Origin: Clostridia bacterium
GTDB lineage: Bacteria; Bacillota; Clostridia; UMGS1883; UMGS1540
NCBI GenBank assembly: GCA_017436645.1
Contig: JAFSCR010000013.1
Coordinates: forward strand, 1-52,800
Direction: 5' to 3'
Length of the DNA stretch: 52,800 bases
The notes under the pieces were generated by a model. That model saw only the letters and a list, made by a program, of their open reading frames with translations, did not search any database and was not told where the DNA came from. This document shows, one piece after another, positions 1 through 52,800 of this stretch (position 1 is its first letter; each line of letters begins with the position of its first letter). Made by a program: the position numbers and the translations under genes.

Positions 1-232
1 CCATCATCAGCAAAAAGAACGGAAGAAAAACACTTCCGAGATAGGCTATTCTGTTGGAATTAAGTGCTGCATCAAGATCCTTTGATACAGACACCATAAA
101 ATAACCGAGATTACATACAGCTACAGAAACAAATAACCAAATCAGCCATTTATCACGCTTTTTATCTGCAAGAACACAAATTCCAACCATTGATAGAGAA
201 ATAATAGCGATAATTCCGTATGCTAAAGACAA
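1..232 (-). CDS. 7TM sensor protein, N-terminal part (cut by window edge)
   Basis: Only the first 77 codons are in the window. The start is a TTG (230-232) placed behind an AGGAGGTG ribosome-binding site. The peptide is almost entirely hydrophobic, with three visible membrane segments at about residues 3-19, 28-46 and 66-77, separated by short charged loops (DKKRDK, SKDLDAA). This resembles the N-terminal 7TM sensor region found before histidine kinase or diguanylate cyclase modules in Firmicutes. The output domain lies outside the window, so the kinase assignment is an inference; another multi-pass membrane protein is possible. It is transcribed away from the downstream lipoprotein gene. Confidence 0.55.
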   Translation of the reverse strand, partial: MSLAYGIIAIISLSMVGICVLADKKRDKWLIWLFVSVAVCNLGYFMVSVSKDLDAALNSNRIAYLGSVFLPFFLLMM

Positions 233-298
233 GAGGGGCACCTCCTTTTTTATCAGTTTTGTATGTCAATATGTATTTATATATAAAAATCCATATAT

Positions 299-327
299 AT
301 CATACCACAAAAGTAACAAAAAATCAA
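299..327 (-). promoter_or_regulatory. Promoter of the 7TM sensor gene
   Basis: On the minus strand a TTGATT -35 box (322-327) and a TATGAT -10 box (299-304) are separated by 17 bp, about 65 bp upstream of the TTG start at 232. It is a good match to sigma-A consensus. Confidence 0.5.
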
Positions 328-496
328 TCGTAATACCCAACAAAGTTATTAGCCCGTTTTATTGCTACCTACACAATCAGACAACCTATCCATTGAGGGC
401 AGACAGTACAGAGTTTACACTTGCAGGAGCGTATTGCTGTACCAATATGTTTTTGTATTTTGTTCAATCCGTAGGATTTGAAGCCCCAATATATGA

Positions 497-541
497 TTGA
501 CTTTCTTTCTGTAAATTGATATAATCAACTTACAGAAAGAA
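497..541 (+). promoter_or_regulatory. Promoter with inverted repeat around the -10 box
   Basis: A TTGACT -35 (497-502) and TATAAT -10 (520-525) lie 17 bp apart, just before the lipoprotein gene. A perfect 12-bp inverted repeat (503-514 and 530-541; half-site TTACAGAAAGAA) brackets the -10 box, one arm in the spacer and the other at the expected transcript start. This placement suits a repressor operator. A 5' transcript hairpin is less likely because one arm is upstream of the start point. Confidence 0.6.
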
Positions 542-551
542 GGTTCTTTTT

Positions 552-1703
552 ATGAAAAAAATATTAGCACAGATTCTCTGTCTTTCGTTATTTACACTGC
601 CCGCTGCTTGCTCTAAAACACCTGCCCCCGACGCTGTGCCCGTCCCTTCGGCAACTGCCGCCCCCGTCTCGACGCCTGCGCAGTCAGGTGAGGTGACTGT
701 AAATACGCTGCAGGAACTGATTTCTTATCTGAATGCGCAGCGGGAAAACGGCGTTCTGGACACCACCTTCCGTTATCCCCATTTGATATCGGATGAGGAT
801 TTTGCTTTAATTTGTGACAGCACAGGTGTTATGCACGTTCGCTACACCGGTTTTGGAACAAAATATCATTTTACGCTTACCCAGTATCCGGGCAACCGCA
901 TCGCAAAAGCGCATTTCAGCGGAGATACCTCCCTTCTGAGTAGCGACGAGCTTCGTGTATTGCAAATCGCGCGGGAGATGGTTACCACTGCCAAAGAAAT
1001 GACCGACGACCCTATCGAGCTGGAGCTGATTCTGCACGATATGCTGACCGAAAAATGCACCTATTATGGCGGCAGCACCGATATTCCCGACGAGCACAAT
1101 CCGCCAAGGCACCTAACCTGCGTCGGTGCTCTTCTGGACGGACGTGCCAACTGTCAGGGCTTTTCGGATGGGTTCTATACACTGGCTACCATTGCAGGCT
1201 TTACGGTGGAACGAATGAGCGGCTTTTCCAACGGCACGCCCCATATGTTCAACACGATTTATCTGGACGGGCAATGGTATGTGGTGGATGTTACGGTTAA
1301 TAATGATGATTCTAACGGCGGAAATGTGGAAAATATGTATCCGCATTTTAATTCCGGACTGGATATGTGTGGTTCCCTTTCCTGGCGTCCCGAAGAGGAA
1401 ATTAAGCCCATTGCGAAAACAAGCGGCCCCCATTACTACTATAACATTCAAAATGATTCTGCCCGCCACAATTACCAAAAGAAATACACCGAGCTTTCCG
1501 AACTTTGCAAAGCCGCCATCTTCGAATATACACAAAACAGGCGCAGCAACGTTTCGCTGATGCTGGAAAATTATTTGGTGACACCGACAGAAATAGTAAG
1601 TGCATTAAAAGAAGCAGGTAAAGACGTGCCACAGCGGCTTCAGTATACTTACTGGTATATTGTGCGGGGCAACCATTCTTACATTTCCATTCGTTTTTCC
1701 TGA
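552..1703 (+). CDS. Lipoprotein with transglutaminase-like domain
   Basis: A 383-residue exported lipoprotein. Residues 1-19 form a signal peptide ending in a lipobox (LPAAC, Cys20 predicted to be lipidated), followed by a Pro/Ala-rich low-complexity linker to about residue 45. The central part carries a transglutaminase/protease-like core: NCQGF supplies the catalytic Cys (near residue 200), PHMFN the His, and WYVVDVT the Asp, in the usual order and spacing. Such cell-surface proteins may crosslink or cleave peptides; the substrate is not evident. The gene stands alone between its own promoter and a bidirectional terminator, and the ATG is placed by an AGAAGG site. Confidence 0.8.
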   Translation: MKKILAQILCLSLFTLPAACSKTPAPDAVPVPSATAAPVSTPAQSGEVTVNTLQELISYLNAQRENGVLDTTFRYPHLISDEDFALICDSTGVMHVRYTGFGTKYHFTLTQYPGNRIAKAHFSGDTSLLSSDELRVLQIAREMVTTAKEMTDDPIELELILHDMLTEKCTYYGGSTDIPDEHNPPRHLTCVGALLDGRANCQGFSDGFYTLATIAGFTVERMSGFSNGTPHMFNTIYLDGQWYVVDVTVNNDDSNGGNVENMYPHFNSGLDMCGSLSWRPEEEIKPIAKTSGPHYYYNIQNDSARHNYQKKYTELSELCKAAIFEYTQNRRSNVSLMLENYLVTPTEIVSALKEAGKDVPQRLQYTYWYIVRGNHSYISIRFS

Positions 1704-1713
1704 TATTAAACGG

Positions 1714-1751
1714 AAAAAATGAGCTGTAAATTTCTTTACAGCTCATTTTTT
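1714..1751. terminator. Bidirectional terminator
   Basis: An A-run, a long perfect stem (1715-1730 with 1735-1750, core TGAGCTGTAAA, loop TTTC) and a T-run. It serves both the rightward lipoprotein gene and the leftward ysxC, whose stop codon at 1750 sits inside the T-run. Confidence 0.85.
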
Positions 1752-2349
1752 ATAATTCCACGCCGGTAATTCTGCTGATTTCCTGCCAGAGTTCTTCTTT
1801 TCCCGTTCCTTTTTCGCCGGAAAAGGGAATCACCCGATCCTCTTCGGAAAGGTTTAGAGTTTTGGAAATGAGGGCAACGCTTTCAGCAATTTTGGTTTTT
1901 CCGATTTTGTCCGCCTTAGTGGCGACAACCGTAACCTCGCCGAACCGTTCTTTTATCCAGCTATACATCATCACGTCATTTTGCGTCGGCTTATGGCGGA
2001 TATCCACAAGAAGAAGAACGCCGCAAAGTGGCTCTCTTATATCAAGATATGTATTAATCATATTGCCCCATTTAATCTGTTCCTCACGGGAAACACGGGC
2101 AAAGCCGTAACCGGGAAGGTCTACAAAAAACATCTTTTCGTCAATGTTATAAAAATTAATTGTAGCCGTTTTCCCAGGCGTTGCACTCGTTCTTGCAAGC
2201 TTATTGCGGTTTAACAGCTTATTGATACAGGAAGATTTTCCTACATTCGAGCGCCCTGCCATGGCAATTTCGGGAATCGCTGTTGGCGGATACTGCGAAG
2301 GCTTTACCGCCGAAATCGTAAGCGCCGCATTATGTATATTTAAATTCAT
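1750..2349 (-). CDS. ysxC: Ribosome biogenesis GTPase YsxC/EngB
   Basis: A 199-residue TRAFAC GTPase that assists late 50S subunit assembly. The G motifs are all visible: G1 GRSNVGKSS at about residue 32, G3 DLPGYGFA, and G4 TKADK; the length is typical of the family. The start overlaps the stop of the upstream HAD phosphatase gene by 4 nt, so the two are translationally coupled. In many Firmicutes ysxC follows lon or clpX; here it ends a two-gene unit behind mgsA. Confidence 0.95.
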   Translation of the reverse strand: MNLNIHNAALTISAVKPSQYPPTAIPEIAMAGRSNVGKSSCINKLLNRNKLARTSATPGKTATINFYNIDEKMFFVDLPGYGFARVSREEQIKWGNMINTYLDIREPLCGVLLLVDIRHKPTQNDVMMYSWIKERFGEVTVVATKADKIGKTKIAESVALISKTLNLSEEDRVIPFSGEKGTGKEELWQEISRITGVEL

Positions 2350-2978
2350 AGTATTCCTCCTAGTTCTTCTACTGTCTCGGCAAGATATAAAGGCTTTGAT
2401 GCACGAAGCTCGTCATGGTCCCCAAAACCATACAGAACGCCCACGGCCGGGATGTTGTTTTGATGGGCACCGATTACATCGTACATGGTATCTCCCACCA
2501 TAATGGCGTTTTTACTTTCTGCCTTTGACAGGCAGTACGCTATGATTTTGTCCTTGGCATCCATGTTTTTTCCCATGCCTGCGCCGACAATTTCCTTAAA
2601 ATATCCCGAAAGCCCCCATTCATCCAGCATAATCTTGGAATAGCTTGTTGGCTTTGAGGTAGCAATAAAAAGTTCTTTTCCGCTCGCACAAAGGCTTTTC
2701 AACAGATTTTCAATACCTTCGTAAGGACGGGCAAGATGCAGTCCTTCATTGCCATAGAACACACGATAATCTGCAAGGAGCGCTTCTGCCGTATCCGCAT
2801 CCACGCCGCAGTACTTCTGAAAACTATTCCGAAGCGGCGGCCCTATGAACAACTCCCGGATTTCATAAGGAAGCGGCGGAAGTCCTTTTCCTTCAAGCGC
2901 AATGCGGACCCCCTCCGTAATCCCCTCGGCCGTATTTAAAATTGTCCCGTCAAGGTCAAAAAGTATGGTTTTATACAT
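2346..2978 (-). CDS. HAD-superfamily phosphatase, phosphoglycolate phosphatase-like
   Basis: A 210-residue haloacid-dehalogenase hydrolase. Motif I is FDLDGT near the N-terminus (nucleophile Asp), followed by an alpha-helical cap. Motif II is the Thr in ATSKPTS, and motif IV is MVGDTMYDV near residue 168. It resembles Gph/PpaX-type small phosphatases (phosphoglycolate or pyrophosphate); the substrate cannot be read from sequence. I chose the ATG at 2978, which has a GGAGA site 8 nt upstream. A longer in-frame start (3053) would run back through the terminator hairpin and is unlikely. It overlaps ysxC by 4 nt. Confidence 0.85.
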   Translation of the reverse strand: MYKTILFDLDGTILNTAEGITEGVRIALEGKGLPPLPYEIRELFIGPPLRNSFQKYCGVDADTAEALLADYRVFYGNEGLHLARPYEGIENLLKSLCASGKELFIATSKPTSYSKIMLDEWGLSGYFKEIVGAGMGKNMDAKDKIIAYCLSKAESKNAIMVGDTMYDVIGAHQNNIPAVGVLYGFGDHDELRASKPLYLAETVEELGGIL

Positions 2979-2993
2979 AATTATCTCCGTTTT

Positions 2994-3028
2994 AAAAAAT
3001 TGGGGCCGAAATCCGTCGGCCCCTTTTT
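2994..3028 (-). terminator. Terminator after mgsA
   Basis: A perfect 8-bp GC-rich stem (GGGGCCGA at 3002-3009 with 3016-3023) with six T on the minus strand at 2994-2999. It also has a T-run on the plus strand, so it may act in both directions. It separates the minD-mgsA transcript from the HAD-ysxC pair. Confidence 0.8.
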
Positions 3029-3427
3029 TTAGCTTCTTACAAGATTTCTCCAATCCAAGTCACCACGGCTCAGGCCTAAAATAAGAACTTCAGCCGTTGC
3101 CATGTTGGTGGCAATGGGAATGGTGTGTGCATCGCAAAGGCGAAGAATCGCCGATACATCAGGTTCATACGGCATTGCCGTCAGCGGGTCCTCAAAAAAG
3201 AGAACCAAATCTATTTCATTATAAGAGATACGGGCACCGATTTGCTGGTCACCGCCCTGTGTGCCTGATAAAAACTTCTGCACGGGAAGGCCTGTGGTAT
3301 CCTCCACAAGGTCACCTGTTCCTGCAGTAGAATATAAATTATGCTGCACCAAAACTGCTTTATATGCCGTGCAGAATTGAACCATCAGCTCTTTTTTCTT
3401 ATCATGCGCAATGAGTGCAATGTTCAT
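3029..3427 (-). CDS. mgsA: Methylglyoxal synthase
   Basis: A 132-residue enzyme converting dihydroxyacetone phosphate to methylglyoxal and phosphate, a bypass of lower glycolysis under sugar-phosphate stress. The phosphate-binding segment ([11 protein letters not shown], then NLYSTAGTG), the [10 protein letters not shown] block containing the catalytic Asp, and the [14 protein letters not shown] signature are intact, and the length is normal. It follows minD by 44 nt on the same strand, so the two are probably co-transcribed. Confidence 0.95.
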
Positions 3428-3471
3428 ATGTATCCCTCAATTCTGTCAAAAAATTTTGATAATCGCGCAAA

Positions 3472-4254
3472 TTACTTTCTTGCCCGTTTGAAGATGCCTT
3501 TTCTTTTCTTTTTCATGGGCAAAAGCGGTATGTTTTCACCAAGTAATCTTTTCGCCGTGTTTGAAAAGGCCTGCCCTGCTTCGCTTCGTAAAAGTGTGAC
3601 CACGCTAATGCCTTTGGCACCGCTAATCAGAACAGATACATCCTCGGGAATAACGCCTAAAAGCTCTGCGCCGAGCCAGTCTACAATTTCATCTACATCC
3701 AGTATGGCATCCAAGGCTGCAAGTTCCGGTCGCATCCGGTTTATGATAAGGCTTCTCTTTTGAATGCCTGCTTCTTCCAGTTTATCAATAATTTTATCCG
3801 CATCCCGAACGGCTGTGTGTTCAGGAACGGTAACAATAATGGCACGGTGTGCCGCTGAAATGGCGTTTTGAAATCCCCTGCCCGCTCCGGCAGGACAATC
3901 AATCAAAATATAGTCAAACTGTTCTTCCAGTTCACGGATGAGCAGCTGCATTTTTTCCGGCGTAATATCAGATGCCGTTCTTGTCTGCGATGCCGCTAAG
4001 AAGAACAGGTTTTCCTGTGTTTTATCTGTAAGAAGTGCCTCTCTGAGGCGACATTTCTTTTCTATTACGTCCACAAGGTCATAACAAACCTTGTTTTCCA
4101 TTCCGAGTGCCACATCCAGGTTCCGAAGCCCCACGTCTGCATCCAAAAGCACAACACGTTTGCCCATGAGAGCCAGTGCAGTGCCAAGGTTCGCCGTTGT
4201 TGTTGTTTTGCCGACGCCGCCTTTTCCGGACGTGATGACAATAACCTCGCCCAT
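3472..4254 (-). CDS. minD: Septum site-determining ATPase MinD
   Basis: A 260-residue ParA/MinD-family ATPase that helps restrict Z-ring assembly at the poles. The deviant Walker A KGGVGKTT is at residues 10-17, with LLDADVGLRNLDV (switch I) and DCPAGAGRG (switch II). The C-terminus ends in a basic, amphipathic tail rich in Lys and Arg, the expected membrane-targeting helix. No minC or minE lies next to it: the upstream neighbour is PBP2 and the downstream one is mgsA. A separate promoter precedes it, and an AGGAAAAAT site fixes the ATG. Confidence 0.95.
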   Translation of the reverse strand: MGEVIVITSGKGGVGKTTTTANLGTALALMGKRVVLLDADVGLRNLDVALGMENKVCYDLVDVIEKKCRLREALLTDKTQENLFFLAASQTRTASDITPEKMQLLIRELEEQFDYILIDCPAGAGRGFQNAISAAHRAIIVTVPEHTAVRDADKIIDKLEEAGIQKRSLIINRMRPELAALDAILDVDEIVDWLGAELLGVIPEDVSVLISGAKGISVVTLLRSEAGQAFSNTAKRLLGENIPLLPMKKKRKGIFKRARK

Positions 4255-4285
4255 ATTTTTCCTCCAAACAAATTCTTACTTATTC

Positions 4286-4314
4286 AGTATACCATATTTG
4301 TAATGATTAGTCCA
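4286..4314 (-). promoter_or_regulatory. Promoter upstream of minD
   Basis: TGGACT (4309-4314) and TATACT (4286-4291) on the minus strand, spacer 17 bp, in the 93-bp gap between PBP2 and minD. The -35 box is weak, so readthrough from the mre genes is also possible. Confidence 0.45.
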
Positions 4315-4347
4315 TGATTTTTTTGAGAATTTACAAATTTGTTATCT

Positions 4348-6369
4348 TTAGGGCAGAAGCGAATTTGTTTTCGCGATGGTTTCCTCTTCTACACGGCTGT
4401 TAAAATACGTGTCAAGAACATCACGAACGGCTCTCGCAGCATTTGCACCATGCACCCCTTCCTCCAATACAGCACATACCGCAATGGTGGGGTTATCATA
4501 TGGCGCAAAGCCTACAAAGATAGCGTTATCAGCCCTTCCCGGCACTTCGGCGGTACCTGTTTTGCCGCCGACGGGAATATTGAAGTTTTCAAAAACGGTA
4601 GACGCCGTACCAAGTTCTACAACGTCACGCATGCCCTCCAGAATCGCCTTGCGGTTCTCGGGAGAAATGTCGATTTGTGACAATACGGTAGGCTTTGATT
4701 CCTGTACCAGAACGCCTGTCTGCGAATCACGGACTGCTTTTACAATATGTGTTTTATACCTTGTTCCGCCGTTTACAATGGTGGCAAGGTAATTGGCAAG
4801 CTGGAGGGGTGTGAAGAGATTTTTGGACTGTCCGATGGAATACTGTAGCGTATCCCCCGGCACCCATTTTTCCCCGTCCTTTTCGCTTTGTTCCGGACTT
4901 GCGAGCTTACCTATATTTTCTTCCTCCGTAAGTTCAATGCCTGTCGCTTCGCCAAGCCCTAAAAGATGGGCATAAACATTCATTTTCTCAATGGTGGTCC
5001 GTCTGCCGATTTCATAGAAAAAGTAGTTACAGGAGTGTTTGAGCGCTTCAGATACATTGACAACCCCGTGGGTATCGCCCGTGCCTCTGTAAATCCAGCA
5101 AATGGGCTGATAGTCTTCATAATACTTATAAATACCCATATCCTCAATGGTATCGGTGGGTGTAATAATCCCTTCTTCAAGTGCTGCAAGCGCCGTTGCC
5201 ATTTTAAACGTGGAGCCGGGTTCATAGGCGCCGCCGATGGCACGGTTGAACATAGGCAGATTTTTATCACTGCTTATAATTTCGTAATCTTCGTAAAATC
5301 TGGCAGGGTCATAGGTGGGTGCCGATGCAAGCGCTAAAATTTCGCCTGTATTCACATCAATAGCCGCAAGCGCACCGCAAAATGCATTTGCCCCGTCGCC
5401 GTCTTCCTCCACGCTTTGCTCCCTTACATATTGCAGTGCATCCGAGAGCGCTTTTTCCGCACTCTTTTGCAGGGACAAATCAAGTGTCAAAATAACATTG
5501 TCGCCTTTTTTCGGTGCTTTTTCCACTTCCGTGCGAATACTTTCACCATCAATATTCTGGGCAACACGGTTTAAACCGTCTTCCCCACGAAGCGAATCCT
5601 CAAGATACCGCTCAATGCCTTGCTTGCCGATAATCGCATCCATGGCATAGTTTTTAGAACGGAGCACCTCATATTCTTCTTTATATATTTTACCGGTCTG
5701 TCCCAGAATATGTGCCGCCGTGGTGCCATGTACAAAGCGGCGCACGGGCGAGGTTTCAATCACAAGACCGGGATAATCAAGCTTTTGTTCCAGAAGACTT
5801 ATCATCAGTTCATTGGAAATACCGGTTGCCAGCGTATAGGAAACCGATTCGGAAAAACCAGTTCGTTCCATTTCATACCTTTGTGCAATCAGTGTGCGGC
5901 GCATTTCCCCCTGCACACTTTCTGATACACCATAACGCTTTGCAAAGAACGAAAGCACTTCTGCACGGTCCGCATCCGGAGAAAGGCCATATTGTTCTTT
6001 CCATTTTGAAAGGGCCTCTCCTTTTAAGCTGAAACCGTTTCCAAGGAGCGGAAAACTGTCCGTTATATGGGCCCCATCGTTTTCCAGTTTCTCTAAAAGG
6101 CCGACGAGCATTGCATTCAGCTGCGAATCGGTTACAGAATTTGTTTTATAAAGGCGAACGGCAAAAACCGTTTCATTCGTCACAAGAGGTGTGCCGTTTC
6201 TGTCCATAATTTCGCCACGGGGTGCCTTGACGGTACTGGTGCGGATAAGATGCATGCGACTTTCCTGCAGGTATTTTTCACCGTTTACGACCTGTAAATC
6301 CACAAGACGGCTTATGGCTGCCAGTGCAAAAAATGCAAGGAGAAAATATACAAAACGGTATCTGTTCAC
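4348..6369 (-). CDS. mrdA: Elongation-type penicillin-binding protein 2 (transpeptidase)
   Basis: A 673-residue class B PBP that crosslinks peptidoglycan during lateral wall growth with MreC and MreD. One N-terminal membrane anchor (YFLLAFFALAAISRLVDL) precedes the dimerisation domain (RGEIMDRNG). The transpeptidase domain carries all three active-site motifs: STFK (EPGSTFK), SCN (KHSCNYF) and KTG (GGKTGTA). I start it at the GTG at 6369, which overlaps the mreD stop as GTGA and has a GGGGG site upstream. An ATG at 6429 would lie far inside mreD. Confidence 0.92.
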   Translation of the reverse strand: MNRYRFVYFLLAFFALAAISRLVDLQVVNGEKYLQESRMHLIRTSTVKAPRGEIMDRNGTPLVTNETVFAVRLYKTNSVTDSQLNAMLVGLLEKLENDGAHITDSFPLLGNGFSLKGEALSKWKEQYGLSPDADRAEVLSFFAKRYGVSESVQGEMRRTLIAQRYEMERTGFSESVSYTLATGISNELMISLLEQKLDYPGLVIETSPVRRFVHGTTAAHILGQTGKIYKEEYEVLRSKNYAMDAIIGKQGIERYLEDSLRGEDGLNRVAQNIDGESIRTEVEKAPKKGDNVILTLDLSLQKSAEKALSDALQYVREQSVEEDGDGANAFCGALAAIDVNTGEILALASAPTYDPARFYEDYEIISSDKNLPMFNRAIGGAYEPGSTFKMATALAALEEGIITPTDTIEDMGIYKYYEDYQPICWIYRGTGDTHGVVNVSEALKHSCNYFFYEIGRRTTIEKMNVYAHLLGLGEATGIELTEEENIGKLASPEQSEKDGEKWVPGDTLQYSIGQSKNLFTPLQLANYLATIVNGGTRYKTHIVKAVRDSQTGVLVQESKPTVLSQIDISPENRKAILEGMRDVVELGTASTVFENFNIPVGGKTGTAEVPGRADNAIFVGFAPYDNPTIAVCAVLEEGVHGANAARAVRDVLDTYFNSRVEEETIAKTNSLLP

Positions 6370-6866
6370 AGTCTCATCCCCCTTTCCTGCCCGGGACGGC
6401 TGAGAGCGTTGACCGGACGGAATATGCAAAGCTGCACCGCTGCGGTATAAATTGCCGTAGGAAGCATATAGCGGAATACGTTAAAAATCAAAAAGCCTTC
6501 TCCCCATATTGTAAACGCCAGAAGGTACACGATAAGCTCGCAAAGAAAGGTGGCCACGCAAGTTATGCATGCCGTAAGAAGGGGCGAGCTTTTATATACG
6601 AGTTCTAAAAAGCCATGGGCAGAAAGTGCCGAATACATGTATAAAAGGGTATAAAAACCAAACGTACGTCCCCAGGCAAGGTCCCACAAAATGCCTGCGA
6701 CGGCGCCATATATCCCTGCTTCTCCAAAGCCTCCCGTCATTGCCATAATCATAACCGAGGCGAAAAGAAAAGAAGGTGCAATATCAAATATGCTGATAAA
6801 AGATCCTAGTGTGCTGTCCAGTACAAAAGCAAGAATCAGCACCAGGATTTTCCATACGTGGCGCAT
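6366..6866 (-). CDS. mreD: Rod shape-determining protein MreD
   Basis: A 166-residue integral membrane protein with about five hydrophobic segments, typical of MreD in the elongasome. Sequence conservation in this family is low. The call rests on length, hydrophobic profile, a charged-residue pattern like that of known MreD proteins (DSTLGSFISIFDIAPSFLF near the start), and position between mreC (gap 9 nt) and PBP2 (4-nt overlap). Confidence 0.88.
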   Translation of the reverse strand: MRHVWKILVLILAFVLDSTLGSFISIFDIAPSFLFASVMIMAMTGGFGEAGIYGAVAGILWDLAWGRTFGFYTLLYMYSALSAHGFLELVYKSSPLLTACITCVATFLCELIVYLLAFTIWGEGFLIFNVFRYMLPTAIYTAAVQLCIFRPVNALSRPGQERGMRL

Positions 6867-6875
6867 ATTTTCCTC

Positions 6876-7700
6876 CTATTTCCGAATTACCATAACTTCT
6901 GAAATGCGGCTGAAATCAACCGCCGGTTCAACGACCGCTTCATAATAAAGGCCCTGTGCATCCACGGAAAGGCTCTTGATTTTTCCTACATAAAGTCCTT
7001 CGGGGTAAATGCCGCCGAGGCCTGCAGTTTCCAAAAAGTCCCCTTCTGCCACTTCAGCTTCTCTGGAAAGATAGAAAAGGTGACATTTGCCTTCGTTCAT
7101 AAGCGAGATACTGCCTTCTATAACCGCTGTATCCCCTGTTCTTTCAACGATAACGCCGAGCGTGCTCTTTGTATCAATAATGCTCAGCACCGTGCTCCAT
7201 GTGGTGCCGACTTCGTAAATATAACCAACAAGCCCTTTATCCGTTAAAACAACATCATTTTTATGAATGCCGTCTCTTGTGCCTTTATCAATTTTAAACA
7301 TGCTGTACCATGCGCCCGGGTCTTTTGCCACAACCCTTGCCCCCACCATATCATACTGGGGACTATTCTCCTTGAGGGACAAAAGCCCCGTAAGGCGCTC
7401 ATTTTCATTGCGGACCTGATACAGTTCTCTCGTTTCCTCTTCAAGCTTTTTGATTTGTTCCTTCAGCGCTTCATTTTCGGTTCTGTACGAAGAATTGGAC
7501 CGAAAACGGCTGAAGAAATTATCCGTAGCCTCACCGATGCCTCTGAACATCTTTTGCACGGGCGACACAATCGTCCCAACGGCATCACCGGCGAAATTTG
7601 CCTTATCGCCCTGTATGGTGGAAACTGCCATGAGAATTAAAATGATTACCGTTATAATACTGAGTATAATAAAAAATTTGCTTCTGAAGAAATTATGCAT
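6876..7700 (-). CDS. mreC: Rod shape-determining protein MreC
   Basis: A 274-residue membrane-anchored scaffold of the elongasome. It has a short cytoplasmic start, one membrane helix (FFIILSIITVIILILMAV), a coiled coil (about residues 65-105, rich in Glu, Lys and Leu), and the beta-rich extracytoplasmic domain with VGARVVAKDPGAWYSMFKIDKG. The ATG at 7700 has a GGAGAAGCG site; an in-frame codon at 7754 would overlap the maf gene and lacks one. It lies 10 nt after maf. No mreB is present at this locus. Confidence 0.93.
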   Translation of the reverse strand: MHNFFRSKFFIILSIITVIILILMAVSTIQGDKANFAGDAVGTIVSPVQKMFRGIGEATDNFFSRFRSNSSYRTENEALKEQIKKLEEETRELYQVRNENERLTGLLSLKENSPQYDMVGARVVAKDPGAWYSMFKIDKGTRDGIHKNDVVLTDKGLVGYIYEVGTTWSTVLSIIDTKSTLGVIVERTGDTAVIEGSISLMNEGKCHLFYLSREAEVAEGDFLETAGLGGIYPEGLYVGKIKSLSVDAQGLYYEAVVEPAVDFSRISEVMVIRK

Positions 7701-7710
7701 TTCGCTTCTC

Positions 7711-8289
7711 CTATTCTTCCTGCATTTCACGAATAAGACGATCGACCGCCGCAAGCGGAAGGCCTACCACATTCAGAAAATCGCCTTCTGTCTTCTCAAC
7801 CAGCGCGCCGCCTTTCCCCTGTATGCCGTAGGCGCCGGCTTTATCCATGGGTTCACCCGTTTCGATATATGCGCGGATTTCATCGGCTGAAAGCGCACGG
7901 AAAGTAACTTTCGTTTCTTCGAGATGGGTTTTCATCTTGCCGTCCGAAGTGCGAAGGAGCGCAACCCCTGTATACACCGAGTGGGTTTTGCCGCTTAAAG
8001 CCGAAAGCATGGAAAATGCTTCTTCCGCATCCCCCGGCTTTCCCATCACCGTACCCGAAAGCACCACAACCGTATCTGCCCCAAGCACAAGACCTGCACA
8101 CCCCTTTGCAGCCTCAGCTGCTTTTGCGGCGGCAAGAAGCTGTACCATAAGGCGGGGCTCCAGCCCTTCAAAAACCGATTCATCCACATTGGCAGGCAAA
8201 ACCTTGTGGGGAATGCCGCCTTCTGTCAAAATTTCCCGACGACGGGGCGATGCAGATGCCAGTATTAATTTCGGTGCTGTGTTTCCCAA
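7711..8289 (-). CDS. maf: Maf-family nucleoside triphosphate pyrophosphatase
   Basis: A 192-residue house-cleaning pyrophosphatase, dTTP/UTP or modified-nucleotide type. The N-terminal LASASPRRREIL motif binds phosphate and metal; the catalytic-base segment is LGADTVV, and the tail has DKAGAYGIQGKG. The start is a TTG at 8289 behind an AAGGGGAAG site. It is the first gene of the maf-mreC-mreD-PBP2 run, the usual order in Firmicutes except that radC and mreB are missing. Confidence 0.93.
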   Translation of the reverse strand: MGNTAPKLILASASPRRREILTEGGIPHKVLPANVDESVFEGLEPRLMVQLLAAAKAAEAAKGCAGLVLGADTVVVLSGTVMGKPGDAEEAFSMLSALSGKTHSVYTGVALLRTSDGKMKTHLEETKVTFRALSADEIRAYIETGEPMDKAGAYGIQGKGGALVEKTEGDFLNVVGLPLAAVDRLIREMQEE

Positions 8290-8340
8290 AATATAGCTTC
8301 CCCTTTCTGTCGGGTAATTCTTTCCAAAATTTCTCTTTTT

Positions 8341-8369
8341 ATTATACTATAAAATATAAAGAAAAGCAA
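8341..8369 (-). promoter_or_regulatory. Promoter of the maf-mre operon
   Basis: TTGCTT (8364-8369) and a perfect TATAAT (8341-8346) on the minus strand, 17 bp apart, about 50 bp upstream of the maf start. Confidence 0.65.
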
Positions 8370-8477
8370 AGATATTTTGAAAAAACCGTGACTTTCTTCC
8401 CTTTGCATATAAAAAAAGCCGAAAAACTCCTGTTTTGCGGCTCTAAAAAAAATATAAGAAAAAATTTCAAAAAATGC

Positions 8478-8506
8478 TTTACAAAACCATAAAACTGTGG
8501 TATACT
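8478..8506 (+). promoter_or_regulatory. Promoter of tRNA-Gly
   Basis: TTTACA (8478-8483) and TATACT (8501-8506) with a 17-bp spacer. The predicted start point is only about 7 bases before the mature tRNA 5' end. Confidence 0.75.
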
Positions 8507-8519
8507 ACCATCTGTAAAT

Positions 8520-8595
8520 GCGAATGTAGCTCATCCGGTAGAGCGCCACCTTGCCAAGGTGGAGGTAGCGAGTTCGAGCCTCGTCATTCGCTCCA
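8520..8595 (+). tRNA. tRNA-Gly (anticodon GCC)
   Basis: A complete cloverleaf. The 7-bp acceptor stem is GCGAATG with CATTCGC, the anticodon stem is CCACC/GGTGG around loop TTGCCAA (anticodon GCC), and the T-arm has GTTCGAG. The CCA end (8593-8595) is encoded in the DNA. It is a single-gene unit with its own promoter and terminator. Confidence 0.96.
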
Positions 8596-8603
8596 CTTAT
8601 GGC

Positions 8604-8629
8604 GGCGCATCACGATGCGTCGTTTTTTT
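8604..8629 (+). terminator. Terminator of tRNA-Gly
   Basis: A 7-bp stem (8604-8610 with 8615-8621, one G-T pair), a CACG loop and seven T at 8623-8629. It lies inside the last codons of the convergent membrane-protein gene that ends at 8610. Confidence 0.8.
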
Positions 8630-9074
8630 GTTTTAAGCCGGAAATGATAACGTATAAAAAGCTTAGCTGCATGGGCAGAAAAGAAAGAGTGGCCGTCTCT
8701 CCCATTTCCGCCTTTCCGTAAAGATGCAACAGCATCAGAAAAACAGCATAGCCTATTCCCCATATTTTACGGCCCTGACCACGAATCGCCCGGCTAAAGA
8801 AAAGAAAAAAGAGTGTTGGCAAAAAGAAAAGCCACGCCCAGTAAAAGTGTTCTTGATTTGCAAACTGCTGGTTGAGGGCAGATAAGATTTCGCCCACCAT
8901 TCCCAAAGACAGCAGTAACAAAAAGAGCGGGTACGGCGCAGTTTTTATCCGCATCCGCAAAACCATGTGTCCTATAAAAAACCCAAGCGTCCCAAATACT
9001 GCCGCAAGAAATAAATCACGTCCAAACAGTCGACCTATGACTAAGGCGCAAAGCACCGCTATTCCCCTTTGCAT
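8610..9074 (-). CDS. Small integral membrane protein, family not recognised
   Basis: A 154-residue protein with about five hydrophobic helices (residues 3-20, 22-42, 48-66, 79-93 and 104-118) and a C-terminal hydrophobic stretch. I do not recognise the family. A GTGAGGTG site precedes the ATG. Its start codon is only 63 bp from that of the divergent folate transporter component, suggesting a shared control region. Its 3' end overlaps the tRNA-Gly terminator, so the final residues (KQKNDAS) are dictated by that hairpin. It could be a degenerate member of a larger permease family. Confidence 0.65.
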   Translation of the reverse strand: MQRGIAVLCALVIGRLFGRDLFLAAVFGTLGFFIGHMVLRMRIKTAPYPLFLLLLSLGMVGEILSALNQQFANQEHFYWAWLFFLPTLFFLFFSRAIRGQGRKIWGIGYAVFLMLLHLYGKAEMGETATLSFLPMQLSFLYVIISGLKQKNDAS

Positions 9075-9137
9075 TTTTTCACCTCACCAAAGCTTTGCAC
9101 TTAGTTTGGCTTTTTGAAGGGAGAGTATACGAAAACT

Positions 9138-9662
9138 ATGAAATCAAAACTTACAACAAAGCGTCTTGTGTTTGCAAGCCTTTTAATTGCAATGGAAATT
9201 ATCCTTTCCCGTTTCGTGCAAATTCCCATTCCTTATTTTGAATTGTCGAAAGACCGCATCAGCCTCGGTTTTCTGCCCGTTGCAGTAGGCGGTATGCTTT
9301 ATGGCCCTTTTGGTGGCGGTCTGATTGCAGGCCTTGCCGATATTCTCCGTGCCATTTTGCTTCCGCAGGGCGGTGCCATCAATCCCTTATTTACGCTGAC
9401 GGCTCTCTCCCGTGGTATTCTTTACGGCGTCGCCTTCAGCACCAAAACGGATAAAAAGCGTGTTTTCGCCGTTTCCATTATCATTCTTTTCGTAATAAAT
9501 TTAGGCTTAAACTCTGCAATTACTGCCTTTTCCTATGGCGGCACCTTCTGGGCACGGGTATACACGAAGCTCATTCCTGCCACCATAAACTTTGTGCTCC
9601 AATGTGCGGTGCTGATGCCGTCACTTCCCAAAATCGAAAGGAGACTGCGTTCCCATGTATGA
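9138..9662 (+). CDS. folT: Folate-type ECF transporter S component
   Basis: A 174-residue substrate-binding membrane subunit of an energy-coupling-factor vitamin transporter. Six hydrophobic helices are visible. The N-terminal LVFASLLIAMEIILSRF and GFLPVAVGGMLYGPFGGG, with AGLADILRAILLPQGG, match the folate-family S components best. The energising ATPases and T component are not in this window and are probably shared. I prefer the ATG at 9138 (GGGAGAG site 12 nt upstream); a TTG at 9114 is the alternative. No THF riboswitch fold is seen upstream. It overlaps hflX by 8 nt. Confidence 0.8.
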   Translation: MKSKLTTKRLVFASLLIAMEIILSRFVQIPIPYFELSKDRISLGFLPVAVGGMLYGPFGGGLIAGLADILRAILLPQGGAINPLFTLTALSRGILYGVAFSTKTDKKRVFAVSIIILFVINLGLNSAITAFSYGGTFWARVYTKLIPATINFVLQCAVLMPSLPKIERRLRSHV

Positions 9663-10911
9663 AAATAAAAGCGAAAAAGAACGTGTCATTTTAGTCGGTG
9701 CACACCGCAGTCTTTTAAATCATTTAGAAGATACCACGGAAGAATCCATGCATGAGCTTGCCCAGCTTGCGGAAACGGCAGGGGCAGAAGTCCTCGGCGA
9801 GATTGTGCAAAACCGTGATGCTGCGGATAAGGCCACCTTCATCGGCGAAGGAAAGCTTCTGGAAGTGAAGGAGATGGCAGAAAATCTCGGCGCAAATCTT
9901 CTTATTTTTGACGACGAGCTGACAGGCTCCCAGCTGAAAAACATAGAAAAAATTACCGAGTGCAGTGTGATTGACCGCAGTGCACTTATTCTCGACATTT
10001 TTGCAGGCCGTGCCCTTTCCGGCGAAGGCAAATTACAGGTTGAACTGGCACAGCTTAAGTACAATCTCCCCCGTCTTACCGGCGGTTACGCCTCCCTTTC
10101 CCGTCTTGGCGGCGGCATCGGCACCCGTGGCCCCGGTGAAACGAAGCTGGAATCGGACAGACGGCATATCAGAAGCCGTATTCAGGCGCTGGAAAAAGAA
10201 ATCGAAGAATTATCCCGTCACCGTGAGCTCCTCCGAAACAGACGGAAGAAAAACGAAGTCCCCACGGCCGCACTCGTAGGCTACACCAATGCCGGGAAAT
10301 CCACGCTCCTAAACGCCCTTACCGATGCGGGCGTACTTGCAGAAAACATGCTTTTTGCAACCCTTGACCCTACTGTCCGTGCGCTTACTATGGAAGACGG
10401 GCGTGAGGCACTTCTGATTGACACGGTTGGGTTTATCCGCAAGCTTCCCCATCACCTGATTGAAGCGTTCAAGTCTACACTTGAGGAAGCGGTGACGGCG
10501 GATGTACTGCTTCATGTGATTGACGCTTCCAGTCCCGAAATGGAAAATCAGATTCTCGTTGTAAACAATCTTCTCCGTTCTCTCGGCTGTGAAGACAAAC
10601 CCATTCTTTCTGTGTTTAATAAGTGTGACGAGGCAGGGTTTACGCCCCGTCCCCCTCATCCCGAGCGTGCCGTTTATATTTCGGCAAAAACGGGAGACGG
10701 CATAGATGAATTACTTGCCGCCTTAGATGACCTTTTGCCGGGAAAACGCAGAAAAATGGAACTGCTTATCCCCTATACCGACGGCGGTGCCGTAAACGTC
10801 CTCCGAACGGACGGCGAACTTCTTTCCGAAGAATACACAGCGGAAGGGATAGAAGTCACTTGTATGGCAGATGCCGCCCTTTATGCAAACTATAAAAAGT
10901 ATTTAAAATAG
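9655..10911 (+). CDS. hflX: GTPase HflX
   Basis: A 418-residue ribosome-associated GTPase that splits stalled or heat-damaged ribosomes. The N-terminal HflX domain has the FIGEGKLLEVKE motif and the glycine-rich loop GGGIGTRGPGETKLE at about residues 158-172. A coiled coil follows, then the G domain with GYTNAGKSTLLNAL (G1), DTVGFIRKLPHHLIEAF (G3) and NKCD (G4). The length is normal. It overlaps the folate S component by 8 nt and is followed 12 nt later by the YigZ gene, so these are one operon. Confidence 0.95.
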   Translation: MYENKSEKERVILVGAHRSLLNHLEDTTEESMHELAQLAETAGAEVLGEIVQNRDAADKATFIGEGKLLEVKEMAENLGANLLIFDDELTGSQLKNIEKITECSVIDRSALILDIFAGRALSGEGKLQVELAQLKYNLPRLTGGYASLSRLGGGIGTRGPGETKLESDRRHIRSRIQALEKEIEELSRHRELLRNRRKKNEVPTAALVGYTNAGKSTLLNALTDAGVLAENMLFATLDPTVRALTMEDGREALLIDTVGFIRKLPHHLIEAFKSTLEEAVTADVLLHVIDASSPEMENQILVVNNLLRSLGCEDKPILSVFNKCDEAGFTPRPPHPERAVYISAKTGDGIDELLAALDDLLPGKRRKMELLIPYTDGGAVNVLRTDGELLSEEYTAEGIEVTCMADAALYANYKKYLK

Positions 10912-10923
10912 GAGGTGCACGCT

Positions 10924-11565
10924 TTGCAAAACTACAAAACCGTTCTTCGGGAAGCGGAAGCTGAATTTACGGAAAAACGGTCCCGTTTTATCGCACAGGT
11001 TTCCCCTGTGCAAAGCGAAGAAGAAGCACTTGCCTTTCTTGAAAAAGTGCGCACAAAGCATCGGGAAGCCAGACACAATGTGTATGCCTATATTGTAAGG
11101 GAAAACAACATCAGCCGCTTCAGCGATGACGGCGAGCCCTCCGGCACAGCCGGCCTTCCTGTTTTAAATGTACTCACGAGGCAAAATCTTACCGATGTTT
11201 GTATTGTTGTAACCCGTTATTTCGGTGGCATTCTCCTTGGTGCAGGCGGTCTTGCCCGTGCCTACGGAAAAAGTGCGGCGGACGGCGTTGCGGCCGCCGG
11301 CGCATGCGAAATGGTATATTCTGAGGTGTTTGCCGTCACGGTGGATTATTCTCTTTTAGGCAAAGTCCAGCATGTACTGGAAGAAAAGAAAATTCAGGTT
11401 CTGGACACGGTCTTCGGCGCCATGCCTACTCTTACGGTATGTACGGAAAGTGCAGAAAAAAATAACCTTATAGATACACTTACAAATGTTACGGGCGGAA
11501 AATTATCCATTGCCGAATGCGGCGCAAGGTTTTGCCCGAAACCCATTACGGAGACAGTAGAATGA
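10924..11565 (+). CDS. YigZ/IMPACT-family protein
   Basis: A 213-residue member of the UPF0029/IMPACT family (YvyE in Bacillus, YigZ in E. coli). The conserved block RHNVYAYIV...FSDDGEPSGTAGLPVL and the VVTRYFGGILLGAGGLARAYG motif are clear, followed by the small C-terminal ferredoxin-like domain. The family is linked to translation, but its bacterial role is not settled. I start it at the TTG at 10924, 8 nt after GGAGG. A GTG at 10915 overlaps that ribosome-binding site itself. Its stop overlaps the next start as ATGA. Confidence 0.88.
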   Translation: MQNYKTVLREAEAEFTEKRSRFIAQVSPVQSEEEALAFLEKVRTKHREARHNVYAYIVRENNISRFSDDGEPSGTAGLPVLNVLTRQNLTDVCIVVTRYFGGILLGAGGLARAYGKSAADGVAAAGACEMVYSEVFAVTVDYSLLGKVQHVLEEKKIQVLDTVFGAMPTLTVCTESAEKNNLIDTLTNVTGGKLSIAECGARFCPKPITETVE

Positions 11566-12056
11566 ATGACTATACTTGCTGCTTTACAGGACACAGAATC
11601 ATTGCCACGCGTGACAGGGCGGCACTTATAAAAGATTTACGTACCACCATCGAAACCTTAGCGGGTAGCGGCATGCGGCAGTTTATTTGCGGCGGCGCCC
11701 TCGGGTTTGACACCATGGCGGCTATAGAGGTTTTAAGACTGAAAGCGGTTTATCCCGACATTACGCTTTCCCTCGCCCTGCCCTGCCGTGACCAGGCGGC
11801 AAGATGGAACGCAGGTCAGCGGAAACTATATGATGAAATTTTGCAAAAAGCCGACCATGTGGAGTATATGTTTGATAACTATGTAAATGGCTGCATGCAA
11901 ATGCGAAACCGGTATATGGTAGACCACGCCGATGTTTGCGTAGCGTATTATAACGGCAGACCCGGCGGTACCGGCGGGACGGTAGCTTATGCAAAAGAAA
12001 AAGGTGTCCGCCTTATATTTATTCCTGCAAAGGAGGAAACAAAATGGGAAATTTAA
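11562..12056 (+). CDS. YpsA-like SLOG-family protein (DUF1273)
   Basis: A 164-residue Rossmann-like protein of the SLOG/YpsA family. It shows CCFTGHR at the start, ICGGALGFDTMAA (the glycine-rich nucleotide-binding loop) and GRPGGTGGTVAYAKEKG near the end. Members are thought to bind nucleotides or their derivatives; in Bacillus YpsA affects cell division. The ATG at 11562 overlaps the preceding stop (ATGA), and the 3' end overlaps rsmA by 13 nt, so it is embedded in the hflX-rsmA operon. Confidence 0.85.
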   Translation: MNDYTCCFTGHRIIATRDRAALIKDLRTTIETLAGSGMRQFICGGALGFDTMAAIEVLRLKAVYPDITLSLALPCRDQAARWNAGQRKLYDEILQKADHVEYMFDNYVNGCMQMRNRYMVDHADVCVAYYNGRPGGTGGTVAYAKEKGVRLIFIPAKEETKWEI

Positions 12057-12898
12057 CAGATCCTCGCTTTATCCGCTCTCTTTGTGAAAAATATAATTTT
12101 CGTTTTAAAAAGGGACTGGGGCAGAACTTTCTGCACGACAGCGGCGTTCTGGACGCCATTGTGGAGGCGGCTGTACCCGAAGGCGGCGGTGCCCTTGAAA
12201 TCGGCCCCGGTTTTGGCGTACTGACACAGGCCTTATCGAAAGGTGCTGAGAAGGTTGTTGCCGTTGAAATTGACGACCAGCTTCTCCCTGTCCTTTCTGA
12301 AACCCTTGCCGAATATCCCAATGCCAAGGTTATCTCGGGGGACGTTCTTAAAATTGACCTTGAAAAGCTTGTAAAAGAGGAATTCGGGGATATGCCCGTC
12401 AGCGTTGCGGCCAATCTCCCTTACTACATCACCACCCCCATTCTCCTGCAGCTTCTTACGAAAAACCTGCCTTTTCTACGCATTGTGGTTATGATGCAGA
12501 AAGAGGTGGCAGACAGAATCATGGCGAAGGAAGGCGGCAAAGACTATGGCGCCCTTACCGTTGCAGTCCAGTACCGATGCGAGGTCAGCCGTGTATGCCG
12601 TGTGCCGGCTTCTTCTTTTGTTCCGCCTCCCAAGGTGGATTCGGAGGTATTATGCCTTACCCTTCGCAAAACGCCCCTTGTCACCCCGAAAGATGAGGAC
12701 TTTTTCTTTTCCCTTATAAAAGCCGTGTTTGCACAAAGGCGGAAAACGCTGGTAAACGGCCTTGCAAATGCCGGAAAATTCGGTTCTAAAGAGAAGATTT
12801 CTTCTGTGGTGGAAAAAATGGGGCTTTCGCCCACAGTTCGCGGTGAAACTCTTTCCATTGAAACCCTTTCCGCCCTTTCCGATGCACTTTATGAATAA
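12044..12898 (+). CDS. rsmA: 16S rRNA (A1518/A1519) dimethyltransferase RsmA/KsgA
   Basis: A 284-residue SAM-dependent enzyme dimethylating two adjacent adenines in helix 45 of 16S rRNA during 30S assembly. It has the family start motif KKGLGQNFLHD, SAM-binding EIGPGFGVLTQAL, and catalytic motif IV NLPYYITTPI. The C-terminal helical domain is full length. An AAAGGAGG site lies within the end of the preceding gene. It is the last gene of the plus-strand operon begun by the folate S component. Confidence 0.96.
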   Translation: MGNLTDPRFIRSLCEKYNFRFKKGLGQNFLHDSGVLDAIVEAAVPEGGGALEIGPGFGVLTQALSKGAEKVVAVEIDDQLLPVLSETLAEYPNAKVISGDVLKIDLEKLVKEEFGDMPVSVAANLPYYITTPILLQLLTKNLPFLRIVVMMQKEVADRIMAKEGGKDYGALTVAVQYRCEVSRVCRVPASSFVPPPKVDSEVLCLTLRKTPLVTPKDEDFFFSLIKAVFAQRRKTLVNGLANAGKFGSKEKISSVVEKMGLSPTVRGETLSIETLSALSDALYE

Positions 12899-12921
12899 TT
12901 TGAAAAATGTGAAAAAAAGTG

Positions 12922-12950
12922 TTGCAAAAACCAAAATTTTGTAGTATACT
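12922..12950 (+). promoter_or_regulatory. Promoter of pckG
   Basis: TTGCAA (12922-12927) and TATACT (12945-12950), spacer 17 bp, 48 bp before the pckG start. Confidence 0.7.
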
Positions 12951-12997
12951 ATAAACTAGGTAAATTTAAGACCAAATAAGAAAAGGAGTGTACTAAA

Positions 12998-14770
12998 ATG
13001 ACAACAAACAAAAGTGTCCTCGCATGGCTTGACGATATGGTCTCCATGTGCAAACCGGACGAAATCGTCTGGATTGACGGCAGCGAAGAACAGCTGGAAG
13101 CACTTCGCAAGGAAGCTTGCGAATCCGGCGAAATCTTAAAGCTGAACGAAGAAAAGCTTCCCGGCTGCTACTACCACAGAACAGCTGAAAACGACGTTGC
13201 TCGTGTTGAAGACAGAACCTTCATCTGTGCACGTACAAAGGAAGAAGCAGGCCCCACCAATAACTGGATGGATCCCGCTGAAATGTACGCAAAACTGCGT
13301 AATCTCTACAATGGCTCCATGAAGGGCCGCACCATGTATGTAGTTCCCTACTCCATGGGCCCCATCGGTTCTCCCTTCTCCAAAATCGGTATCGAGCTTA
13401 CCGACAGTATCTATGTTGTTCTCAACATGGCTATTATGACCCGTGTTGGCAAGGCTGTTATGGATTGCCTCGGCGATTGCCCTGAATTCGTAAAGTGCCT
13501 CCACGCAAAGAAGGATGTAAATCCTGAAGAACGCTACATCGTTCAGTTCCCCCAGGATGCAACCATCTGGTCCATTAACTCCGCTTACGGCGGTAACGTT
13601 CTCCTCGGCAAAAAGTGCTTCGCTCTCCGTATTGCTTCCTACCTCGGTAAGCAGGAAGGCTGGATGGCTGAACATATGCTCATCCTCGGCCTTGAAAATC
13701 CCAAGGGCGAAATTAAATACATCGCAGCTGCATTCCCGTCTGCTTGCGGTAAGACAAACCTGGCAATGCTCATTCCCCCGGCATACCTCAAGGAAAAGGG
13801 CTACAAGGTTTGGACTGTTGGTGACGACATTGCATGGCTCCGAATCGGCGAAGACGGCAGACTCTATGCCATCAACCCCGAAGCAGGCTTCTTCGGCGTT
13901 GCTCCCGGCACAAGTGAAAAGACCAACTTCAACGCTCTCGCTTCTACCCGTCAGGGCACAATCTTCACAAACGTTGCAATTAACAACGAAGACAACACCG
14001 TATGGTGGGAAGGTCTCGACAAGAATCCTCCCGCAGATGCAACCGAATGGAAGGGCGCCAAGGTTAACGGCAAGGAATATACTGCAGAAGGCAACAAGCT
14101 TGCACATCCCAACTCCCGCTTCACCGCTCCTGCAAAGAACTGCCCCTGTATCTCTTCTGAATTCGAAAATCCTGCTGGTGTTCCGATTTCCGCTATCGTA
14201 TTCGGCGGCAGACGTGCAAAAACTGCTCCCCTCGTATACCAGGCAAGAGATTGGGAACACGGTGTGTTCGTAGGTGCTACCATGGCATCTGAAACAACCG
14301 CTGCTGCTGCAGGTCAGGTTGGTGTTGTTCGTCGTGACCCCATGGCTATGAAGCCCTTCTGCGGTTACAACATGGCTGACTACTTTGCACACTGGCTCGA
14401 AATGGGCGAAAAGCTTGGCGACAAGGCTCCTTCCATTTTCCACGTAAACTGGTTCCGTCAGGATGCAGAAGGTCACTTTATGTGGCCCGGCTTTGGCGAC
14501 AACATGCGTGTTCTGAACTGGATTTTAGACCGCTGCGAAGGCAAAGCTGATGCTACCGAAACTGCAATCGGTTACCTCCCGAAAGCTTCTGACCTTGACC
14601 TTACCGGTCTTGATATCGACGCTGCAACACTCGAAGAACTCCTCAGCGTTGACAAGGAAGTATGGGCTGGCGAAATCGACGGCATTAAGGAATACTTTGC
14701 ACAGTTTGGCGACAAGCTGCCCAAGGGTATTGCAGACCAGCTTGCAAAGCTTGAAGCTAACCTTAAATAA
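12998..14770 (+). CDS. pckG: Phosphoenolpyruvate carboxykinase (GTP)
   Basis: A 590-residue GTP-type PEPCK interconverting oxaloacetate and PEP, used in gluconeogenesis or in CO2-fixing anaerobic fermentation. The kinase P-loop is FPSACGKTN (near residue 247). The substrate loops YSMGPIGSPFSKIGIELTDS and FGGRRAKT are present, and the protein is full length. Codons are strongly biased to C-ending forms compared with neighbouring genes, as expected for high expression. It has its own promoter, an AAAGGAG site, and the duplicated terminators downstream. Confidence 0.96.
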   Translation: MTTNKSVLAWLDDMVSMCKPDEIVWIDGSEEQLEALRKEACESGEILKLNEEKLPGCYYHRTAENDVARVEDRTFICARTKEEAGPTNNWMDPAEMYAKLRNLYNGSMKGRTMYVVPYSMGPIGSPFSKIGIELTDSIYVVLNMAIMTRVGKAVMDCLGDCPEFVKCLHAKKDVNPEERYIVQFPQDATIWSINSAYGGNVLLGKKCFALRIASYLGKQEGWMAEHMLILGLENPKGEIKYIAAAFPSACGKTNLAMLIPPAYLKEKGYKVWTVGDDIAWLRIGEDGRLYAINPEAGFFGVAPGTSEKTNFNALASTRQGTIFTNVAINNEDNTVWWEGLDKNPPADATEWKGAKVNGKEYTAEGNKLAHPNSRFTAPAKNCPCISSEFENPAGVPISAIVFGGRRAKTAPLVYQARDWEHGVFVGATMASETTAAAAGQVGVVRRDPMAMKPFCGYNMADYFAHWLEMGEKLGDKAPSIFHVNWFRQDAEGHFMWPGFGDNMRVLNWILDRCEGKADATETAIGYLPKASDLDLTGLDIDAATLEELLSVDKEVWAGEIDGIKEYFAQFGDKLPKGIADQLAKLEANLK

Positions 14771-14790
14771 TCTATCGGCTTGAAAAAATG

Positions 14791-14890
14791 CACAGAACGT
14801 AAAAAGGCTGAAAATTTTTAGAATTTTGTCTCTGCATACAAGCAAAAAGCAAAAGTAAAGAGAACCTTCTATCTGAAGGTTCTCTTCTTA
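14791..14890 (+). repeat. Direct repeat copy 1
   Basis: About 100 bp, nearly identical to 15013-15112 at both ends (CACAGARCGTAAAAAGGCTG at the start, the hairpin at the end) and diverged only in an AT-rich segment around 14811-14828. Confidence 0.8.
14859..14886 (+). terminator. Terminator in repeat copy 1
   Basis: A perfect 10-bp stem (AGAGAACCTT, 14859-14868 with 14876-14885) and loop CTATCTG. The following T-run is interrupted (TTCTTATTTT). It is the first terminator after pckG. Confidence 0.75.
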
Positions 14891-14911
14891 TTTTATGCCT
14901 TTTTACTATGA

Positions 14912-14975
14912 ACAAACCTCACCTCTCGCTGTACCTGAGTACAGCTTCGGGTTCCCCTTTTGGGGTTCGGTTTGT
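14912..14975. ncRNA. Candidate three-way-junction structured RNA
   Basis: A closing 7-bp helix ACAAACC/GGTTTGT (14912-14918 with 14969-14975) encloses two hairpins: GCTGTAC-CTGA-GTACAGC (14928-14945) and CCCC-TTTT-GGGG (14954-14965). The strand is undetermined because the fold is possible on both. No family was recognised, and it may be only a folded spacer between terminators. Confidence 0.35.
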
Positions 14976-15012
14976 CCATTCTGCACTATTTTTTCTTCGC
15001 CTTATATAAACG

Positions 15013-15112
15013 CACAGAGCGTAAAAAGGCTGAATTTTATCAGATTTTTATCTCTGCATACAAGCAAAAAGCAAAAGCAAAGAGAACCTTCTATCTGAAG
15101 GTTCTCTTTTTT
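15013..15112 (+). repeat. Direct repeat copy 2
   Basis: Second copy of the ~100-bp unit at 14791-14890. The last 60 bases, including the terminator hairpin, differ by only one or two positions. Confidence 0.8.
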
Positions 15113-15113
15113 T
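15081..15113 (+). terminator. Terminator in repeat copy 2
   Basis: The same 10-bp stem as copy 1 (15081-15090 with 15098-15107), here followed by an uninterrupted run of seven T, making it the stronger terminator. Confidence 0.8.
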
Positions 15114-15131
15114 ATCCTTTGTAGTTCTGTT

Positions 15132-16229
15132 TTATTTTTCTCCAAGCAAATATCCTATTTTTGCCCATTGAATCACTTCTTTTCCCTGCTCAATGGGATG
15201 TCCGTTTTCCACCCATGCGCCCCCATTTTCGGTGGAAAGTGCCTGGGGTGTGTTTGAAAAGGACATATAAAGGTCGCCGCGAATATTTATAAAATCATAT
15301 TCCACAATGCCGTATTTTGAAAAAAATTCAAATATCACTTCTCCATCATAGATGATTTTGATAGCATTACGATTATTATGCATTCTGGGGAAGTTTTCAA
15401 TGGATTTATCACTTTTATAGTTGTATACAATGAGCGGTTTTCCGAAATATTCGATAATATCAGGGCGGGACTGCACCCCATCCTCAAAAATTTTTGTTTC
15501 CCATGTTTTGCCGCCGTCTTTTGAAACGGTAAATGCTGCGTGTCCGGTGCCGTGGTCATCCGGTGGCACACGGTACATACCAAATATACCATCATCATTG
15601 ATAAAGTAGCGAAATTCATAGGTCTGCGGCTGGGGACAGATTGCAAAAGGAACCAAAACATTATCCTCTATTTTGCAGAGAATAGGATACCCTTCGTGGT
15701 CGAAAGATACGGCGGTGTATATTTCACCCTTATAAACAGAAGCCTTGTTCATAAGCGGTTCCTTATCAGCTTTTACATGAAGGCCGTAATTTTTTTCAAG
15801 ATACGCTTTATAGGAAGCGGCGTCAAGACGGACGTCCCCCTCCCCGGTGCGGAAATACATTTCTTTTCGTTCCGAAATGGTATCGTTTAAAAAATCATAA
15901 TCACGGTAAAAGGTGGCAAGTTCACCACGGGTGGTTGTGAAAACCATACGGGTTTTCGCATCTCCTATAAGATAATGGCAACAAGGCAACAGCCCGCGGG
16001 ACTGCCCCACCCCCTCGTCAACAACACGCCGTCTCGCATTTTCAGGCTGTGAGGGCGAAAAAACGGACAGACAAAGTTTCCCGCTTGATTCGCCGTAACG
16101 CTTAGCCTGCCCCGTAAGATACGCGACAAACGCAAGACCGTTTGCTTTATCGTAGCATACAGAGCTTGCGCAGGCAGCCGTTTCCGTAAGGCCATCGTTA
16201 ATTTGCACCATATCCATATCGTAATACAT
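15132..16229 (-). CDS. Asp-box (sialidase-fold) beta-propeller protein
   Basis: A 365-residue protein with no signal peptide or membrane segment, so probably cytoplasmic. One clear Asp-box (BNR) motif, SKDGGKTW, at about residues 238-245, and repeated beta-strand patterns suggest a sialidase-like propeller. I cannot confirm the Arg triad and Tyr of true sialidases, so a catalytic role is not claimed. It lies 14 nt after the RhmA-type aldolase, downstream in the same transcript, so it may act on or sense the same sugar-acid pathway. Confidence 0.6.
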   Translation of the reverse strand: MYYDMDMVQINDGLTETAACASSVCYDKANGLAFVAYLTGQAKRYGESSGKLCLSVFSPSQPENARRRVVDEGVGQSRGLLPCCHYLIGDAKTRMVFTTTRGELATFYRDYDFLNDTISERKEMYFRTGEGDVRLDAASYKAYLEKNYGLHVKADKEPLMNKASVYKGEIYTAVSFDHEGYPILCKIEDNVLVPFAICPQPQTYEFRYFINDDGIFGMYRVPPDDHGTGHAAFTVSKDGGKTWETKIFEDGVQSRPDIIEYFGKPLIVYNYKSDKSIENFPRMHNNRNAIKIIYDGEVIFEFFSKYGIVEYDFINIRGDLYMSFSNTPQALSTENGGAWVENGHPIEQGKEVIQWAKIGYLLGEK

Positions 16230-16243
16230 CTAGCTGCCTCCTT

Positions 16244-17011
16244 TTATCCAATTACTTTCTTAACTGTTTCAAACGTTTTCTTTGCACCATTTACAATATA
16301 GTTGAAATCTGCACCGCAAGTTATCATTTTTATACCCATATTATGAAGCATCGAAAGTGTTTTTTCATCCGTCGCCAGCGTTGCAGAGCCAACTATTTTA
16401 TTATGTTTTGTTGCAATTTCAATTGCTTTTTTCGCAAGGGAAAGATTTTCTTCTCCAAAAAAATCGCCTATTTTATTTATAGAACCGGACAAATCGGCAA
16501 GTCCTAAAATAAATCCATCAATGTAAGGATTATCTGCAATCCGGTCAAGTTCATCTACGAATGTTTTGCATTCGATCTGCAAAAATCTGCACAAATCCAT
16601 AGGACCTGATTTAAAGTAAGCAATCTCGTCATCAACGCCGTATCTTACCGCGCGTTGCGGTCCGCACCCTCTGTTTCCATAAGGGGGATATAAAGTATAT
16701 GACAATAATTCTTCCGCTTCTTTTGCGCTATGCACCATAGGAAATATAATGCCGTCAGGACCCATTTCAAGAACTTTTTTTGTATATGTAAGATCATTTT
16801 GCGGAACACGAACGATTGCCTGCCTTCCAACAGACTTTGCAGCAACAAGCATGGCGTAGCACTGGTCGAGCGTAATGGCGGAATGTTCCAAATCAATCCA
16901 AAGGTAGTCGTATTCAAAATATCCCATCATTTCCGCAATACTGATAGCCGGAATATTAACTAACGTTCCGCATATGCTTTTTCCATTTTTAATTTTTTCT
17001 TTTAAATTCAT
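16244..17011 (-). CDS. HpcH/HpaI-family aldolase (RhmA-type)
   Basis: A 255-residue class II aldolase of the HpcH/HpaI superfamily, which cleaves 2-keto-3-deoxy sugar acids to pyruvate and an aldehyde. Visible family segments are YDYLWIDLEHSAI (metal/substrate loop with Glu and His), RVPQND and GFILGLADLSGS. It could use 2-keto-3-deoxy-L-rhamnonate or a related acid; sequence alone does not decide. The upstream AraC gene and downstream Asp-box protein suggest an inducible sugar-acid degradation unit. Confidence 0.85.
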   Translation of the reverse strand: MNLKEKIKNGKSICGTLVNIPAISIAEMMGYFEYDYLWIDLEHSAITLDQCYAMLVAAKSVGRQAIVRVPQNDLTYTKKVLEMGPDGIIFPMVHSAKEAEELLSYTLYPPYGNRGCGPQRAVRYGVDDEIAYFKSGPMDLCRFLQIECKTFVDELDRIADNPYIDGFILGLADLSGSINKIGDFFGEENLSLAKKAIEIATKHNKIVGSATLATDEKTLSMLHNMGIKMITCGADFNYIVNGAKKTFETVKKVIG

Positions 17012-17127
17012 TGAACATCTCCTGTTACCCTAAAGGGCTTTCTAAAATGCTTCTGCAACCATTGTCTATATTATAACACCGTTCGCTTGGTGCAATAAAT
17101 GTCAGAACGCATCGAAAAAATGTCCAA

Positions 17128-17982
17128 TTATTTTCTTATACCCCTTCGGTATTCGCCGGGGGTCTCCCCTTCAATCTTCTTGAAAAATTTTCCCATAGAG
17201 TAACGGTCCGAAAAGCCTGTCGCATCTGCAATTTGTTCCATGGTATAATCCGTTTCCCGCAAAAGTTCGCTGATGCGCTCCGCTTTCATTTCCCTCTTTA
17301 TTTGGGAAAATGTCTTTCTGTATTCTTTTTTTAACACGTGCTCAATTGTTCTTTTGCTAACACCAAAAAACAACGCAGCATCCTCTGCGCTTATATCGCC
17401 GGACAAGTTTTCATAAATATACTTTCTGAAAAGCGTGCCCTCATTTTTTTCTTTATGATATATCGAGCTGTTTTCAGCGCCGGCCCTTCTTGCCAAGAGC
17501 GTAAAAATATGATACAGTTCATTTCTTATAATATGATAATATCCAAATTCTGCTTTTTCAATATTATCTAAAATTAAAGATACAGAATCCAGCATTTCTT
17601 TTTCCGTACGAAACACCTTTGTATTTTTGTATTGCCTACAAAGAACCGCATTTAATTCAGGATTATCCTCAATGCCGAATCCCCATACTAATTCCGAATA
17701 ATCTTCTGTTTCGAAAAGAATTGTGTGTTTACTTTTCGGGCAGAAAAAGACAAACGAATTCTCAGTCAGCACACATTCTGTATCATCTGTTTGAATGGTT
17801 ACACTTCCATTTAGGCATAAATGCAATTCCCAGAATAAATGTGCATGTTCCTTGTGGTCCCATTTTTCAAACGCGGCATATGCAATTCTGCACCAATGCG
17901 TATAGAGCTCAGTTTCGTCTTTTGGTCTGTTAAAATCCAGTTTACCCAATTCTCTTGATACCATAAAATCCCGTTCATCCAT
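17128..17982 (-). CDS. AraC-family transcriptional regulator
   Basis: A 284-residue regulator. The N-terminal cupin-like half holds an effector pocket candidate (DHKEHAHLFWELHLCLNGSV, residues 38-57). The C-terminal ~100 residues contain the two AraC helix-turn-helix motifs, the second with YTMEQIADATGFSDRYSMGKFFKK. It is on the same strand as, and 116 bp upstream of, the aldolase gene, which it probably controls. The ligand is unknown; a sugar or sugar acid is the obvious guess. Confidence 0.88.
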   Translation of the reverse strand: MDERDFMVSRELGKLDFNRPKDETELYTHWCRIAYAAFEKWDHKEHAHLFWELHLCLNGSVTIQTDDTECVLTENSFVFFCPKSKHTILFETEDYSELVWGFGIEDNPELNAVLCRQYKNTKVFRTEKEMLDSVSLILDNIEKAEFGYYHIIRNELYHIFTLLARRAGAENSSIYHKEKNEGTLFRKYIYENLSGDISAEDAALFFGVSKRTIEHVLKKEYRKTFSQIKREMKAERISELLRETDYTMEQIADATGFSDRYSMGKFFKKIEGETPGEYRRGIRK

Positions 17983-18192
17983 AACACGTACTGCCTTCCA
18001 ATATATTGCTGGTTATATAATCTACGTCATAAGAAATAAGCTTTTCTGTTTCGGCCTGTACCTTCCGTCAATCACTTGCTTAAGCACCCATTCTTCCCTT
18101 TTTCAACATCCTTCTACATTACTCGTGTCAAGTCTGAACTAAAAAAACAAATTGACAGCAGAGTTTTCATGCGCCAAAGGCTTAACTTTGTG

Positions 18193-19380
18193 CTACTTTG
18201 TAACACCGGGAATGATGACTTTATCAAGAATCCCAGTAAGCTTTGCAATGGTCATGCCGTAATTTGTAATGGGAACATGATTATTTTCCGCCTGCGCGAT
18301 ACGGGAGAGGACGTGGCGGCGGTTAAACATACAGGCGCCGCAATGGATAATAAGGCTATAGGGAGATAAATCGGCAGGGAAATCGTCACCGCCAACTACA
18401 TCTATAAGAAGTCCCTCGCCCACCTTTTTCCGTAAAAGCGCAGGGATTTTAACTCTGCCTATATCCTCCGTCTGTGGAGCGTGGCTACAGGCCTCGGCAA
18501 TGAGCACCCTGTCCCCTTCCTTTAACGTATCAATAGCGTTTGTGCCTTCCAAAAAGATTTTGGCGTCGCCCTTCACGTCCGCTAAAAGCACGGAAAACGA
18601 AGTAAGGCGCACGCCCTTCGGCGTTTTGGCGTAAACATCACGAAACGCCTGAGAATCCGTAATAATTAAATCGGGGAGTACGGCACATTTTGAAAGTGCC
18701 GCTTCCATGGTTTCGGGGGTGACGCAAGTCGCAATACACCCACGGTCCAAAAGTTCACGAATGGTTTGCACCTGGGGCAGAATCAGCCGTCCTTTGGGGG
18801 CAGATTCATCCTGTGGCATAACGAGCATTACATGGTCACCTGATTTGCACACACGGCCTGTAATGCTTCTGTCCTCTGCGCCAAAGTTTTTCAAAGCTTC
18901 CTTTACGGCATCAAACCCTGTGCCTTCTTTTGCACTAACGAAAAGGGTGGCATTTCCGCATACTTTTTCTGCCTTTTCACTTTCTGCAAGGTTTTTCCCC
19001 AAATCTGTCTTGTTCATAACGGGCAGAACGGGAATTTTCCGTGCTTTGCATTTTTCCGCCCACAAAAGTTCTTCTTCCCCGAAAGAATCGGCGAATACGA
19101 GGACGGCAACATCAACCTTTTCGAGGACTTTCTCGGTCTTTTCAACACGAAGGGCCCCTAAGGCACCCGTATCGTCAAAACCGGCCGTGTCAATCAGCAC
19201 ACACGGGCCGACGCCGCGGATTTCCATGTTTTTATAAACAGGGTCAGCTGTAGTGCCGAGTGTATCGGAAACGATGGCAATTTCCTGCCCTGTAAGGGCA
19301 TTAATAAACGAGGATTTTCCTGCATTTCTTTTTCCGAAAATGCCGATATGAAGTCTTTCACTTCTTGGTGTTTTATCCAT
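18193..19380 (-). CDS. hydF: [FeFe]-hydrogenase maturation GTPase HydF
   Basis: A 395-residue scaffold on which the 2Fe subcluster of the H-cluster is assembled before transfer to the hydrogenase. The N-terminal GTPase domain has GKRNAGKSSFINAL (G1), DTAGFDDTG (G3) and NKTD (G4). The C-terminal cluster domain carries the expected ligands: Cys-Ser-His in EACSHA and HCGAC further on (CxH...HCxxC). It is the last gene of the maturation operon, 11 nt after hydG. Confidence 0.96.
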   Translation of the reverse strand: MDKTPRSERLHIGIFGKRNAGKSSFINALTGQEIAIVSDTLGTTADPVYKNMEIRGVGPCVLIDTAGFDDTGALGALRVEKTEKVLEKVDVAVLVFADSFGEEELLWAEKCKARKIPVLPVMNKTDLGKNLAESEKAEKVCGNATLFVSAKEGTGFDAVKEALKNFGAEDRSITGRVCKSGDHVMLVMPQDESAPKGRLILPQVQTIRELLDRGCIATCVTPETMEAALSKCAVLPDLIITDSQAFRDVYAKTPKGVRLTSFSVLLADVKGDAKIFLEGTNAIDTLKEGDRVLIAEACSHAPQTEDIGRVKIPALLRKKVGEGLLIDVVGGDDFPADLSPYSLIIHCGACMFNRRHVLSRIAQAENNHVPITNYGMTIAKLTGILDKVIIPGVTK

Positions 19381-19391
19381 TGATTTCTCCT

Positions 19392-20804
19392 TTAAAAGCG
19401 GAAGTCACGGCTGCCCGCATGCATTCTCTTAATATTTTCTTCCGCAATTTTCCGTACCTTTTCATTGGGGATTTTCAAAAGTTCTGCCGCTATCAGCTTT
19501 TCGCCTACTTTACGTGCTTCGGGGGAAGCATAATCCTCTAAATATTCTTGCAAGGTCATGAGCGCATTGGGCTGACAGCAGTTTGCAATCTGGCCGCTTT
19601 TTACAAGCTGCATAAACCGGTCACCGGTGCGGTTTTCTCGGTAACATGCTGTGCAGAAAGACGGAATATAGCCTAATTTCAAAAGCCAATGGACGACTTC
19701 GTCAAGCGTGCGTCTGTCATCAATTTCAAACTGAATGGATTCGTTATCTTCTTCCGTATAGCCGCCAACGCTGGTTCTGGAGCCGCCGGAAAGCTGGGAA
19801 ACGCCGATTTTTAAAAGTCTTTCACGCATTTTGGCGGATTCCCTTGTGGAAACAATCATGCCCGTATAGGGTACAGCAAGGCGGATAACGGCAACGATTT
19901 TTTCAAAAATATCATCTGCTACTGCATCGGAGAATTCATCTGTGTCCACACCTTCCGCAGGACGGATGCGGGGCACGCTGATGGTGTGGGGGCCTACGCC
20001 CATGGCGGCCTCAAGATGCTCTGCATGCATAAGAAGGCCGACAAAATCGTAGCGGTAGAGATTCAGCCCGAACAAAACACCGATGCCAACGTCATCAATG
20101 CCGCCCATCATAGCTCTGTCCATGGCCTCTGTATGATAAGCATAGTTACTCTTGGGGCCCGTCGGATGAAGCTTTTCGTAGTTCTCTTTATGATATGTTT
20201 CCTGAAACAGAATATAAGTGCCGATTTTGGCATCGTGAAGGGCCTTATAGTTCTCCACGGTGGTAGCGGCAATATTTACATTTACACGGCGTATAGCGCC
20301 GTTTTTGTGTTTTATACTGTAAATCGTGTCAATACTTTCGAGAATATAAGAAAGCGGATTATTGACGGGGTCTTCTCCCGATTCAAGTGCAAGGCGCTTA
20401 TGGCCCATGTCCTGCAGCGCTATAACTTCTTTGCGAATTTCCTCCTGTGTGAGCTTTTTACGGGGAATGGTGCAGTTGCCGTGATGATAGGGGCAATAAA
20501 TACAGCCGTTTACGCAGTAATTGGATAAATAGAGAGGGGCAAACATAACAATGCGGTTACCGTAAAGCCGCTGTTTCAGTTCATTTGCCACCTTAAACAT
20601 TCTTGCATTTCTGTCCTCCAAAGTACATTCCAGGAGAACTGCCGCTTCTCTGTGGTCAAGACCGCCGCCCTTTTCTGCTTTATCGATGAGTTTATCGATA
20701 AGTGCCGCATCATCTTTATGCGCCGCCGCATATTCTAAGGTTGCTTCAATCTCCTCGTGGTTTATAAATTCTTCTGCCTTCATGGATTTTACATCATATT
20801 TCAT
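19392..20804 (-). CDS. hydG: [FeFe]-hydrogenase maturase HydG (tyrosine lyase)
   Basis: A 470-residue radical SAM enzyme splitting tyrosine into p-cresol and dehydroglycine to supply CO and cyanide for the H-cluster. The radical SAM cluster motif is CVNGCIYC (Cx3Cx2C) near residue 98. The C-terminal auxiliary cluster ligands are visible as FCTACYR followed about 22 residues later by NCC. The length is normal. It overlaps hydE by 4 nt. Confidence 0.96.
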   Translation of the reverse strand: MKYDVKSMKAEEFINHEEIEATLEYAAAHKDDAALIDKLIDKAEKGGGLDHREAAVLLECTLEDRNARMFKVANELKQRLYGNRIVMFAPLYLSNYCVNGCIYCPYHHGNCTIPRKKLTQEEIRKEVIALQDMGHKRLALESGEDPVNNPLSYILESIDTIYSIKHKNGAIRRVNVNIAATTVENYKALHDAKIGTYILFQETYHKENYEKLHPTGPKSNYAYHTEAMDRAMMGGIDDVGIGVLFGLNLYRYDFVGLLMHAEHLEAAMGVGPHTISVPRIRPAEGVDTDEFSDAVADDIFEKIVAVIRLAVPYTGMIVSTRESAKMRERLLKIGVSQLSGGSRTSVGGYTEEDNESIQFEIDDRRTLDEVVHWLLKLGYIPSFCTACYRENRTGDRFMQLVKSGQIANCCQPNALMTLQEYLEDYASPEARKVGEKLIAAELLKIPNEKVRKIAEENIKRMHAGSRDFRF

Positions 20805-21817
20805 TTGTAGTCACCTCTTACATTTTTTATCTGAAAGCCTATGGCTTCTATTTTTTCTGTTACCTCTTCTATGGTTTCAAACGCTTTTTCATCATAAATG
20901 GCATATTTGCCTCGCACTTTAGGCGGCGAAAGATTCGGCATAACAACATTTGCCCCTGCCCTAATGCCCTGTTCCCTGCCGCCTTTTGAAAGGGTGGCAA
21001 GCGCCGTTGTGGCGGGAAGGAGTACACGGGGGTGCATTAGGCGAAGGATGGCAAGGAGTTTCACCGTCATGGAAAGGCTCCCCGAGGGAAACGTGCCAAG
21101 GGGCGTGTCCTTTTGCGGCAGGAACGGTCCTATGCCTATCATGTGTGGCTCGAATTCTTTTAAAAAGAGAAGGTCCTCGGCAATATGCTCCAAAGTCTGA
21201 TATGGAGAGCCCACCATAAAGCCTGCGCCCACCTGATAACCGAGTTCCTTAAGATTTGCAAGGCATTCCATTCTGTCCGAAAGGCGCATTTTATCAGGAT
21301 GCAGTTTTCCGTAGTGGGTGGGATTTGCCGTTTCGTGGCGGAGAAGATATCGGTCCGCCCCCGCCTCCCGAAGCCGCTTGTAAGATGCTTTTGACCGCTC
21401 GCCGAGGGAAAGGGTAACAGCCGCATCTGGGTATTTGGCCTTCAGCGTTTCAATTACGGGCACAAGGCGGTCATCGGTGAAATATCCGTCCTCCCCACCT
21501 TGCAAAACGAAAGTGCGAAGGCCGTTTTTATAGCCTTCTTCCGCCGCAGAAAGAATATCCTCCTCCGAAAGGCGGTACCGCACCGCTTTTTTATTACTTT
21601 TTCGAAGGCCACAGTACAGGCAGTCATTTTTGCAATAACTGCTGATTTCAATAAGACCTCGAAGATAGATGGTTTTCCCGAAAACTTCGTCCGCCTTTTT
21701 TCTCGCTTCCGAAATAAGGTACGCATCCTGTGCTTCTGTTTCCAGAAGAAGCATAATTTCTTCTTTGGAAAGGGTGCCTTCCATAGCAAGACGGGCGGCC
21801 GCTTTTTCTGCCATCAT
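20801..21817 (-). CDS. hydE: [FeFe]-hydrogenase maturase HydE
   Basis: A 338-residue radical SAM enzyme of the biotin-synthase-like group, acting on the iron-cysteine synthon during H-cluster assembly. The motif YCKNDCLYCGLR (Cx3Cx2C) is at about residues 61-72, with GGEDGYF and a TIM-barrel pattern following (LRHETANP, GAGFMVGSPYQT). It overlaps the preceding TM1266-like gene and the following hydG by 4 nt each, so the operon is tightly coupled. Confidence 0.94.
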   Translation of the reverse strand: MMAEKAAARLAMEGTLSKEEIMLLLETEAQDAYLISEARKKADEVFGKTIYLRGLIEISSYCKNDCLYCGLRKSNKKAVRYRLSEEDILSAAEEGYKNGLRTFVLQGGEDGYFTDDRLVPVIETLKAKYPDAAVTLSLGERSKASYKRLREAGADRYLLRHETANPTHYGKLHPDKMRLSDRMECLANLKELGYQVGAGFMVGSPYQTLEHIAEDLLFLKEFEPHMIGIGPFLPQKDTPLGTFPSGSLSMTVKLLAILRLMHPRVLLPATTALATLSKGGREQGIRAGANVVMPNLSPPKVRGKYAIYDEKAFETIEEVTEKIEAIGFQIKNVRGDYK

Positions 21818-22059
21818 ACCTTTGCGTAGACGGTTTTCACCGCTACGCCCTCCAGCATGCCGAGTTTGCCCGAAATTGCCGCCGTGATTTTCTCCGGCGC
21901 ATCCATCACAATGCTGATAACGGATACTTTTTTCTCCCTGTACGGAATACCCATTCTGCCGACGATATATTCTCCCGCCTCATGCAAAATGCGGTTAATC
22001 TGCTCCGTTGCATCTAAGTTTTCTACGATAATGCCTATGTGTGCAATTCTTGTTTCCAT
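21814..22059 (-). CDS. TM1266-family iron-only hydrogenase system regulator
   Basis: An 81-residue small ACT/NikR-like domain protein (METRIAHIGIIVEN..., then VSVISIVMDA and ISGKLGMLEGVAVKTVYAK). Such proteins commonly sit beside [FeFe]-hydrogenase maturation genes and are annotated as putative regulators, though function is unproven. I chose the ATG at 22059 behind AGGAGG; an in-frame start at 22122 would lie in the leader upstream of the terminator hairpin. It leads the operon. Confidence 0.85.
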   Translation of the reverse strand: METRIAHIGIIVENLDATEQINRILHEAGEYIVGRMGIPYREKKVSVISIVMDAPEKITAAISGKLGMLEGVAVKTVYAKV

Positions 22060-22166
22060 AATTCCTCCTAACAAAAAACCGTTCCGCAAAAAGGCGGAAC
22101 GGCTAAAGTCGTTTCGAATCATTTCCGCCTTCGAGGTTGGGACGAACCCTTCCTTTAAGGTTTCTT
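22060..22166 (-). promoter_or_regulatory. Leader with terminator/antiterminator pair (candidate attenuator)
   Basis: The ~107-nt leader lies between the predicted start point (about 22166) and the first gene. It contains an intrinsic terminator: a 9-bp stem (CCGTTCCGC, 22094-22102, with 22079-22087) and six T (22073-22078) directly before the AGGAGG site. An upstream segment AAGGCGGAA (22123-22131) is perfectly complementary over 9 bp to the terminator 5' arm and loop (22091-22099). It also lies inside a weaker TCGAA/TTCGA hairpin. These give the mutually exclusive folds expected of an attenuator or riboswitch-like element. No known class was recognised. Confidence 0.6.
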
Positions 22167-22172
22167 GTAAGT

Positions 22173-22201
22173 ATTATATCATTTTTTGCGCGCCGTGTCA
22201 A
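22173..22201 (-). promoter_or_regulatory. Promoter of the hydrogenase maturation operon
   Basis: A perfect TTGACA (22196-22201) and TATAAT (22173-22178) on the minus strand with a 17-bp spacer, starting seven bases after the stop of the upstream TPR gene. It lies upstream of the terminator-like hairpin, so that hairpin is inside this operon's leader. Confidence 0.8.
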
Positions 22202-22207
22202 GCGGTT

Positions 22208-23002
22208 CTACTTTTTTTCCAGTTCTTCAAGTTCCGCTTTGGCGCAGGACAAAATATACGGATATGTGTTTTTCTGCACGACTTTGCGGTACAGTGCTTT
22301 AGCTTCCTTCTCGTTTCCGAGTTTTGCCCATGAACGTGCTTCAAAAAGCTGGAGTCTTGTCATGGAATGGCGGTCATCAAAGCCCATGCCTCTCGCCTTT
22401 TCAAAAGAATCCCGTGCATCCTCATAGCGGCCTTCTGCATAATAATAAAGGCCTCGGGAGAAAAGAAGGTGTGCCTTTGATACATGCTTTTCTGCCTTTT
22501 CAAAATAGGGTTTGCCCGAGGTATATGCCTCTGCCGCTTCAAATGCAGAGCCATTTTGTGCATAAAAGGCTGTGGCGTTCGAAAAGAAAATGGCTTTTGA
22601 AACCAAATCCACTTTATCCACGTCAATGGTTTTCATAATTTGAATGGCTTCCGAAAAGTTACCAACCGCTTCATAGCCGACGGCAAGGTTTAACGCCACC
22701 GTACTGCGAATGCGACGGTTTTTCACTTCTTTCAAAAGTTTTTCGGATTCGGCAATAAATTTTTCAGGATTGACTTCTTTATAAAGAATATCCAGAAGCG
22801 CCGAAACCCGTTTGCCCATTTTAGAAGAAAACACTGCGCTCCATATAAGCACTGTCATTCCAATGATAAAAAGCAAAGCAATAAAGGCAATCCGATAAAT
22901 ACCTTCCAAATTGAATGCGAGATACAGAACAGAAAATCCAATGGCTACCAGAATCGGAATCCGGATTGCAGTTAGTATGATTTTTCTGATTCTTGGGGTC
23001 AT
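22208..23002 (-). CDS. Membrane-anchored TPR protein
   Basis: A 264-residue protein with two N-terminal membrane helices (about residues 10-28 and 33-54). A cytoplasmic region follows, built of tetratricopeptide-like helical repeats (ALNLAVGYEAVGNFSEAIQIM, then LLFSRGLYYYAEGRYEDARDSFEKA and ARSWAKLGNEKEAKALYRKV). It probably acts as a protein-interaction scaffold; no partner is evident. Its start overlaps the mtlD stop by 4 nt, making it the last gene of the rnj-mtlD transcript. Confidence 0.8.
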   Translation of the reverse strand: MTPRIRKIILTAIRIPILVAIGFSVLYLAFNLEGIYRIAFIALLFIIGMTVLIWSAVFSSKMGKRVSALLDILYKEVNPEKFIAESEKLLKEVKNRRIRSTVALNLAVGYEAVGNFSEAIQIMKTIDVDKVDLVSKAIFFSNATAFYAQNGSAFEAAEAYTSGKPYFEKAEKHVSKAHLLFSRGLYYYAEGRYEDARDSFEKARGMGFDDRHSMTRLQLFEARSWAKLGNEKEAKALYRKVVQKNTYPYILSCAKAELEELEKK

Positions 23003-24174
23003 CTCTTCGCCTCCTGTTTAAGGTTGGAAAGAAGCGCCTCAAGGCTCATGCCGTCTTTCAGCTTTTTGTAAATCTCCAAGATACGGCCCGTATCAGAAAG
23101 TTCACTGTATTCCTTAAGGATTTCCTCTGCGCTCTTTTCCTTCAGCACATCATCATGGCTAAATAAGAGGGCAGCGGCAATAGCAGCTTCAATATAAATA
23201 GAGTCTACGCCCTCCGCACGGCACATATTGAGAGCACCGACAAGGCGGTCACCTTTTGAAAGCTTGCGGCGGATATCACCACCTACACGCTTTACCGTAT
23301 CGCCAAGACCACGGTTTGCAAAGCGGCGGATTAAATCCTGCACGTGTGCAAAAAGGTCAGCCGTATCACCGCCGTGGCGTTTTGCAAGGGCGATGGCGGA
23401 AGCCGTCATAGCACGGATAACAAGAAGTTCCACCGTGGGATTTTCAATAGCCTGCCAGATGTATTCACAGCCGAGAATATCGCCGAAATATGCCGTCATA
23501 GCATGGCCCATGTTATGAATGAAGAGTTTTCGTTCAATGTAAAATTCAAACGGTGTGTACCAGATGACGTTTTTAATGGGCGGAAAATCGCCTTTTACAG
23601 CTGCTTTATCAAGGGGCAGAATGTCATAAGCTTCCACACACACACGAAGGGGATTTCCCTTCTGCATTTCGGGCGTCTGCACAGGTACCATTCGGCCAAT
23701 GGAAGCTTCCACAAAACCGACAACTGCGTCCAGATTTTCTTTTTCGCCGTCGGAAAGATTTTCCGCAATCAGGTCATGCAGCACTTTATCTGCCCCGATA
23801 AGGTTTTCGCAAATAATAATGTTAAAGGGCGTCATGTTCCCTTCTGCCCAGCGCTTTTTAAGACCGCCTGCAATAGGTGCGGCAATAAACTTTAAAATGT
23901 TTACGCCAACGGCTGTTGCCATAACATCCGCATTTGCAATGGCTTCCGCTACAGCTTCCGGATTTTTGCCATCAACACAAGAAATGTTCTCTGCCCATTC
24001 TTCCTTTGTGCCTGACTCTAAAAGAATATCCACCGGATAACGATGTGCATCATTCATGGCACAAATTACCGTGTCGTTTACGTCAACGAAAGATACTTCG
24101 TATCCTGACTGAGAAAGAAGTAATCCAATAAATCCTCGTCCAATGTTTCCTGCTCCGTACATTACGGCTTTCAT
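22999..24174 (-). CDS. mtlD: Mannitol-1-phosphate 5-dehydrogenase
   Basis: A 391-residue NAD-dependent polyol dehydrogenase of the long-chain mannitol dehydrogenase family, converting mannitol-1-phosphate to fructose-6-phosphate. The N-terminal Rossmann motif GAGNIGRGFIG is at residues 7-17, and the catalytic-domain segments KLFIHNMGHA (catalytic Lys and His) are intact. No mannitol PTS gene is nearby, which is unusual for mtlD: here it lies between RNase J (gap 15 nt) and a TPR gene. Confidence 0.9.
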   Translation of the reverse strand: MKAVMYGAGNIGRGFIGLLLSQSGYEVSFVDVNDTVICAMNDAHRYPVDILLESGTKEEWAENISCVDGKNPEAVAEAIANADVMATAVGVNILKFIAAPIAGGLKKRWAEGNMTPFNIIICENLIGADKVLHDLIAENLSDGEKENLDAVVGFVEASIGRMVPVQTPEMQKGNPLRVCVEAYDILPLDKAAVKGDFPPIKNVIWYTPFEFYIERKLFIHNMGHAMTAYFGDILGCEYIWQAIENPTVELLVIRAMTASAIALAKRHGGDTADLFAHVQDLIRRFANRGLGDTVKRVGGDIRRKLSKGDRLVGALNMCRAEGVDSIYIEAAIAAALLFSHDDVLKEKSAEEILKEYSELSDTGRILEIYKKLKDGMSLEALLSNLKQEAKR

Positions 24175-24189
24175 AATTTTACGTCCCCC

Positions 24190-25857
24190 TTAAACTTCTG
24201 TAATTACCGGTAAAATCATCGGTTTACGTTTTGTTTTTTCAAAAATATAATCGCTAAGGCTGTTTCGTACGCTGCTTTTAATCGTGTTCCAGTCACCGTT
24301 TCCGCTTGCTCGTCCTGCATATACGGCATCCGCCACAATGTCCTTCATTTCCTCCATGAGGTCTTCACTTTCACGGACGTACACGAACCCACGGGAAATA
24401 ATATCAGGCCCTGCCAGAATCTCTTTGTCATGGGAAAGTGTTACGACCGCAACAATCAGGCCTTCTTCCCCAAGATGCTTACGGTCACGAAGTACAATAT
24501 TGCCAACGTCACCAACACCTATTCCGTCAACCAGCACCTGACCTGCCGTTACATTTCCCGTAACACCGGCACTTTCCCCGTTCATTTCCAGCACCTCGCC
24601 GATGCTCATAATAAAGATATTGTCAGGGTCTATGCCCATCTGTTCGCCCAGCTTTGCATGGCGGACAAGATGCCTGTATTCCCCGTGCACGGGAATAAAG
24701 TACTTTGGCTTTACAAGTCCTAAAATCACCTTCAGCTCTTCTCTGCAGGCGTGGCCGGAAACGTGTACTTCGGCAAGAGATTCGTAAATTACCTCGGCGC
24801 CCTTTTTGAAAAGCTCGTTGATTACATTGGAAACTGCCTTTTCATTCCCCGGAATGGGGTTTGCAGACAGAATGACAAGGTCACCATGACCGATTTCAAC
24901 GCTTTTATGATCCGAAAACGCCATTCTTGTCAGTGCACTCATCGGTTCACCCTGACTGCCCGTTGTAACAATAACAAGCTGTTGCGGTTTATATCGGTTA
25001 ATATCCTCAAGGTTAATAATTGTTCCTTTCGGAATATGCAGATAACCAAGCTCCGCCGCAACTTCACAAATGGTCTGCATGCTGCGCCCGCTCACCGCCA
25101 CTTTTCTCTTGTTGCGGACAGCGGAATTTATAATCTGCTGAATCCGATGCACGTTTGATGCAAAGGATGCAACGATAATACGCTTATCACGGGACTTTTC
25201 AAAAATCTCGTCAAACCGTTCACCAACGGTACGTTCACTCATGGTATAGCCTGCACGTTCTACGTTAGTACTGTCTGAGAAAAGCGCCAAAACGCCTGCT
25301 TTTCCAAGGTCACCAAAACGGGTGAGATTGATCATTTCACCGTTTATGGGGGTGCAGTCAATTTTAAAGTCCCCCGTGTGTACCAAAACACCGACAGGGG
25401 TATGAATGGCAAGGGCAAGTGCACCGGCAATGCTGTGGTTTACGTTAATAAACTCCACCTTAAAGCTTTGGCCGATTTTTTTAACCGTCCCGGGCTTTAC
25501 GGTACAAAGCTCCACCTCAGAAACCATGCCGTGTTCCTTCAGCTTTTGTTCTACAAGACCCAGCGTCATACGGCTGCCGTATATAGGTGCATTAAAATTT
25601 TTGAATGCATACGGTACCGCCCCGATATGGTCTTCATGGCCGTGGGTCAGGAGAAGGCCTACAACCTTTTCCCGATTCCGGGCAAGATAAGACGTGTCGG
25701 GAATGACAAGGTCAATCCCGAGCATACTTTCGCTCGGAAATGTTAAACCGCAGTCGATTACCAGAATTTCGTCACCATACTCGATTACGGTCACATTTTT
25801 TCCGATCTCATTGACACCTCCGAGCGGAATAATTTTAAGTTTTTGTTTTTTCGCCAC
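24190..25857 (-). CDS. rnj: Ribonuclease J
   Basis: A 555-residue metallo-beta-lactamase/beta-CASP nuclease with 5'-3' exo and endo activity, central to mRNA decay and rRNA processing in Firmicutes. The metal site LTHGHEDHIGAVPY is at about residues 72-85. Beta-CASP motifs follow (FSDSTNVE, ASFASNVHR, TGSQGEPMSAL, HVSGHA), and a C-terminal domain is present. I start it at the GTG at 25857, directly after GGAGGATATATT; the ATG at 25893 has no site. Only one rnj paralogue is in the window. Confidence 0.94.
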   Translation of the reverse strand: MAKKQKLKIIPLGGVNEIGKNVTVIEYGDEILVIDCGLTFPSESMLGIDLVIPDTSYLARNREKVVGLLLTHGHEDHIGAVPYAFKNFNAPIYGSRMTLGLVEQKLKEHGMVSEVELCTVKPGTVKKIGQSFKVEFINVNHSIAGALALAIHTPVGVLVHTGDFKIDCTPINGEMINLTRFGDLGKAGVLALFSDSTNVERAGYTMSERTVGERFDEIFEKSRDKRIIVASFASNVHRIQQIINSAVRNKRKVAVSGRSMQTICEVAAELGYLHIPKGTIINLEDINRYKPQQLVIVTTGSQGEPMSALTRMAFSDHKSVEIGHGDLVILSANPIPGNEKAVSNVINELFKKGAEVIYESLAEVHVSGHACREELKVILGLVKPKYFIPVHGEYRHLVRHAKLGEQMGIDPDNIFIMSIGEVLEMNGESAGVTGNVTAGQVLVDGIGVGDVGNIVLRDRKHLGEEGLIVAVVTLSHDKEILAGPDIISRGFVYVRESEDLMEEMKDIVADAVYAGRASGNGDWNTIKSSVRNSLSDYIFEKTKRKPMILPVITEV

Positions 25858-25902
25858 AATATATCCTCCATAATTATTTTCCGAACAAATCAATTCTACG
25901 AT

Positions 25903-25931
25903 AGTATACCATTTTTCTCCGTATAAGTCAA
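25903..25931 (-). promoter_or_regulatory. Promoter of rnj-mtlD-TPR operon
   Basis: TTGACT (25926-25931) and TATACT (25903-25908) on the minus strand, spacer 17 bp, about 45 bp upstream of the GTG start of rnj. Confidence 0.75.
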
Positions 25932-26076
25932 GTGTTTCCTATCACAGATTTTATCCCTCTGCCATCCAATCTATTCCTTTTTTGAAAAAATTTGTTTTAT
26001 GCTTTCCAAAATGTTTGTTTTATGGTATACTTGTTTTAACACACCGGAAATCACGCTTTATCAAAGGAGAATTTCC

Positions 26077-27096
26077 ATGAAAAAAGTACTTGTTGGCATG
26101 AGTGGCGGCGTGGACAGTACGGCCGCCGTGCTTTTATTAAAAAATGCGGGATATGACGTTTTTGGTCTTACGCTACATCTTTGCGGTGACGGAAAAGGCA
26201 CCGAGGAGGCAGCAGCACTTGCAGAAAGTCTTTCTATCCCCCATGCCGTTTTGGATATGCGACGGGAATTTCATGAAAAAGTACAGCGTCCCTTCAAGGA
26301 TGCTTATCTTGCGGGCAAAACGCCAAATCCCTGTGTAAAGTGTAATACGGAAATAAAGTTTGCAGCACTCATGGCGTATGCTGATGCACACGGCATTCCT
26401 TTTATTGCCACAGGGCATTATGCAAAAATCAAAGAAGATAACGGGAAATTTTTATTCTGCCGCAGTGTGGACGAAAAAAAGGACCAGACGTATTTTTTAA
26501 GTCAGGTCCCGCCTTCCGTTTTGGAAAGGCTTCTTCTCCCTCTCGGCGCATATACGAAAGCGGAAGTTCGTTCCATTGCCGGAGATGCCGCCCTTGCCGT
26601 TTCGAAAAAGGCGGACAGTCAGGAGATTTGTTTTATTCCCGATAATGATTATATTGCTTATCTTGAAAGTGCCTTCTCCATTCCAAAAACAGAGGGCAAG
26701 ATTCTGGATGAAAACGGCTACACGGTCGGTTTCCACCAAGGCATTCACCGCTATACGGTGGGTCAGCGAAAGGGCCTTGGTGCCTTCGGCAGAAAGGTGT
26801 TCGTGACAAGCATAAATGCAGACGACAACACCGTTTCTATCGGTGCAAATGAGGCACTCTTTTCTAAAGGTCTCGTTGCAGAAAAGTTAAATCTTTTTTC
26901 AGACATTGAAGGCGACGTTTTGGTGAAAGTCCGTTCGGCGGCACCGCTGGTTCCTGCCCGGTGTACCACGGCGGAGAATGGCGCTCAAATCCTGTTTGAA
27001 GAACCGCAACGTGCCGTAACCCCGGGGCAGGCCGTTGCCATATATAAAAATGATTTCCTTGCCGGCGGCGGTACGATTGTGTCCCCTCTGTTTTAA
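26077..27096 (+). CDS. mnmA: tRNA-specific 2-thiouridylase MnmA
   Basis: A 339-residue ATP-dependent enzyme that thiolates U34 of Lys, Glu and Gln tRNAs. The PP-loop is GMSGGVDSTAAVLLL at residues 8-22. The first catalytic Cys lies in NPCVKCN and the second in QEICFIPD; the C-terminal beta-barrel is complete. The ATG at 26077 has an AAAGGAG site; the in-frame ATG at 25999 lies upstream of the probable -10 box (TATACT near 26024), so it is not the start. A single-gene unit. Confidence 0.95.
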   Translation: MKKVLVGMSGGVDSTAAVLLLKNAGYDVFGLTLHLCGDGKGTEEAAALAESLSIPHAVLDMRREFHEKVQRPFKDAYLAGKTPNPCVKCNTEIKFAALMAYADAHGIPFIATGHYAKIKEDNGKFLFCRSVDEKKDQTYFLSQVPPSVLERLLLPLGAYTKAEVRSIAGDAALAVSKKADSQEICFIPDNDYIAYLESAFSIPKTEGKILDENGYTVGFHQGIHRYTVGQRKGLGAFGRKVFVTSINADDNTVSIGANEALFSKGLVAEKLNLFSDIEGDVLVKVRSAAPLVPARCTTAENGAQILFEEPQRAVTPGQAVAIYKNDFLAGGGTIVSPLF

Positions 27097-27132
27097 AAAA
27101 GGGGCTGTAAATAAAATTTACAGCCCTTTTTT
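27095..27132. terminator. Bidirectional terminator between mnmA and the zinc-ribbon gene
   Basis: An 11-bp perfect stem (GGGCTGTAAAT, 27102-27112 with 27116-27126), loop AAA, with an A-run before and a T-run after. It serves both convergent genes. Confidence 0.85.
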
Positions 27133-27140
27133 ACGGGAAA

Positions 27141-27785
27141 TCAGTCTACATTCTCTAAAATGTAGGGAACGTCGTTTTTATCAATTTCGATCTCCATATA
27201 CCACTTGCCCTTAATCTTAATCATTAGGGCATTGTCATCCCATTCACGCTTGTCATCATCTTCTTTTTGAATCTTTTTAAATTCTACAACGTGAATTTCC
27301 TGAATTTTATAGCCATCCGGGTCGCAATCATATTTTGTCTCTTCCAGATATTTCTCAATTTTCTTAACTTCTTTTTGGGAGTACTTCTTTGTCAGCTCAA
27401 AACTCGTTACAGAGCATTTTTTGCCATCTTCCTTGAATTCTTCCATCTCTTCTTCTATGGAATCTTTCACATCATCTTCCATGTCATTTTCTTCCGCATA
27501 GTCTTTAAAATAGGGAGAATACAAATTAAACGCCGTCTTTGCATTTGATTTTAAATAAGCACTCCAATACTTTTCTGCCGCTTTTACAGAGCCGGGCTTA
27601 AATGCACCAAAAATAAACAGTGCTGCTACCACAATGGCTACAAAGGCAAGTGAAATGATACCGATAAAAAGACCTGTACGCTTTTTCCCCGGTGTTTCCT
27701 GCGTCGTCACCGTCATTGTCGCACCGCATGCTTCGCAAAATACTGCATTCTCCGGATTTTGTTTTCCGCAATTTTCACAAACCAT
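27141..27785 (-). CDS. Zinc-ribbon membrane protein (paralogue A)
   Basis: A 214-residue protein. The N-terminal zinc ribbon CENCGKQN...CEACGA (four Cys as two CxxC pairs) is followed by one membrane helix (LFIGIISLAFVAIVVAALFIFGAF). A charged domain after it is very rich in Glu, Lys and Asp and has tandem YxxKEVxKI-like segments. It is a clear paralogue of 28347-29081, sharing FGAFKP after the membrane helix and the closing IKGKWY motif. Function is unknown; the outer domain may be extracellular. The ATG at 27785 has a GGGAGG site. Confidence 0.75.
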   Translation of the reverse strand: MVCENCGKQNPENAVFCEACGATMTVTTQETPGKKRTGLFIGIISLAFVAIVVAALFIFGAFKPGSVKAAEKYWSAYLKSNAKTAFNLYSPYFKDYAEENDMEDDVKDSIEEEMEEFKEDGKKCSVTSFELTKKYSQKEVKKIEKYLEETKYDCDPDGYKIQEIHVVEFKKIQKEDDDKREWDDNALMIKIKGKWYMEIEIDKNDVPYILENVD

Positions 27786-27829
27786 CTTTATCCCTCCCAA
27801 AAATACTGTATTCATTACATACAGCAAAC

Positions 27830-27858
27830 AGTATAACACTTCTAATAATAATTGTCAA
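27830..27858 (-). promoter_or_regulatory. Promoter of zinc-ribbon paralogue A
   Basis: A perfect TTGACA (27853-27858) and TATACT (27830-27835) on the minus strand, spacer 17 bp, about 45 bp before the start. Confidence 0.8.
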
Positions 27859-27880
27859 ATCATACTCCATACGTTGCAAA

Positions 27881-27919
27881 CAGAAAGGGACCGTATTTTC
27901 ATACAGTCCCTGTTTTTTT
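27881..27919 (-). terminator. Terminator-like hairpin after the zinc-ribbon C-terminal gene
   Basis: An imperfect stem AGGGAC-T-GTAT with ATAC-G-GTCCCT and loop GAAA. The T tract on the minus side is short and broken; the plus side has a better run (27912-27918). Confidence 0.55.
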
Positions 27920-28322
27920 ATAATGCTTTGCCGCATTTGGGGCAGAACTTTGCGCCCGTATTACACGGGGAACCGCAGTCCGGGCAATAGCTGCCAACCG
28001 GATTTGCCGTTGCCATGGGAATGGACGCCGTTTCCTTCGGTGCATCAATCTCTGCCAGCCGTTTCTTAAGATCTGCGATCATCTGATTCCTGGCTGTAAT
28101 CTGCTCACAGAACGGAATGAGTGCTTCAGGCAGTTCCACACCGCTTTGCTGTAAGGCGTATGCCTGAATGCCAAGCTGTTCGGCAATTTTAAGTTTCTCT
28201 TTTTCGGCATCGCTGATGGATGTGTTGATTTTTGCCTTTTCCATCATATTTTTTGAGCCTTCACTTACAGAGTTTACGCCCTTGTTGATGCCAACGAGCA
28301 TTTTATCAAAAAAATCTGCCAT
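27918..28322 (-). CDS. Small protein with C-terminal zinc ribbon
   Basis: A 134-residue soluble protein. The first ~100 residues are helical and probably coiled-coil (DAEKEKLKIAEQLG..., ARNQMIADLKKRLAEID). A Pro/Ala linker follows, then a zinc ribbon YCPDCGS...FCPKCGKAL at the extreme C-terminus. The arrangement is the reverse of its two membrane-bound neighbours, which carry the ribbon at the N-terminus. It follows 28347-29081 by 24 nt on the same strand and is probably co-transcribed with it. Function unknown. Confidence 0.75.
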   Translation of the reverse strand: MADFFDKMLVGINKGVNSVSEGSKNMMEKAKINTSISDAEKEKLKIAEQLGIQAYALQQSGVELPEALIPFCEQITARNQMIADLKKRLAEIDAPKETASIPMATANPVGSYCPDCGSPCNTGAKFCPKCGKAL

Positions 28323-28346
28323 TGGTTTTCTCCTTCGTAAAAAGAA

Positions 28347-29081
28347 TTAGTCTTCTGCTTTCAGAATAGAATTCTTGATACCGTTTTTACCAAGAGAAGA
28401 AAGGCGGGTGTCCACATACCATTTTCCCTTAACCTTAATCATAACAGCTTCCTGCGTATCGCTATCTGTATCGCCGTCTTCTTTTTCAACACGTGTACAC
28501 TTTACAACCTGTACAGCCTGCAGCTTGTATTCGTCTACATCGTAATCCCAATGTTCTTCTACATAGTCAGTAATTTTATTAACTTCGCTCTTCTTGTACT
28601 TTTTGGTTACCTTATAGTTTTTGAAGGTAAGCTTTGTGCCGTCTTCCTTACGTTCCGTTTTAGCATCCTGAAGATCTTCCTTCATTTCTTCAATTGCTTC
28701 GTCTTTTTCGTCCTTTTCCCAGCTATACTGTTCCGTATACGGAGACCAGAGAACAGAATAATATGCCTTTGCATTGCCGCTAAGACCTGCCTTGTTAAAC
28801 TTCTGCAGTGCCTTTAAGGAAGCCGGCTTGAAAGCACCGAAAATGGCGAGCAGAATCAGTACAACTGCGACCGCACCTGCAACGATGCCGATTTTAACAA
28901 TCTTGTCATCAGCGCCGCCGATTGCTGCTTTTACGTTTTCAAAAGCGCCCTGCACGGGGTTTTCGGTGGGTGCACTTTGAGCCGGTGCTTCTTCAGCTGC
29001 TACGGGTTCAAATACTGCGCCGCATTCTTCACAAAACTTTGCTTCTGCCGGATTTTCTTTGCCGCATTTTTCACAAAACAT
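28347..29081 (-). CDS. Zinc-ribbon membrane protein (paralogue B)
   Basis: A 244-residue protein with N-terminal ribbon FCEKCGKEN...FCEECGA and a Pro/Ala linker, then one membrane helix (VKIGIVAGAVAVVLILLAIFGAF). A charged domain follows that parallels paralogue A segment by segment (YWSPY/LWSPYTEQY, KKYKKSEVNKI, IKVKGKWYVDT). The two therefore arose by duplication. Zinc ribbons of this kind often tether membrane proteins to partners, but no role can be stated. The ATG has a GAGGA site. Confidence 0.75.
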   Translation of the reverse strand: MFCEKCGKENPAEAKFCEECGAVFEPVAAEEAPAQSAPTENPVQGAFENVKAAIGGADDKIVKIGIVAGAVAVVLILLAIFGAFKPASLKALQKFNKAGLSGNAKAYYSVLWSPYTEQYSWEKDEKDEAIEEMKEDLQDAKTERKEDGTKLTFKNYKVTKKYKKSEVNKITDYVEEHWDYDVDEYKLQAVQVVKCTRVEKEDGDTDSDTQEAVMIKVKGKWYVDTRLSSLGKNGIKNSILKAED

Positions 29082-29131
29082 TTATAAATCCTCCTCAAAT
29101 TTCTTATGCACTGGTATTATGCATTTATCTA

Positions 29132-29161
29132 ATTATAGCATATTGTGTAAAATAAAGTCAA
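29132..29161 (-). promoter_or_regulatory. Promoter of zinc-ribbon paralogue B
   Basis: TTGACT (29156-29161) and TATAAT (29132-29137) on the minus strand with an 18-bp spacer, about 50 bp upstream of the start. Confidence 0.7.
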
Positions 29162-29184
29162 TACCTTTTCCTGCATTTTATACG

Positions 29185-29216
29185 AAAAGCGAGGCGCCGA
29201 AGCACCTCGCTTTTTT
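29185..29216 (-). terminator. Terminator of the SGNH gene pair
   Basis: Stem GCGAGG/CCTCGC around a ten-base loop, with A and T runs on both sides. It directly follows the stop of the SGNH gene at 29215. Confidence 0.75.
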
Positions 29217-29937
29217 AAGAAAACATTGTTTTCACAAGTTCATACGCAAATTGAAGATGCCACTCGCGCATGGGGTGATTGATGCGGTTTGCAAGAAGAA
29301 GGTTAATATCCACCCCGCCTTGGCGAAACTGTTCCCAAATGCGCATAATGTCACACACGGGGATATTTCTTTCTTTGCAAAGTTCTCTTGCAATATCCAT
29401 ATATTTTATAAGGTCACCATTTTGTTCGCTTTGGGAAATTCTTTTGATGGCGGCAAGGGAAGCAGAATCCTTTACATCAGGGAATTCTTCAATGCAGCGA
29501 AGCTGGGGCGTCATAAAAATCACTTCTGCACCTGCGCCTTGGATTTTATCTAAAATTTCCGCAAGAGACGTGCTGAACGTATCCGCATAATCATCGCCAC
29601 GGGTAGCATCATTGAGGCCGAGACACACTATAGTAAGGTCAGGATTATAGCTTAATATATCCCGTTCTACTCTTTCTTTTGCAGTTTCTGCCCTTTCACC
29701 GTTTCGGGAAGCATTGATAATAACAGGCTCGGACTTCGGGAAAAGTTTTACAAGAATTTCGCGAAGCTTTACATCATAGGCAGAAGAGGGGTCAAAGGTA
29801 ACGCCCATACTGCCGTCAAGCTTTGTATAAACCTCAAAACAGCCTGCGCTCATGCTGTCACCTAAAACAGCAATGACGGGCGCTCTGTGAAAAAATACAT
29901 TTTCGTCTTTCAGTCTCAGTTTTTCAATGATTTTCAT
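29215..29937 (-). CDS. SGNH/GDSL-family hydrolase (copy 1)
   Basis: A 240-residue SGNH hydrolase without a signal peptide, so probably cytoplasmic. Block I is LGDSMSAG (catalytic Ser), block III is LGLNDATRG (Gly and Asn of the oxyanion hole), and block V is NRINHPMREWH with the catalytic His. The usual Asp three residues before that His is Arg here. Likely a carbohydrate esterase removing acetyl groups from oligosaccharides, given the GH78 neighbours. It is one of three paralogues in the cluster, 15 nt after copy 2. Confidence 0.85.
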   Translation of the reverse strand: MKIIEKLRLKDENVFFHRAPVIAVLGDSMSAGCFEVYTKLDGSMGVTFDPSSAYDVKLREILVKLFPKSEPVIINASRNGERAETAKERVERDILSYNPDLTIVCLGLNDATRGDDYADTFSTSLAEILDKIQGAGAEVIFMTPQLRCIEEFPDVKDSASLAAIKRISQSEQNGDLIKYMDIARELCKERNIPVCDIMRIWEQFRQGGVDINLLLANRINHPMREWHLQFAYELVKTMFS

Positions 29938-29952
29938 ATTTTTATCTCCTGA

Positions 29953-30678
29953 CTAATTCAAAAACATGGTTTTTACAAGTTCATAAGCAAACTGCCAGTG
30001 CCATTCTCTTGTGGGATGGTTAATTTTATTGGACATTAAAAGATTTACATCCACGCCGCTCTCGCGAAAGCTTTCCCAAAGACGAATGCAGTCACAAACA
30101 GGAACGCCTTTACGCCTGCAAACATCCCGGGCAACGTCCATATACCGAAGAAGCCAGCCTTCTCTTTCCCCTGACGAAATTCTGTCAATATGTTTGAGCA
30201 CAGCAACGTCAGTAACCTCGGGGCTGCGCTCGGCGCATCTTACTTGCGGCGTAAGGAAAATGACTTCTGCACCGGTAGCGTGAATTTTATCAAACACTTC
30301 GCAAAGTGCATCGTCAAAAAGACCGATTTCTTCTTCCTTGCCGTTGGCATCGTTAAGACCAAAGGCTACAACCACAAGGTCGGGGTGAAAGCTTAAAACG
30401 TCTCTTTCAAGCCGCTCCTTCTCCCCTTTACATCTGCCGCCACTTCTTGAAGCATTGATAATCACGGGAGAAGACTGGGGGAAAAGCTTTACGAGAATTT
30501 CGCGGATATGCACATCATAGGCAGAAGACGGGTCCATTTTCGGTTCCACCCAGTTATCGGGTCTTGTGTAAAGTTCAAAGCATCCTGCGCTCATGCTGTC
30601 GCCAAAGATGGCGATGACAGGTGCTTTGTGATGAAATACGTCATCATTTTTCGCCTTCAGTTTTTCAATGATTTTCAT
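29953..30678 (-). CDS. SGNH/GDSL-family hydrolase (copy 2)
   Basis: A 241-residue paralogue of the neighbouring SGNH genes, starting with the shared MKIIEKLKAKN. Block I is FGDSMSAG, block III FGLNDANG, block V NKINHPTREWH; Lys replaces the Asp at -3 from the His. The ATG at 30678 follows a GGGAGATGATAAA site. A terminator-like hairpin separates it from the GH78 gene upstream, and a TATAAT at 30721-30726 suggests a separate start. Substrate unknown; deacetylation of a rhamnose-containing glycan is plausible. Confidence 0.85.
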   Translation of the reverse strand: MKIIEKLKAKNDDVFHHKAPVIAIFGDSMSAGCFELYTRPDNWVEPKMDPSSAYDVHIREILVKLFPQSSPVIINASRSGGRCKGEKERLERDVLSFHPDLVVVAFGLNDANGKEEEIGLFDDALCEVFDKIHATGAEVIFLTPQVRCAERSPEVTDVAVLKHIDRISSGEREGWLLRYMDVARDVCRRKGVPVCDCIRLWESFRESGVDVNLLMSNKINHPTREWHWQFAYELVKTMFLN

Positions 30679-30790
30679 TTTATCATCTCCCGAAAAACGC
30701 ATTTTCGTTATGTTTTCTGCATTATAACATCCTTATAAACAAAATGCTATGGGCAAAACGGCTTTAAATATTGTCAAATCCGCTTTTTCT

Positions 30791-30820
30791 AAAAAAGGGC
30801 CGCATAAAATGCAGCCGTTT
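30791..30820 (-). terminator. Terminator after GH78 copy 1
   Basis: An 8-bp stem (GGCTGCAT with ATGCGGCC, one G-T pair, loop TTT) and six T on the minus strand, just after the GH78 stop at 30826. Confidence 0.6.
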
Positions 30821-30825
30821 TCTGA

Positions 30826-32844
30826 TTATTTAAGCCATTCTTTTTCGAAAAATTCTTTCTGACCCCAGTCCGTTAAAAACATGGCTACGAACGAGTGCGT
30901 CATGTGGAAGAGGGATGTGTTCCACTTAAGCTCTTTACCCCATGCTTCAAAGGTTGTGGTTGCACCTTCACGAAGCATGCGGAGCCATCTGCCTTCGTGA
31001 CCGATATAGCTCTTCAGTTCTTCTTCCTTACCGAGGCGCAAGAAACCGATAAGAGAGGACATTGCCGTATAGAAATTCGTAAGCTCGGGGTCTTTTTCCA
31101 TCAGCATTTTAACGATTCTTTCTTCCGTTTCCTTATCGGGGCAAAGGTCATAACGAAGCGCAATCGCATTGCCGGGGGCGCTTACATGGGGGGATTCCGC
31201 CGTATCTGTAAAGAAGCCCTGCGCCTTATCATAGAACTTTTCCATATAGGAATTATAAATGGGCGTTATATCTTTATAGGGCTTTATGCCGATTTTCTTT
31301 GCAATACTGTTCATTGCCTTTAAAGCGCCGAGATAATATGCATTCAAAACGTTATGGGTGCCAGGCGTAAGACCTATGCTGTTACTTACAAAATCATAAC
31401 CGTCACGGGATTCCTTCGGCCAATCAATCACGCACCACTGGTCCACATCATAAAGAAGACCATCTTCTTTTGCGAAAGATGCTTCAAAATAATCAAGCAC
31501 AGCGGCAAACTTATCATAGCATTCTTCGGCAAAATCCGTACGCTTTGTAATATACATATGCATAAGAAGATATTCGGGAATCATCAGAACATAGTCCGTT
31601 GTTTCCTGAATCAGGCTGCAAGGAGAAATCATAACAAGGCCGGGGTGAAATTTAGCGCTTCTGAGTGCTTCTCGTATGAGCTTTTCAAAAATCGCCGTAT
31701 CTTTGGTAACCACGGAAAGGGCCATAGAGTCCATAAGTCCGTCACAAAGATACTGCCCCTTTTCTCTTTCAAAGCAGTCCTGAATAATATCCTGCACGCC
31801 ATAATGCAATGTATTAGTAGCAAGTTTCCATATTTTTTGCAGATTTTCCTCTTCATATTGGCAAACCGCTTTTTCTTCATAGGGATAGTGGCGAACCTGT
31901 GCGGTGAAATCAAGAATTTCCACATCTTTGCTGCAAAGATAATCTACGTGGCGGAAGGTTTTATAATCGTATTCCAAAAGGGTATCCTCGCCCCCTGAAA
32001 GCACCCATTCTTCCTCATACGTTGTGGATGCACGCATTTTGTAGCGGACGGAGCCGTCCTCATTCAGTTCGTGACCGCAACGGTAGGTGATAACTTCTCC
32101 TTCGGGGCCTTTGGCACGGGTCATCAAATTTCCCACATAACAAGCACCGTAATCCACGCGGTATCCCCCATCCACCTTCTCAACCTTCTGAGGCTTTATA
32201 TAGGAAATGGAAAGCTGACGGGTGGGCTGGGGTGATAGGGTGTAATCAAGATAGGTGCGACCTGCCGCATTTTCCCATTTTGTATCATCAAAATCGGGCT
32301 TTTCAAAGCCCACTTCAAGGCTGCGGCTATCATATCTTTCCAAATACTGAAGGCGGTAGCCTGCCACTTTAAGAGGCGTAAAGCCTGTATGCAGGGCGCA
32401 TTTTACCGTTTCATCGCTTTTTGCAAGAACTTTGCCATCCTGTACAATATCGAAAAGGAGACCGCTTCTGTCATCATTGGAAACCCAATGGCGGTTATTC
32501 AGCCCCTGATAATAACAGTGGAGGGCGATGGTGTTCTCCCCTTCGTTTACATAATCCGTAATATCAATTTCATTATAGTAATAATGGAACGGGAAGGCAG
32601 GGCAAGGACCTTCCGTTACATATTTTCCGCCAATATAAAGCTTATAATAATCGTCCGCTGTGATGAAGAGGGTGACCCTTCCACTTCCTTTCACCTGAAA
32701 ACGTGTGCGAAACAGCATATGGCTATCCCCGGGTGTTACATTATCAAAAATAATGGCGCCTTCTTGTCTTTGCCAAACTTCCACGGGTTTAATATTGCGA
32801 AATGCAGGCATTGTTATCCATTTGCCGGAAAAATTATGTTCCAT
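30826..32844 (-). CDS. GH78 alpha-L-rhamnosidase-like protein (copy 1)
   Basis: A 672-residue glycoside hydrolase without a signal peptide, so intracellular. The N-terminal half is beta-sandwich, including a jelly-roll module (ITADDYYKLYIGGKYVTEG, HCYYQGLNNRHWVSNDDRSG). The (alpha/alpha)6 catalytic domain begins near residue 340, with IQDCFEREKGQYLCDG, which corresponds to the acidic catalytic region of GH78. The C-terminal half ends with TTTFEAWG. It should release terminal rhamnose from imported oligosaccharides. It is a close paralogue of 34097-36115 and of identical length. Confidence 0.85.
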   Translation of the reverse strand: MEHNFSGKWITMPAFRNIKPVEVWQRQEGAIIFDNVTPGDSHMLFRTRFQVKGSGRVTLFITADDYYKLYIGGKYVTEGPCPAFPFHYYYNEIDITDYVNEGENTIALHCYYQGLNNRHWVSNDDRSGLLFDIVQDGKVLAKSDETVKCALHTGFTPLKVAGYRLQYLERYDSRSLEVGFEKPDFDDTKWENAAGRTYLDYTLSPQPTRQLSISYIKPQKVEKVDGGYRVDYGACYVGNLMTRAKGPEGEVITYRCGHELNEDGSVRYKMRASTTYEEEWVLSGGEDTLLEYDYKTFRHVDYLCSKDVEILDFTAQVRHYPYEEKAVCQYEEENLQKIWKLATNTLHYGVQDIIQDCFEREKGQYLCDGLMDSMALSVVTKDTAIFEKLIREALRSAKFHPGLVMISPCSLIQETTDYVLMIPEYLLMHMYITKRTDFAEECYDKFAAVLDYFEASFAKEDGLLYDVDQWCVIDWPKESRDGYDFVSNSIGLTPGTHNVLNAYYLGALKAMNSIAKKIGIKPYKDITPIYNSYMEKFYDKAQGFFTDTAESPHVSAPGNAIALRYDLCPDKETEERIVKMLMEKDPELTNFYTAMSSLIGFLRLGKEEELKSYIGHEGRWLRMLREGATTTFEAWGKELKWNTSLFHMTHSFVAMFLTDWGQKEFFEKEWLK

Positions 32845-32846
32845 AT

Positions 32847-33374
32847 CTATCCTTCTCCATTTTCTTTTTTGAAATCATACCGCACCATTGCGGTAACAAT
32901 CGAAACCATGGACAAAACATCGCCAATACACGAACCATAAGCACCGGAGGCAAAATTATAAATAAGCCAAAAGGGCGTTCCCATAAGGCATATTATGCGA
33001 ATTTGCTTTTCACTACTGAGCCAAAAAGAGCCTGTATGCATCATAACGGCTATAATCGGCAGTATGCTTAAAAAGCTTTCATATACAAGTACACCCATAA
33101 GAACAATCAGAATATTCACGCCAAGAATACAAGCTTTAAAGTGCTTTTGCACAAAGGAAACATCCTTTTTTTGGGCAAAAAACGTTGCCACGGTGCCGGC
33201 AATATCCAGCGCCGCACCCTCAAAAGCACCTAAAAGCAAATATTGCAGAATATAGAGTATTCTGGACGTTACATTGAAAAACAATATGTTTTTTCGTTTC
33301 TTTTGCTGATAACACAAAAGATATAACGCCACCGCCAAAAGGCCAACCAAAAAGGCTATGGGTTTCAAATTCAT
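32847..33374 (-). CDS. YgjV-family inner membrane protein
   Basis: A 175-residue protein with about six hydrophobic helices and the family pattern FNVTSRILYILQYLLLGAFEGAALDIAGT near the start. YgjV-like proteins are small membrane proteins of unsettled function, sometimes near sugar catabolic genes. It sits between an SGNH gene and GH78 copy 1 with gaps of 15 and 2 nt, so it is part of that operon. A transport role for the oligosaccharide is possible but unsupported. Confidence 0.75.
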   Translation of the reverse strand: MNLKPIAFLVGLLAVALYLLCYQQKKRKNILFFNVTSRILYILQYLLLGAFEGAALDIAGTVATFFAQKKDVSFVQKHFKACILGVNILIVLMGVLVYESFLSILPIIAVMMHTGSFWLSSEKQIRIICLMGTPFWLIYNFASGAYGSCIGDVLSMVSIVTAMVRYDFKKENGEG

Positions 33375-33389
33375 AATACCGTCCTCTTT

Positions 33390-34100
33390 TTAGCGGAACA
33401 TGGTTTTTACAAGTTCCTCTGCAAACAAATTGTGCATTTCTCTTGTGGGATGGTTGATTTGATTGGAAAGGAGAGTATGAACATCCACGCCCGCATCCCG
33501 CATTTCTTTCCATTTTTTATGACAGTCACAAACGGGAATGTTTCTTTCCCTGCAAAGTTTTTTTGCCTCTTCCAAAAAGAGTTCCAAATCGCCGCGCCGT
33601 TCGCTTTCGGCAATATTGGAAATAGCTTTCTTTGTTGTTTCGTCCATTCCCGTCATATCGGGATTGGTGCCACGAAGATTGGGTGTCATAAAGATAAGCT
33701 CTGCACCATAGCCTTGGACACGGTCAAATATTTCTTTCAGGGCGCCGGAATAGGTGGGCAGATAATCCTTTCCTCTTGTGGCATCGTTTAAACCAAAGCA
33801 GACGGTGACAAGGTCAGGCTGAAAGCTCAAAACATCTCTTTCCAGGCGTTCAAGCCCGCCATCCGCTCTTCCGCCGCTTCGTCCTGCATTGATAATGGCC
33901 GGAGAAGATGCCGGAAAATGCCGAAGAAGAATTGCCCGCATTTTCTCCACATAGCCGCTCATAGGGTCAAAAACGGGGTTTGTGCCGCTTTCAAGTTCAA
34001 AGCACCCCTGGGTTACGCTATCACCAAGGCATACGATGGTAGGCTGGCGATGACCGAAAATATCTTCATTTTTTGCTTTCAGTTTGTCAATAATTTTCAT
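33390..34100 (-). CDS. SGNH/GDSL-family hydrolase (copy 3)
   Basis: A 236-residue paralogue of the two SGNH genes at 29215-30678. Block I is LGDSVTQG, block III FGLNDATRG, block V NQINHPTREMH; Gln replaces the Asp at -3 from the His. Its start overlaps the stop of GH78 copy 2 by 4 nt, so enzyme and esterase are made from one message. The pairing GH78 then SGNH is repeated twice in the cluster, supporting joint action on one acetylated, rhamnose-bearing glycan. Confidence 0.85.
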   Translation of the reverse strand: MKIIDKLKAKNEDIFGHRQPTIVCLGDSVTQGCFELESGTNPVFDPMSGYVEKMRAILLRHFPASSPAIINAGRSGGRADGGLERLERDVLSFQPDLVTVCFGLNDATRGKDYLPTYSGALKEIFDRVQGYGAELIFMTPNLRGTNPDMTGMDETTKKAISNIAESERRGDLELFLEEAKKLCRERNIPVCDCHKKWKEMRDAGVDVHTLLSNQINHPTREMHNLFAEELVKTMFR

Positions 34101-36115
34101 TTTGAAATTTCCTTTACATATTCGTCCTGACCCCAGTCAGTAAGATAGAGAAGTACAAAGGAGTACATAAGGTGGAAGAGAGATGTATTCCACTTAAGGT
34201 CAAGTCCCCATGCTTCAAAGGTGGTTGTGGCACCTTCTCTTAGCATCCGGAGCCATCTGCCCTCATTTTTAATATAGGCAAGTTTTTCTTCTTCCCTGCC
34301 GAGGCGTGTGAAGGAGGAAAGAACGGAGAAAGAAGTGTAGAACGCTGTCTTATGCGCTTCCTTCTTCATAACCATATCAATGATTCTTTCCTGTGTTTCT
34401 TCATCGGGGCAGAAATCATAACGGAGAGAAAGAATATTGCCGGGGACACTTACGTGCTTTGAGCCTTCTGCATCAATAAAGAAGCCCTGTTCTTTATCAT
34501 AGAACATATCCATAAAGGATTTTACGATGGGCGCCTCATCCATAAATTTCTCTCTGCCCAGCAGTTCGGCAAGCTTATTCAGGCTCTTAATGGCACCGAT
34601 ATAATACGCATTAACAACGTTATGAAGGCCGGGAGAAACACCGCAGCCTTTAATTTCAAAATCGTAACCGTCACGAGCAGGCTTGGGCCAATCCACAAAG
34701 CACTGCTGGTCAACATCACGAAGAAGCCCGTCTTCCCCGGCAAAGGATTCTGTGAAGTAGCGAACGGAATCCGCAATGGTGTCATACCAGGTGTTTGCAA
34801 ATTCTGTATTTTTCGTAAGATAAGCATGGGTTAAAATGAATTCGGGAACGAGGAGAACATAGTCGGAGCTTTCCTGCATAAGAGAACAAGGTGCACAAAT
34901 CATAAGCCCGCGGTGGATTCTGTGGGTGCGAAGGGTATCCGCAATGAGCTTTTCAAAGATTGCATAGTCGCCTGTTAAAATGGCATAGGCGGTGGAGGTA
35001 TAAAGTCCGTCACCTAAATACTGTCCCTTTTCTCTTTCGATGCAGTCCTGAATAATGTCCTGTACGCCGTAGTGGAGGCTATCTGCCGCAAGGCGCCAGA
35101 TTCTCTGCAGGTCGGGATCGTCATATTTACATACAGCTTTCTCTTTGTAAGGATAGTGGCGGAGCCGTGCTTTAATATCATAAATTTCGGTGCCTTCTTC
35201 GCATATGAATTCTGCATAGCGGAAGCTTACATAGTCATACTGAGAGTAGGCATCCTCTTTTCCGGACAACACCCATTCCTCCTGATAAGTAGCGGAGGCG
35301 CGCAGCTCATAGCGGACAGAGCCGTCCTCATTCAGCTCGTGGCCGATACGGACTAAAACAGTTTCTCCGTCCTTACCCTTTGCCTTTGCCGTCACATAAC
35401 CAATATAGTTTCTGCCAAAGTCAACCCTGTAGCCGCCATCGAATTTTTCGAGCTTTACCGGCTCTACATCATAAATAGAAAGCTGGGGTGTGGGCTGGGG
35501 CACGAGAACGCGGTCATCGTGGAGGCAAAATGCTGCCTGTTCCCATTCAGAATCGTTAAATTCAGGCTTTTCAAATCCCACTTCAGCGCTTCTGCAATCG
35601 TAATTCTGGAGGAAATAAAGGCGATAACCGGTAACACCGATTTCCTTATAGCCGGAGTGAATCTTGCATTTTACAGATTCGTCACTTTTTGCAAGAACTT
35701 TTTCGCCCTCTACAATATCAAAGATAAGACCGCTTCTGTCATCATTGGAAACCCAATGGCGGTTGTTAAGACCCTGATAATAGCAATGGAAGGCTACGGT
35801 GTTTTCACCGTCCTTCACAAATTCAGAAATATCCAGTTCATTATAGTAATAATGGAACGGAAATGCGGGTGCAGGTCCTTCCGTTACGAATTTACCATTT
35901 ATGTAAAGTTTATAATAATCGTCAGCCGTTACAAACATTTTCACAGGCTTTGTGCCTTCTGCCGTAAACTTTATGCGAAACAGCATATGGCTGTTTGGGG
36001 GCGTAACATTTTCTTTATTTCCGGTGTCATCCGCCATTCTGTGAAAAACATTGACGGGAGCAATGCCAGAAAACTCTGGTCTTGTAATCCATTTGCCTTC
36101 AAATTTATGTTCCAT
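34097..36115 (-). CDS. GH78 alpha-L-rhamnosidase-like protein (copy 2)
   Basis: A 672-residue paralogue of 30826-32844, with nearly identical blocks (HYYYNE, CYYQGLNNRHWVSNDDRSG, IQDCIEREKGQYLGDG, TTTFEAWG). The catalytic-region motif keeps the Gly-Asp that copy 1 has as Cys-Asp. It has no signal peptide. I chose the ATG at 36115 behind AAGGAAGGAG; a codon at 36169 falls upstream of the predicted -10 box and cannot be the start. It heads the operon GH78-SGNH-YgjV-GH78, and its substrate is probably an imported rhamnoside. Confidence 0.85.
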   Translation of the reverse strand: MEHKFEGKWITRPEFSGIAPVNVFHRMADDTGNKENVTPPNSHMLFRIKFTAEGTKPVKMFVTADDYYKLYINGKFVTEGPAPAFPFHYYYNELDISEFVKDGENTVAFHCYYQGLNNRHWVSNDDRSGLIFDIVEGEKVLAKSDESVKCKIHSGYKEIGVTGYRLYFLQNYDCRSAEVGFEKPEFNDSEWEQAAFCLHDDRVLVPQPTPQLSIYDVEPVKLEKFDGGYRVDFGRNYIGYVTAKAKGKDGETVLVRIGHELNEDGSVRYELRASATYQEEWVLSGKEDAYSQYDYVSFRYAEFICEEGTEIYDIKARLRHYPYKEKAVCKYDDPDLQRIWRLAADSLHYGVQDIIQDCIEREKGQYLGDGLYTSTAYAILTGDYAIFEKLIADTLRTHRIHRGLMICAPCSLMQESSDYVLLVPEFILTHAYLTKNTEFANTWYDTIADSVRYFTESFAGEDGLLRDVDQQCFVDWPKPARDGYDFEIKGCGVSPGLHNVVNAYYIGAIKSLNKLAELLGREKFMDEAPIVKSFMDMFYDKEQGFFIDAEGSKHVSVPGNILSLRYDFCPDEETQERIIDMVMKKEAHKTAFYTSFSVLSSFTRLGREEEKLAYIKNEGRWLRMLREGATTTFEAWGLDLKWNTSLFHLMYSFVLLYLTDWGQDEYVKEISK

Positions 36116-36141
36116 TTTTATTACTCCTTCCTTTTTGGTCA

Positions 36142-36170
36142 CTATACCACAATAGCCGAGAAAATGCAAG
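36142..36170 (-). promoter_or_regulatory. Promoter of the GH78/SGNH operon
   Basis: TTGCAT (36165-36170) and TATAGT (36142-36147) on the minus strand, spacer 17 bp, about 27 bp upstream of the GH78 copy 2 start. It is divergent to the ABC exporter promoter. Confidence 0.65.
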
Positions 36171-36257
36171 TGAAAAACTGAAATTAACGAAATATTTTCG
36201 CTTCATATTAATATAAAGTCCGTATACAGCAAAAAGTTCGGTTTTCGCCCCTTTAGT

Positions 36258-36286
36258 TTGACAGTTTTGTGAATTTATGTTATGAT
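36258..36286 (+). promoter_or_regulatory. Promoter of the ABC exporter
   Basis: A perfect TTGACA (36258-36263) and TATGAT (36281-36286), spacer 17 bp, 32 bp upstream of the ATG. Confidence 0.75.
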
Positions 36287-36318
36287 TTAAAAAAGTACTT
36301 TTCGAGGAAGGTGCACTT

Positions 36319-37992
36319 ATGAAAAACAAGAGTTCACTTTTGTGGATTTTAAAACACGCAAAAAAGGAGGCCCTGCTTCTTTCCGTTTTAGGTTTAACCG
36401 GTATGATTACCTCCAGTGCATACGTTATTCCTGCACTGCTCTCAAGGCGTGTCATTAACGCCGTAACCGGCGGCGGCTCCATTGCAGCGGCAAAAGCGGA
36501 TCTTTTCTTCTCGGGCGGCGTTCTCCTTCTTGTCATTTTATTGCAGCTTGCCCTTTCCATGCTCAGCACACACCTTTCCGCCATGCTTTCCGGCAGACTG
36601 GAAATGAAAATCCGTACGGAATTTTTTGAAACGTTACTGCATAAAAAATACGCCCATATATCCAAATTCCATTCGGGCGAAATCTTAAACCGCTTTACTT
36701 CGGATATTGACGTTGTGGTAAACGGCATCACAACACTTATCCCCCAAACGCTTTCCATTTTTGCGAAGCTTTGTGCCGGCCTTATCGTTGTGGCATCCTT
36801 TTCAGCAAAATATGCACTCGTTTCTGTCCTCTTCGGTATTTGTATTCTGGGCTTTGCGCTTCTCTTTCGTCCGTTTTATAAGAGAATACATAAGGCAGCA
36901 CAGGAAGCGGCAGGCATTTCGAGAAGTTTTACACAGGAATGTGTGGAAAATATTGTGGTCGTAAAAACACTTTCCAAAAGGGCCGGCGTTTTGGAAAAGC
37001 TCAACAGCCACCTTCAAAAGCTTTACCGTATAAAGCTCCGCCGCAGTCTTGTGGGCAATTTTGCTTCGGCCGGTGTTTCACTGATTTTTACCTGCCTTTA
37101 TTACGGCACACTCTTCTGGGGCGCATTTTCTATTCTAAATGACGCCATGGATTATGGAACGCTCATGGCATTTTTGCAAATCGTTTCGCAGATTCAATCT
37201 CCGTTTTTAAGTGCTTCGGGCCTTGTAACGCTTTTATATTCCGCCATGGGCTCTGCCGAACGCCTTATGGAGCCGGAAAACTTTGAAAATGAAAAGACGG
37301 ATTCTCCCATTGATACTGCCGTTTACAAAAATACAAAAGCCATTTGTGCAGAAAATCTTTCCTTCGGCTACTCGGATGCACCTGTCATTTCCGGCACAAC
37401 TTTTTCCCTTCCGAAAGGCAGCTTGGTAGCTATAACAGGCTCGTCCGGCGCAGGAAAAAGCACGCTTTTCCGTCTTCTTCTCGGTCTTTTCTCCCCCACG
37501 GGCGGAAAGCTTTATCTGGAAACCGAAACGGGCAAGGTGATGATTGACGAAACTTGCCGTCCCCTTTTCTCGTATGTGCCGCAGGGGAATCTGCTTTTTT
37601 CCGGCACCATTCGGGAAAACATTAAATTCTTAAACCCCACCGTTTCCGATGCACAAATGGATGAGGCCGCACGTGCCGCTTGTATTTATGACTTTATCAA
37701 ATCCCTTCCCAAAGGGTTTGATACAGAAATCGGCGAGCGTGGCGGCGGGCTTTCAGAAGGACAGATTCAGCGAATCTCGGTTGCCCGTGCGCTTTGTGCA
37801 GACGCCCCCATCCTTCTCCTTGACGAATGCACGTCCGCTCTGGATATAGAAACGGAAGAAGCCATGCTTCGAAATATTGCAAAGCTTAACACAAAGACCG
37901 TTCTTTTCATCTCCCACAAAAACGCCGCCTTCTCCTTCTGCGACGTACATCTTAAAATGGAAGATAAAAAGTTTTGTGTTGCAGAGAGATAA
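36319..37992 (+). CDS. ABC exporter, fused permease and ATPase
   Basis: A 557-residue half-transporter. An N-terminal six-helix membrane domain (to about residue 310) is followed by the nucleotide-binding domain with Walker A GSSGAGKST, signature LSEGQIQRISVARAL, Walker B ILLLDECTSALD and the switch His in ISHKN. It resembles MsbA/MDR-type exporters and would act as a homodimer, since no partner gene adjoins it. The signature is LSEGQ rather than LSGGQ. Substrate unknown. The ATG has a GAGGAAGG site. Confidence 0.9.
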   Translation: MKNKSSLLWILKHAKKEALLLSVLGLTGMITSSAYVIPALLSRRVINAVTGGGSIAAAKADLFFSGGVLLLVILLQLALSMLSTHLSAMLSGRLEMKIRTEFFETLLHKKYAHISKFHSGEILNRFTSDIDVVVNGITTLIPQTLSIFAKLCAGLIVVASFSAKYALVSVLFGICILGFALLFRPFYKRIHKAAQEAAGISRSFTQECVENIVVVKTLSKRAGVLEKLNSHLQKLYRIKLRRSLVGNFASAGVSLIFTCLYYGTLFWGAFSILNDAMDYGTLMAFLQIVSQIQSPFLSASGLVTLLYSAMGSAERLMEPENFENEKTDSPIDTAVYKNTKAICAENLSFGYSDAPVISGTTFSLPKGSLVAITGSSGAGKSTLFRLLLGLFSPTGGKLYLETETGKVMIDETCRPLFSYVPQGNLLFSGTIRENIKFLNPTVSDAQMDEAARAACIYDFIKSLPKGFDTEIGERGGGLSEGQIQRISVARALCADAPILLLDECTSALDIETEEAMLRNIAKLNTKTVLFISHKNAAFSFCDVHLKMEDKKFCVAER

Positions 37993-37994
37993 AA

Positions 37995-38028
37995 AAATCC
38001 CCCGAGAGTATTCTCGGGGGTATTTTTT
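37995..38028. terminator. Bidirectional terminator
   Basis: A 9-bp stem CCCCCGAGA/TCTCGGGGG (37999-38007 with 38012-38020), loop GTAT, A-run before and T-run after. It serves the ABC exporter and the convergent glycosyltransferase gene, whose stop codon is in the T-run. Confidence 0.9.
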
Positions 38029-39301
38029 ATCGTACTTCGTCCAGCGTCTTTGCTTCCGTATGTTCTACGGGGCGCCAGACAACTTTCTTAAAGAGTGCCA
38101 CAACCGAAATCGGAACGTATGTAAAGAGATATACGGGGAACAAAATGAGATACCAGATTCTCTTCCCTACGGGGCATTTAATTCTATCCCATTCGGTAAT
38201 CAGTGTCAGCGTACCCATCAGCATAAACATAAAATAAAAGCTTGCAAGGGCGCTGCCGATGGATGAAAGCGTCATATAGCGAATGCTTTCCGGAAGGGCA
38301 GAATTTATATATGTCATAATCCAAATGACAAAGTTTACTAAAATCGTAAAGAGGGTTGCCAGATACGCCGGTGCTACCGACATAAACATATCGAAGCAAG
38401 GAAGTGCTTTCCTGCGGCTTGTAAAAATGCTCTTCCAGAGCTTGCCGCCGTAATGTGCAACGACCTGATAGAAGCCTTTTGCCCATCTCAGGCGCTGATT
38501 CCAGGACTGCTTCATGGTGGTGGGCTGTTCATCGTAAAGCACTGCATATTCACAGTAACCGATGCGCTCGCCGCCGATAACGCTGTCAATGGTAAACTCA
38601 ATATCTTCTGTCAGAAGGTGGTGTTTCCAGCCACCGTTTTTCTGAATAATGTCATGGTGAACAAGGAAGCCGGTACCGGAAATAGCACAGCTGGAGCCGA
38701 CTCGCATACGGGGGTTATTGAGGTAACGTGCCTCACGCATAAACCAGAGGGCATAACCTGCGGAAATCCAGTTGTCCCCATAGTTTTTGGAGTTACGGTA
38801 GCTTGTTAAGATGCGATGGCCCCTATCAAACATTTTATTCATTTCGGCGATAAAGTTTTCATCGAGAAGGTTGTCTGCATCCAGAACGCAGTACCCTTCA
38901 TAATCATCAAACCGTCCGTCTTCCATCATGCTTTTAAACAGATAATCCAAAGCATAGCCTTTGCCGATGAGTTCTTGGTTCTGGCGTTCGTATACGATGG
39001 CGCCAAGGTCACGGCAAATATCCGCCGTATCATCGGTGCAGTTATCTGCGATAACAATGACATCCAGCTTATCTTTTGGATAATTCTGATTCTGGATGCT
39101 TTGAATAAGGTGCCCGATAACGGTGCGCTCATTTCTGGCCGCAATAATTATGCCAAACTTATGAAACGCCTTAGGCGGCTCGGTAATTCTTTCAGGCTTG
39201 CGATAAATAAAGCCTACAATGGTATAAATCACCTGATAGCCGTACAAAAGTGTAAACACGGCAAAAACACATAAATTAAAAATTCTGACAAACTGTTCCA
39301 T
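38027..39301 (-). CDS. Membrane-bound GT2 glycosyltransferase
   Basis: A 424-residue processive-type family 2 glycosyltransferase. One N-terminal membrane helix (residues 6-30) precedes the GT-A domain: ADNCTDDTADI binds the nucleotide, DADNLLDENF is the DxD-type metal site, TEDIEF supplies the catalytic acid, and QRLRWAKGFYQ is the acceptor/processivity motif. Three or four C-terminal helices follow. Similar proteins make extracellular polysaccharides from UDP-sugars; the sugar here is unknown. No export or modification genes adjoin. Confidence 0.88.
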   Translation of the reverse strand: MEQFVRIFNLCVFAVFTLLYGYQVIYTIVGFIYRKPERITEPPKAFHKFGIIIAARNERTVIGHLIQSIQNQNYPKDKLDVIVIADNCTDDTADICRDLGAIVYERQNQELIGKGYALDYLFKSMMEDGRFDDYEGYCVLDADNLLDENFIAEMNKMFDRGHRILTSYRNSKNYGDNWISAGYALWFMREARYLNNPRMRVGSSCAISGTGFLVHHDIIQKNGGWKHHLLTEDIEFTIDSVIGGERIGYCEYAVLYDEQPTTMKQSWNQRLRWAKGFYQVVAHYGGKLWKSIFTSRRKALPCFDMFMSVAPAYLATLFTILVNFVIWIMTYINSALPESIRYMTLSSIGSALASFYFMFMLMGTLTLITEWDRIKCPVGKRIWYLILFPVYLFTYVPISVVALFKKVVWRPVEHTEAKTLDEVR

Positions 39302-39367
39302 AAAACGCTCCTTCTGTCCTTCTTTTTATGACATCAAACGTATTTTTTCGACTTTGTCACCTAAGAG

Positions 39368-39396
39368 AGTGTACCACAATGCGGTCACATTGTCAA
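39368..39396 (-). promoter_or_regulatory. Promoter of the GT2 gene
   Basis: A perfect TTGACA (39391-39396) and TACACT (39368-39373) on the minus strand, spacer 17 bp, about 67 bp upstream of the start. Confidence 0.65.
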
Positions 39397-39431
39397 GTTT
39401 TTCGCATTTTTATTTTTGTCTTTAAAAATTA

Positions 39432-39460
39432 TTCCATGTTTTCTTTATATATGCTATAAT
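39432..39460 (+). promoter_or_regulatory. Promoter of the DNA glycosylase gene
   Basis: A perfect TATAAT (39455-39460) with a weak TTCCAT (39432-39437) 17 bp upstream, 24 bp before the ATG. Confidence 0.5.
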
Positions 39461-39484
39461 AGAAAATATAAAGGAGGTCACGAT

Positions 39485-39958
39485 ATGATTCGTCACCCGT
39501 TCCCGCCATTATATGATGAAAAATCCCGTATTCTGATTCTCGGCAGTTTTCCGTCCGTCAAATCAAGAGAACAAATGTTCTTTTACGGGCATCCCCAAAA
39601 TCGGTTCTGGAAAGTGCTTGCCGCCGTTTTTTCTTCGCCCGTTCCGCATACAACCATGGAAAAACGAACATTTCTTCTTGAAAACGGGATTGCGCTTTGG
39701 GATGTAATCGGAAGCTGTGACATTGAAGGCAGCGCTGACAGTACGATACGAAATGTCTCCCCCAACGACCTTTCCGTCATTTTAGATTGTGCACCCATTG
39801 AAAATATATATGTAAACGGCCGCACGGCGGAAAAATATTATATGCGGTATACCTTTCCCGTGACAGGAAAGGCGGCAACGTGTCTCCCGTCCACATCTCC
39901 CGCAAATGCCGCATGTTCCCTTGAAAAACTAATCGAGGCATGGATGGTTATCCGTTAA
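39485..39958 (+). CDS. DNA-deoxyinosine/uracil-type DNA glycosylase
   Basis: A 157-residue member of the uracil-DNA glycosylase superfamily, closest in pattern to the hypoxanthine-DNA glycosylase group that removes deaminated adenine. Visible motifs are LILGSFPSVKSREQMFFYGHPQNRFW (active-site loop with Asn) and GIALWDVIGSCDIEGSADS, with the C-terminal LPSTSPAN motif contacting the phosphate backbone. The ATG at 39485 has an AAAGGAGG site. It ends convergently with azlD, overlapping by 4 nt. Confidence 0.85.
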   Translation: MIRHPFPPLYDEKSRILILGSFPSVKSREQMFFYGHPQNRFWKVLAAVFSSPVPHTTMEKRTFLLENGIALWDVIGSCDIEGSADSTIRNVSPNDLSVILDCAPIENIYVNGRTAEKYYMRYTFPVTGKAATCLPSTSPANAACSLEKLIEAWMVIR

Positions 39959-40272
39959 AAAAGCATAAGAATCCATTCCGTTAAAAGGACGGCACTGCAT
40001 GCCGAAGCCGCAACAAACAAAAGGCTTCTTTCAAAAAATGCACCGACCAGCGCCGCTATGAAGCCTACCGCTGCGCTTATGGAATTATCCGTCGCAGAGA
40101 AGATGGCAGGCACCGTCATAACACTCAGTACTGCATAAGGGATATAGTAAAGAAACGATAAAACAAAACGATTTTTAATTTTTCGCTTTACAAGCACCAG
40201 AGGCACCATGCGGACAAGATATGTTACCCCCGCCATGACCAGAAGGTATATGAAAAAAGGTGTTTTAGGCAT
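39955..40272 (-). CDS. azlD: AzlD-family branched-chain amino acid export subunit
   Basis: A 105-residue membrane protein with four hydrophobic helices and the AzlD pattern AGVTYLVRMVPLVLV followed by YIPYAVLSVMTVP. With AzlC it forms an exporter for branched-chain amino acids (BrnFE type). The start overlaps the azlC stop by 8 nt. Confidence 0.9.
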   Translation of the reverse strand: MPKTPFFIYLLVMAGVTYLVRMVPLVLVKRKIKNRFVLSFLYYIPYAVLSVMTVPAIFSATDNSISAAVGFIAALVGAFFERSLLFVAASACSAVLLTEWILMLF

Positions 40273-40981
40273 GTTCTACCTCCTCTACGCTGCGGATGGG
40301 CGCCACTTTTGCCATAACTGCGCTTGCCGCCACGGCACAAATAATAATAGCAAACCCATTTGGTATGTTTTTTAAGGCAGGCAAGTATGCAAAAAGACAG
40401 CTGAGGGAGATTGCAAGGAGCACACACAGTAATGTGGCTCTTTCTTTTTTTGCCCCCGGCACCACAATAGCAATAAACATGCCGTAAATGGCAAGCGAAA
40501 GTGCCGAAACGAGCATGGAGGGCAAAATGTCCCCTGCCACTGCGCCAAACAGAGTCCCCAGGCTCCAACCGAGATAAGGCGTAAGAATCAGGCCGTACAT
40601 ATACCGTCTTTCCACAAGCCCCGCCTGTGCGCTTGCCACCGCAAACACCTCGTCCGTATTCATGAACGCGATCAAAAAGCGGTCACGCATGCGAATATCA
40701 GGCCCCAGCTTTTGCGAAAGCGAAAGGGACATGAGTGCATACCGTGCATTAATAACAAGCTGTATGAGAATCAGTTCTATAATTGTGCCGCCCAATGTAA
40801 TTACGGGAACGGCCGCAAACTGGCCTGCGGAGGTTACATTCGTCATGGAAATGAGAAGCGTTTCCATGATTGCAAGGCCACTTTTCGTAGCAAAAATACC
40901 AAAGGCAAAGGCGACGGAAAAATATCCGAAGCAAATGGGCAGGCCATCCTGAATGCCTTTTAAAAATATCTGTTTTTTCAT
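40265..40981 (-). CDS. azlC: AzlC-family branched-chain amino acid exporter
   Basis: A 238-residue membrane protein with about seven helices. The family start GIQDGLPICFGYFSVAFAFGI and TNVTSAGQFA, with NARYALMSLSLSQKL and FLIAFMNTDEVFAVA, is clear. It is the large subunit of the AzlCD exporter. It overlaps the preceding dehydrogenase gene by 4 nt, so dehydrogenase-azlC-azlD is one operon; the metabolic link between them is not obvious. Confidence 0.93.
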   Translation of the reverse strand: MKKQIFLKGIQDGLPICFGYFSVAFAFGIFATKSGLAIMETLLISMTNVTSAGQFAAVPVITLGGTIIELILIQLVINARYALMSLSLSQKLGPDIRMRDRFLIAFMNTDEVFAVASAQAGLVERRYMYGLILTPYLGWSLGTLFGAVAGDILPSMLVSALSLAIYGMFIAIVVPGAKKERATLLCVLLAISLSCLFAYLPALKNIPNGFAIIICAVAASAVMAKVAPIRSVEEVEHA

Positions 40982-42297
40982 TTGCGGACTCCCTTCTCAA
41001 GGAGCTCGTCCATAACGCCCAGATCCCATGCAAGACGGGAAAGGACATATTTGTCCCGAATGTCACGGGATGCTGAGAACGTTTCCGGAATGATAGCCGA
41101 CGACAGCCCGATTTCTTCAAGGCTTCGGGGTGCGCCGATTGCCATGAGAATCCCCTCTATTTCATCAGAAGACGGGATTTCCTTGTTTATAATCTCTATA
41201 ATTTCATCCCAGGCGTCCAGTATAACGGAAAGACGTTTTGCATGGCCGGTTTTACTGTATTTTTGTTCCTTTTCCTCCAGCTGTATCATTGCCTCCGCCC
41301 CCTTGCCCAAAAAGGCACGGAGATTTTCGGCGTGCGTCTTGTAATCGAAGGCGGAAACGAAGGAAATCGCCTTTTCTCTGTCAGGCGAAATTGTACGAAG
41401 AACGTCATAAAACCTCGCCGCCAAAAGCGTCCCTATAGCGCACTGGGTTCCATGAAGCGCTACGGGGGTTCCTTTTGCAAGGCCCCGCATATCCCAGACA
41501 TGAGAGAAATAGTGTTCCACGCCCGATGCCGGACGGGAAACACCGGCATATGCCATGGCCACGCCGCCTAAAATCAGGCCTTCAAACACCGCCTTCACCG
41601 CTTCCGGTTCACGTTTTAAAAGGCCTTCCGCATTTTCCACGCAGCGAGAAACCGCTTTTCTTATCAGTTCTGCCACCCTTTCACAGTAATATTCCCCTGT
41701 GATGCGGTGTGCAATGCGCCACTCGGCAATGCTTATGTATTTTGCCAGCATATCTCCGAGGCCTGCCTGCAAAAGACGAAGCGGAGCTTTTGCAAGTACG
41801 TCCAAATCGCCGATAATCACGTCAGCGCACCGTGTGGGAAGGGAAACCTTCAGGCCGTCCACCGCCATGGAGGACGTTTCCGAAGCATAACCGTCCATGG
41901 AAGGCGCCGTTGCTACCACAACATATGGTTTCCCCGTAATTTTACTTAAAATTTTCCCAATATCGTTTATAACACCGGAGCCGACGGCACAAATGATATC
42001 GCATGAGGGGTCATAGTGCATAACTGCCGCCCCCACTGCCGCTTCATCAGGCTCGAGCGTGTCAGTTTTGAATATATAAGAACTATAAGGAATCCGGGAT
42101 GCAGAAAGTGCCGCGCACGCACTCTCCCCTGCTGCCTTATACGTATTTTTGTCTGCCAAAAGAAACACCCGGGTGCCGAAACGGCTGATAGCCTCAGGAA
42201 GTTTGCGGATAGCACCACGCTCAGCAATGACTTCACCTACGGGATTTATATGTTTCCGTCCGCATGTGCATTCGGTTTTTTCAAAATGACTTTGCAT
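40978..42297 (-). CDS. sn-Glycerol-1-phosphate dehydrogenase (AraM/EgsA type)
   Basis: A 439-residue iron- or nickel/zinc-dependent dehydrogenase reducing dihydroxyacetone phosphate to sn-glycerol-1-phosphate, the archaeal-type stereoisomer. In Firmicutes the AraM form makes heptaprenylglyceryl phosphate precursors. Nucleotide-binding CAVGSGVINDIGKI and ATAPSMDGYASETS are intact, and metal ligands lie in GLGDMLAKYISIAEW and the His-containing VEHYFSH and ALHGTQ. The ATG at 42297 has an AAGGGGGCG site; an upstream in-frame extension would run through the promoter. Confidence 0.88.
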   Translation of the reverse strand: MQSHFEKTECTCGRKHINPVGEVIAERGAIRKLPEAISRFGTRVFLLADKNTYKAAGESACAALSASRIPYSSYIFKTDTLEPDEAAVGAAVMHYDPSCDIICAVGSGVINDIGKILSKITGKPYVVVATAPSMDGYASETSSMAVDGLKVSLPTRCADVIIGDLDVLAKAPLRLLQAGLGDMLAKYISIAEWRIAHRITGEYYCERVAELIRKAVSRCVENAEGLLKREPEAVKAVFEGLILGGVAMAYAGVSRPASGVEHYFSHVWDMRGLAKGTPVALHGTQCAIGTLLAARFYDVLRTISPDREKAISFVSAFDYKTHAENLRAFLGKGAEAMIQLEEKEQKYSKTGHAKRLSVILDAWDEIIEIINKEIPSSDEIEGILMAIGAPRSLEEIGLSSAIIPETFSASRDIRDKYVLSRLAWDLGVMDELLEKGVRK

Positions 42298-42321
42298 TTT
42301 ATTCGCCCCCTTGCTCCTATC

Positions 42322-42350
42322 ATTATAATACCGCATTTTGTGTTTGTCAA
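42322..42350 (-). promoter_or_regulatory. Promoter of the dehydrogenase-azlCD operon
   Basis: A perfect consensus pair on the minus strand, TTGACA (42345-42350) and TATAAT (42322-42327), spacer 17 bp, 24 bp upstream of the ATG. Confidence 0.85.
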
Positions 42351-42375
42351 TAATTGCAAAAAATCTAAAAAACAG

Positions 42376-42404
42376 TTGACGAAGCAGATAAAATATGATA
42401 TTAT
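42376..42404 (+). promoter_or_regulatory. Promoter of tadA and tRNA-Ser
   Basis: TTGACG (42376-42381) and TATTAT (42399-42404), spacer 17 bp, 34 bp before tadA. It is divergent to the dehydrogenase promoter, with 25 bp between the -35 boxes. Confidence 0.65.
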
Positions 42405-42438
42405 TGTTAGTTGTTAGAGCAAAGGAGCAAGCTGCATC

Positions 42439-42855
42439 ATGAACGAATTTATGCAAGAAGCCTTGGCCGAAGCAAGAAAGGGAAAAGCGAATTTTTCTGA
42501 AATCCCCGTCGGGGCAGTTGTAGTACGGGATGGTGAAATCATCGCCCGTGCACATAATGAAAAGGAAAACCTTTCGGACCCCACGGCCCATGCGGAAATT
42601 CTCGCCATTCGCCGTGCCGCAGAACTGCTTGGAGACTGGCGTCTTTCTTCCTGCGACCTTTATGTCACCTTAGAGCCTTGCCCCATGTGCATGGCCGCCA
42701 TTCGGGAAGCCAGAATCCGTCGGCTTTACTCCGGCGCCTATAAACCGCTGGATGCACCCAGTCTTCCATCGCCCGAAACATATTCCGGCATTGAGGAGGA
42801 CGCTTGCACCGAGCTTCTGAAGGATTTTTTCAAATCCCGGCGAGAAAAGATTTAA
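42439..42855 (+). CDS. tadA: tRNA-specific adenosine deaminase
   Basis: A 138-residue zinc deaminase converting A34 to inosine in tRNA-Arg(ACG). The metal site is HAEI (His and catalytic Glu, near residue 53) and PCPMC (two Cys). The length is at the short end of the family but complete. An AAAGGAG site precedes the ATG. It ends 20 nt before tRNA-Ser, so the two are probably transcribed together. Confidence 0.95.
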   Translation: MNEFMQEALAEARKGKANFSEIPVGAVVVRDGEIIARAHNEKENLSDPTAHAEILAIRRAAELLGDWRLSSCDLYVTLEPCPMCMAAIREARIRRLYSGAYKPLDAPSLPSPETYSGIEEDACTELLKDFFKSRREKI

Positions 42856-42875
42856 CCTTTTCGCACATTCAATAC

Positions 42876-42964
42876 GGAGAAGTATCGAAGTGGTCATAAC
42901 GGACATGACTCGAAATCATGATACCCCTCGAGGGCCGTGGGTTCGAATCCCACCTTCTCCGCCA
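42876..42964 (+). tRNA. tRNA-Ser (anticodon CGA)
   Basis: A class II tRNA. The acceptor stem is GGAGAAG/CTTCTCC, the anticodon loop CTCGAAA on stem CATGA/TCATG (anticodon CGA), and the long variable arm ATACCCCTCGAGGGCC. The T-arm has GGTTCGAATCC, and the CCA (42962-42964) is encoded. Phage-type DNA begins straight after it, making its 3' end the probable prophage attachment site. Confidence 0.95.
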
Positions 42965-43042
42965 AGTGATGCAAATTTGAACTCGGCAAGAGTTTACTTT
43001 TTAAGCGGTATTCTTGTCGCGGTTGCAAATTTGTAAAAAAAT

Positions 43043-43096
43043 AGACTATCTGTAATGTAGATGTGAGATACATTTACAAAGCAGATAGTCTTTTTC
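43043..43096 (+). terminator. Terminator near the prophage edge
   Basis: A 10-bp stem AGACTATCTG/CAGATAGTCT (43043-43052 with 43082-43091), extended inward by GTAATGTA/TACATTTAC with a bulge, then five T. It would stop tadA/tRNA-Ser transcription from entering the prophage. Confidence 0.75.
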
Positions 43097-43192
43097 GTCT
43101 ATACTCCTATAACGCAATCCGTTATTTTCTAACAATTTCCAGACAAATAGTAAAATAATTGTTAGAATATATCGTAAAGGAGTAAAAAGGCT

Positions 43193-43444
43193 ATGATTAG
43201 AATTTTGTTATCCACCCGTCTTGGCGAACGGAGATGGACACAAGCCGACCTTGCTCGTGCAACAGGTATAAGACCATCCACCATAAATGAGATATACCAC
43301 GAAATTGCAGAGCGAGTAAATTTAGAGCATCTTGACCTTATATGTGAGGCGTTAGGTTGCGAATTATCCGACATAATTGTACGCACACCAAACGCTGATG
43401 TTCGTGTGAATACGCGAGTTGGCGTTGCCCTACATAAAGATTGA
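43193..43444 (+). CDS. Small XRE-family HTH regulator (YozG-like)
   Basis: An 83-residue DNA-binding protein. The helix-turn-helix is TQADLARATGIRPSTINEIY (residues 16-35), followed by a helix with LEHLDLICEALGCELSDII, the usual Cro/C1-type fold. The AAAGGAG site at about 43177 fixes the ATG. It points toward, and ends 57 nt before, the convergent repressor gene. A role in prophage control is likely, but its operator is unknown. Confidence 0.85.
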   Translation: MIRILLSTRLGERRWTQADLARATGIRPSTINEIYHEIAERVNLEHLDLICEALGCELSDIIVRTPNADVRVNTRVGVALHKD

Positions 43445-43501
43445 ATCACCTCTAATATCCTTGCCCGGATGATTTCGTGTCATTCGGGCTTTTTCTTTAT
43501 A

Positions 43502-43711
43502 CTATACAATAGTTCCGTCCGGGAAAACAAATTTACATTCAAACTCCGCTCCGAGAGCCTTAGCGATTTTCTCTAAATCTTCGGAAGAGAATTTGCCTGT
43601 TTTCATTCGCTGACCGAACGCCTGTGATGATGTACCAATACGCCTTGCTAATTCTGCCTCGCTGATGTTTGCGTATGTCTCCGCAAGTTTAATCTTTGTT
43701 GATATATCCAT
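43502..43711 (-). CDS. Small XRE-family HTH repressor
   Basis: A 69-residue Cro/C1-type protein consisting almost only of the HTH fold (EAELARRIGTSSQAFGQRMK, residues 20-39, then FSSEDLEKIAKALGAEFECKF). I start it at 43711: the in-frame ATG at 43729 is followed directly by AGGAGG, which is the ribosome-binding site of the later ATG. Its promoter and the divergent rightward promoter share an inverted operator-like sequence, so it is the candidate lysogeny repressor. Confidence 0.85.
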   Translation of the reverse strand: MDISTKIKLAETYANISEAELARRIGTSSQAFGQRMKTGKFSSEDLEKIAKALGAEFECKFVFPDGTIV

Positions 43712-43741
43712 CCCCGCACCTCCTTTCAAGTGTTCAACATC

Positions 43742-43770
43742 ATTATAAACGAAAAACTTTCAAATGTCAA
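43742..43770 (-). promoter_or_regulatory. Leftward promoter of the prophage switch
   Basis: A perfect TTGACA (43765-43770) and TATAAT (43742-43747) on the minus strand, spacer 17 bp, drive the HTH repressor. The -35 box is inside the operator-like half at 43757-43773. Confidence 0.85.
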
Positions 43771-43847
43771 GTGTATTTTTTCAAACATAAATAAAAAATT
43801 TTCAAAAAAATTAAAAAAAATTCAAGAAAACACTTGACAAATGAAAG
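43757..43847. promoter_or_regulatory. Paired operator-like inverted repeats
   Basis: CTTTCAAATGTCAAGTG (43757-43773) and its reverse complement at 43831-43847 match at 15 of 17 positions. Each covers the -35 box of one of two divergent consensus promoters. An AT-rich 57-bp segment between them carries several further TTCAA/TTTCAA half-sites. This suits cooperative binding by a small HTH repressor. Confidence 0.7.
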
Positions 43848-43862
43848 GAAATCCTTTATAAT
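43834..43862 (+). promoter_or_regulatory. Rightward promoter of the prophage switch
   Basis: A perfect TTGACA (43834-43839) and TATAAT (43857-43862), spacer 17 bp, 28 bp before the TTG-start gene at 43891. Its -35 lies in the operator-like half at 43831-43847. Confidence 0.85.
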
Positions 43863-43890
43863 AGTATATGTAAGGAGGAGGTGATAAGAG

Positions 43891-44025
43891 TTGGACGAGC
43901 AAAAGAAAAAAGCCTTGCAAGAGCTACTGAAAATCTTGAGTGATAATCCTGAAATCGCAGACAGAATTACAATCACAATCAAGCCGAACAGTAAACCTCA
44001 CAAGGCAGAAACCGAAAGTAAGTAA
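43891..44025 (+). CDS. 44-residue phage protein with TTG start
   Basis: A short gene read from a TTG (43891) behind a very strong GGAGGAGGTGAT site. The product is mostly charged and helical (DEQKKKALQELLKILSDNP, then ADRITITIKPNSKP). It is the first gene after the rightward consensus promoter. No family was recognised; the position of a cro- or excisionase-type early gene is suggestive only. An ATG-only search would miss it. Confidence 0.65.
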   Translation: MDEQKKKALQELLKILSDNPEIADRITITIKPNSKPHKAETESK

Positions 44026-44033
44026 CTTTCAGG

Positions 44034-44063
44034 CTGAGAGGGCGGGAGCAACCGCCCCTCTCG
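44034..44063 (+). promoter_or_regulatory. GC-rich hairpin between early genes
   Basis: Stem GAGAGGGCGG with CCGCCCCTCTC around GAGCAA. There is no T-run, so it is probably a processing or attenuation hairpin rather than a terminator. Confidence 0.5.
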
Positions 44064-44116
44064 TAAGTCCTATTATAGCACAAACAAAATAAAAAATCAA
44101 TAGGAGGACTAAAAAA

Positions 44117-44299
44117 ATGGAAATCACTTATTACACAAACGGAGTTATCACATCAAAGTCATTGGCGGAATGGTTTTTCGGAACAAAGACGGTGGAAAAT
44201 TCAACCGCATCAGCAGTACAACAGAATAAGAACACAGGCGAAAAGAATTTTAAGTTCTGGCAAGACGGAACAGGCTATCTCGGAATACAGATTGGTTAA
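44117..44299 (+). CDS. Small phage protein, unknown function
   Basis: A 60-residue protein with an AGGAGG site eight to nine bases before the ATG. It has an N-terminal patch MEITYYTNGVITSKSLAEWF and ends WQDGTGYLGIQIG. No family was recognised. It belongs to the rightward early run. Confidence 0.6.
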   Translation: MEITYYTNGVITSKSLAEWFFGTKTVENSTASAVQQNKNTGEKNFKFWQDGTGYLGIQIG

Positions 44300-44311
44300 G
44301 GAAGGAATAAA

Positions 44312-44512
44312 ATGAATGCAGTTTTTCTTAATACAAAGAGGTCGGGGTACAGTCCTGACCAATGCAAAAACACAATGACGGTTGGCGAGCTGATGAATAT
44401 GCTTGATGACTTTGACGAGGATGCTCCGATTTATTTCAAAAATGATGATGGCTACACCTACGGAAGTATAACAAGATATGATTTTGAGGAAAGCGTGGTG
44501 GAGGAAAATTGA
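44312..44512 (+). CDS. Small acidic phage protein, unknown function
   Basis: A 66-residue acidic protein with a motif common in small phage and mobile-element proteins: TVGELMNMLDDFDEDAPIYF, followed by GYTYGSITRYDFEE. Spaced 12 nt after the previous gene with an AAGGAA site; its stop overlaps the next TTG start (TTGA). Confidence 0.65.
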   Translation: MNAVFLNTKRSGYSPDQCKNTMTVGELMNMLDDFDEDAPIYFKNDDGYTYGSITRYDFEESVVEEN

Positions 44513-44727
44513 GACTTGCAGATTTGAGATTGGTAACGCAGAGCCACACTACAATATGGCTCACGGATGCAGAAACACACGAAACAATCCAGGTTAATGA
44601 GTTAAGGTTTATTGATGGCAAATATGACGAGTGTAATATTGAGTTGATGTTCCCGGAGAAATACCCATCAATCTCATCATACGGACTAACAGTTTATATC
44701 AATCAAGGAGGAAACGAAAATGAATAA
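44509..44727 (+). CDS. Small phage protein with coupled TTG start
   Basis: A 72-residue protein starting at a TTG that overlaps the preceding stop by 4 nt, with GGTGGAGG six to seven bases upstream; the arrangement implies translational coupling. No family was recognised. A beta-rich pattern is visible (TTIWLTDAETHETIQVNELRF). It overlaps the next gene by 8 nt. Confidence 0.6.
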   Translation: MRLADLRLVTQSHTTIWLTDAETHETIQVNELRFIDGKYDECNIELMFPEKYPSISSYGLTVYINQGGNENE

Positions 44728-44953
44728 AACACGCAGAAAAGCATTATATGATATCAAGGAAAAAATCGAGGATATAAAAACGGAGCTTGAAGAATTGCTC
44801 GAAGAAGAACAGGAATATCTTGATACAGGGTTTTCTGAAAATATGCAGAGTGGAGAAAAATACGAAAAAGCAGAGAGTGCCGTTTCAGCTCTCGAAGATG
44901 CGGTAAGTAGTTTAGAAGATGTTGTCGACAATATCGACACCGCCACAGAATAG
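44720..44953 (+). CDS. Small coiled-coil phage protein
   Basis: A 77-residue, very acidic protein built of two predicted coiled-coil helices (ALYDIKEKIEDIKTELEELL, and residues 52-74 with ESAVSALEDAVSSLEDVV). Proteins of this shape are common in Clostridia prophages; function unknown. An AAGGAGG site lies within the end of the previous gene. Confidence 0.65.
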   Translation: MNKTRRKALYDIKEKIEDIKTELEELLEEEQEYLDTGFSENMQSGEKYEKAESAVSALEDAVSSLEDVVDNIDTATE

Positions 44954-44963
44954 GAGGCACAAA

Positions 44964-45458
44964 ATGGATAAGTTCTTTTCACAAACAAATTGCGACAGGT
45001 GTGGAGGCTCTCTTATAGAGGGCCGCACAATGTCAATGTTCAATGAGGAATGTATCTGCTTAAACTGTAAGGAAAAAGAAACAAAGCACCCCGATTATCA
45101 AAAGGCACAGGATGCAGATATAGCGGAAATTAAAAAAGGTAATTATAACTTTGGAGGTATCGGAATGAAGAATAAAGTTTTCTCGGATGAACGAATTAAG
45201 GAGGCACTTGCACAGTTCAAGCAAATGCAAATGGAGGGAGACTTGAAATTCTGCCCTCGTTGTGGGGAGCAGCGGATGCGTGATGTTCCTACACACAACT
45301 GCCTGAGCAGACAGGCTGATGTGTATGTGTGCGAGGTTTGCGGAGCGGAAGAGGCTATTTACGCTATGAATGGAAACCCTCTCCCTTTGGAATATTGGCA
45401 CTACACAGGACTGATGGAAATGAGTCAAGCACCCACAGACCACAAGCAAGTTGATTAA
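44964..45458 (+). CDS. Zinc-finger phage protein, possible fusion of two cistrons
   Basis: A 164-residue protein with two metal-binding parts. The first (residues 1-67) has NCDRCGGS and CLNCKEKE, two CxxC pairs. The second (from residue 68) has FCPRCGEQ and YVCEVCGAEE, again two CxxC pairs, ending in a Tyr/Trp-rich tail. An ideal GGAGG followed seven bases later by an ATG (45165) lies in frame at the junction, so the second half may also be made on its own. The full-length ATG is set by AGGAGG at 44952. Confidence 0.75.
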   Translation: MDKFFSQTNCDRCGGSLIEGRTMSMFNEECICLNCKEKETKHPDYQKAQDADIAEIKKGNYNFGGIGMKNKVFSDERIKEALAQFKQMQMEGDLKFCPRCGEQRMRDVPTHNCLSRQADVYVCEVCGAEEAIYAMNGNPLPLEYWHYTGLMEMSQAPTDHKQVD

Positions 45459-45571
45459 ATGCCTCTTATTCTCAAATAAAAGGTGTTGCAACTGCGTTTA
45501 GCATATTTACCCAAGTAAACACCTATCCTTGTATTAAAATTGAATTACAGGGCATTTTAAGCCCTAAAAAC

Positions 45572-45613
45572 AAAAAAGCCTGCTATGGAGAAAAATCCAC
45601 AACAGGCTTTTTT
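45572..45613. terminator. Bidirectional terminator between convergent phage modules
   Basis: Stem AAAAAAGCCTG/CAGGCTTTTTT (45572-45582 with 45603-45613), with an inner TGGA/TCCA pairing. It separates the rightward early genes from the leftward lysis genes. A weaker AGGGC/GCCCT hairpin lies just before it. Confidence 0.85.
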
Positions 45614-45623
45614 ATATTTTTAT

Positions 45624-46466
45624 TTATTTGTCGAATGCTCCGGCTCTGTCAAGCACAACCATAATACGAATCATATCGTCTGTAAGATTGAGCTTTCCTT
45701 CCTGGTCTCCTCTAAGATACCCTTTTTCGCAAAGCTTTGTGATAGTAGGCCTTGCCCATTCAGGCATATTGCCATCCACACAAGCATAGACCATCTTATT
45801 TGAGTTTGTCGCAAGTTCGTCAACTTTTTTGCGTATGCCCTCAACTGTATCTACAAGCATATTAAATTTTTGTTTTTCTTCAAGAGTCATAGGTTCGTCC
45901 TCCTCATTGCTCAATAATCTTTTTACATCTGCCCTGAATGTGTCCATTGACTTCCCGTGTTTCGGAAACCAATGCATAACATCTCCGTGGTTGGATGCAA
46001 TTCCTTTTTTGTAACCCTCCGAATGACAGATGATATTCTGTTCGGTAAGATTAAATTCTTTGCAAAGGTACGCACAGAGCTCAACGGCCTCTTTATACAC
46101 CGCGTTGAAATAATTTGCATCTGCAAGTCCATCCTCGCAGATTTCAAATCCTATATGTGTATTGTTTGAGGAGCCGCCTCCGTGCCATCCCCTGTGATTC
46201 CAGGGTAATGTTTGATAAGTCGCAATGCTGCCATCTGCAAGTTTTCCGATAAAAGCGTGAACGCACACTTGTATTCCTCCGGGCCTTGCAGTGTTCCAAT
46301 GATTTCCGTTTTTGTTCACGCCAAGAAAACCATCATCCGGTCCGACATATCTTTTCAGCCAAGGATTGTTTGCTCCTGTGGAGTGTACCATAATTCCTTT
46401 GACATCAATTTTCTTTCCGGCTTTGTAGCAGTCATTGTTGACAAGAATCAGTTTTCTCAAATCCAT
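45624..46466 (-). CDS. Endolysin: N-acetylmuramoyl-L-alanine amidase
   Basis: A 280-residue phage lysin. The N-terminal Amidase_2 domain (residues 1-190) shows zinc-binding and catalytic segments: GIMVHSTGAN (first His), WHGGGSSNNTHIGFE, and ICHSEGYKKGIASNHGDVMHWF near the end (His and Asp). A linker with a short coiled coil leads to a C-terminal ~50 residues resembling an SLH-type wall-binding repeat (MPEWARPTITKLCEKGYLRG). It would cut the bond between muramic acid and the stem peptide. It follows the holin by 15 nt. Confidence 0.9.
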   Translation of the reverse strand: MDLRKLILVNNDCYKAGKKIDVKGIMVHSTGANNPWLKRYVGPDDGFLGVNKNGNHWNTARPGGIQVCVHAFIGKLADGSIATYQTLPWNHRGWHGGGSSNNTHIGFEICEDGLADANYFNAVYKEAVELCAYLCKEFNLTEQNIICHSEGYKKGIASNHGDVMHWFPKHGKSMDTFRADVKRLLSNEEDEPMTLEEKQKFNMLVDTVEGIRKKVDELATNSNKMVYACVDGNMPEWARPTITKLCEKGYLRGDQEGKLNLTDDMIRIMVVLDRAGAFDK

Positions 46467-46481
46467 AGCCGTAGCCCTCCT

Positions 46482-46808
46482 TTACTCAGAGCCGCTGAAC
46501 AACTTTTTAATCAATTCTTTAAGTTCTCCGTATAAGTTATCATAACCAAACATTGCACAATATGCCACGACAAAACCTGTTACAATAGCCGCTACAATCA
46601 AGTACCAAACAATAGTGATTGAGTATATCTGGCACGCGGCTAAAAAGGTTGCAACCGTCAGCACAATAGAAATAAGCACAACGAATACCCTTGTAGGCAA
46701 TTCGCTTTTGCTTGCGAAACTTTTGAATATCTGTGTAAGGATGTTTACGACAATTACAAGCACTGCAAACAGTGTCGCGAACAATCCGAAATGTGTTACA
46801 TTCAACAT
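46482..46808 (-). CDS. Putative holin
   Basis: A 108-residue protein with three hydrophobic helices (residues 6-26, 41-60, 67-90) and a charged C-terminal tail (LKELIKKLFSGSE). Size, topology and position directly before the amidase fit a class I phage holin, but the sequence matches no family that I can name. It would permeabilise the membrane to release the endolysin. Confidence 0.7.
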   Translation of the reverse strand: MLNVTHFGLFATLFAVLVIVVNILTQIFKSFASKSELPTRVFVVLISIVLTVATFLAACQIYSITIVWYLIVAAIVTGFVVAYCAMFGYDNLYGELKELIKKLFSGSE

Positions 46809-46820
46809 AACAAATCCTCC

Positions 46821-47132
46821 TTAATCTAACGACATTTTACAGCCTGTTTCATCAGGCGGTGCCGTTATATTACTTTTTTTAATTTTTTCAATGTTTTCTG
46901 CTTTTGCTTTGTAACTGTAAAACCCGATTGCCACCGCAACAGGAGCGGCAATGTAACTGAACAATCCGCAGAGGGATGTTGAGATGTATGCCACATTCCC
47001 GGTATCGAGTATTTTGAATATTACATACATACCAAACAAAAGCCCGATAAAATATGAGAATATTACTAATGCCAAAATCACTTTTGAAAATTCCTTTAAT
47101 TTCTTTTCTTTTCGCTTTGACAAAATAATCAC
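46821..47132 (-). CDS. Small two-helix membrane protein
   Basis: A 103-residue protein with a basic N-terminus (KRKEKKLKE), two membrane helices (residues 16-41 and 50-72) and a polar tail. It lies between the coiled-coil membrane protein (4-nt overlap) and the holin (12 nt). It may be a second holin or antiholin; that role is an inference from position. Confidence 0.65.
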   Translation of the reverse strand: MIILSKRKEKKLKEFSKVILALVIFSYFIGLLFGMYVIFKILDTGNVAYISTSLCGLFSYIAAPVAVAIGFYSYKAKAENIEKIKKSNITAPPDETGCKMSLD

Positions 47133-47530
47133 CTCGTTTTTAATGGTAAGTGGTGGACTTCTGCCATAAGGTCATCCAGGTCTCCGTTACCATTTAGCCC
47201 ATTGTGATATGAGCTATGCATATTATTGAGTATTCTGCGGTCATCAAAATCTATTTCTCCTTCAGCAATGTACGCTTGACCGAGATAGCGGATTCTGTCA
47301 TAGAGAATAAATTTAAGAGCCTCGCTTTGAGCATTGGTCTTTTTCTCAATACTCTCTAATCGTTGTTCTATTTTCTTTTCCTCTCTACACTTTTCGTCCT
47401 CCGCTTTTTGTTCTGCCCTGTCGTCAAGCTCTGCTTTGCGATTTCTACGCCAGGAAAGGAATTCTCTTACACCCTCAATAATAGCTACCAATACGCCACC
47501 TGTTAAGGCAGCGACAAGAATACTTTGCAC
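47129..47530 (-). CDS. Membrane-anchored coiled-coil phage protein
   Basis: A 133-residue protein. One N-terminal hydrophobic segment (ILVAALTGGVLVAIIEGV) is followed by a long, highly charged coiled coil (residues 27-70, rich in Glu, Lys, Arg and Ala). A C-terminal globular tail follows, with YHNGLNGNGDLDDLMAEVH. Similar proteins occur beside holins in Firmicutes phages (XhlA-like layout). Function is not established. It heads the lysis operon, downstream of the reverse transcriptase. Confidence 0.65.
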   Translation of the reverse strand: MQSILVAALTGGVLVAIIEGVREFLSWRRNRKAELDDRAEQKAEDEKCREEKKIEQRLESIEKKTNAQSEALKFILYDRIRYLGQAYIAEGEIDFDDRRILNNMHSSYHNGLNGNGDLDDLMAEVHHLPLKTR

Positions 47531-47550
47531 TTAGCACACCTCCGTAACAA

Positions 47551-47601
47551 AAAAGCAACCCTGTGAGGTTGCTTTTCCTAAATGCAACCCTACAAGGTTG
47601 C
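47551..47601 (-). terminator. Tandem hairpins after the reverse transcriptase
   Basis: Two hairpins with the same 6-bp stem GCAACC/GGTTGC sit in tandem (stems at 47555-47572 and 47584-47601). The distal one on the minus strand is followed by six T, an intrinsic terminator. The proximal one contains the stop codon (47590-47592) of the reverse transcriptase. Confidence 0.7.
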
Positions 47602-48696
47602 GTTTATTTGATTTTCATTTTCTGTGTGCCTTACCAATACAAAATCATTTATTATCTTATTTCTCAAAGATTCGCAATCGCAATGTTTGAGTAGTCCGAG
47701 ATAACTTTGAAATACATTTTTGCAATAATCAAGAGGCAGTTCTCCTGTGGAGTAATGCTCCATAATATACGCTATGTGTTTCTTCAACTGCAGAGATGTA
47801 CTTTTCCGCAGTTCCACTCGTCCCGGATAAACTTTTCTGCCGACAAATTCAACAGGATTGCCTACGGGTATAACCGCAGTCTTTTCGTTGAGTTGTAGCC
47901 CGAAATTCTCTTGCAAGTAATCATCTACCTGGCCGACAGTTTCCCACGCTTGCGATTTTGAGGGAGTCAAGAAAATCATATCATCCATATATCGCATATA
48001 GTATGGCACTCTAATCTCACGCTTTATGTAATGGTCAACAGGTGTCAACACAACATTAGCAGTGAGTTGTGATATAAGCGAGCCTGTCTGCATTCCAATT
48101 CCTGATACGCGTTCAGCCGTCGTTACATCAGTACAACGCAAAGGCAGTCCGAAAGGTCTGCCATCACATTTGATAGCGGTTTCTAAAAACCACATCATAT
48201 CATTGTCATCAAGCGGTCTGCCGAGTTCCCGGAGCTGTACCTCCACAGGCAAGCGGAAAAAGAATTTTGTTATATCCATTTTCCCTATATACCACTGTTG
48301 AGGTTTCCTTTCGGTAATCTGCATCCACTCCTGTAATTTTTTTACGGCTCTCAACGCACCCTTTTCAGGTACACTACCGTAACTATGCTCATAAAAAGAT
48401 TTTGAATATATCGGCCACAACACTTTGTAAGCAGCAGCATTTACAACTCTATCGGAGAAAGGCATAGAATAAATAATTCTCTTTTTCGGGAAGTATTCCA
48501 TAAACTCGAAAGGCGTTCCTGTTTCATATGTTTTCCACAAGAGCCTGTTCAAATCGTTTATGATGTATTCCTCAAGGTTGGCGGAATATTGTAGCACACC
48601 GCCCGAATATCGCTTATTTCTGCGAGCGAGCAAGTATCCGTCATACAAATTTTCAAATGTTGCAAACCTTTCAAAAATATGCGAGTGCTTTTCCAT
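47590..48696 (-). CDS. DGR reverse transcriptase
   Basis: A 368-residue group II-intron-like reverse transcriptase of the diversity-generating retroelement type. Palm motifs: the first catalytic Asp in GKMDITKFFF (Asp141), the diagnostic DGR box GSLISQ (residues 205-210, SQ where other RTs have SP), and YMDD at 236-239. A thumb region follows (KSTSLQLKKHIAYIM). There is no endonuclease or maturase domain, as expected. With Avd it copies the template-repeat RNA and misincorporates at adenines. A GGAG site precedes the ATG at 48696, 172 nt downstream of the template repeat. Confidence 0.96.
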   Translation of the reverse strand: MEKHSHIFERFATFENLYDGYLLARRNKRYSGGVLQYSANLEEYIINDLNRLLWKTYETGTPFEFMEYFPKKRIIYSMPFSDRVVNAAAYKVLWPIYSKSFYEHSYGSVPEKGALRAVKKLQEWMQITERKPQQWYIGKMDITKFFFRLPVEVQLRELGRPLDDNDMMWFLETAIKCDGRPFGLPLRCTDVTTAERVSGIGMQTGSLISQLTANVVLTPVDHYIKREIRVPYYMRYMDDMIFLTPSKSQAWETVGQVDDYLQENFGLQLNEKTAVIPVGNPVEFVGRKVYPGRVELRKSTSLQLKKHIAYIMEHYSTGELPLDYCKNVFQSYLGLLKHCDCESLRNKIINDFVLVRHTENENQINATL

Positions 48697-48868
48697 TCCA
48701 CCATCTCCTCAAAGGCCACACTTTACGGATGCCGTACTCAAAGAGCCGGAACATCAGTATATGTAGCTGACATTTTTCGGCTGTAATCTATAACCGAGGA
48801 AATAAACTCCTTTACTCCTCTGCACTGAAAGTAAGCCCTTGAGCTTACAATATCTGGCCACAAGGTAG

Positions 48869-48981
48869 AGCGGAACGGAAACCGAGGTTGTCGTTCGCGT
48901 TGGAACGAGGGTTGTTGCCGTTGTAGTAGAACACGCCCGCGTTGTCGTTGTCGTTGTAGTTGCCACCGCGGTAGAACAGGC
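48869..48981 (-). repeat. DGR template repeat (TR)
   Basis: A 113-bp non-coding copy of the variable repeat, in the gap between avd and the RT. In the frame of the target protein it would read with many Asn codons (AAC), the codon type that gives most diversity when adenines mutate. It has 27 adenines on the coding strand by my count. A GTAAGC/GCTTAC hairpin (48831-48848) lies in the spacer between TR and the RT gene and may form part of the structured template RNA. Confidence 0.96.
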
Positions 48982-49009
48982 CGCCAAGTTTTACAGTTTA
49001 TTCCCTATG

Positions 49010-49360
49010 TCAAGTGGAGTGTTGGTTATTGACGGACTTTAACCATCCACCGAGCATCTTTCCAATCTCAACCACCATTCCCGACCATACCTCATATTTT
49101 TTCAGAGGCAAAAATCCGAGTGTGAATGATAGTCGAAGATAAGCCTTTAATGTTGCTATCTCAACATCCATATCTTGTAGTGTAGTCTTTTTATAATATT
49201 TTTTCTGTGCCTCAATACACCTTTTAAGCAGAATATCCATACTATGCTTAATGTCGGTAACGAGAGCAAATTTCTCCGACTTTGGAAATTGTTGTAGTGC
49301 CTGATAGCCGTATTGCATCATATCAAAAACTTTCTGCAATATTCTTAATTCTTCTGCCAT
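49010..49360 (-). CDS. avd: DGR accessory variability determinant (Avd)
   Basis: A 116-residue basic helical protein of the four-helix-bundle Avd family. It has four predicted helices, with LPLKKYEVWSGMVVEIGKMLGGW at the end as in other Avd proteins. Avd forms a pentamer that binds the RT and template RNA and is needed for cDNA synthesis. I prefer the ATG at 49360 (AAGGG eight bases upstream); a GTG at 49369 is the alternative. The template repeat begins 28 nt after its stop. Confidence 0.9.
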   Translation of the reverse strand: MAEELRILQKVFDMMQYGYQALQQFPKSEKFALVTDIKHSMDILLKRCIEAQKKYYKKTTLQDMDVEIATLKAYLRLSFTLGFLPLKKYEVWSGMVVEIGKMLGGWLKSVNNQHST

Positions 49361-49430
49361 CTCACACACCCTTATTTACAAAATCGACGAGAACATTATA
49401 CACCTAATACGGAGTGTTGTGGTCGATTTG

Positions 49431-49458
49431 TGAAAAAATAACGGAATGCGTTATTTTT
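49431..49458 (-). terminator. Hairpin upstream of avd
   Basis: Stem GAAAAATAACG/CGTTATTTTTTC around a five-base loop, flanked by A/T tracts on both strands. It may end the tail-gene transcript before avd; a TATAAT on the minus strand at 49394-49399 could start a separate avd-TR-RT transcript. Confidence 0.45.
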
Positions 49459-49476
49459 CAAAATTCAAAAATCGCG

Positions 49477-49494
49477 TCTCCGCTTACGCGGAGA
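49477..49494 (-). promoter_or_regulatory. Perfect hairpin downstream of the variable repeat
   Basis: A perfect 7-bp stem TCTCCGC/GCGGAGA with a four-base loop, followed on the minus strand by CGCGATTTTT. It could be a terminator or part of the cruciform that promotes retrohoming. Confidence 0.5.
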
Positions 49495-49503
49495 AAAAGG
49501 AAT

Positions 49504-49525
49504 GAGAGCCGCTATCGCGACTCTC
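49504..49525 (-). promoter_or_regulatory. Hairpin 3' of the variable repeat
   Basis: Stem GAGAG.CGC/GCG.CTCTC with one internal mismatch and loop TATC, 37 bp beyond the 3' end of the variable repeat. DGR targets often have a DNA hairpin or cruciform in this place that raises homing efficiency. Confidence 0.5.
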
Positions 49526-49546
49526 AACAGAACACAGTTCCGCAGA

Positions 49547-50593
49547 TTACAGTTTGACAAAAGCGGAACGGAAACCGAGGTCGCCGCCCGCGTAGGAACG
49601 AGGGCTGCTGCCGATGCAGTAGAACACGCCCGCGCCGCCGTTGTCGACGTAGTTGCCACCGCGGTAGAACAGGCATTCGCCTGATGTTGATACATAGTAG
49701 TAATCATCTCTGTATGTATCAGCAGCATCATTCGGGAATAATGCAAGAGCTTTTACAAGTGGGGGAATTGTTACGCCACTTGCAGCAGTTGCCTCCTTGA
49801 ATGTGCCGGAAGTGGTAATTCCTGCAGAGCCATATTTGATAGTGCCACTTGTTCCGGGAGCAACATATGCACCCGACTGATTGATTGCTTTCCAAAGCGT
49901 ACTTTCTGCACTCTCGTCAACGCCCATGGCCGAGTTGTTGTCCTGAATAACTTGGAGCTCTCCGTTCTTAACTCTTACGCCGCCAACCCATTCGTACACA
50001 TTTCCGTTAAGGTCAGCAATGCCGGAGAAATCGTTGTTATGGAACCACGACTTAGGACCGGAGCCTGTTGCCGTGTAAGGAATATCATCCCATCCGTCGT
50101 CCGGGTTATCAGGGTTATAATATACTCTTTCGGGCATTGGTGCACCCTTTTCGGATGTGTTGTAATAATCTCCGTAAGAATAATTGTTGTTACCATACGG
50201 CATACAGTCATTCTTTTTACACCAAAGAGCGATTGCCGCCCACTCGGCATTTGTCATAAGATGCCATCCTTCGCCTTTTGCCTCACAAGCGGCTTTCGCC
50301 TGGTCAAAATTGATTGTGTGCTTTGGTCTTTGGTATGGGAGCGAGTACGCTCTGCCATCCTCGACAATATTCTGATACTTGGAAATATAAATGTATGGTA
50401 CTTCCTGACCATTGACCATAAAAGCGGGATGAACACCCGAGCCTGACAAGCCTACATCTGCATAGGTAAATTTCGGAATCTTTACCATTACGGATGGTCT
50501 ACCAAGGTCATCCACGATAATCTCATTGTTCGGTGGTAACACAAGATTGCTCAAACTGTTACCGTCTGCCTGTGTCATTAACTTAATATCCAT
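49547..50593 (-). CDS. DGR target protein with FGE/C-type-lectin domain (probable tail adhesin)
   Basis: A 348-residue protein without a signal peptide. The N-terminal ~100 residues are beta-rich and probably attach to the tail. From about residue 105 it has the formylglycine-generating-enzyme-like C-type-lectin fold: GWHLMTNAEWAA (110-120) and ADLNGNVYEWVGG (193-205). The last segment, residues 307-344, is the variable repeat with LFYRGG and LGFRSAF at its constant ends. Diversified surface residues would alter receptor binding. It starts by a 1-nt overlap (TAATG) with the preceding gene, downstream of a tail-fibre gene. Confidence 0.92.
   Translation of the reverse strand: MDIKLMTQADGNSLSNLVLPPNNEIIVDDLGRPSVMVKIPKFTYADVGLSGSGVHPAFMVNGQEVPYIYISKYQNIVEDGRAYSLPYQRPKHTINFDQAKAACEAKGEGWHLMTNAEWAAIALWCKKNDCMPYGNNNYSYGDYYNTSEKGAPMPERVYYNPDNPDDGWDDIPYTATGSGPKSWFHNNDFSGIADLNGNVYEWVGGVRVKNGELQVIQDNNSAMGVDESAESTLWKAINQSGAYVAPGTSGTIKYGSAGITTSGTFKEATAASGVTIPPLVKALALFPNDAADTYRDDYYYVSTSGECLFYRGGNYVDNGGAGVFYCIGSSPRSYAGGDLGFRSAFVKL
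49562..49674 (-). repeat. DGR variable repeat (VR)
   Basis: 113 bp at the 3' end of the target gene, aligned without gaps to the template repeat. There are 14 substitutions, all at template adenines (11 A-to-G, 3 A-to-T on the coding strand), and none at the other 86 positions. Eleven codons change, including Asn to Val, Gly, Ile, Ser, Tyr or Asp, and Tyr to Cys. The last 20 bases are identical in both copies and act as the initiation-of-homing region. Confidence 0.96.
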
Positions 50594-50973
50594 TATTCAC
50601 ACGCCTCCAATCTGTTGATTTCATTTCTTATTTCCTGTCTCTCTGCGTGGAGAGCCTCAACATCATAAGGCATCTCGCCGCCGATTAAGGAAATTTCCTG
50701 ACATTTGATTACCTTGTAATCTGTGCTTGCGAGTAACTTTTTAAGCTCTGCGATTGCCTCATAGTTCGGATATGCTTTCCAAACAAGAACAATCTTTCCA
50801 CTCTGTTCCTCGTAAGTACGAGTGTAATTGTGAGGGATTTCTCCCTCAGGAGTGCTCGGCTTTTCTGTCTCCTCATAAGGAAGAAAGCCCGCGTTCAAAG
50901 CATCCTCGTCCGACTCGAATACTCCAAACTGCACTCTGCCGTGTTCGTCAAGTTTTGCGTAACGCTGTTTCAT
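50593..50973 (-). CDS. Small phage protein upstream of the DGR target
   Basis: A 126-residue protein. The N-terminal part (KQRYAKLDEHGRVQFGVF) resembles tail-associated or fibre-assembly proteins; the C-terminal third is a charged helix (EALHAERQEIRNEINRLEA). It sits between the large tail fibre gene and the DGR target, overlapping the latter by 1 nt. It may be a chaperone or linker for the adhesin, as in other phages; this is inferred from position. Confidence 0.65.
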   Translation of the reverse strand: MKQRYAKLDEHGRVQFGVFESDEDALNAGFLPYEETEKPSTPEGEIPHNYTRTYEEQSGKIVLVWKAYPNYEAIAELKKLLASTDYKVIKCQEISLIGGEMPYDVEALHAERQEIRNEINRLEACE

Positions 50974-50991
50974 TGTCTGTTACCTCCTAAA

Positions 50992-52590
50992 TTAAATTAT
51001 TTGTTTTAAGATAGTTTCTCCGTTTGATACAGACAAACTATATCTTACACCTGTAATTTCATCCGTGATGGCTTTGCCGATATATTTAAGTCGGGGAACA
51101 CCATCTGCAGGGATGTGCAGCAGATAATCTCCGCTACCATCTTCACGAAGAATTGCATCTCCGTCATCTGTAACATCCACAAAGCAAGTCGGATATAATA
51201 CCTTTCCATCAACTCTCACTACCGCAACAGGTAACTGTGCATCAGGAACAATACCGTCGACAAGGTCTGCCTTTTTGCTGAGCTCCTCGTTTACGAATTC
51301 CAAAGAGGCTTTATCTCTCTGCAAAGTACCGATATCATTTTCAGCATCCGTCATTTGTCCTTTTAAGGTTTCAATATCCTGTGCGTTCTTTTTACCTTTG
51401 TTTCCGGCGTAAGCAGTAGATGCAGTTTCGCCAAGTCCAAGACTCTTTGAGATTTCCACATACTGACTTCCGCTCCACCGATAAGTAAGATTTGTTGATG
51501 TATCTACATAAATCTTTCCGCTTTCTCCTATCTCCGGGAATGTTGCCAAAGTGCCCTCGATTGTATCGTCAACATATGAGGGCAACTGTGCGGATGGAAC
51601 AAGCCCGCTTTCGTTGAGCTCTGCCACACCGCCCGCAACGCCTTTCTGTGAAAGAGGTATTTTGGTATCATCCTCAATCGTGATGTCGGCTGTTCCGTCA
51701 AAGTTTACTCCGTTTATTTTTCGCGGAGTTTTAAGCTTTGTTGCAGAACGAACATCTTTGTTTGCATCTGCGGTATTATCCACATTGCCTAAACCGACCT
51801 GTGTCTTTGTAACCTCGTGAGGATTTAACTTGTTCCCGGTATGAGCATCAAACTCCGTCTTTGTAGCTTGTTTATCATTGGTAACATTGCCAAGTCCTAT
51901 TTGTGCTCTTGTTACAGAGTGAGGATTGCTCAAATTTTCTTTGTGGTTTTTCAAACTGTTAAACAGTTCATTTACTGCATCAACAATATTTGTCTTTGCA
52001 GTTGTTAAAAGATTTGCGATAGTTCCTATCCAGGAGCCGAGGAGCTTTCCTTGTCTTGCAGAAAGAACAACCGTATCGCTATCTGTGTCAAGGTCATCCG
52101 CTATCTGCGGCTTTACCCTGACCGCTTTTACTGTTCCATCTTCAAGGGCAGTGATAAGATAATCTCCCGAGCCATCTGCGTGTATTATAATTTCTCCGTT
52201 TTCGTCCACATCTACAAAGCGTGTACCATAAAGCGGAGCACCATCCGCAAAAAGCGTGTGGCTTTTGTTAAAATACGGCAATGAGCCTTCCGGGATAATT
52301 CCGTTTTCGTCAACCTCTGCAAATCTTCCGATATAGCAAGGCTCAATAACATCCTCTCCGTTAAGCAGAATGTGCAAATACCCTGTGTTTGAATTGTACT
52401 GAAATTCGTCAAAGTGGCTTTCGTCCACTCCAAACCTTTTAAGTATATCTATGAGGGTGCTGATTGTTATTCTGCGTACAGATAGTTTTTCTTCTCCTTC
52501 TGCAATTTCTTCAAGTTGAGAGATAAGGACTGTACCTCCATCTTTCATTGCATTGACTATATCTTTTTCTGCAAGTCTTATAAGAGCCAT
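50992..52590 (-). CDS. Phage tail fibre protein
   Basis: A 532-residue fibre protein. Two tandem copies of the phage-fibre repeat are clear (NPHSVTRAQIGLGNVTN and NPHEVTKTQVGLGNVDN), followed by INGVNFDGTADITI and VPSAQLPSY, typical of fibre and collar segments. Near the start and near the end are two related blocks (FVDVDENGE...DGSGDYLI and FVDVTDDGD...DGSGDYLL), an internal duplication. A predicted coiled coil lies at about residues 405-450. A GGAGGTG site precedes the ATG. It probably carries the adhesin encoded downstream. Confidence 0.88.
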   Translation of the reverse strand: MALIRLAEKDIVNAMKDGGTVLISQLEEIAEGEEKLSVRRITISTLIDILKRFGVDESHFDEFQYNSNTGYLHILLNGEDVIEPCYIGRFAEVDENGIIPEGSLPYFNKSHTLFADGAPLYGTRFVDVDENGEIIIHADGSGDYLITALEDGTVKAVRVKPQIADDLDTDSDTVVLSARQGKLLGSWIGTIANLLTTAKTNIVDAVNELFNSLKNHKENLSNPHSVTRAQIGLGNVTNDKQATKTEFDAHTGNKLNPHEVTKTQVGLGNVDNTADANKDVRSATKLKTPRKINGVNFDGTADITIEDDTKIPLSQKGVAGGVAELNESGLVPSAQLPSYVDDTIEGTLATFPEIGESGKIYVDTSTNLTYRWSGSQYVEISKSLGLGETASTAYAGNKGKKNAQDIETLKGQMTDAENDIGTLQRDKASLEFVNEELSKKADLVDGIVPDAQLPVAVVRVDGKVLYPTCFVDVTDDGDAILREDGSGDYLLHIPADGVPRLKYIGKAITDEITGVRYSLSVSNGETILKQII

Positions 52591-52608
52591 AGTTTCACCT
52601 CCTCGCTA

Positions 52609-52800
52609 TTACGCCCAAATGTAATGGTATTTGTAGCCATTGTAATTTGTTTTTGGGTGTGAGCTTGATGAACAGTAACACACATAAAATCCATTATCAA
52701 CAATGGCTATTTTTACATAGTGATAATAACTGCTCGGATTGTCCGCAAAATTAACATAGAGATATGATGTGCTCGTTACTGCGTTCATTCCGTCAACAGC
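52609..52800 (-). CDS. Phage tail protein, C-terminal end (cut by window edge)
   Basis: The last 63 codons of a leftward gene ending at a TAA (52609-52611), 18 nt before the tail fibre start. The visible part is rich in Tyr, Asn and Ser (NPSSYYHYVKIAIVDNGFYV, then NYNGYKYHYIWA), a composition common in tail or baseplate surface proteins. The rest lies beyond the window, so no family can be named. Confidence 0.65.
   Translation of the reverse strand, partial: AVDGMNAVTSTSYLYVNFADNPSSYYHYVKIAIVDNGFYVCYCSSSSHPKTNYNGYKYHYIWA

Follow-up and report, generated by a model that had tools for sequence, protein, structure and literature searches.

What turns diversity-generating retroelements (DGRs) on is an unsolved question. 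The locus described here makes it testable, since the promoter of its DGR shares a control site with the promoter of a small helix-turn-helix (HTH) regulator gene, and this pairing of sites recurs in dozens of related phages. The window, i.e. the whole stretch of 52,800 nucleotides that was analysed, had been described in an earlier note as carrying a complete DGR within a prophage, with a lectin-fold target ending in a variable repeat (VR), an Avd protein, a 113-bp template repeat (TR) and a DGR-type reverse transcriptase (RT). All these parts were recovered where the note had placed them, in the order target, Avd, TR, RT:

49547-50593, minus strand: DGR target gene, encoding a 348-aa variable protein with an FGE-type C-type lectin fold (phmmer 5VF4, 6e-54; PHROG 2889, 2e-115; PF03781, 2e-4, under the cut-off)
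49562-49674, minus strand: VR, target codons 308-344
49503-49526, minus strand: hairpin/cruciform 3' of the VR, with a 10-bp stem and a GATA loop (GRNA type; fold z=-4.8)
49477-49494, minus strand: second hairpin, with a 7-bp stem and a GTAA loop, which has counterparts in the close relatives L003, L007 and L008
49010-49369, minus strand: avd, accessory variability determinant (NF033474, DivGenRetAVD, 114 bits, cut-off 80; Pfam bAvd, 2e-30)
48869-48981, minus strand: TR, from repeat comparison with the VR
48751-48870, minus strand: structured RNA Rfam RT-14 (RF02921) in the TR-RT spacer (49.5 bits, gathering score 48.1)
47590-48696, minus strand: DGR RT of 368 aa with GSLISQ and YMDD (RVT_1, 9e-19; PHROG 1423, 6e-96; 8ub7, 8e-29)

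The RT is the sole RVT_1 match in the genome and was assigned to the DGR type by similarity. Its closest PHROG family is 1423 ('Reverse transcriptase'), and among solved structures it matches 8ub7, which we take to be the BPP-1 RT, far better than RTs of the group II intron or retron type (1e-14 or weaker). A group II type was rejected given a maturase score of 88.7 bits against a cut-off of 300, as was a retron type, the retron models remaining far under their cut-offs. The avd reading frame opens with GTG at 49369, the ATG at 49360 being the likelier start. The TR and the VR, of 113 bp each, are 88% identical, and their 14 differences all affect adenines of the TR (11 A>G, 3 A>T), which is far above chance for a TR with 27 adenines in 113 positions. 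The only other copy of the TR in the genome is the VR. The best solved relative of the target found by phmmer, 5VF4, is TaqVP, a Thermus DGR variable protein with an FGE-type C-type lectin fold (PMC6328139). An AF2 model of the target was too poor for use (pLDDT 47).

Judged by its anatomy, the locus is an ordinary DGR and a further member of a well-known class. It shares with the DGR of Bordetella phage BPP-1 (Mtd, Avd, TR, Brt) the order of its parts, the adenine-only differences, a C-type lectin target, a similar RT and a hairpin 3' of the VR whose loop follows the 5'GRNA rule for DGRs (PMC3240598). In contrast to BPP-1, it has an RT-14 spacer RNA and no visible (GC)14-type IMH, and its hairpin lies about 35 bp from the VR, slightly outside the published 4-34 bp. 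The DGR of Faecalibacterium phage FP_Lagaffe (NC_047911) also has a SUMF1/FGE-type target, Avd and RT in the same order, and its RT is 37% identical. What appears to be new is the pairing of promoter and HTH gene rather than the DGR itself. No described counterpart of the upstream control site and HTH gene was found for BPP-1, and FP_Lagaffe yielded neither an HTH homologue hit nor a control site.

With regard to the setting, two features delimit what can be seen of the prophage:

42876-42964, plus strand: tRNA-Ser, the probable left border, with host genes leftward and phage genes rightward
45624-46466, minus strand: prophage endolysin (amidase; Amidase_2, 2e-16; PHROG 15001, 7e-70)

The gene order makes a prophage likely, as the earlier note had proposed: host genes extend as far as the tRNA-Ser and are followed by phage regulators, the endolysin and tail genes. 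The contig ends at 52800, so that the visible part of the prophage measures about 9.8 kb and its far end lies off the contig; no attR was found. One candidate attR, a 35-bp match to the tRNA-Ser end on another contig (C21), was rejected, as it sits in an apparent second tRNA-Ser gene. The DGR is complete and probably functional and belongs to a temperate phage; it may, as had also been suggested, be active and let the prophage switch receptors.

The earlier note mentions neither the HTH regulator nor the control site common to the two promoters, and these lie partly beyond the coordinates given there. They comprise the following features:

49425-49455, minus strand: DGR control site of 31 bp, AATAACGCATTCCGTTATTTTTTCACAAATC (27.7 bits with a motif from HTH promoters only)
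49395-49400, minus strand: TATAAT, serving as -10 element for avd-TR-RT and lying 24 nt 3' of the DGR control site
43108-43138, plus strand: control site in the promoter of the HTH gene itself, TATAACGCAATCCGTTATTTTCTAACAATTT (38.2 bits; conserved in 60 non-redundant HTH promoters)
43161-43173, plus strand: second dyad GTTA-N5-TAtC, a proposed autoregulatory site, enclosing the -10 element TAGAAT (43163-43168)
43193-43444, plus strand: 83-aa Cro/C1-type HTH regulator (HTH_26), the proposed DGR regulator (PF13443, 1e-18, 67.6 bits versus 22)

The HTH gene thus lies about 6 kb from the DGR promoter that bears the related site. Each site consists of three half-sites, TAACG-N5-CGTTA-N5-TAACA, which are 10 bp apart and span about -67 to -37. 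The core palindrome is present without mismatch at the DGR and with one mismatch 66 bp before the HTH gene, and occurs nowhere else in the 1.75-Mb genome at up to one mismatch; a motif search of pieces of contig C21 revealed no further control sites. An AF2 model of the HTH protein (pLDDT 55) places only a helix at 28-41 following a helix at 17-24, and the associated Foldseek search gave no match below 0.001. No published description of a control site shared by an HTH gene and a DGR was found in the literature, as covered by PMC.

The recurrence of this arrangement was assessed with a motif trained on the 60 non-redundant HTH promoters alone, the DGR promoters being left out; shuffled loci gave a 99th percentile of 13.0 bits per locus. 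A second site was found in 26 of 29 viral HTH loci with an RT versus 2 of 33 without (p=6e-12), and in 17 of 23 versus 2 of 54 bacterial contigs (p=3e-10), some phages being common to the two sets. It was absent in the remaining 3 viral and 6 bacterial RT-containing loci. Where present, it lay upstream of the RT on the same strand in 25 of the 26 viral cases and in 41 of 43 when both sets are taken together. In six whole records of DGR-bearing phages (48-74 kb), the top two sites, overlapping hits aside, were those of the HTH and DGR promoters. An RT accompanies the HTH homologues in 31 of 50 records, versus 3 of 32 for a control phage XRE protein (p=2e-6), and some HTH-bearing phages have no DGR whatsoever. 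Conversely, no convincing site was observed in 49 DGR loci found through their RT and lacking an HTH homologue in the locus (best score 11.5 bits, in one locus), and the two DGR loci with a site and no HTH gene are short contigs. The sites at both promoters track the presence of the HTH gene; exceptions include the Faecalibacterium phages Pioen, Taranis and Roos, which have an HTH homologue and a DGR and no recognisable DGR site. The pair also occurs in cultured commensals, for example Acetatifactor muris DSM 23669 and Yanshouia hominis BX1.

The position of the site is nearly constant. It lies 24 nt from the -10 element in 49 of 56 HTH promoters and 23-25 nt from it in 27 of 29 DGR promoters, and in neither group does the -35 region match TTGACA better than shuffled sequences do. 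A well-placed -10 element, a missing -35 element and this fixed spacing suggest that the HTH protein acts as an activator at both promoters. In known DGRs, TR RNA is copied by an RT that misreads adenines, and the altered cDNA replaces the VR. Here, as the anatomy implies, the avd-TR-RT transcript would be the source of the TR RNA, and the VR that is replaced would belong to the lectin domain at the C-terminus of a protein associated with the tail. The HTH_26 protein from the prophage edge most likely binds the 31-bp array at its own and at the avd-TR-RT promoter and would activate both, thereby influencing mutagenesis, while the second dyad over the -10 element of its gene would cap its level by negative feedback. 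We consider it probable that the locus is a complete DGR of a temperate phage, with the HTH_26 protein as its proposed activating switch.

It is possible, though on the unlikely side, that the HTH protein instead represses both sites, as many phage Cro/C1-type proteins would, so that the DGR would stay off in the lysogen until removal of the repressor sets it free. Most annotated phage relatives of the protein are labelled repressors, and small XRE/Cro-C1 regulators often autoregulate through palindromes in their own promoters (PMC12565409); here, a second site is in addition found in DGR promoters at a constant position relative to the -10 element. Silencing of the hankyphage HTH repressor RepC_HP was followed by virions with a DGR-diversified VR (PMC12135933), but RepC_HP is a CI-like master repressor of lysogeny acting on most phage genes, whereas the sites described here are mainly those of the HTH gene and the DGR. 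The second dyad would likewise repress the HTH gene; however, a dyad over the -10 element (at least 6 of 8 positions) is present in 49 of 56 HTH promoters versus 6 of 29 DGR promoters. The site itself lies upstream of the would-be -35 position, which is the layout of an activator.

A second alternative is that the motif is bound by another protein, such as a host factor or an alternative sigma factor, the HTH gene being just another client. The combination of site, spacing and -10 element does resemble a promoter class, but at both promoters the bases of the operator vary together with a single residue in the recognition helix of the HTH protein, which makes this reading quite unlikely. Asparagine at residue 29 accompanies the operator GCT/GAT in 41 of 47 cases versus 0 of 78, and threonine accompanies GTG in 29 of 31 versus 5 of 94; at the DGR sites, asparagine accompanies GAT in 8 of 12 versus 0 of 27, all these counts being uncorrected for descent. 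With T-type HTHs, the DGR site is mostly GTT rather than GTG. The HTH protein described here has serine at residue 29, and its site has GTT. A tree-based covariation test of the 83-aa protein gave only one to two supported independent contrasts, too small a number to correct for descent, with nearly all contrasts in the expected direction. The absence of the site from DGRs without a nearby HTH gene, and the occurrence of only two close sites in the entire host genome, also argue for the HTH protein.

The DGR could also be a relic that has kept all its parts and ceased to mutate, given that the contig is truncated and that no near-identical phage copy with a different VR was found. This is improbable, since the RT, avd and target reading frames are all open, the adenine-only differences create no stop codon, the homing hairpin is present and the RT-14 RNA exceeds its cut-off. 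Finally, the DGR could be an ordinary one that is transcribed constitutively or late in the phage cycle, its palindromes being terminator remnants or chance. This reading is already disfavoured and highly improbable: inverted repeats are common downstream of target genes and terminator-like hairpins lie directly upstream of the site, but both control sites score well above the shuffled loci, and neither the co-occurrence statistics nor the constant spacing would be expected.

Returning to the activating switch, we regard as evenly balanced the broader proposal that small HTH_26 proteins, as a family widespread among phages of Clostridia, directly control DGRs, a shared upstream activator site at a fixed distance from the -10 element turning on both the regulator's own gene and the DGR. 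The lysogen would then have a regulated and perhaps bistable state in which its adhesin is mutated, and several DGR lineages, with and without avd, would have gained the site at the head of the TR-containing transcript. A named regulator gene, a putative site and a predicted specificity residue allow simple tests, and could offer a means of inducing a DGR in culture.

In some phages, a third site was found near recombinase or immunity genes, suggesting that the role of the regulator is wider than DGRs. The HTH homologues of Pioen, Taranis and Roos are 57-74% identical to the protein described here, and their operator has drifted. Roos and Pioen were the phages whose VR varied among the reads of every sample in PMC11792537, which we do not count as support for the switch because the control site is missing at both DGRs. 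In Pioen, one operator type precedes both the HTH gene and a serine resolvase gene.

This analysis revealed that the window holds a complete diversity-generating retroelement (DGR), itself an ordinary example of an established class, and that its promoter carries a site shared with a nearby HTH gene. The window spans the entire contig (52,800 b). The earlier note's target gene, avd, template repeat (TR) and reverse transcriptase (RT) were all found at the position it gives, on the minus strand and in that order.

Components of the DGR in the window
49547-50593, minus strand: target gene, 348 aa (open reading frame)
49562-49674, minus strand: variable repeat (VR), a copy of the TR
49010-49369, minus strand: avd (NCBIfam curated model, 114 bits against a cut-off of 80)
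48869-48981, minus strand: TR, 113 bp (repeat comparison with the VR)
48751-48870, between TR and RT: Rfam RT-14 RNA, scoring just over the curated cut-off
47590-48696, minus strand: RT, 368 aa (open reading frame; PHROG 1423, 8ub7)

The DGR is regarded as complete because evidence was obtained for every part, including the hairpin and the RT-14 RNA. The sole other copy of the TR in the 1.75-Mb genome is the VR; all 14 differences between them fall on TR adenines (11 A to G and 3 A to T, with 27 adenines in the TR) and none creates a stop codon. The RT, the only RVT_1 gene of the genome, is by similarity of the DGR type, as proposed: its best PHROG is 1423 (6e-96) and its best solved structure 8ub7 (8e-29), whereas group II intron and retron-type RTs matched at 1e-14 or worse. 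The Avd and lectin-fold assignments also held, the former passing its curated model and the target matching 5VF4 (6e-54), the crystal structure of TaqVP, a Thermus DGR variable protein whose C-type lectin fold is FGE-type (PMC6328139). Downstream of the target stop codon lies a 10-bp hairpin; its GATA loop is of the GRNA type described for DGR homing (PMC3240598). The RT-14 RNA is located precisely between the TR and the RT, suggesting that this RNA family may be DGR spacer RNA.

Between the hairpins and avd sits a palindrome, AATAACG-N5-CGTTATT, which is also kept in relatives L003-L007 and L009, and in L008 as a compensated variant. Allowing one mismatch, a whole-genome search returned one further palindrome, 66 bp upstream of an HTH_26 gene (43193-43444, plus strand, 83 aa). 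One recurrent 31-bp motif, TATAACgnAATnCGTTATAATcTAACAAAtt, was found upstream of 60 non-redundant HTH genes. It was trained on HTH promoters only, with no DGR promoters included, and a scan with it placed the DGR promoter as the best other site in nearly all DGR-bearing loci (threshold 13 bits, the 99th percentile of shuffled loci).

When viral contigs were searched with the HTH protein as sole query, RVT_1 was present on 31 of 50 records with homologues versus 3 of 32 for the neighbouring XRE gene, taken as control (Fisher p=2e-6). Among non-redundant loci, a second site occurred in 26/29 with an RT and 2/33 without in the viral set (p=6e-12), and in 17/23 versus 2/54 on bacterial contigs (p=3e-10), the two sets being not fully independent because they share some phages. 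Nearly all second sites (41/43) lie upstream of the RT on its strand, at 0.36-4.0 kb, in three distance groups that fit positions before avd, before the target gene or, in DGRs with no avd detected, before the TR. In six whole DGR-bearing phage records (48-74 kb), the main sites are the HTH and DGR promoters, with a third site in some. Since 49 DGR loci found via the RT, with no HTH homologue in the fetched stretch, gave no convincing site (best 11.5 bits, at one locus), the control site tracks the regulator gene and not the DGR. The only two loci where a site occurs and the HTH gene is missing are short contigs. Both an HTH homologue and a DGR occur in the Faecalibacterium phages Pioen, Taranis and Roos, but the site that would tie the two together is not recognisable at their DGRs. 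At locus L120 (3251-5282), the VR lies downstream, not upstream, of the RT; the site still precedes avd.

With regard to the binder, residue 29 of the HTH protein, where the recognition helix begins (GIRP-S/T/N-TIN), is variable while most neighbours are invariant or nearly so. At HTH promoters, S accompanies CGTTAT, T accompanies CGTGAT (29/31 versus 5/94) and N accompanies CGCTAT or CGATAT (41/47 versus 0/78), counts that ignore shared descent. DGR promoters, several kb away, have GAT only with N (8/12 versus 0/27; p=8e-6, likewise ignoring descent). A tree-based check gave one or two supported contrasts only, the protein being too short. This covariation is the pattern that direct recognition by the HTH protein would leave.

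The motif holds three half-sites, TAACG, CGTTA and TAACA, at 10-bp intervals. From its end to a TATAAT-like -10 there are 24 nt in 49 of 56 HTH promoters and 23-25 nt in 27 of 29 DGR promoters, which places it at about -67 to -37; for the -35, the hexamer match did not exceed that of shuffled sequence. This combination of an upstream site at a set distance with a -10 but without a -35 is how activated promoters are laid out, as with lambda CI at PRM. The -10 is overlaid by a second dyad, GTTA-N5-TAAC, in 49/56 HTH promoters (at least 6 of 8 matches) versus 6/29 DGR promoters. Because of this layout and the rarity of the dyad at DGR promoters, the HTH protein is somewhat more probably an activator, which would bind upstream and switch on both promoters, and the same two features make repression of them less likely. 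It may limit its own level through the second dyad, with the DGR spared.

In literature searches limited to open full text (PMC), no HTH regulator or operator tied to DGRs came up, and two recent papers state that DGR timing or regulation is open (PMC11792537, PMC12875486). The hankyphage regulator is a lysogeny master repressor (PMC12135933).

The prophage setting claimed earlier is likely, with phage genes adjoining a tRNA-Ser (42876-42964); its second end was not found. To the left, the sampled, nameable genes are of the host (PEPCK, RNase J, rhamnosidases, a tadA-like deaminase); to the right, the HTH gene and a second XRE gene are followed by small phage ORFs, an endolysin, the DGR and, up to the contig end, genes resembling those of tail fibres. 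The second XRE gene (43502-43729) is convergent with the HTH gene, and the two relatives closest to it (L166, L167) likewise lie on contigs with an RT. In the host part, two alpha-L-rhamnosidase genes flank a GDSL esterase (30826-36169). On another contig of the genome (C21, 15616-16770), a zinc-ribbon, serine-recombinase-like ORF beside a second tRNA-Ser gene possibly marks another mobile element.

In Pioen, one and the same 18-bp operator, TACCGAAAATCGGAAAAA, stands before both the HTH homologue and the serine resolvase (31019 and 32764), suggesting that this family may also control phage recombinases. Such sites away from DGRs would be consistent with the HTH protein having first served in a lysogeny module, DGRs having come under it afterwards. 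Third sites occur in phage immunity regions (L200 5566, L212 14923, L215 19369, L232 16512, L157 6543), before small ORFs beside XRE-like repressors or serine recombinases, as named by eye. At L308, a locus without an RT, two tandem sites (7834-7901) directly precede a gene of 338 aa whose product looks like a tyrosine recombinase.
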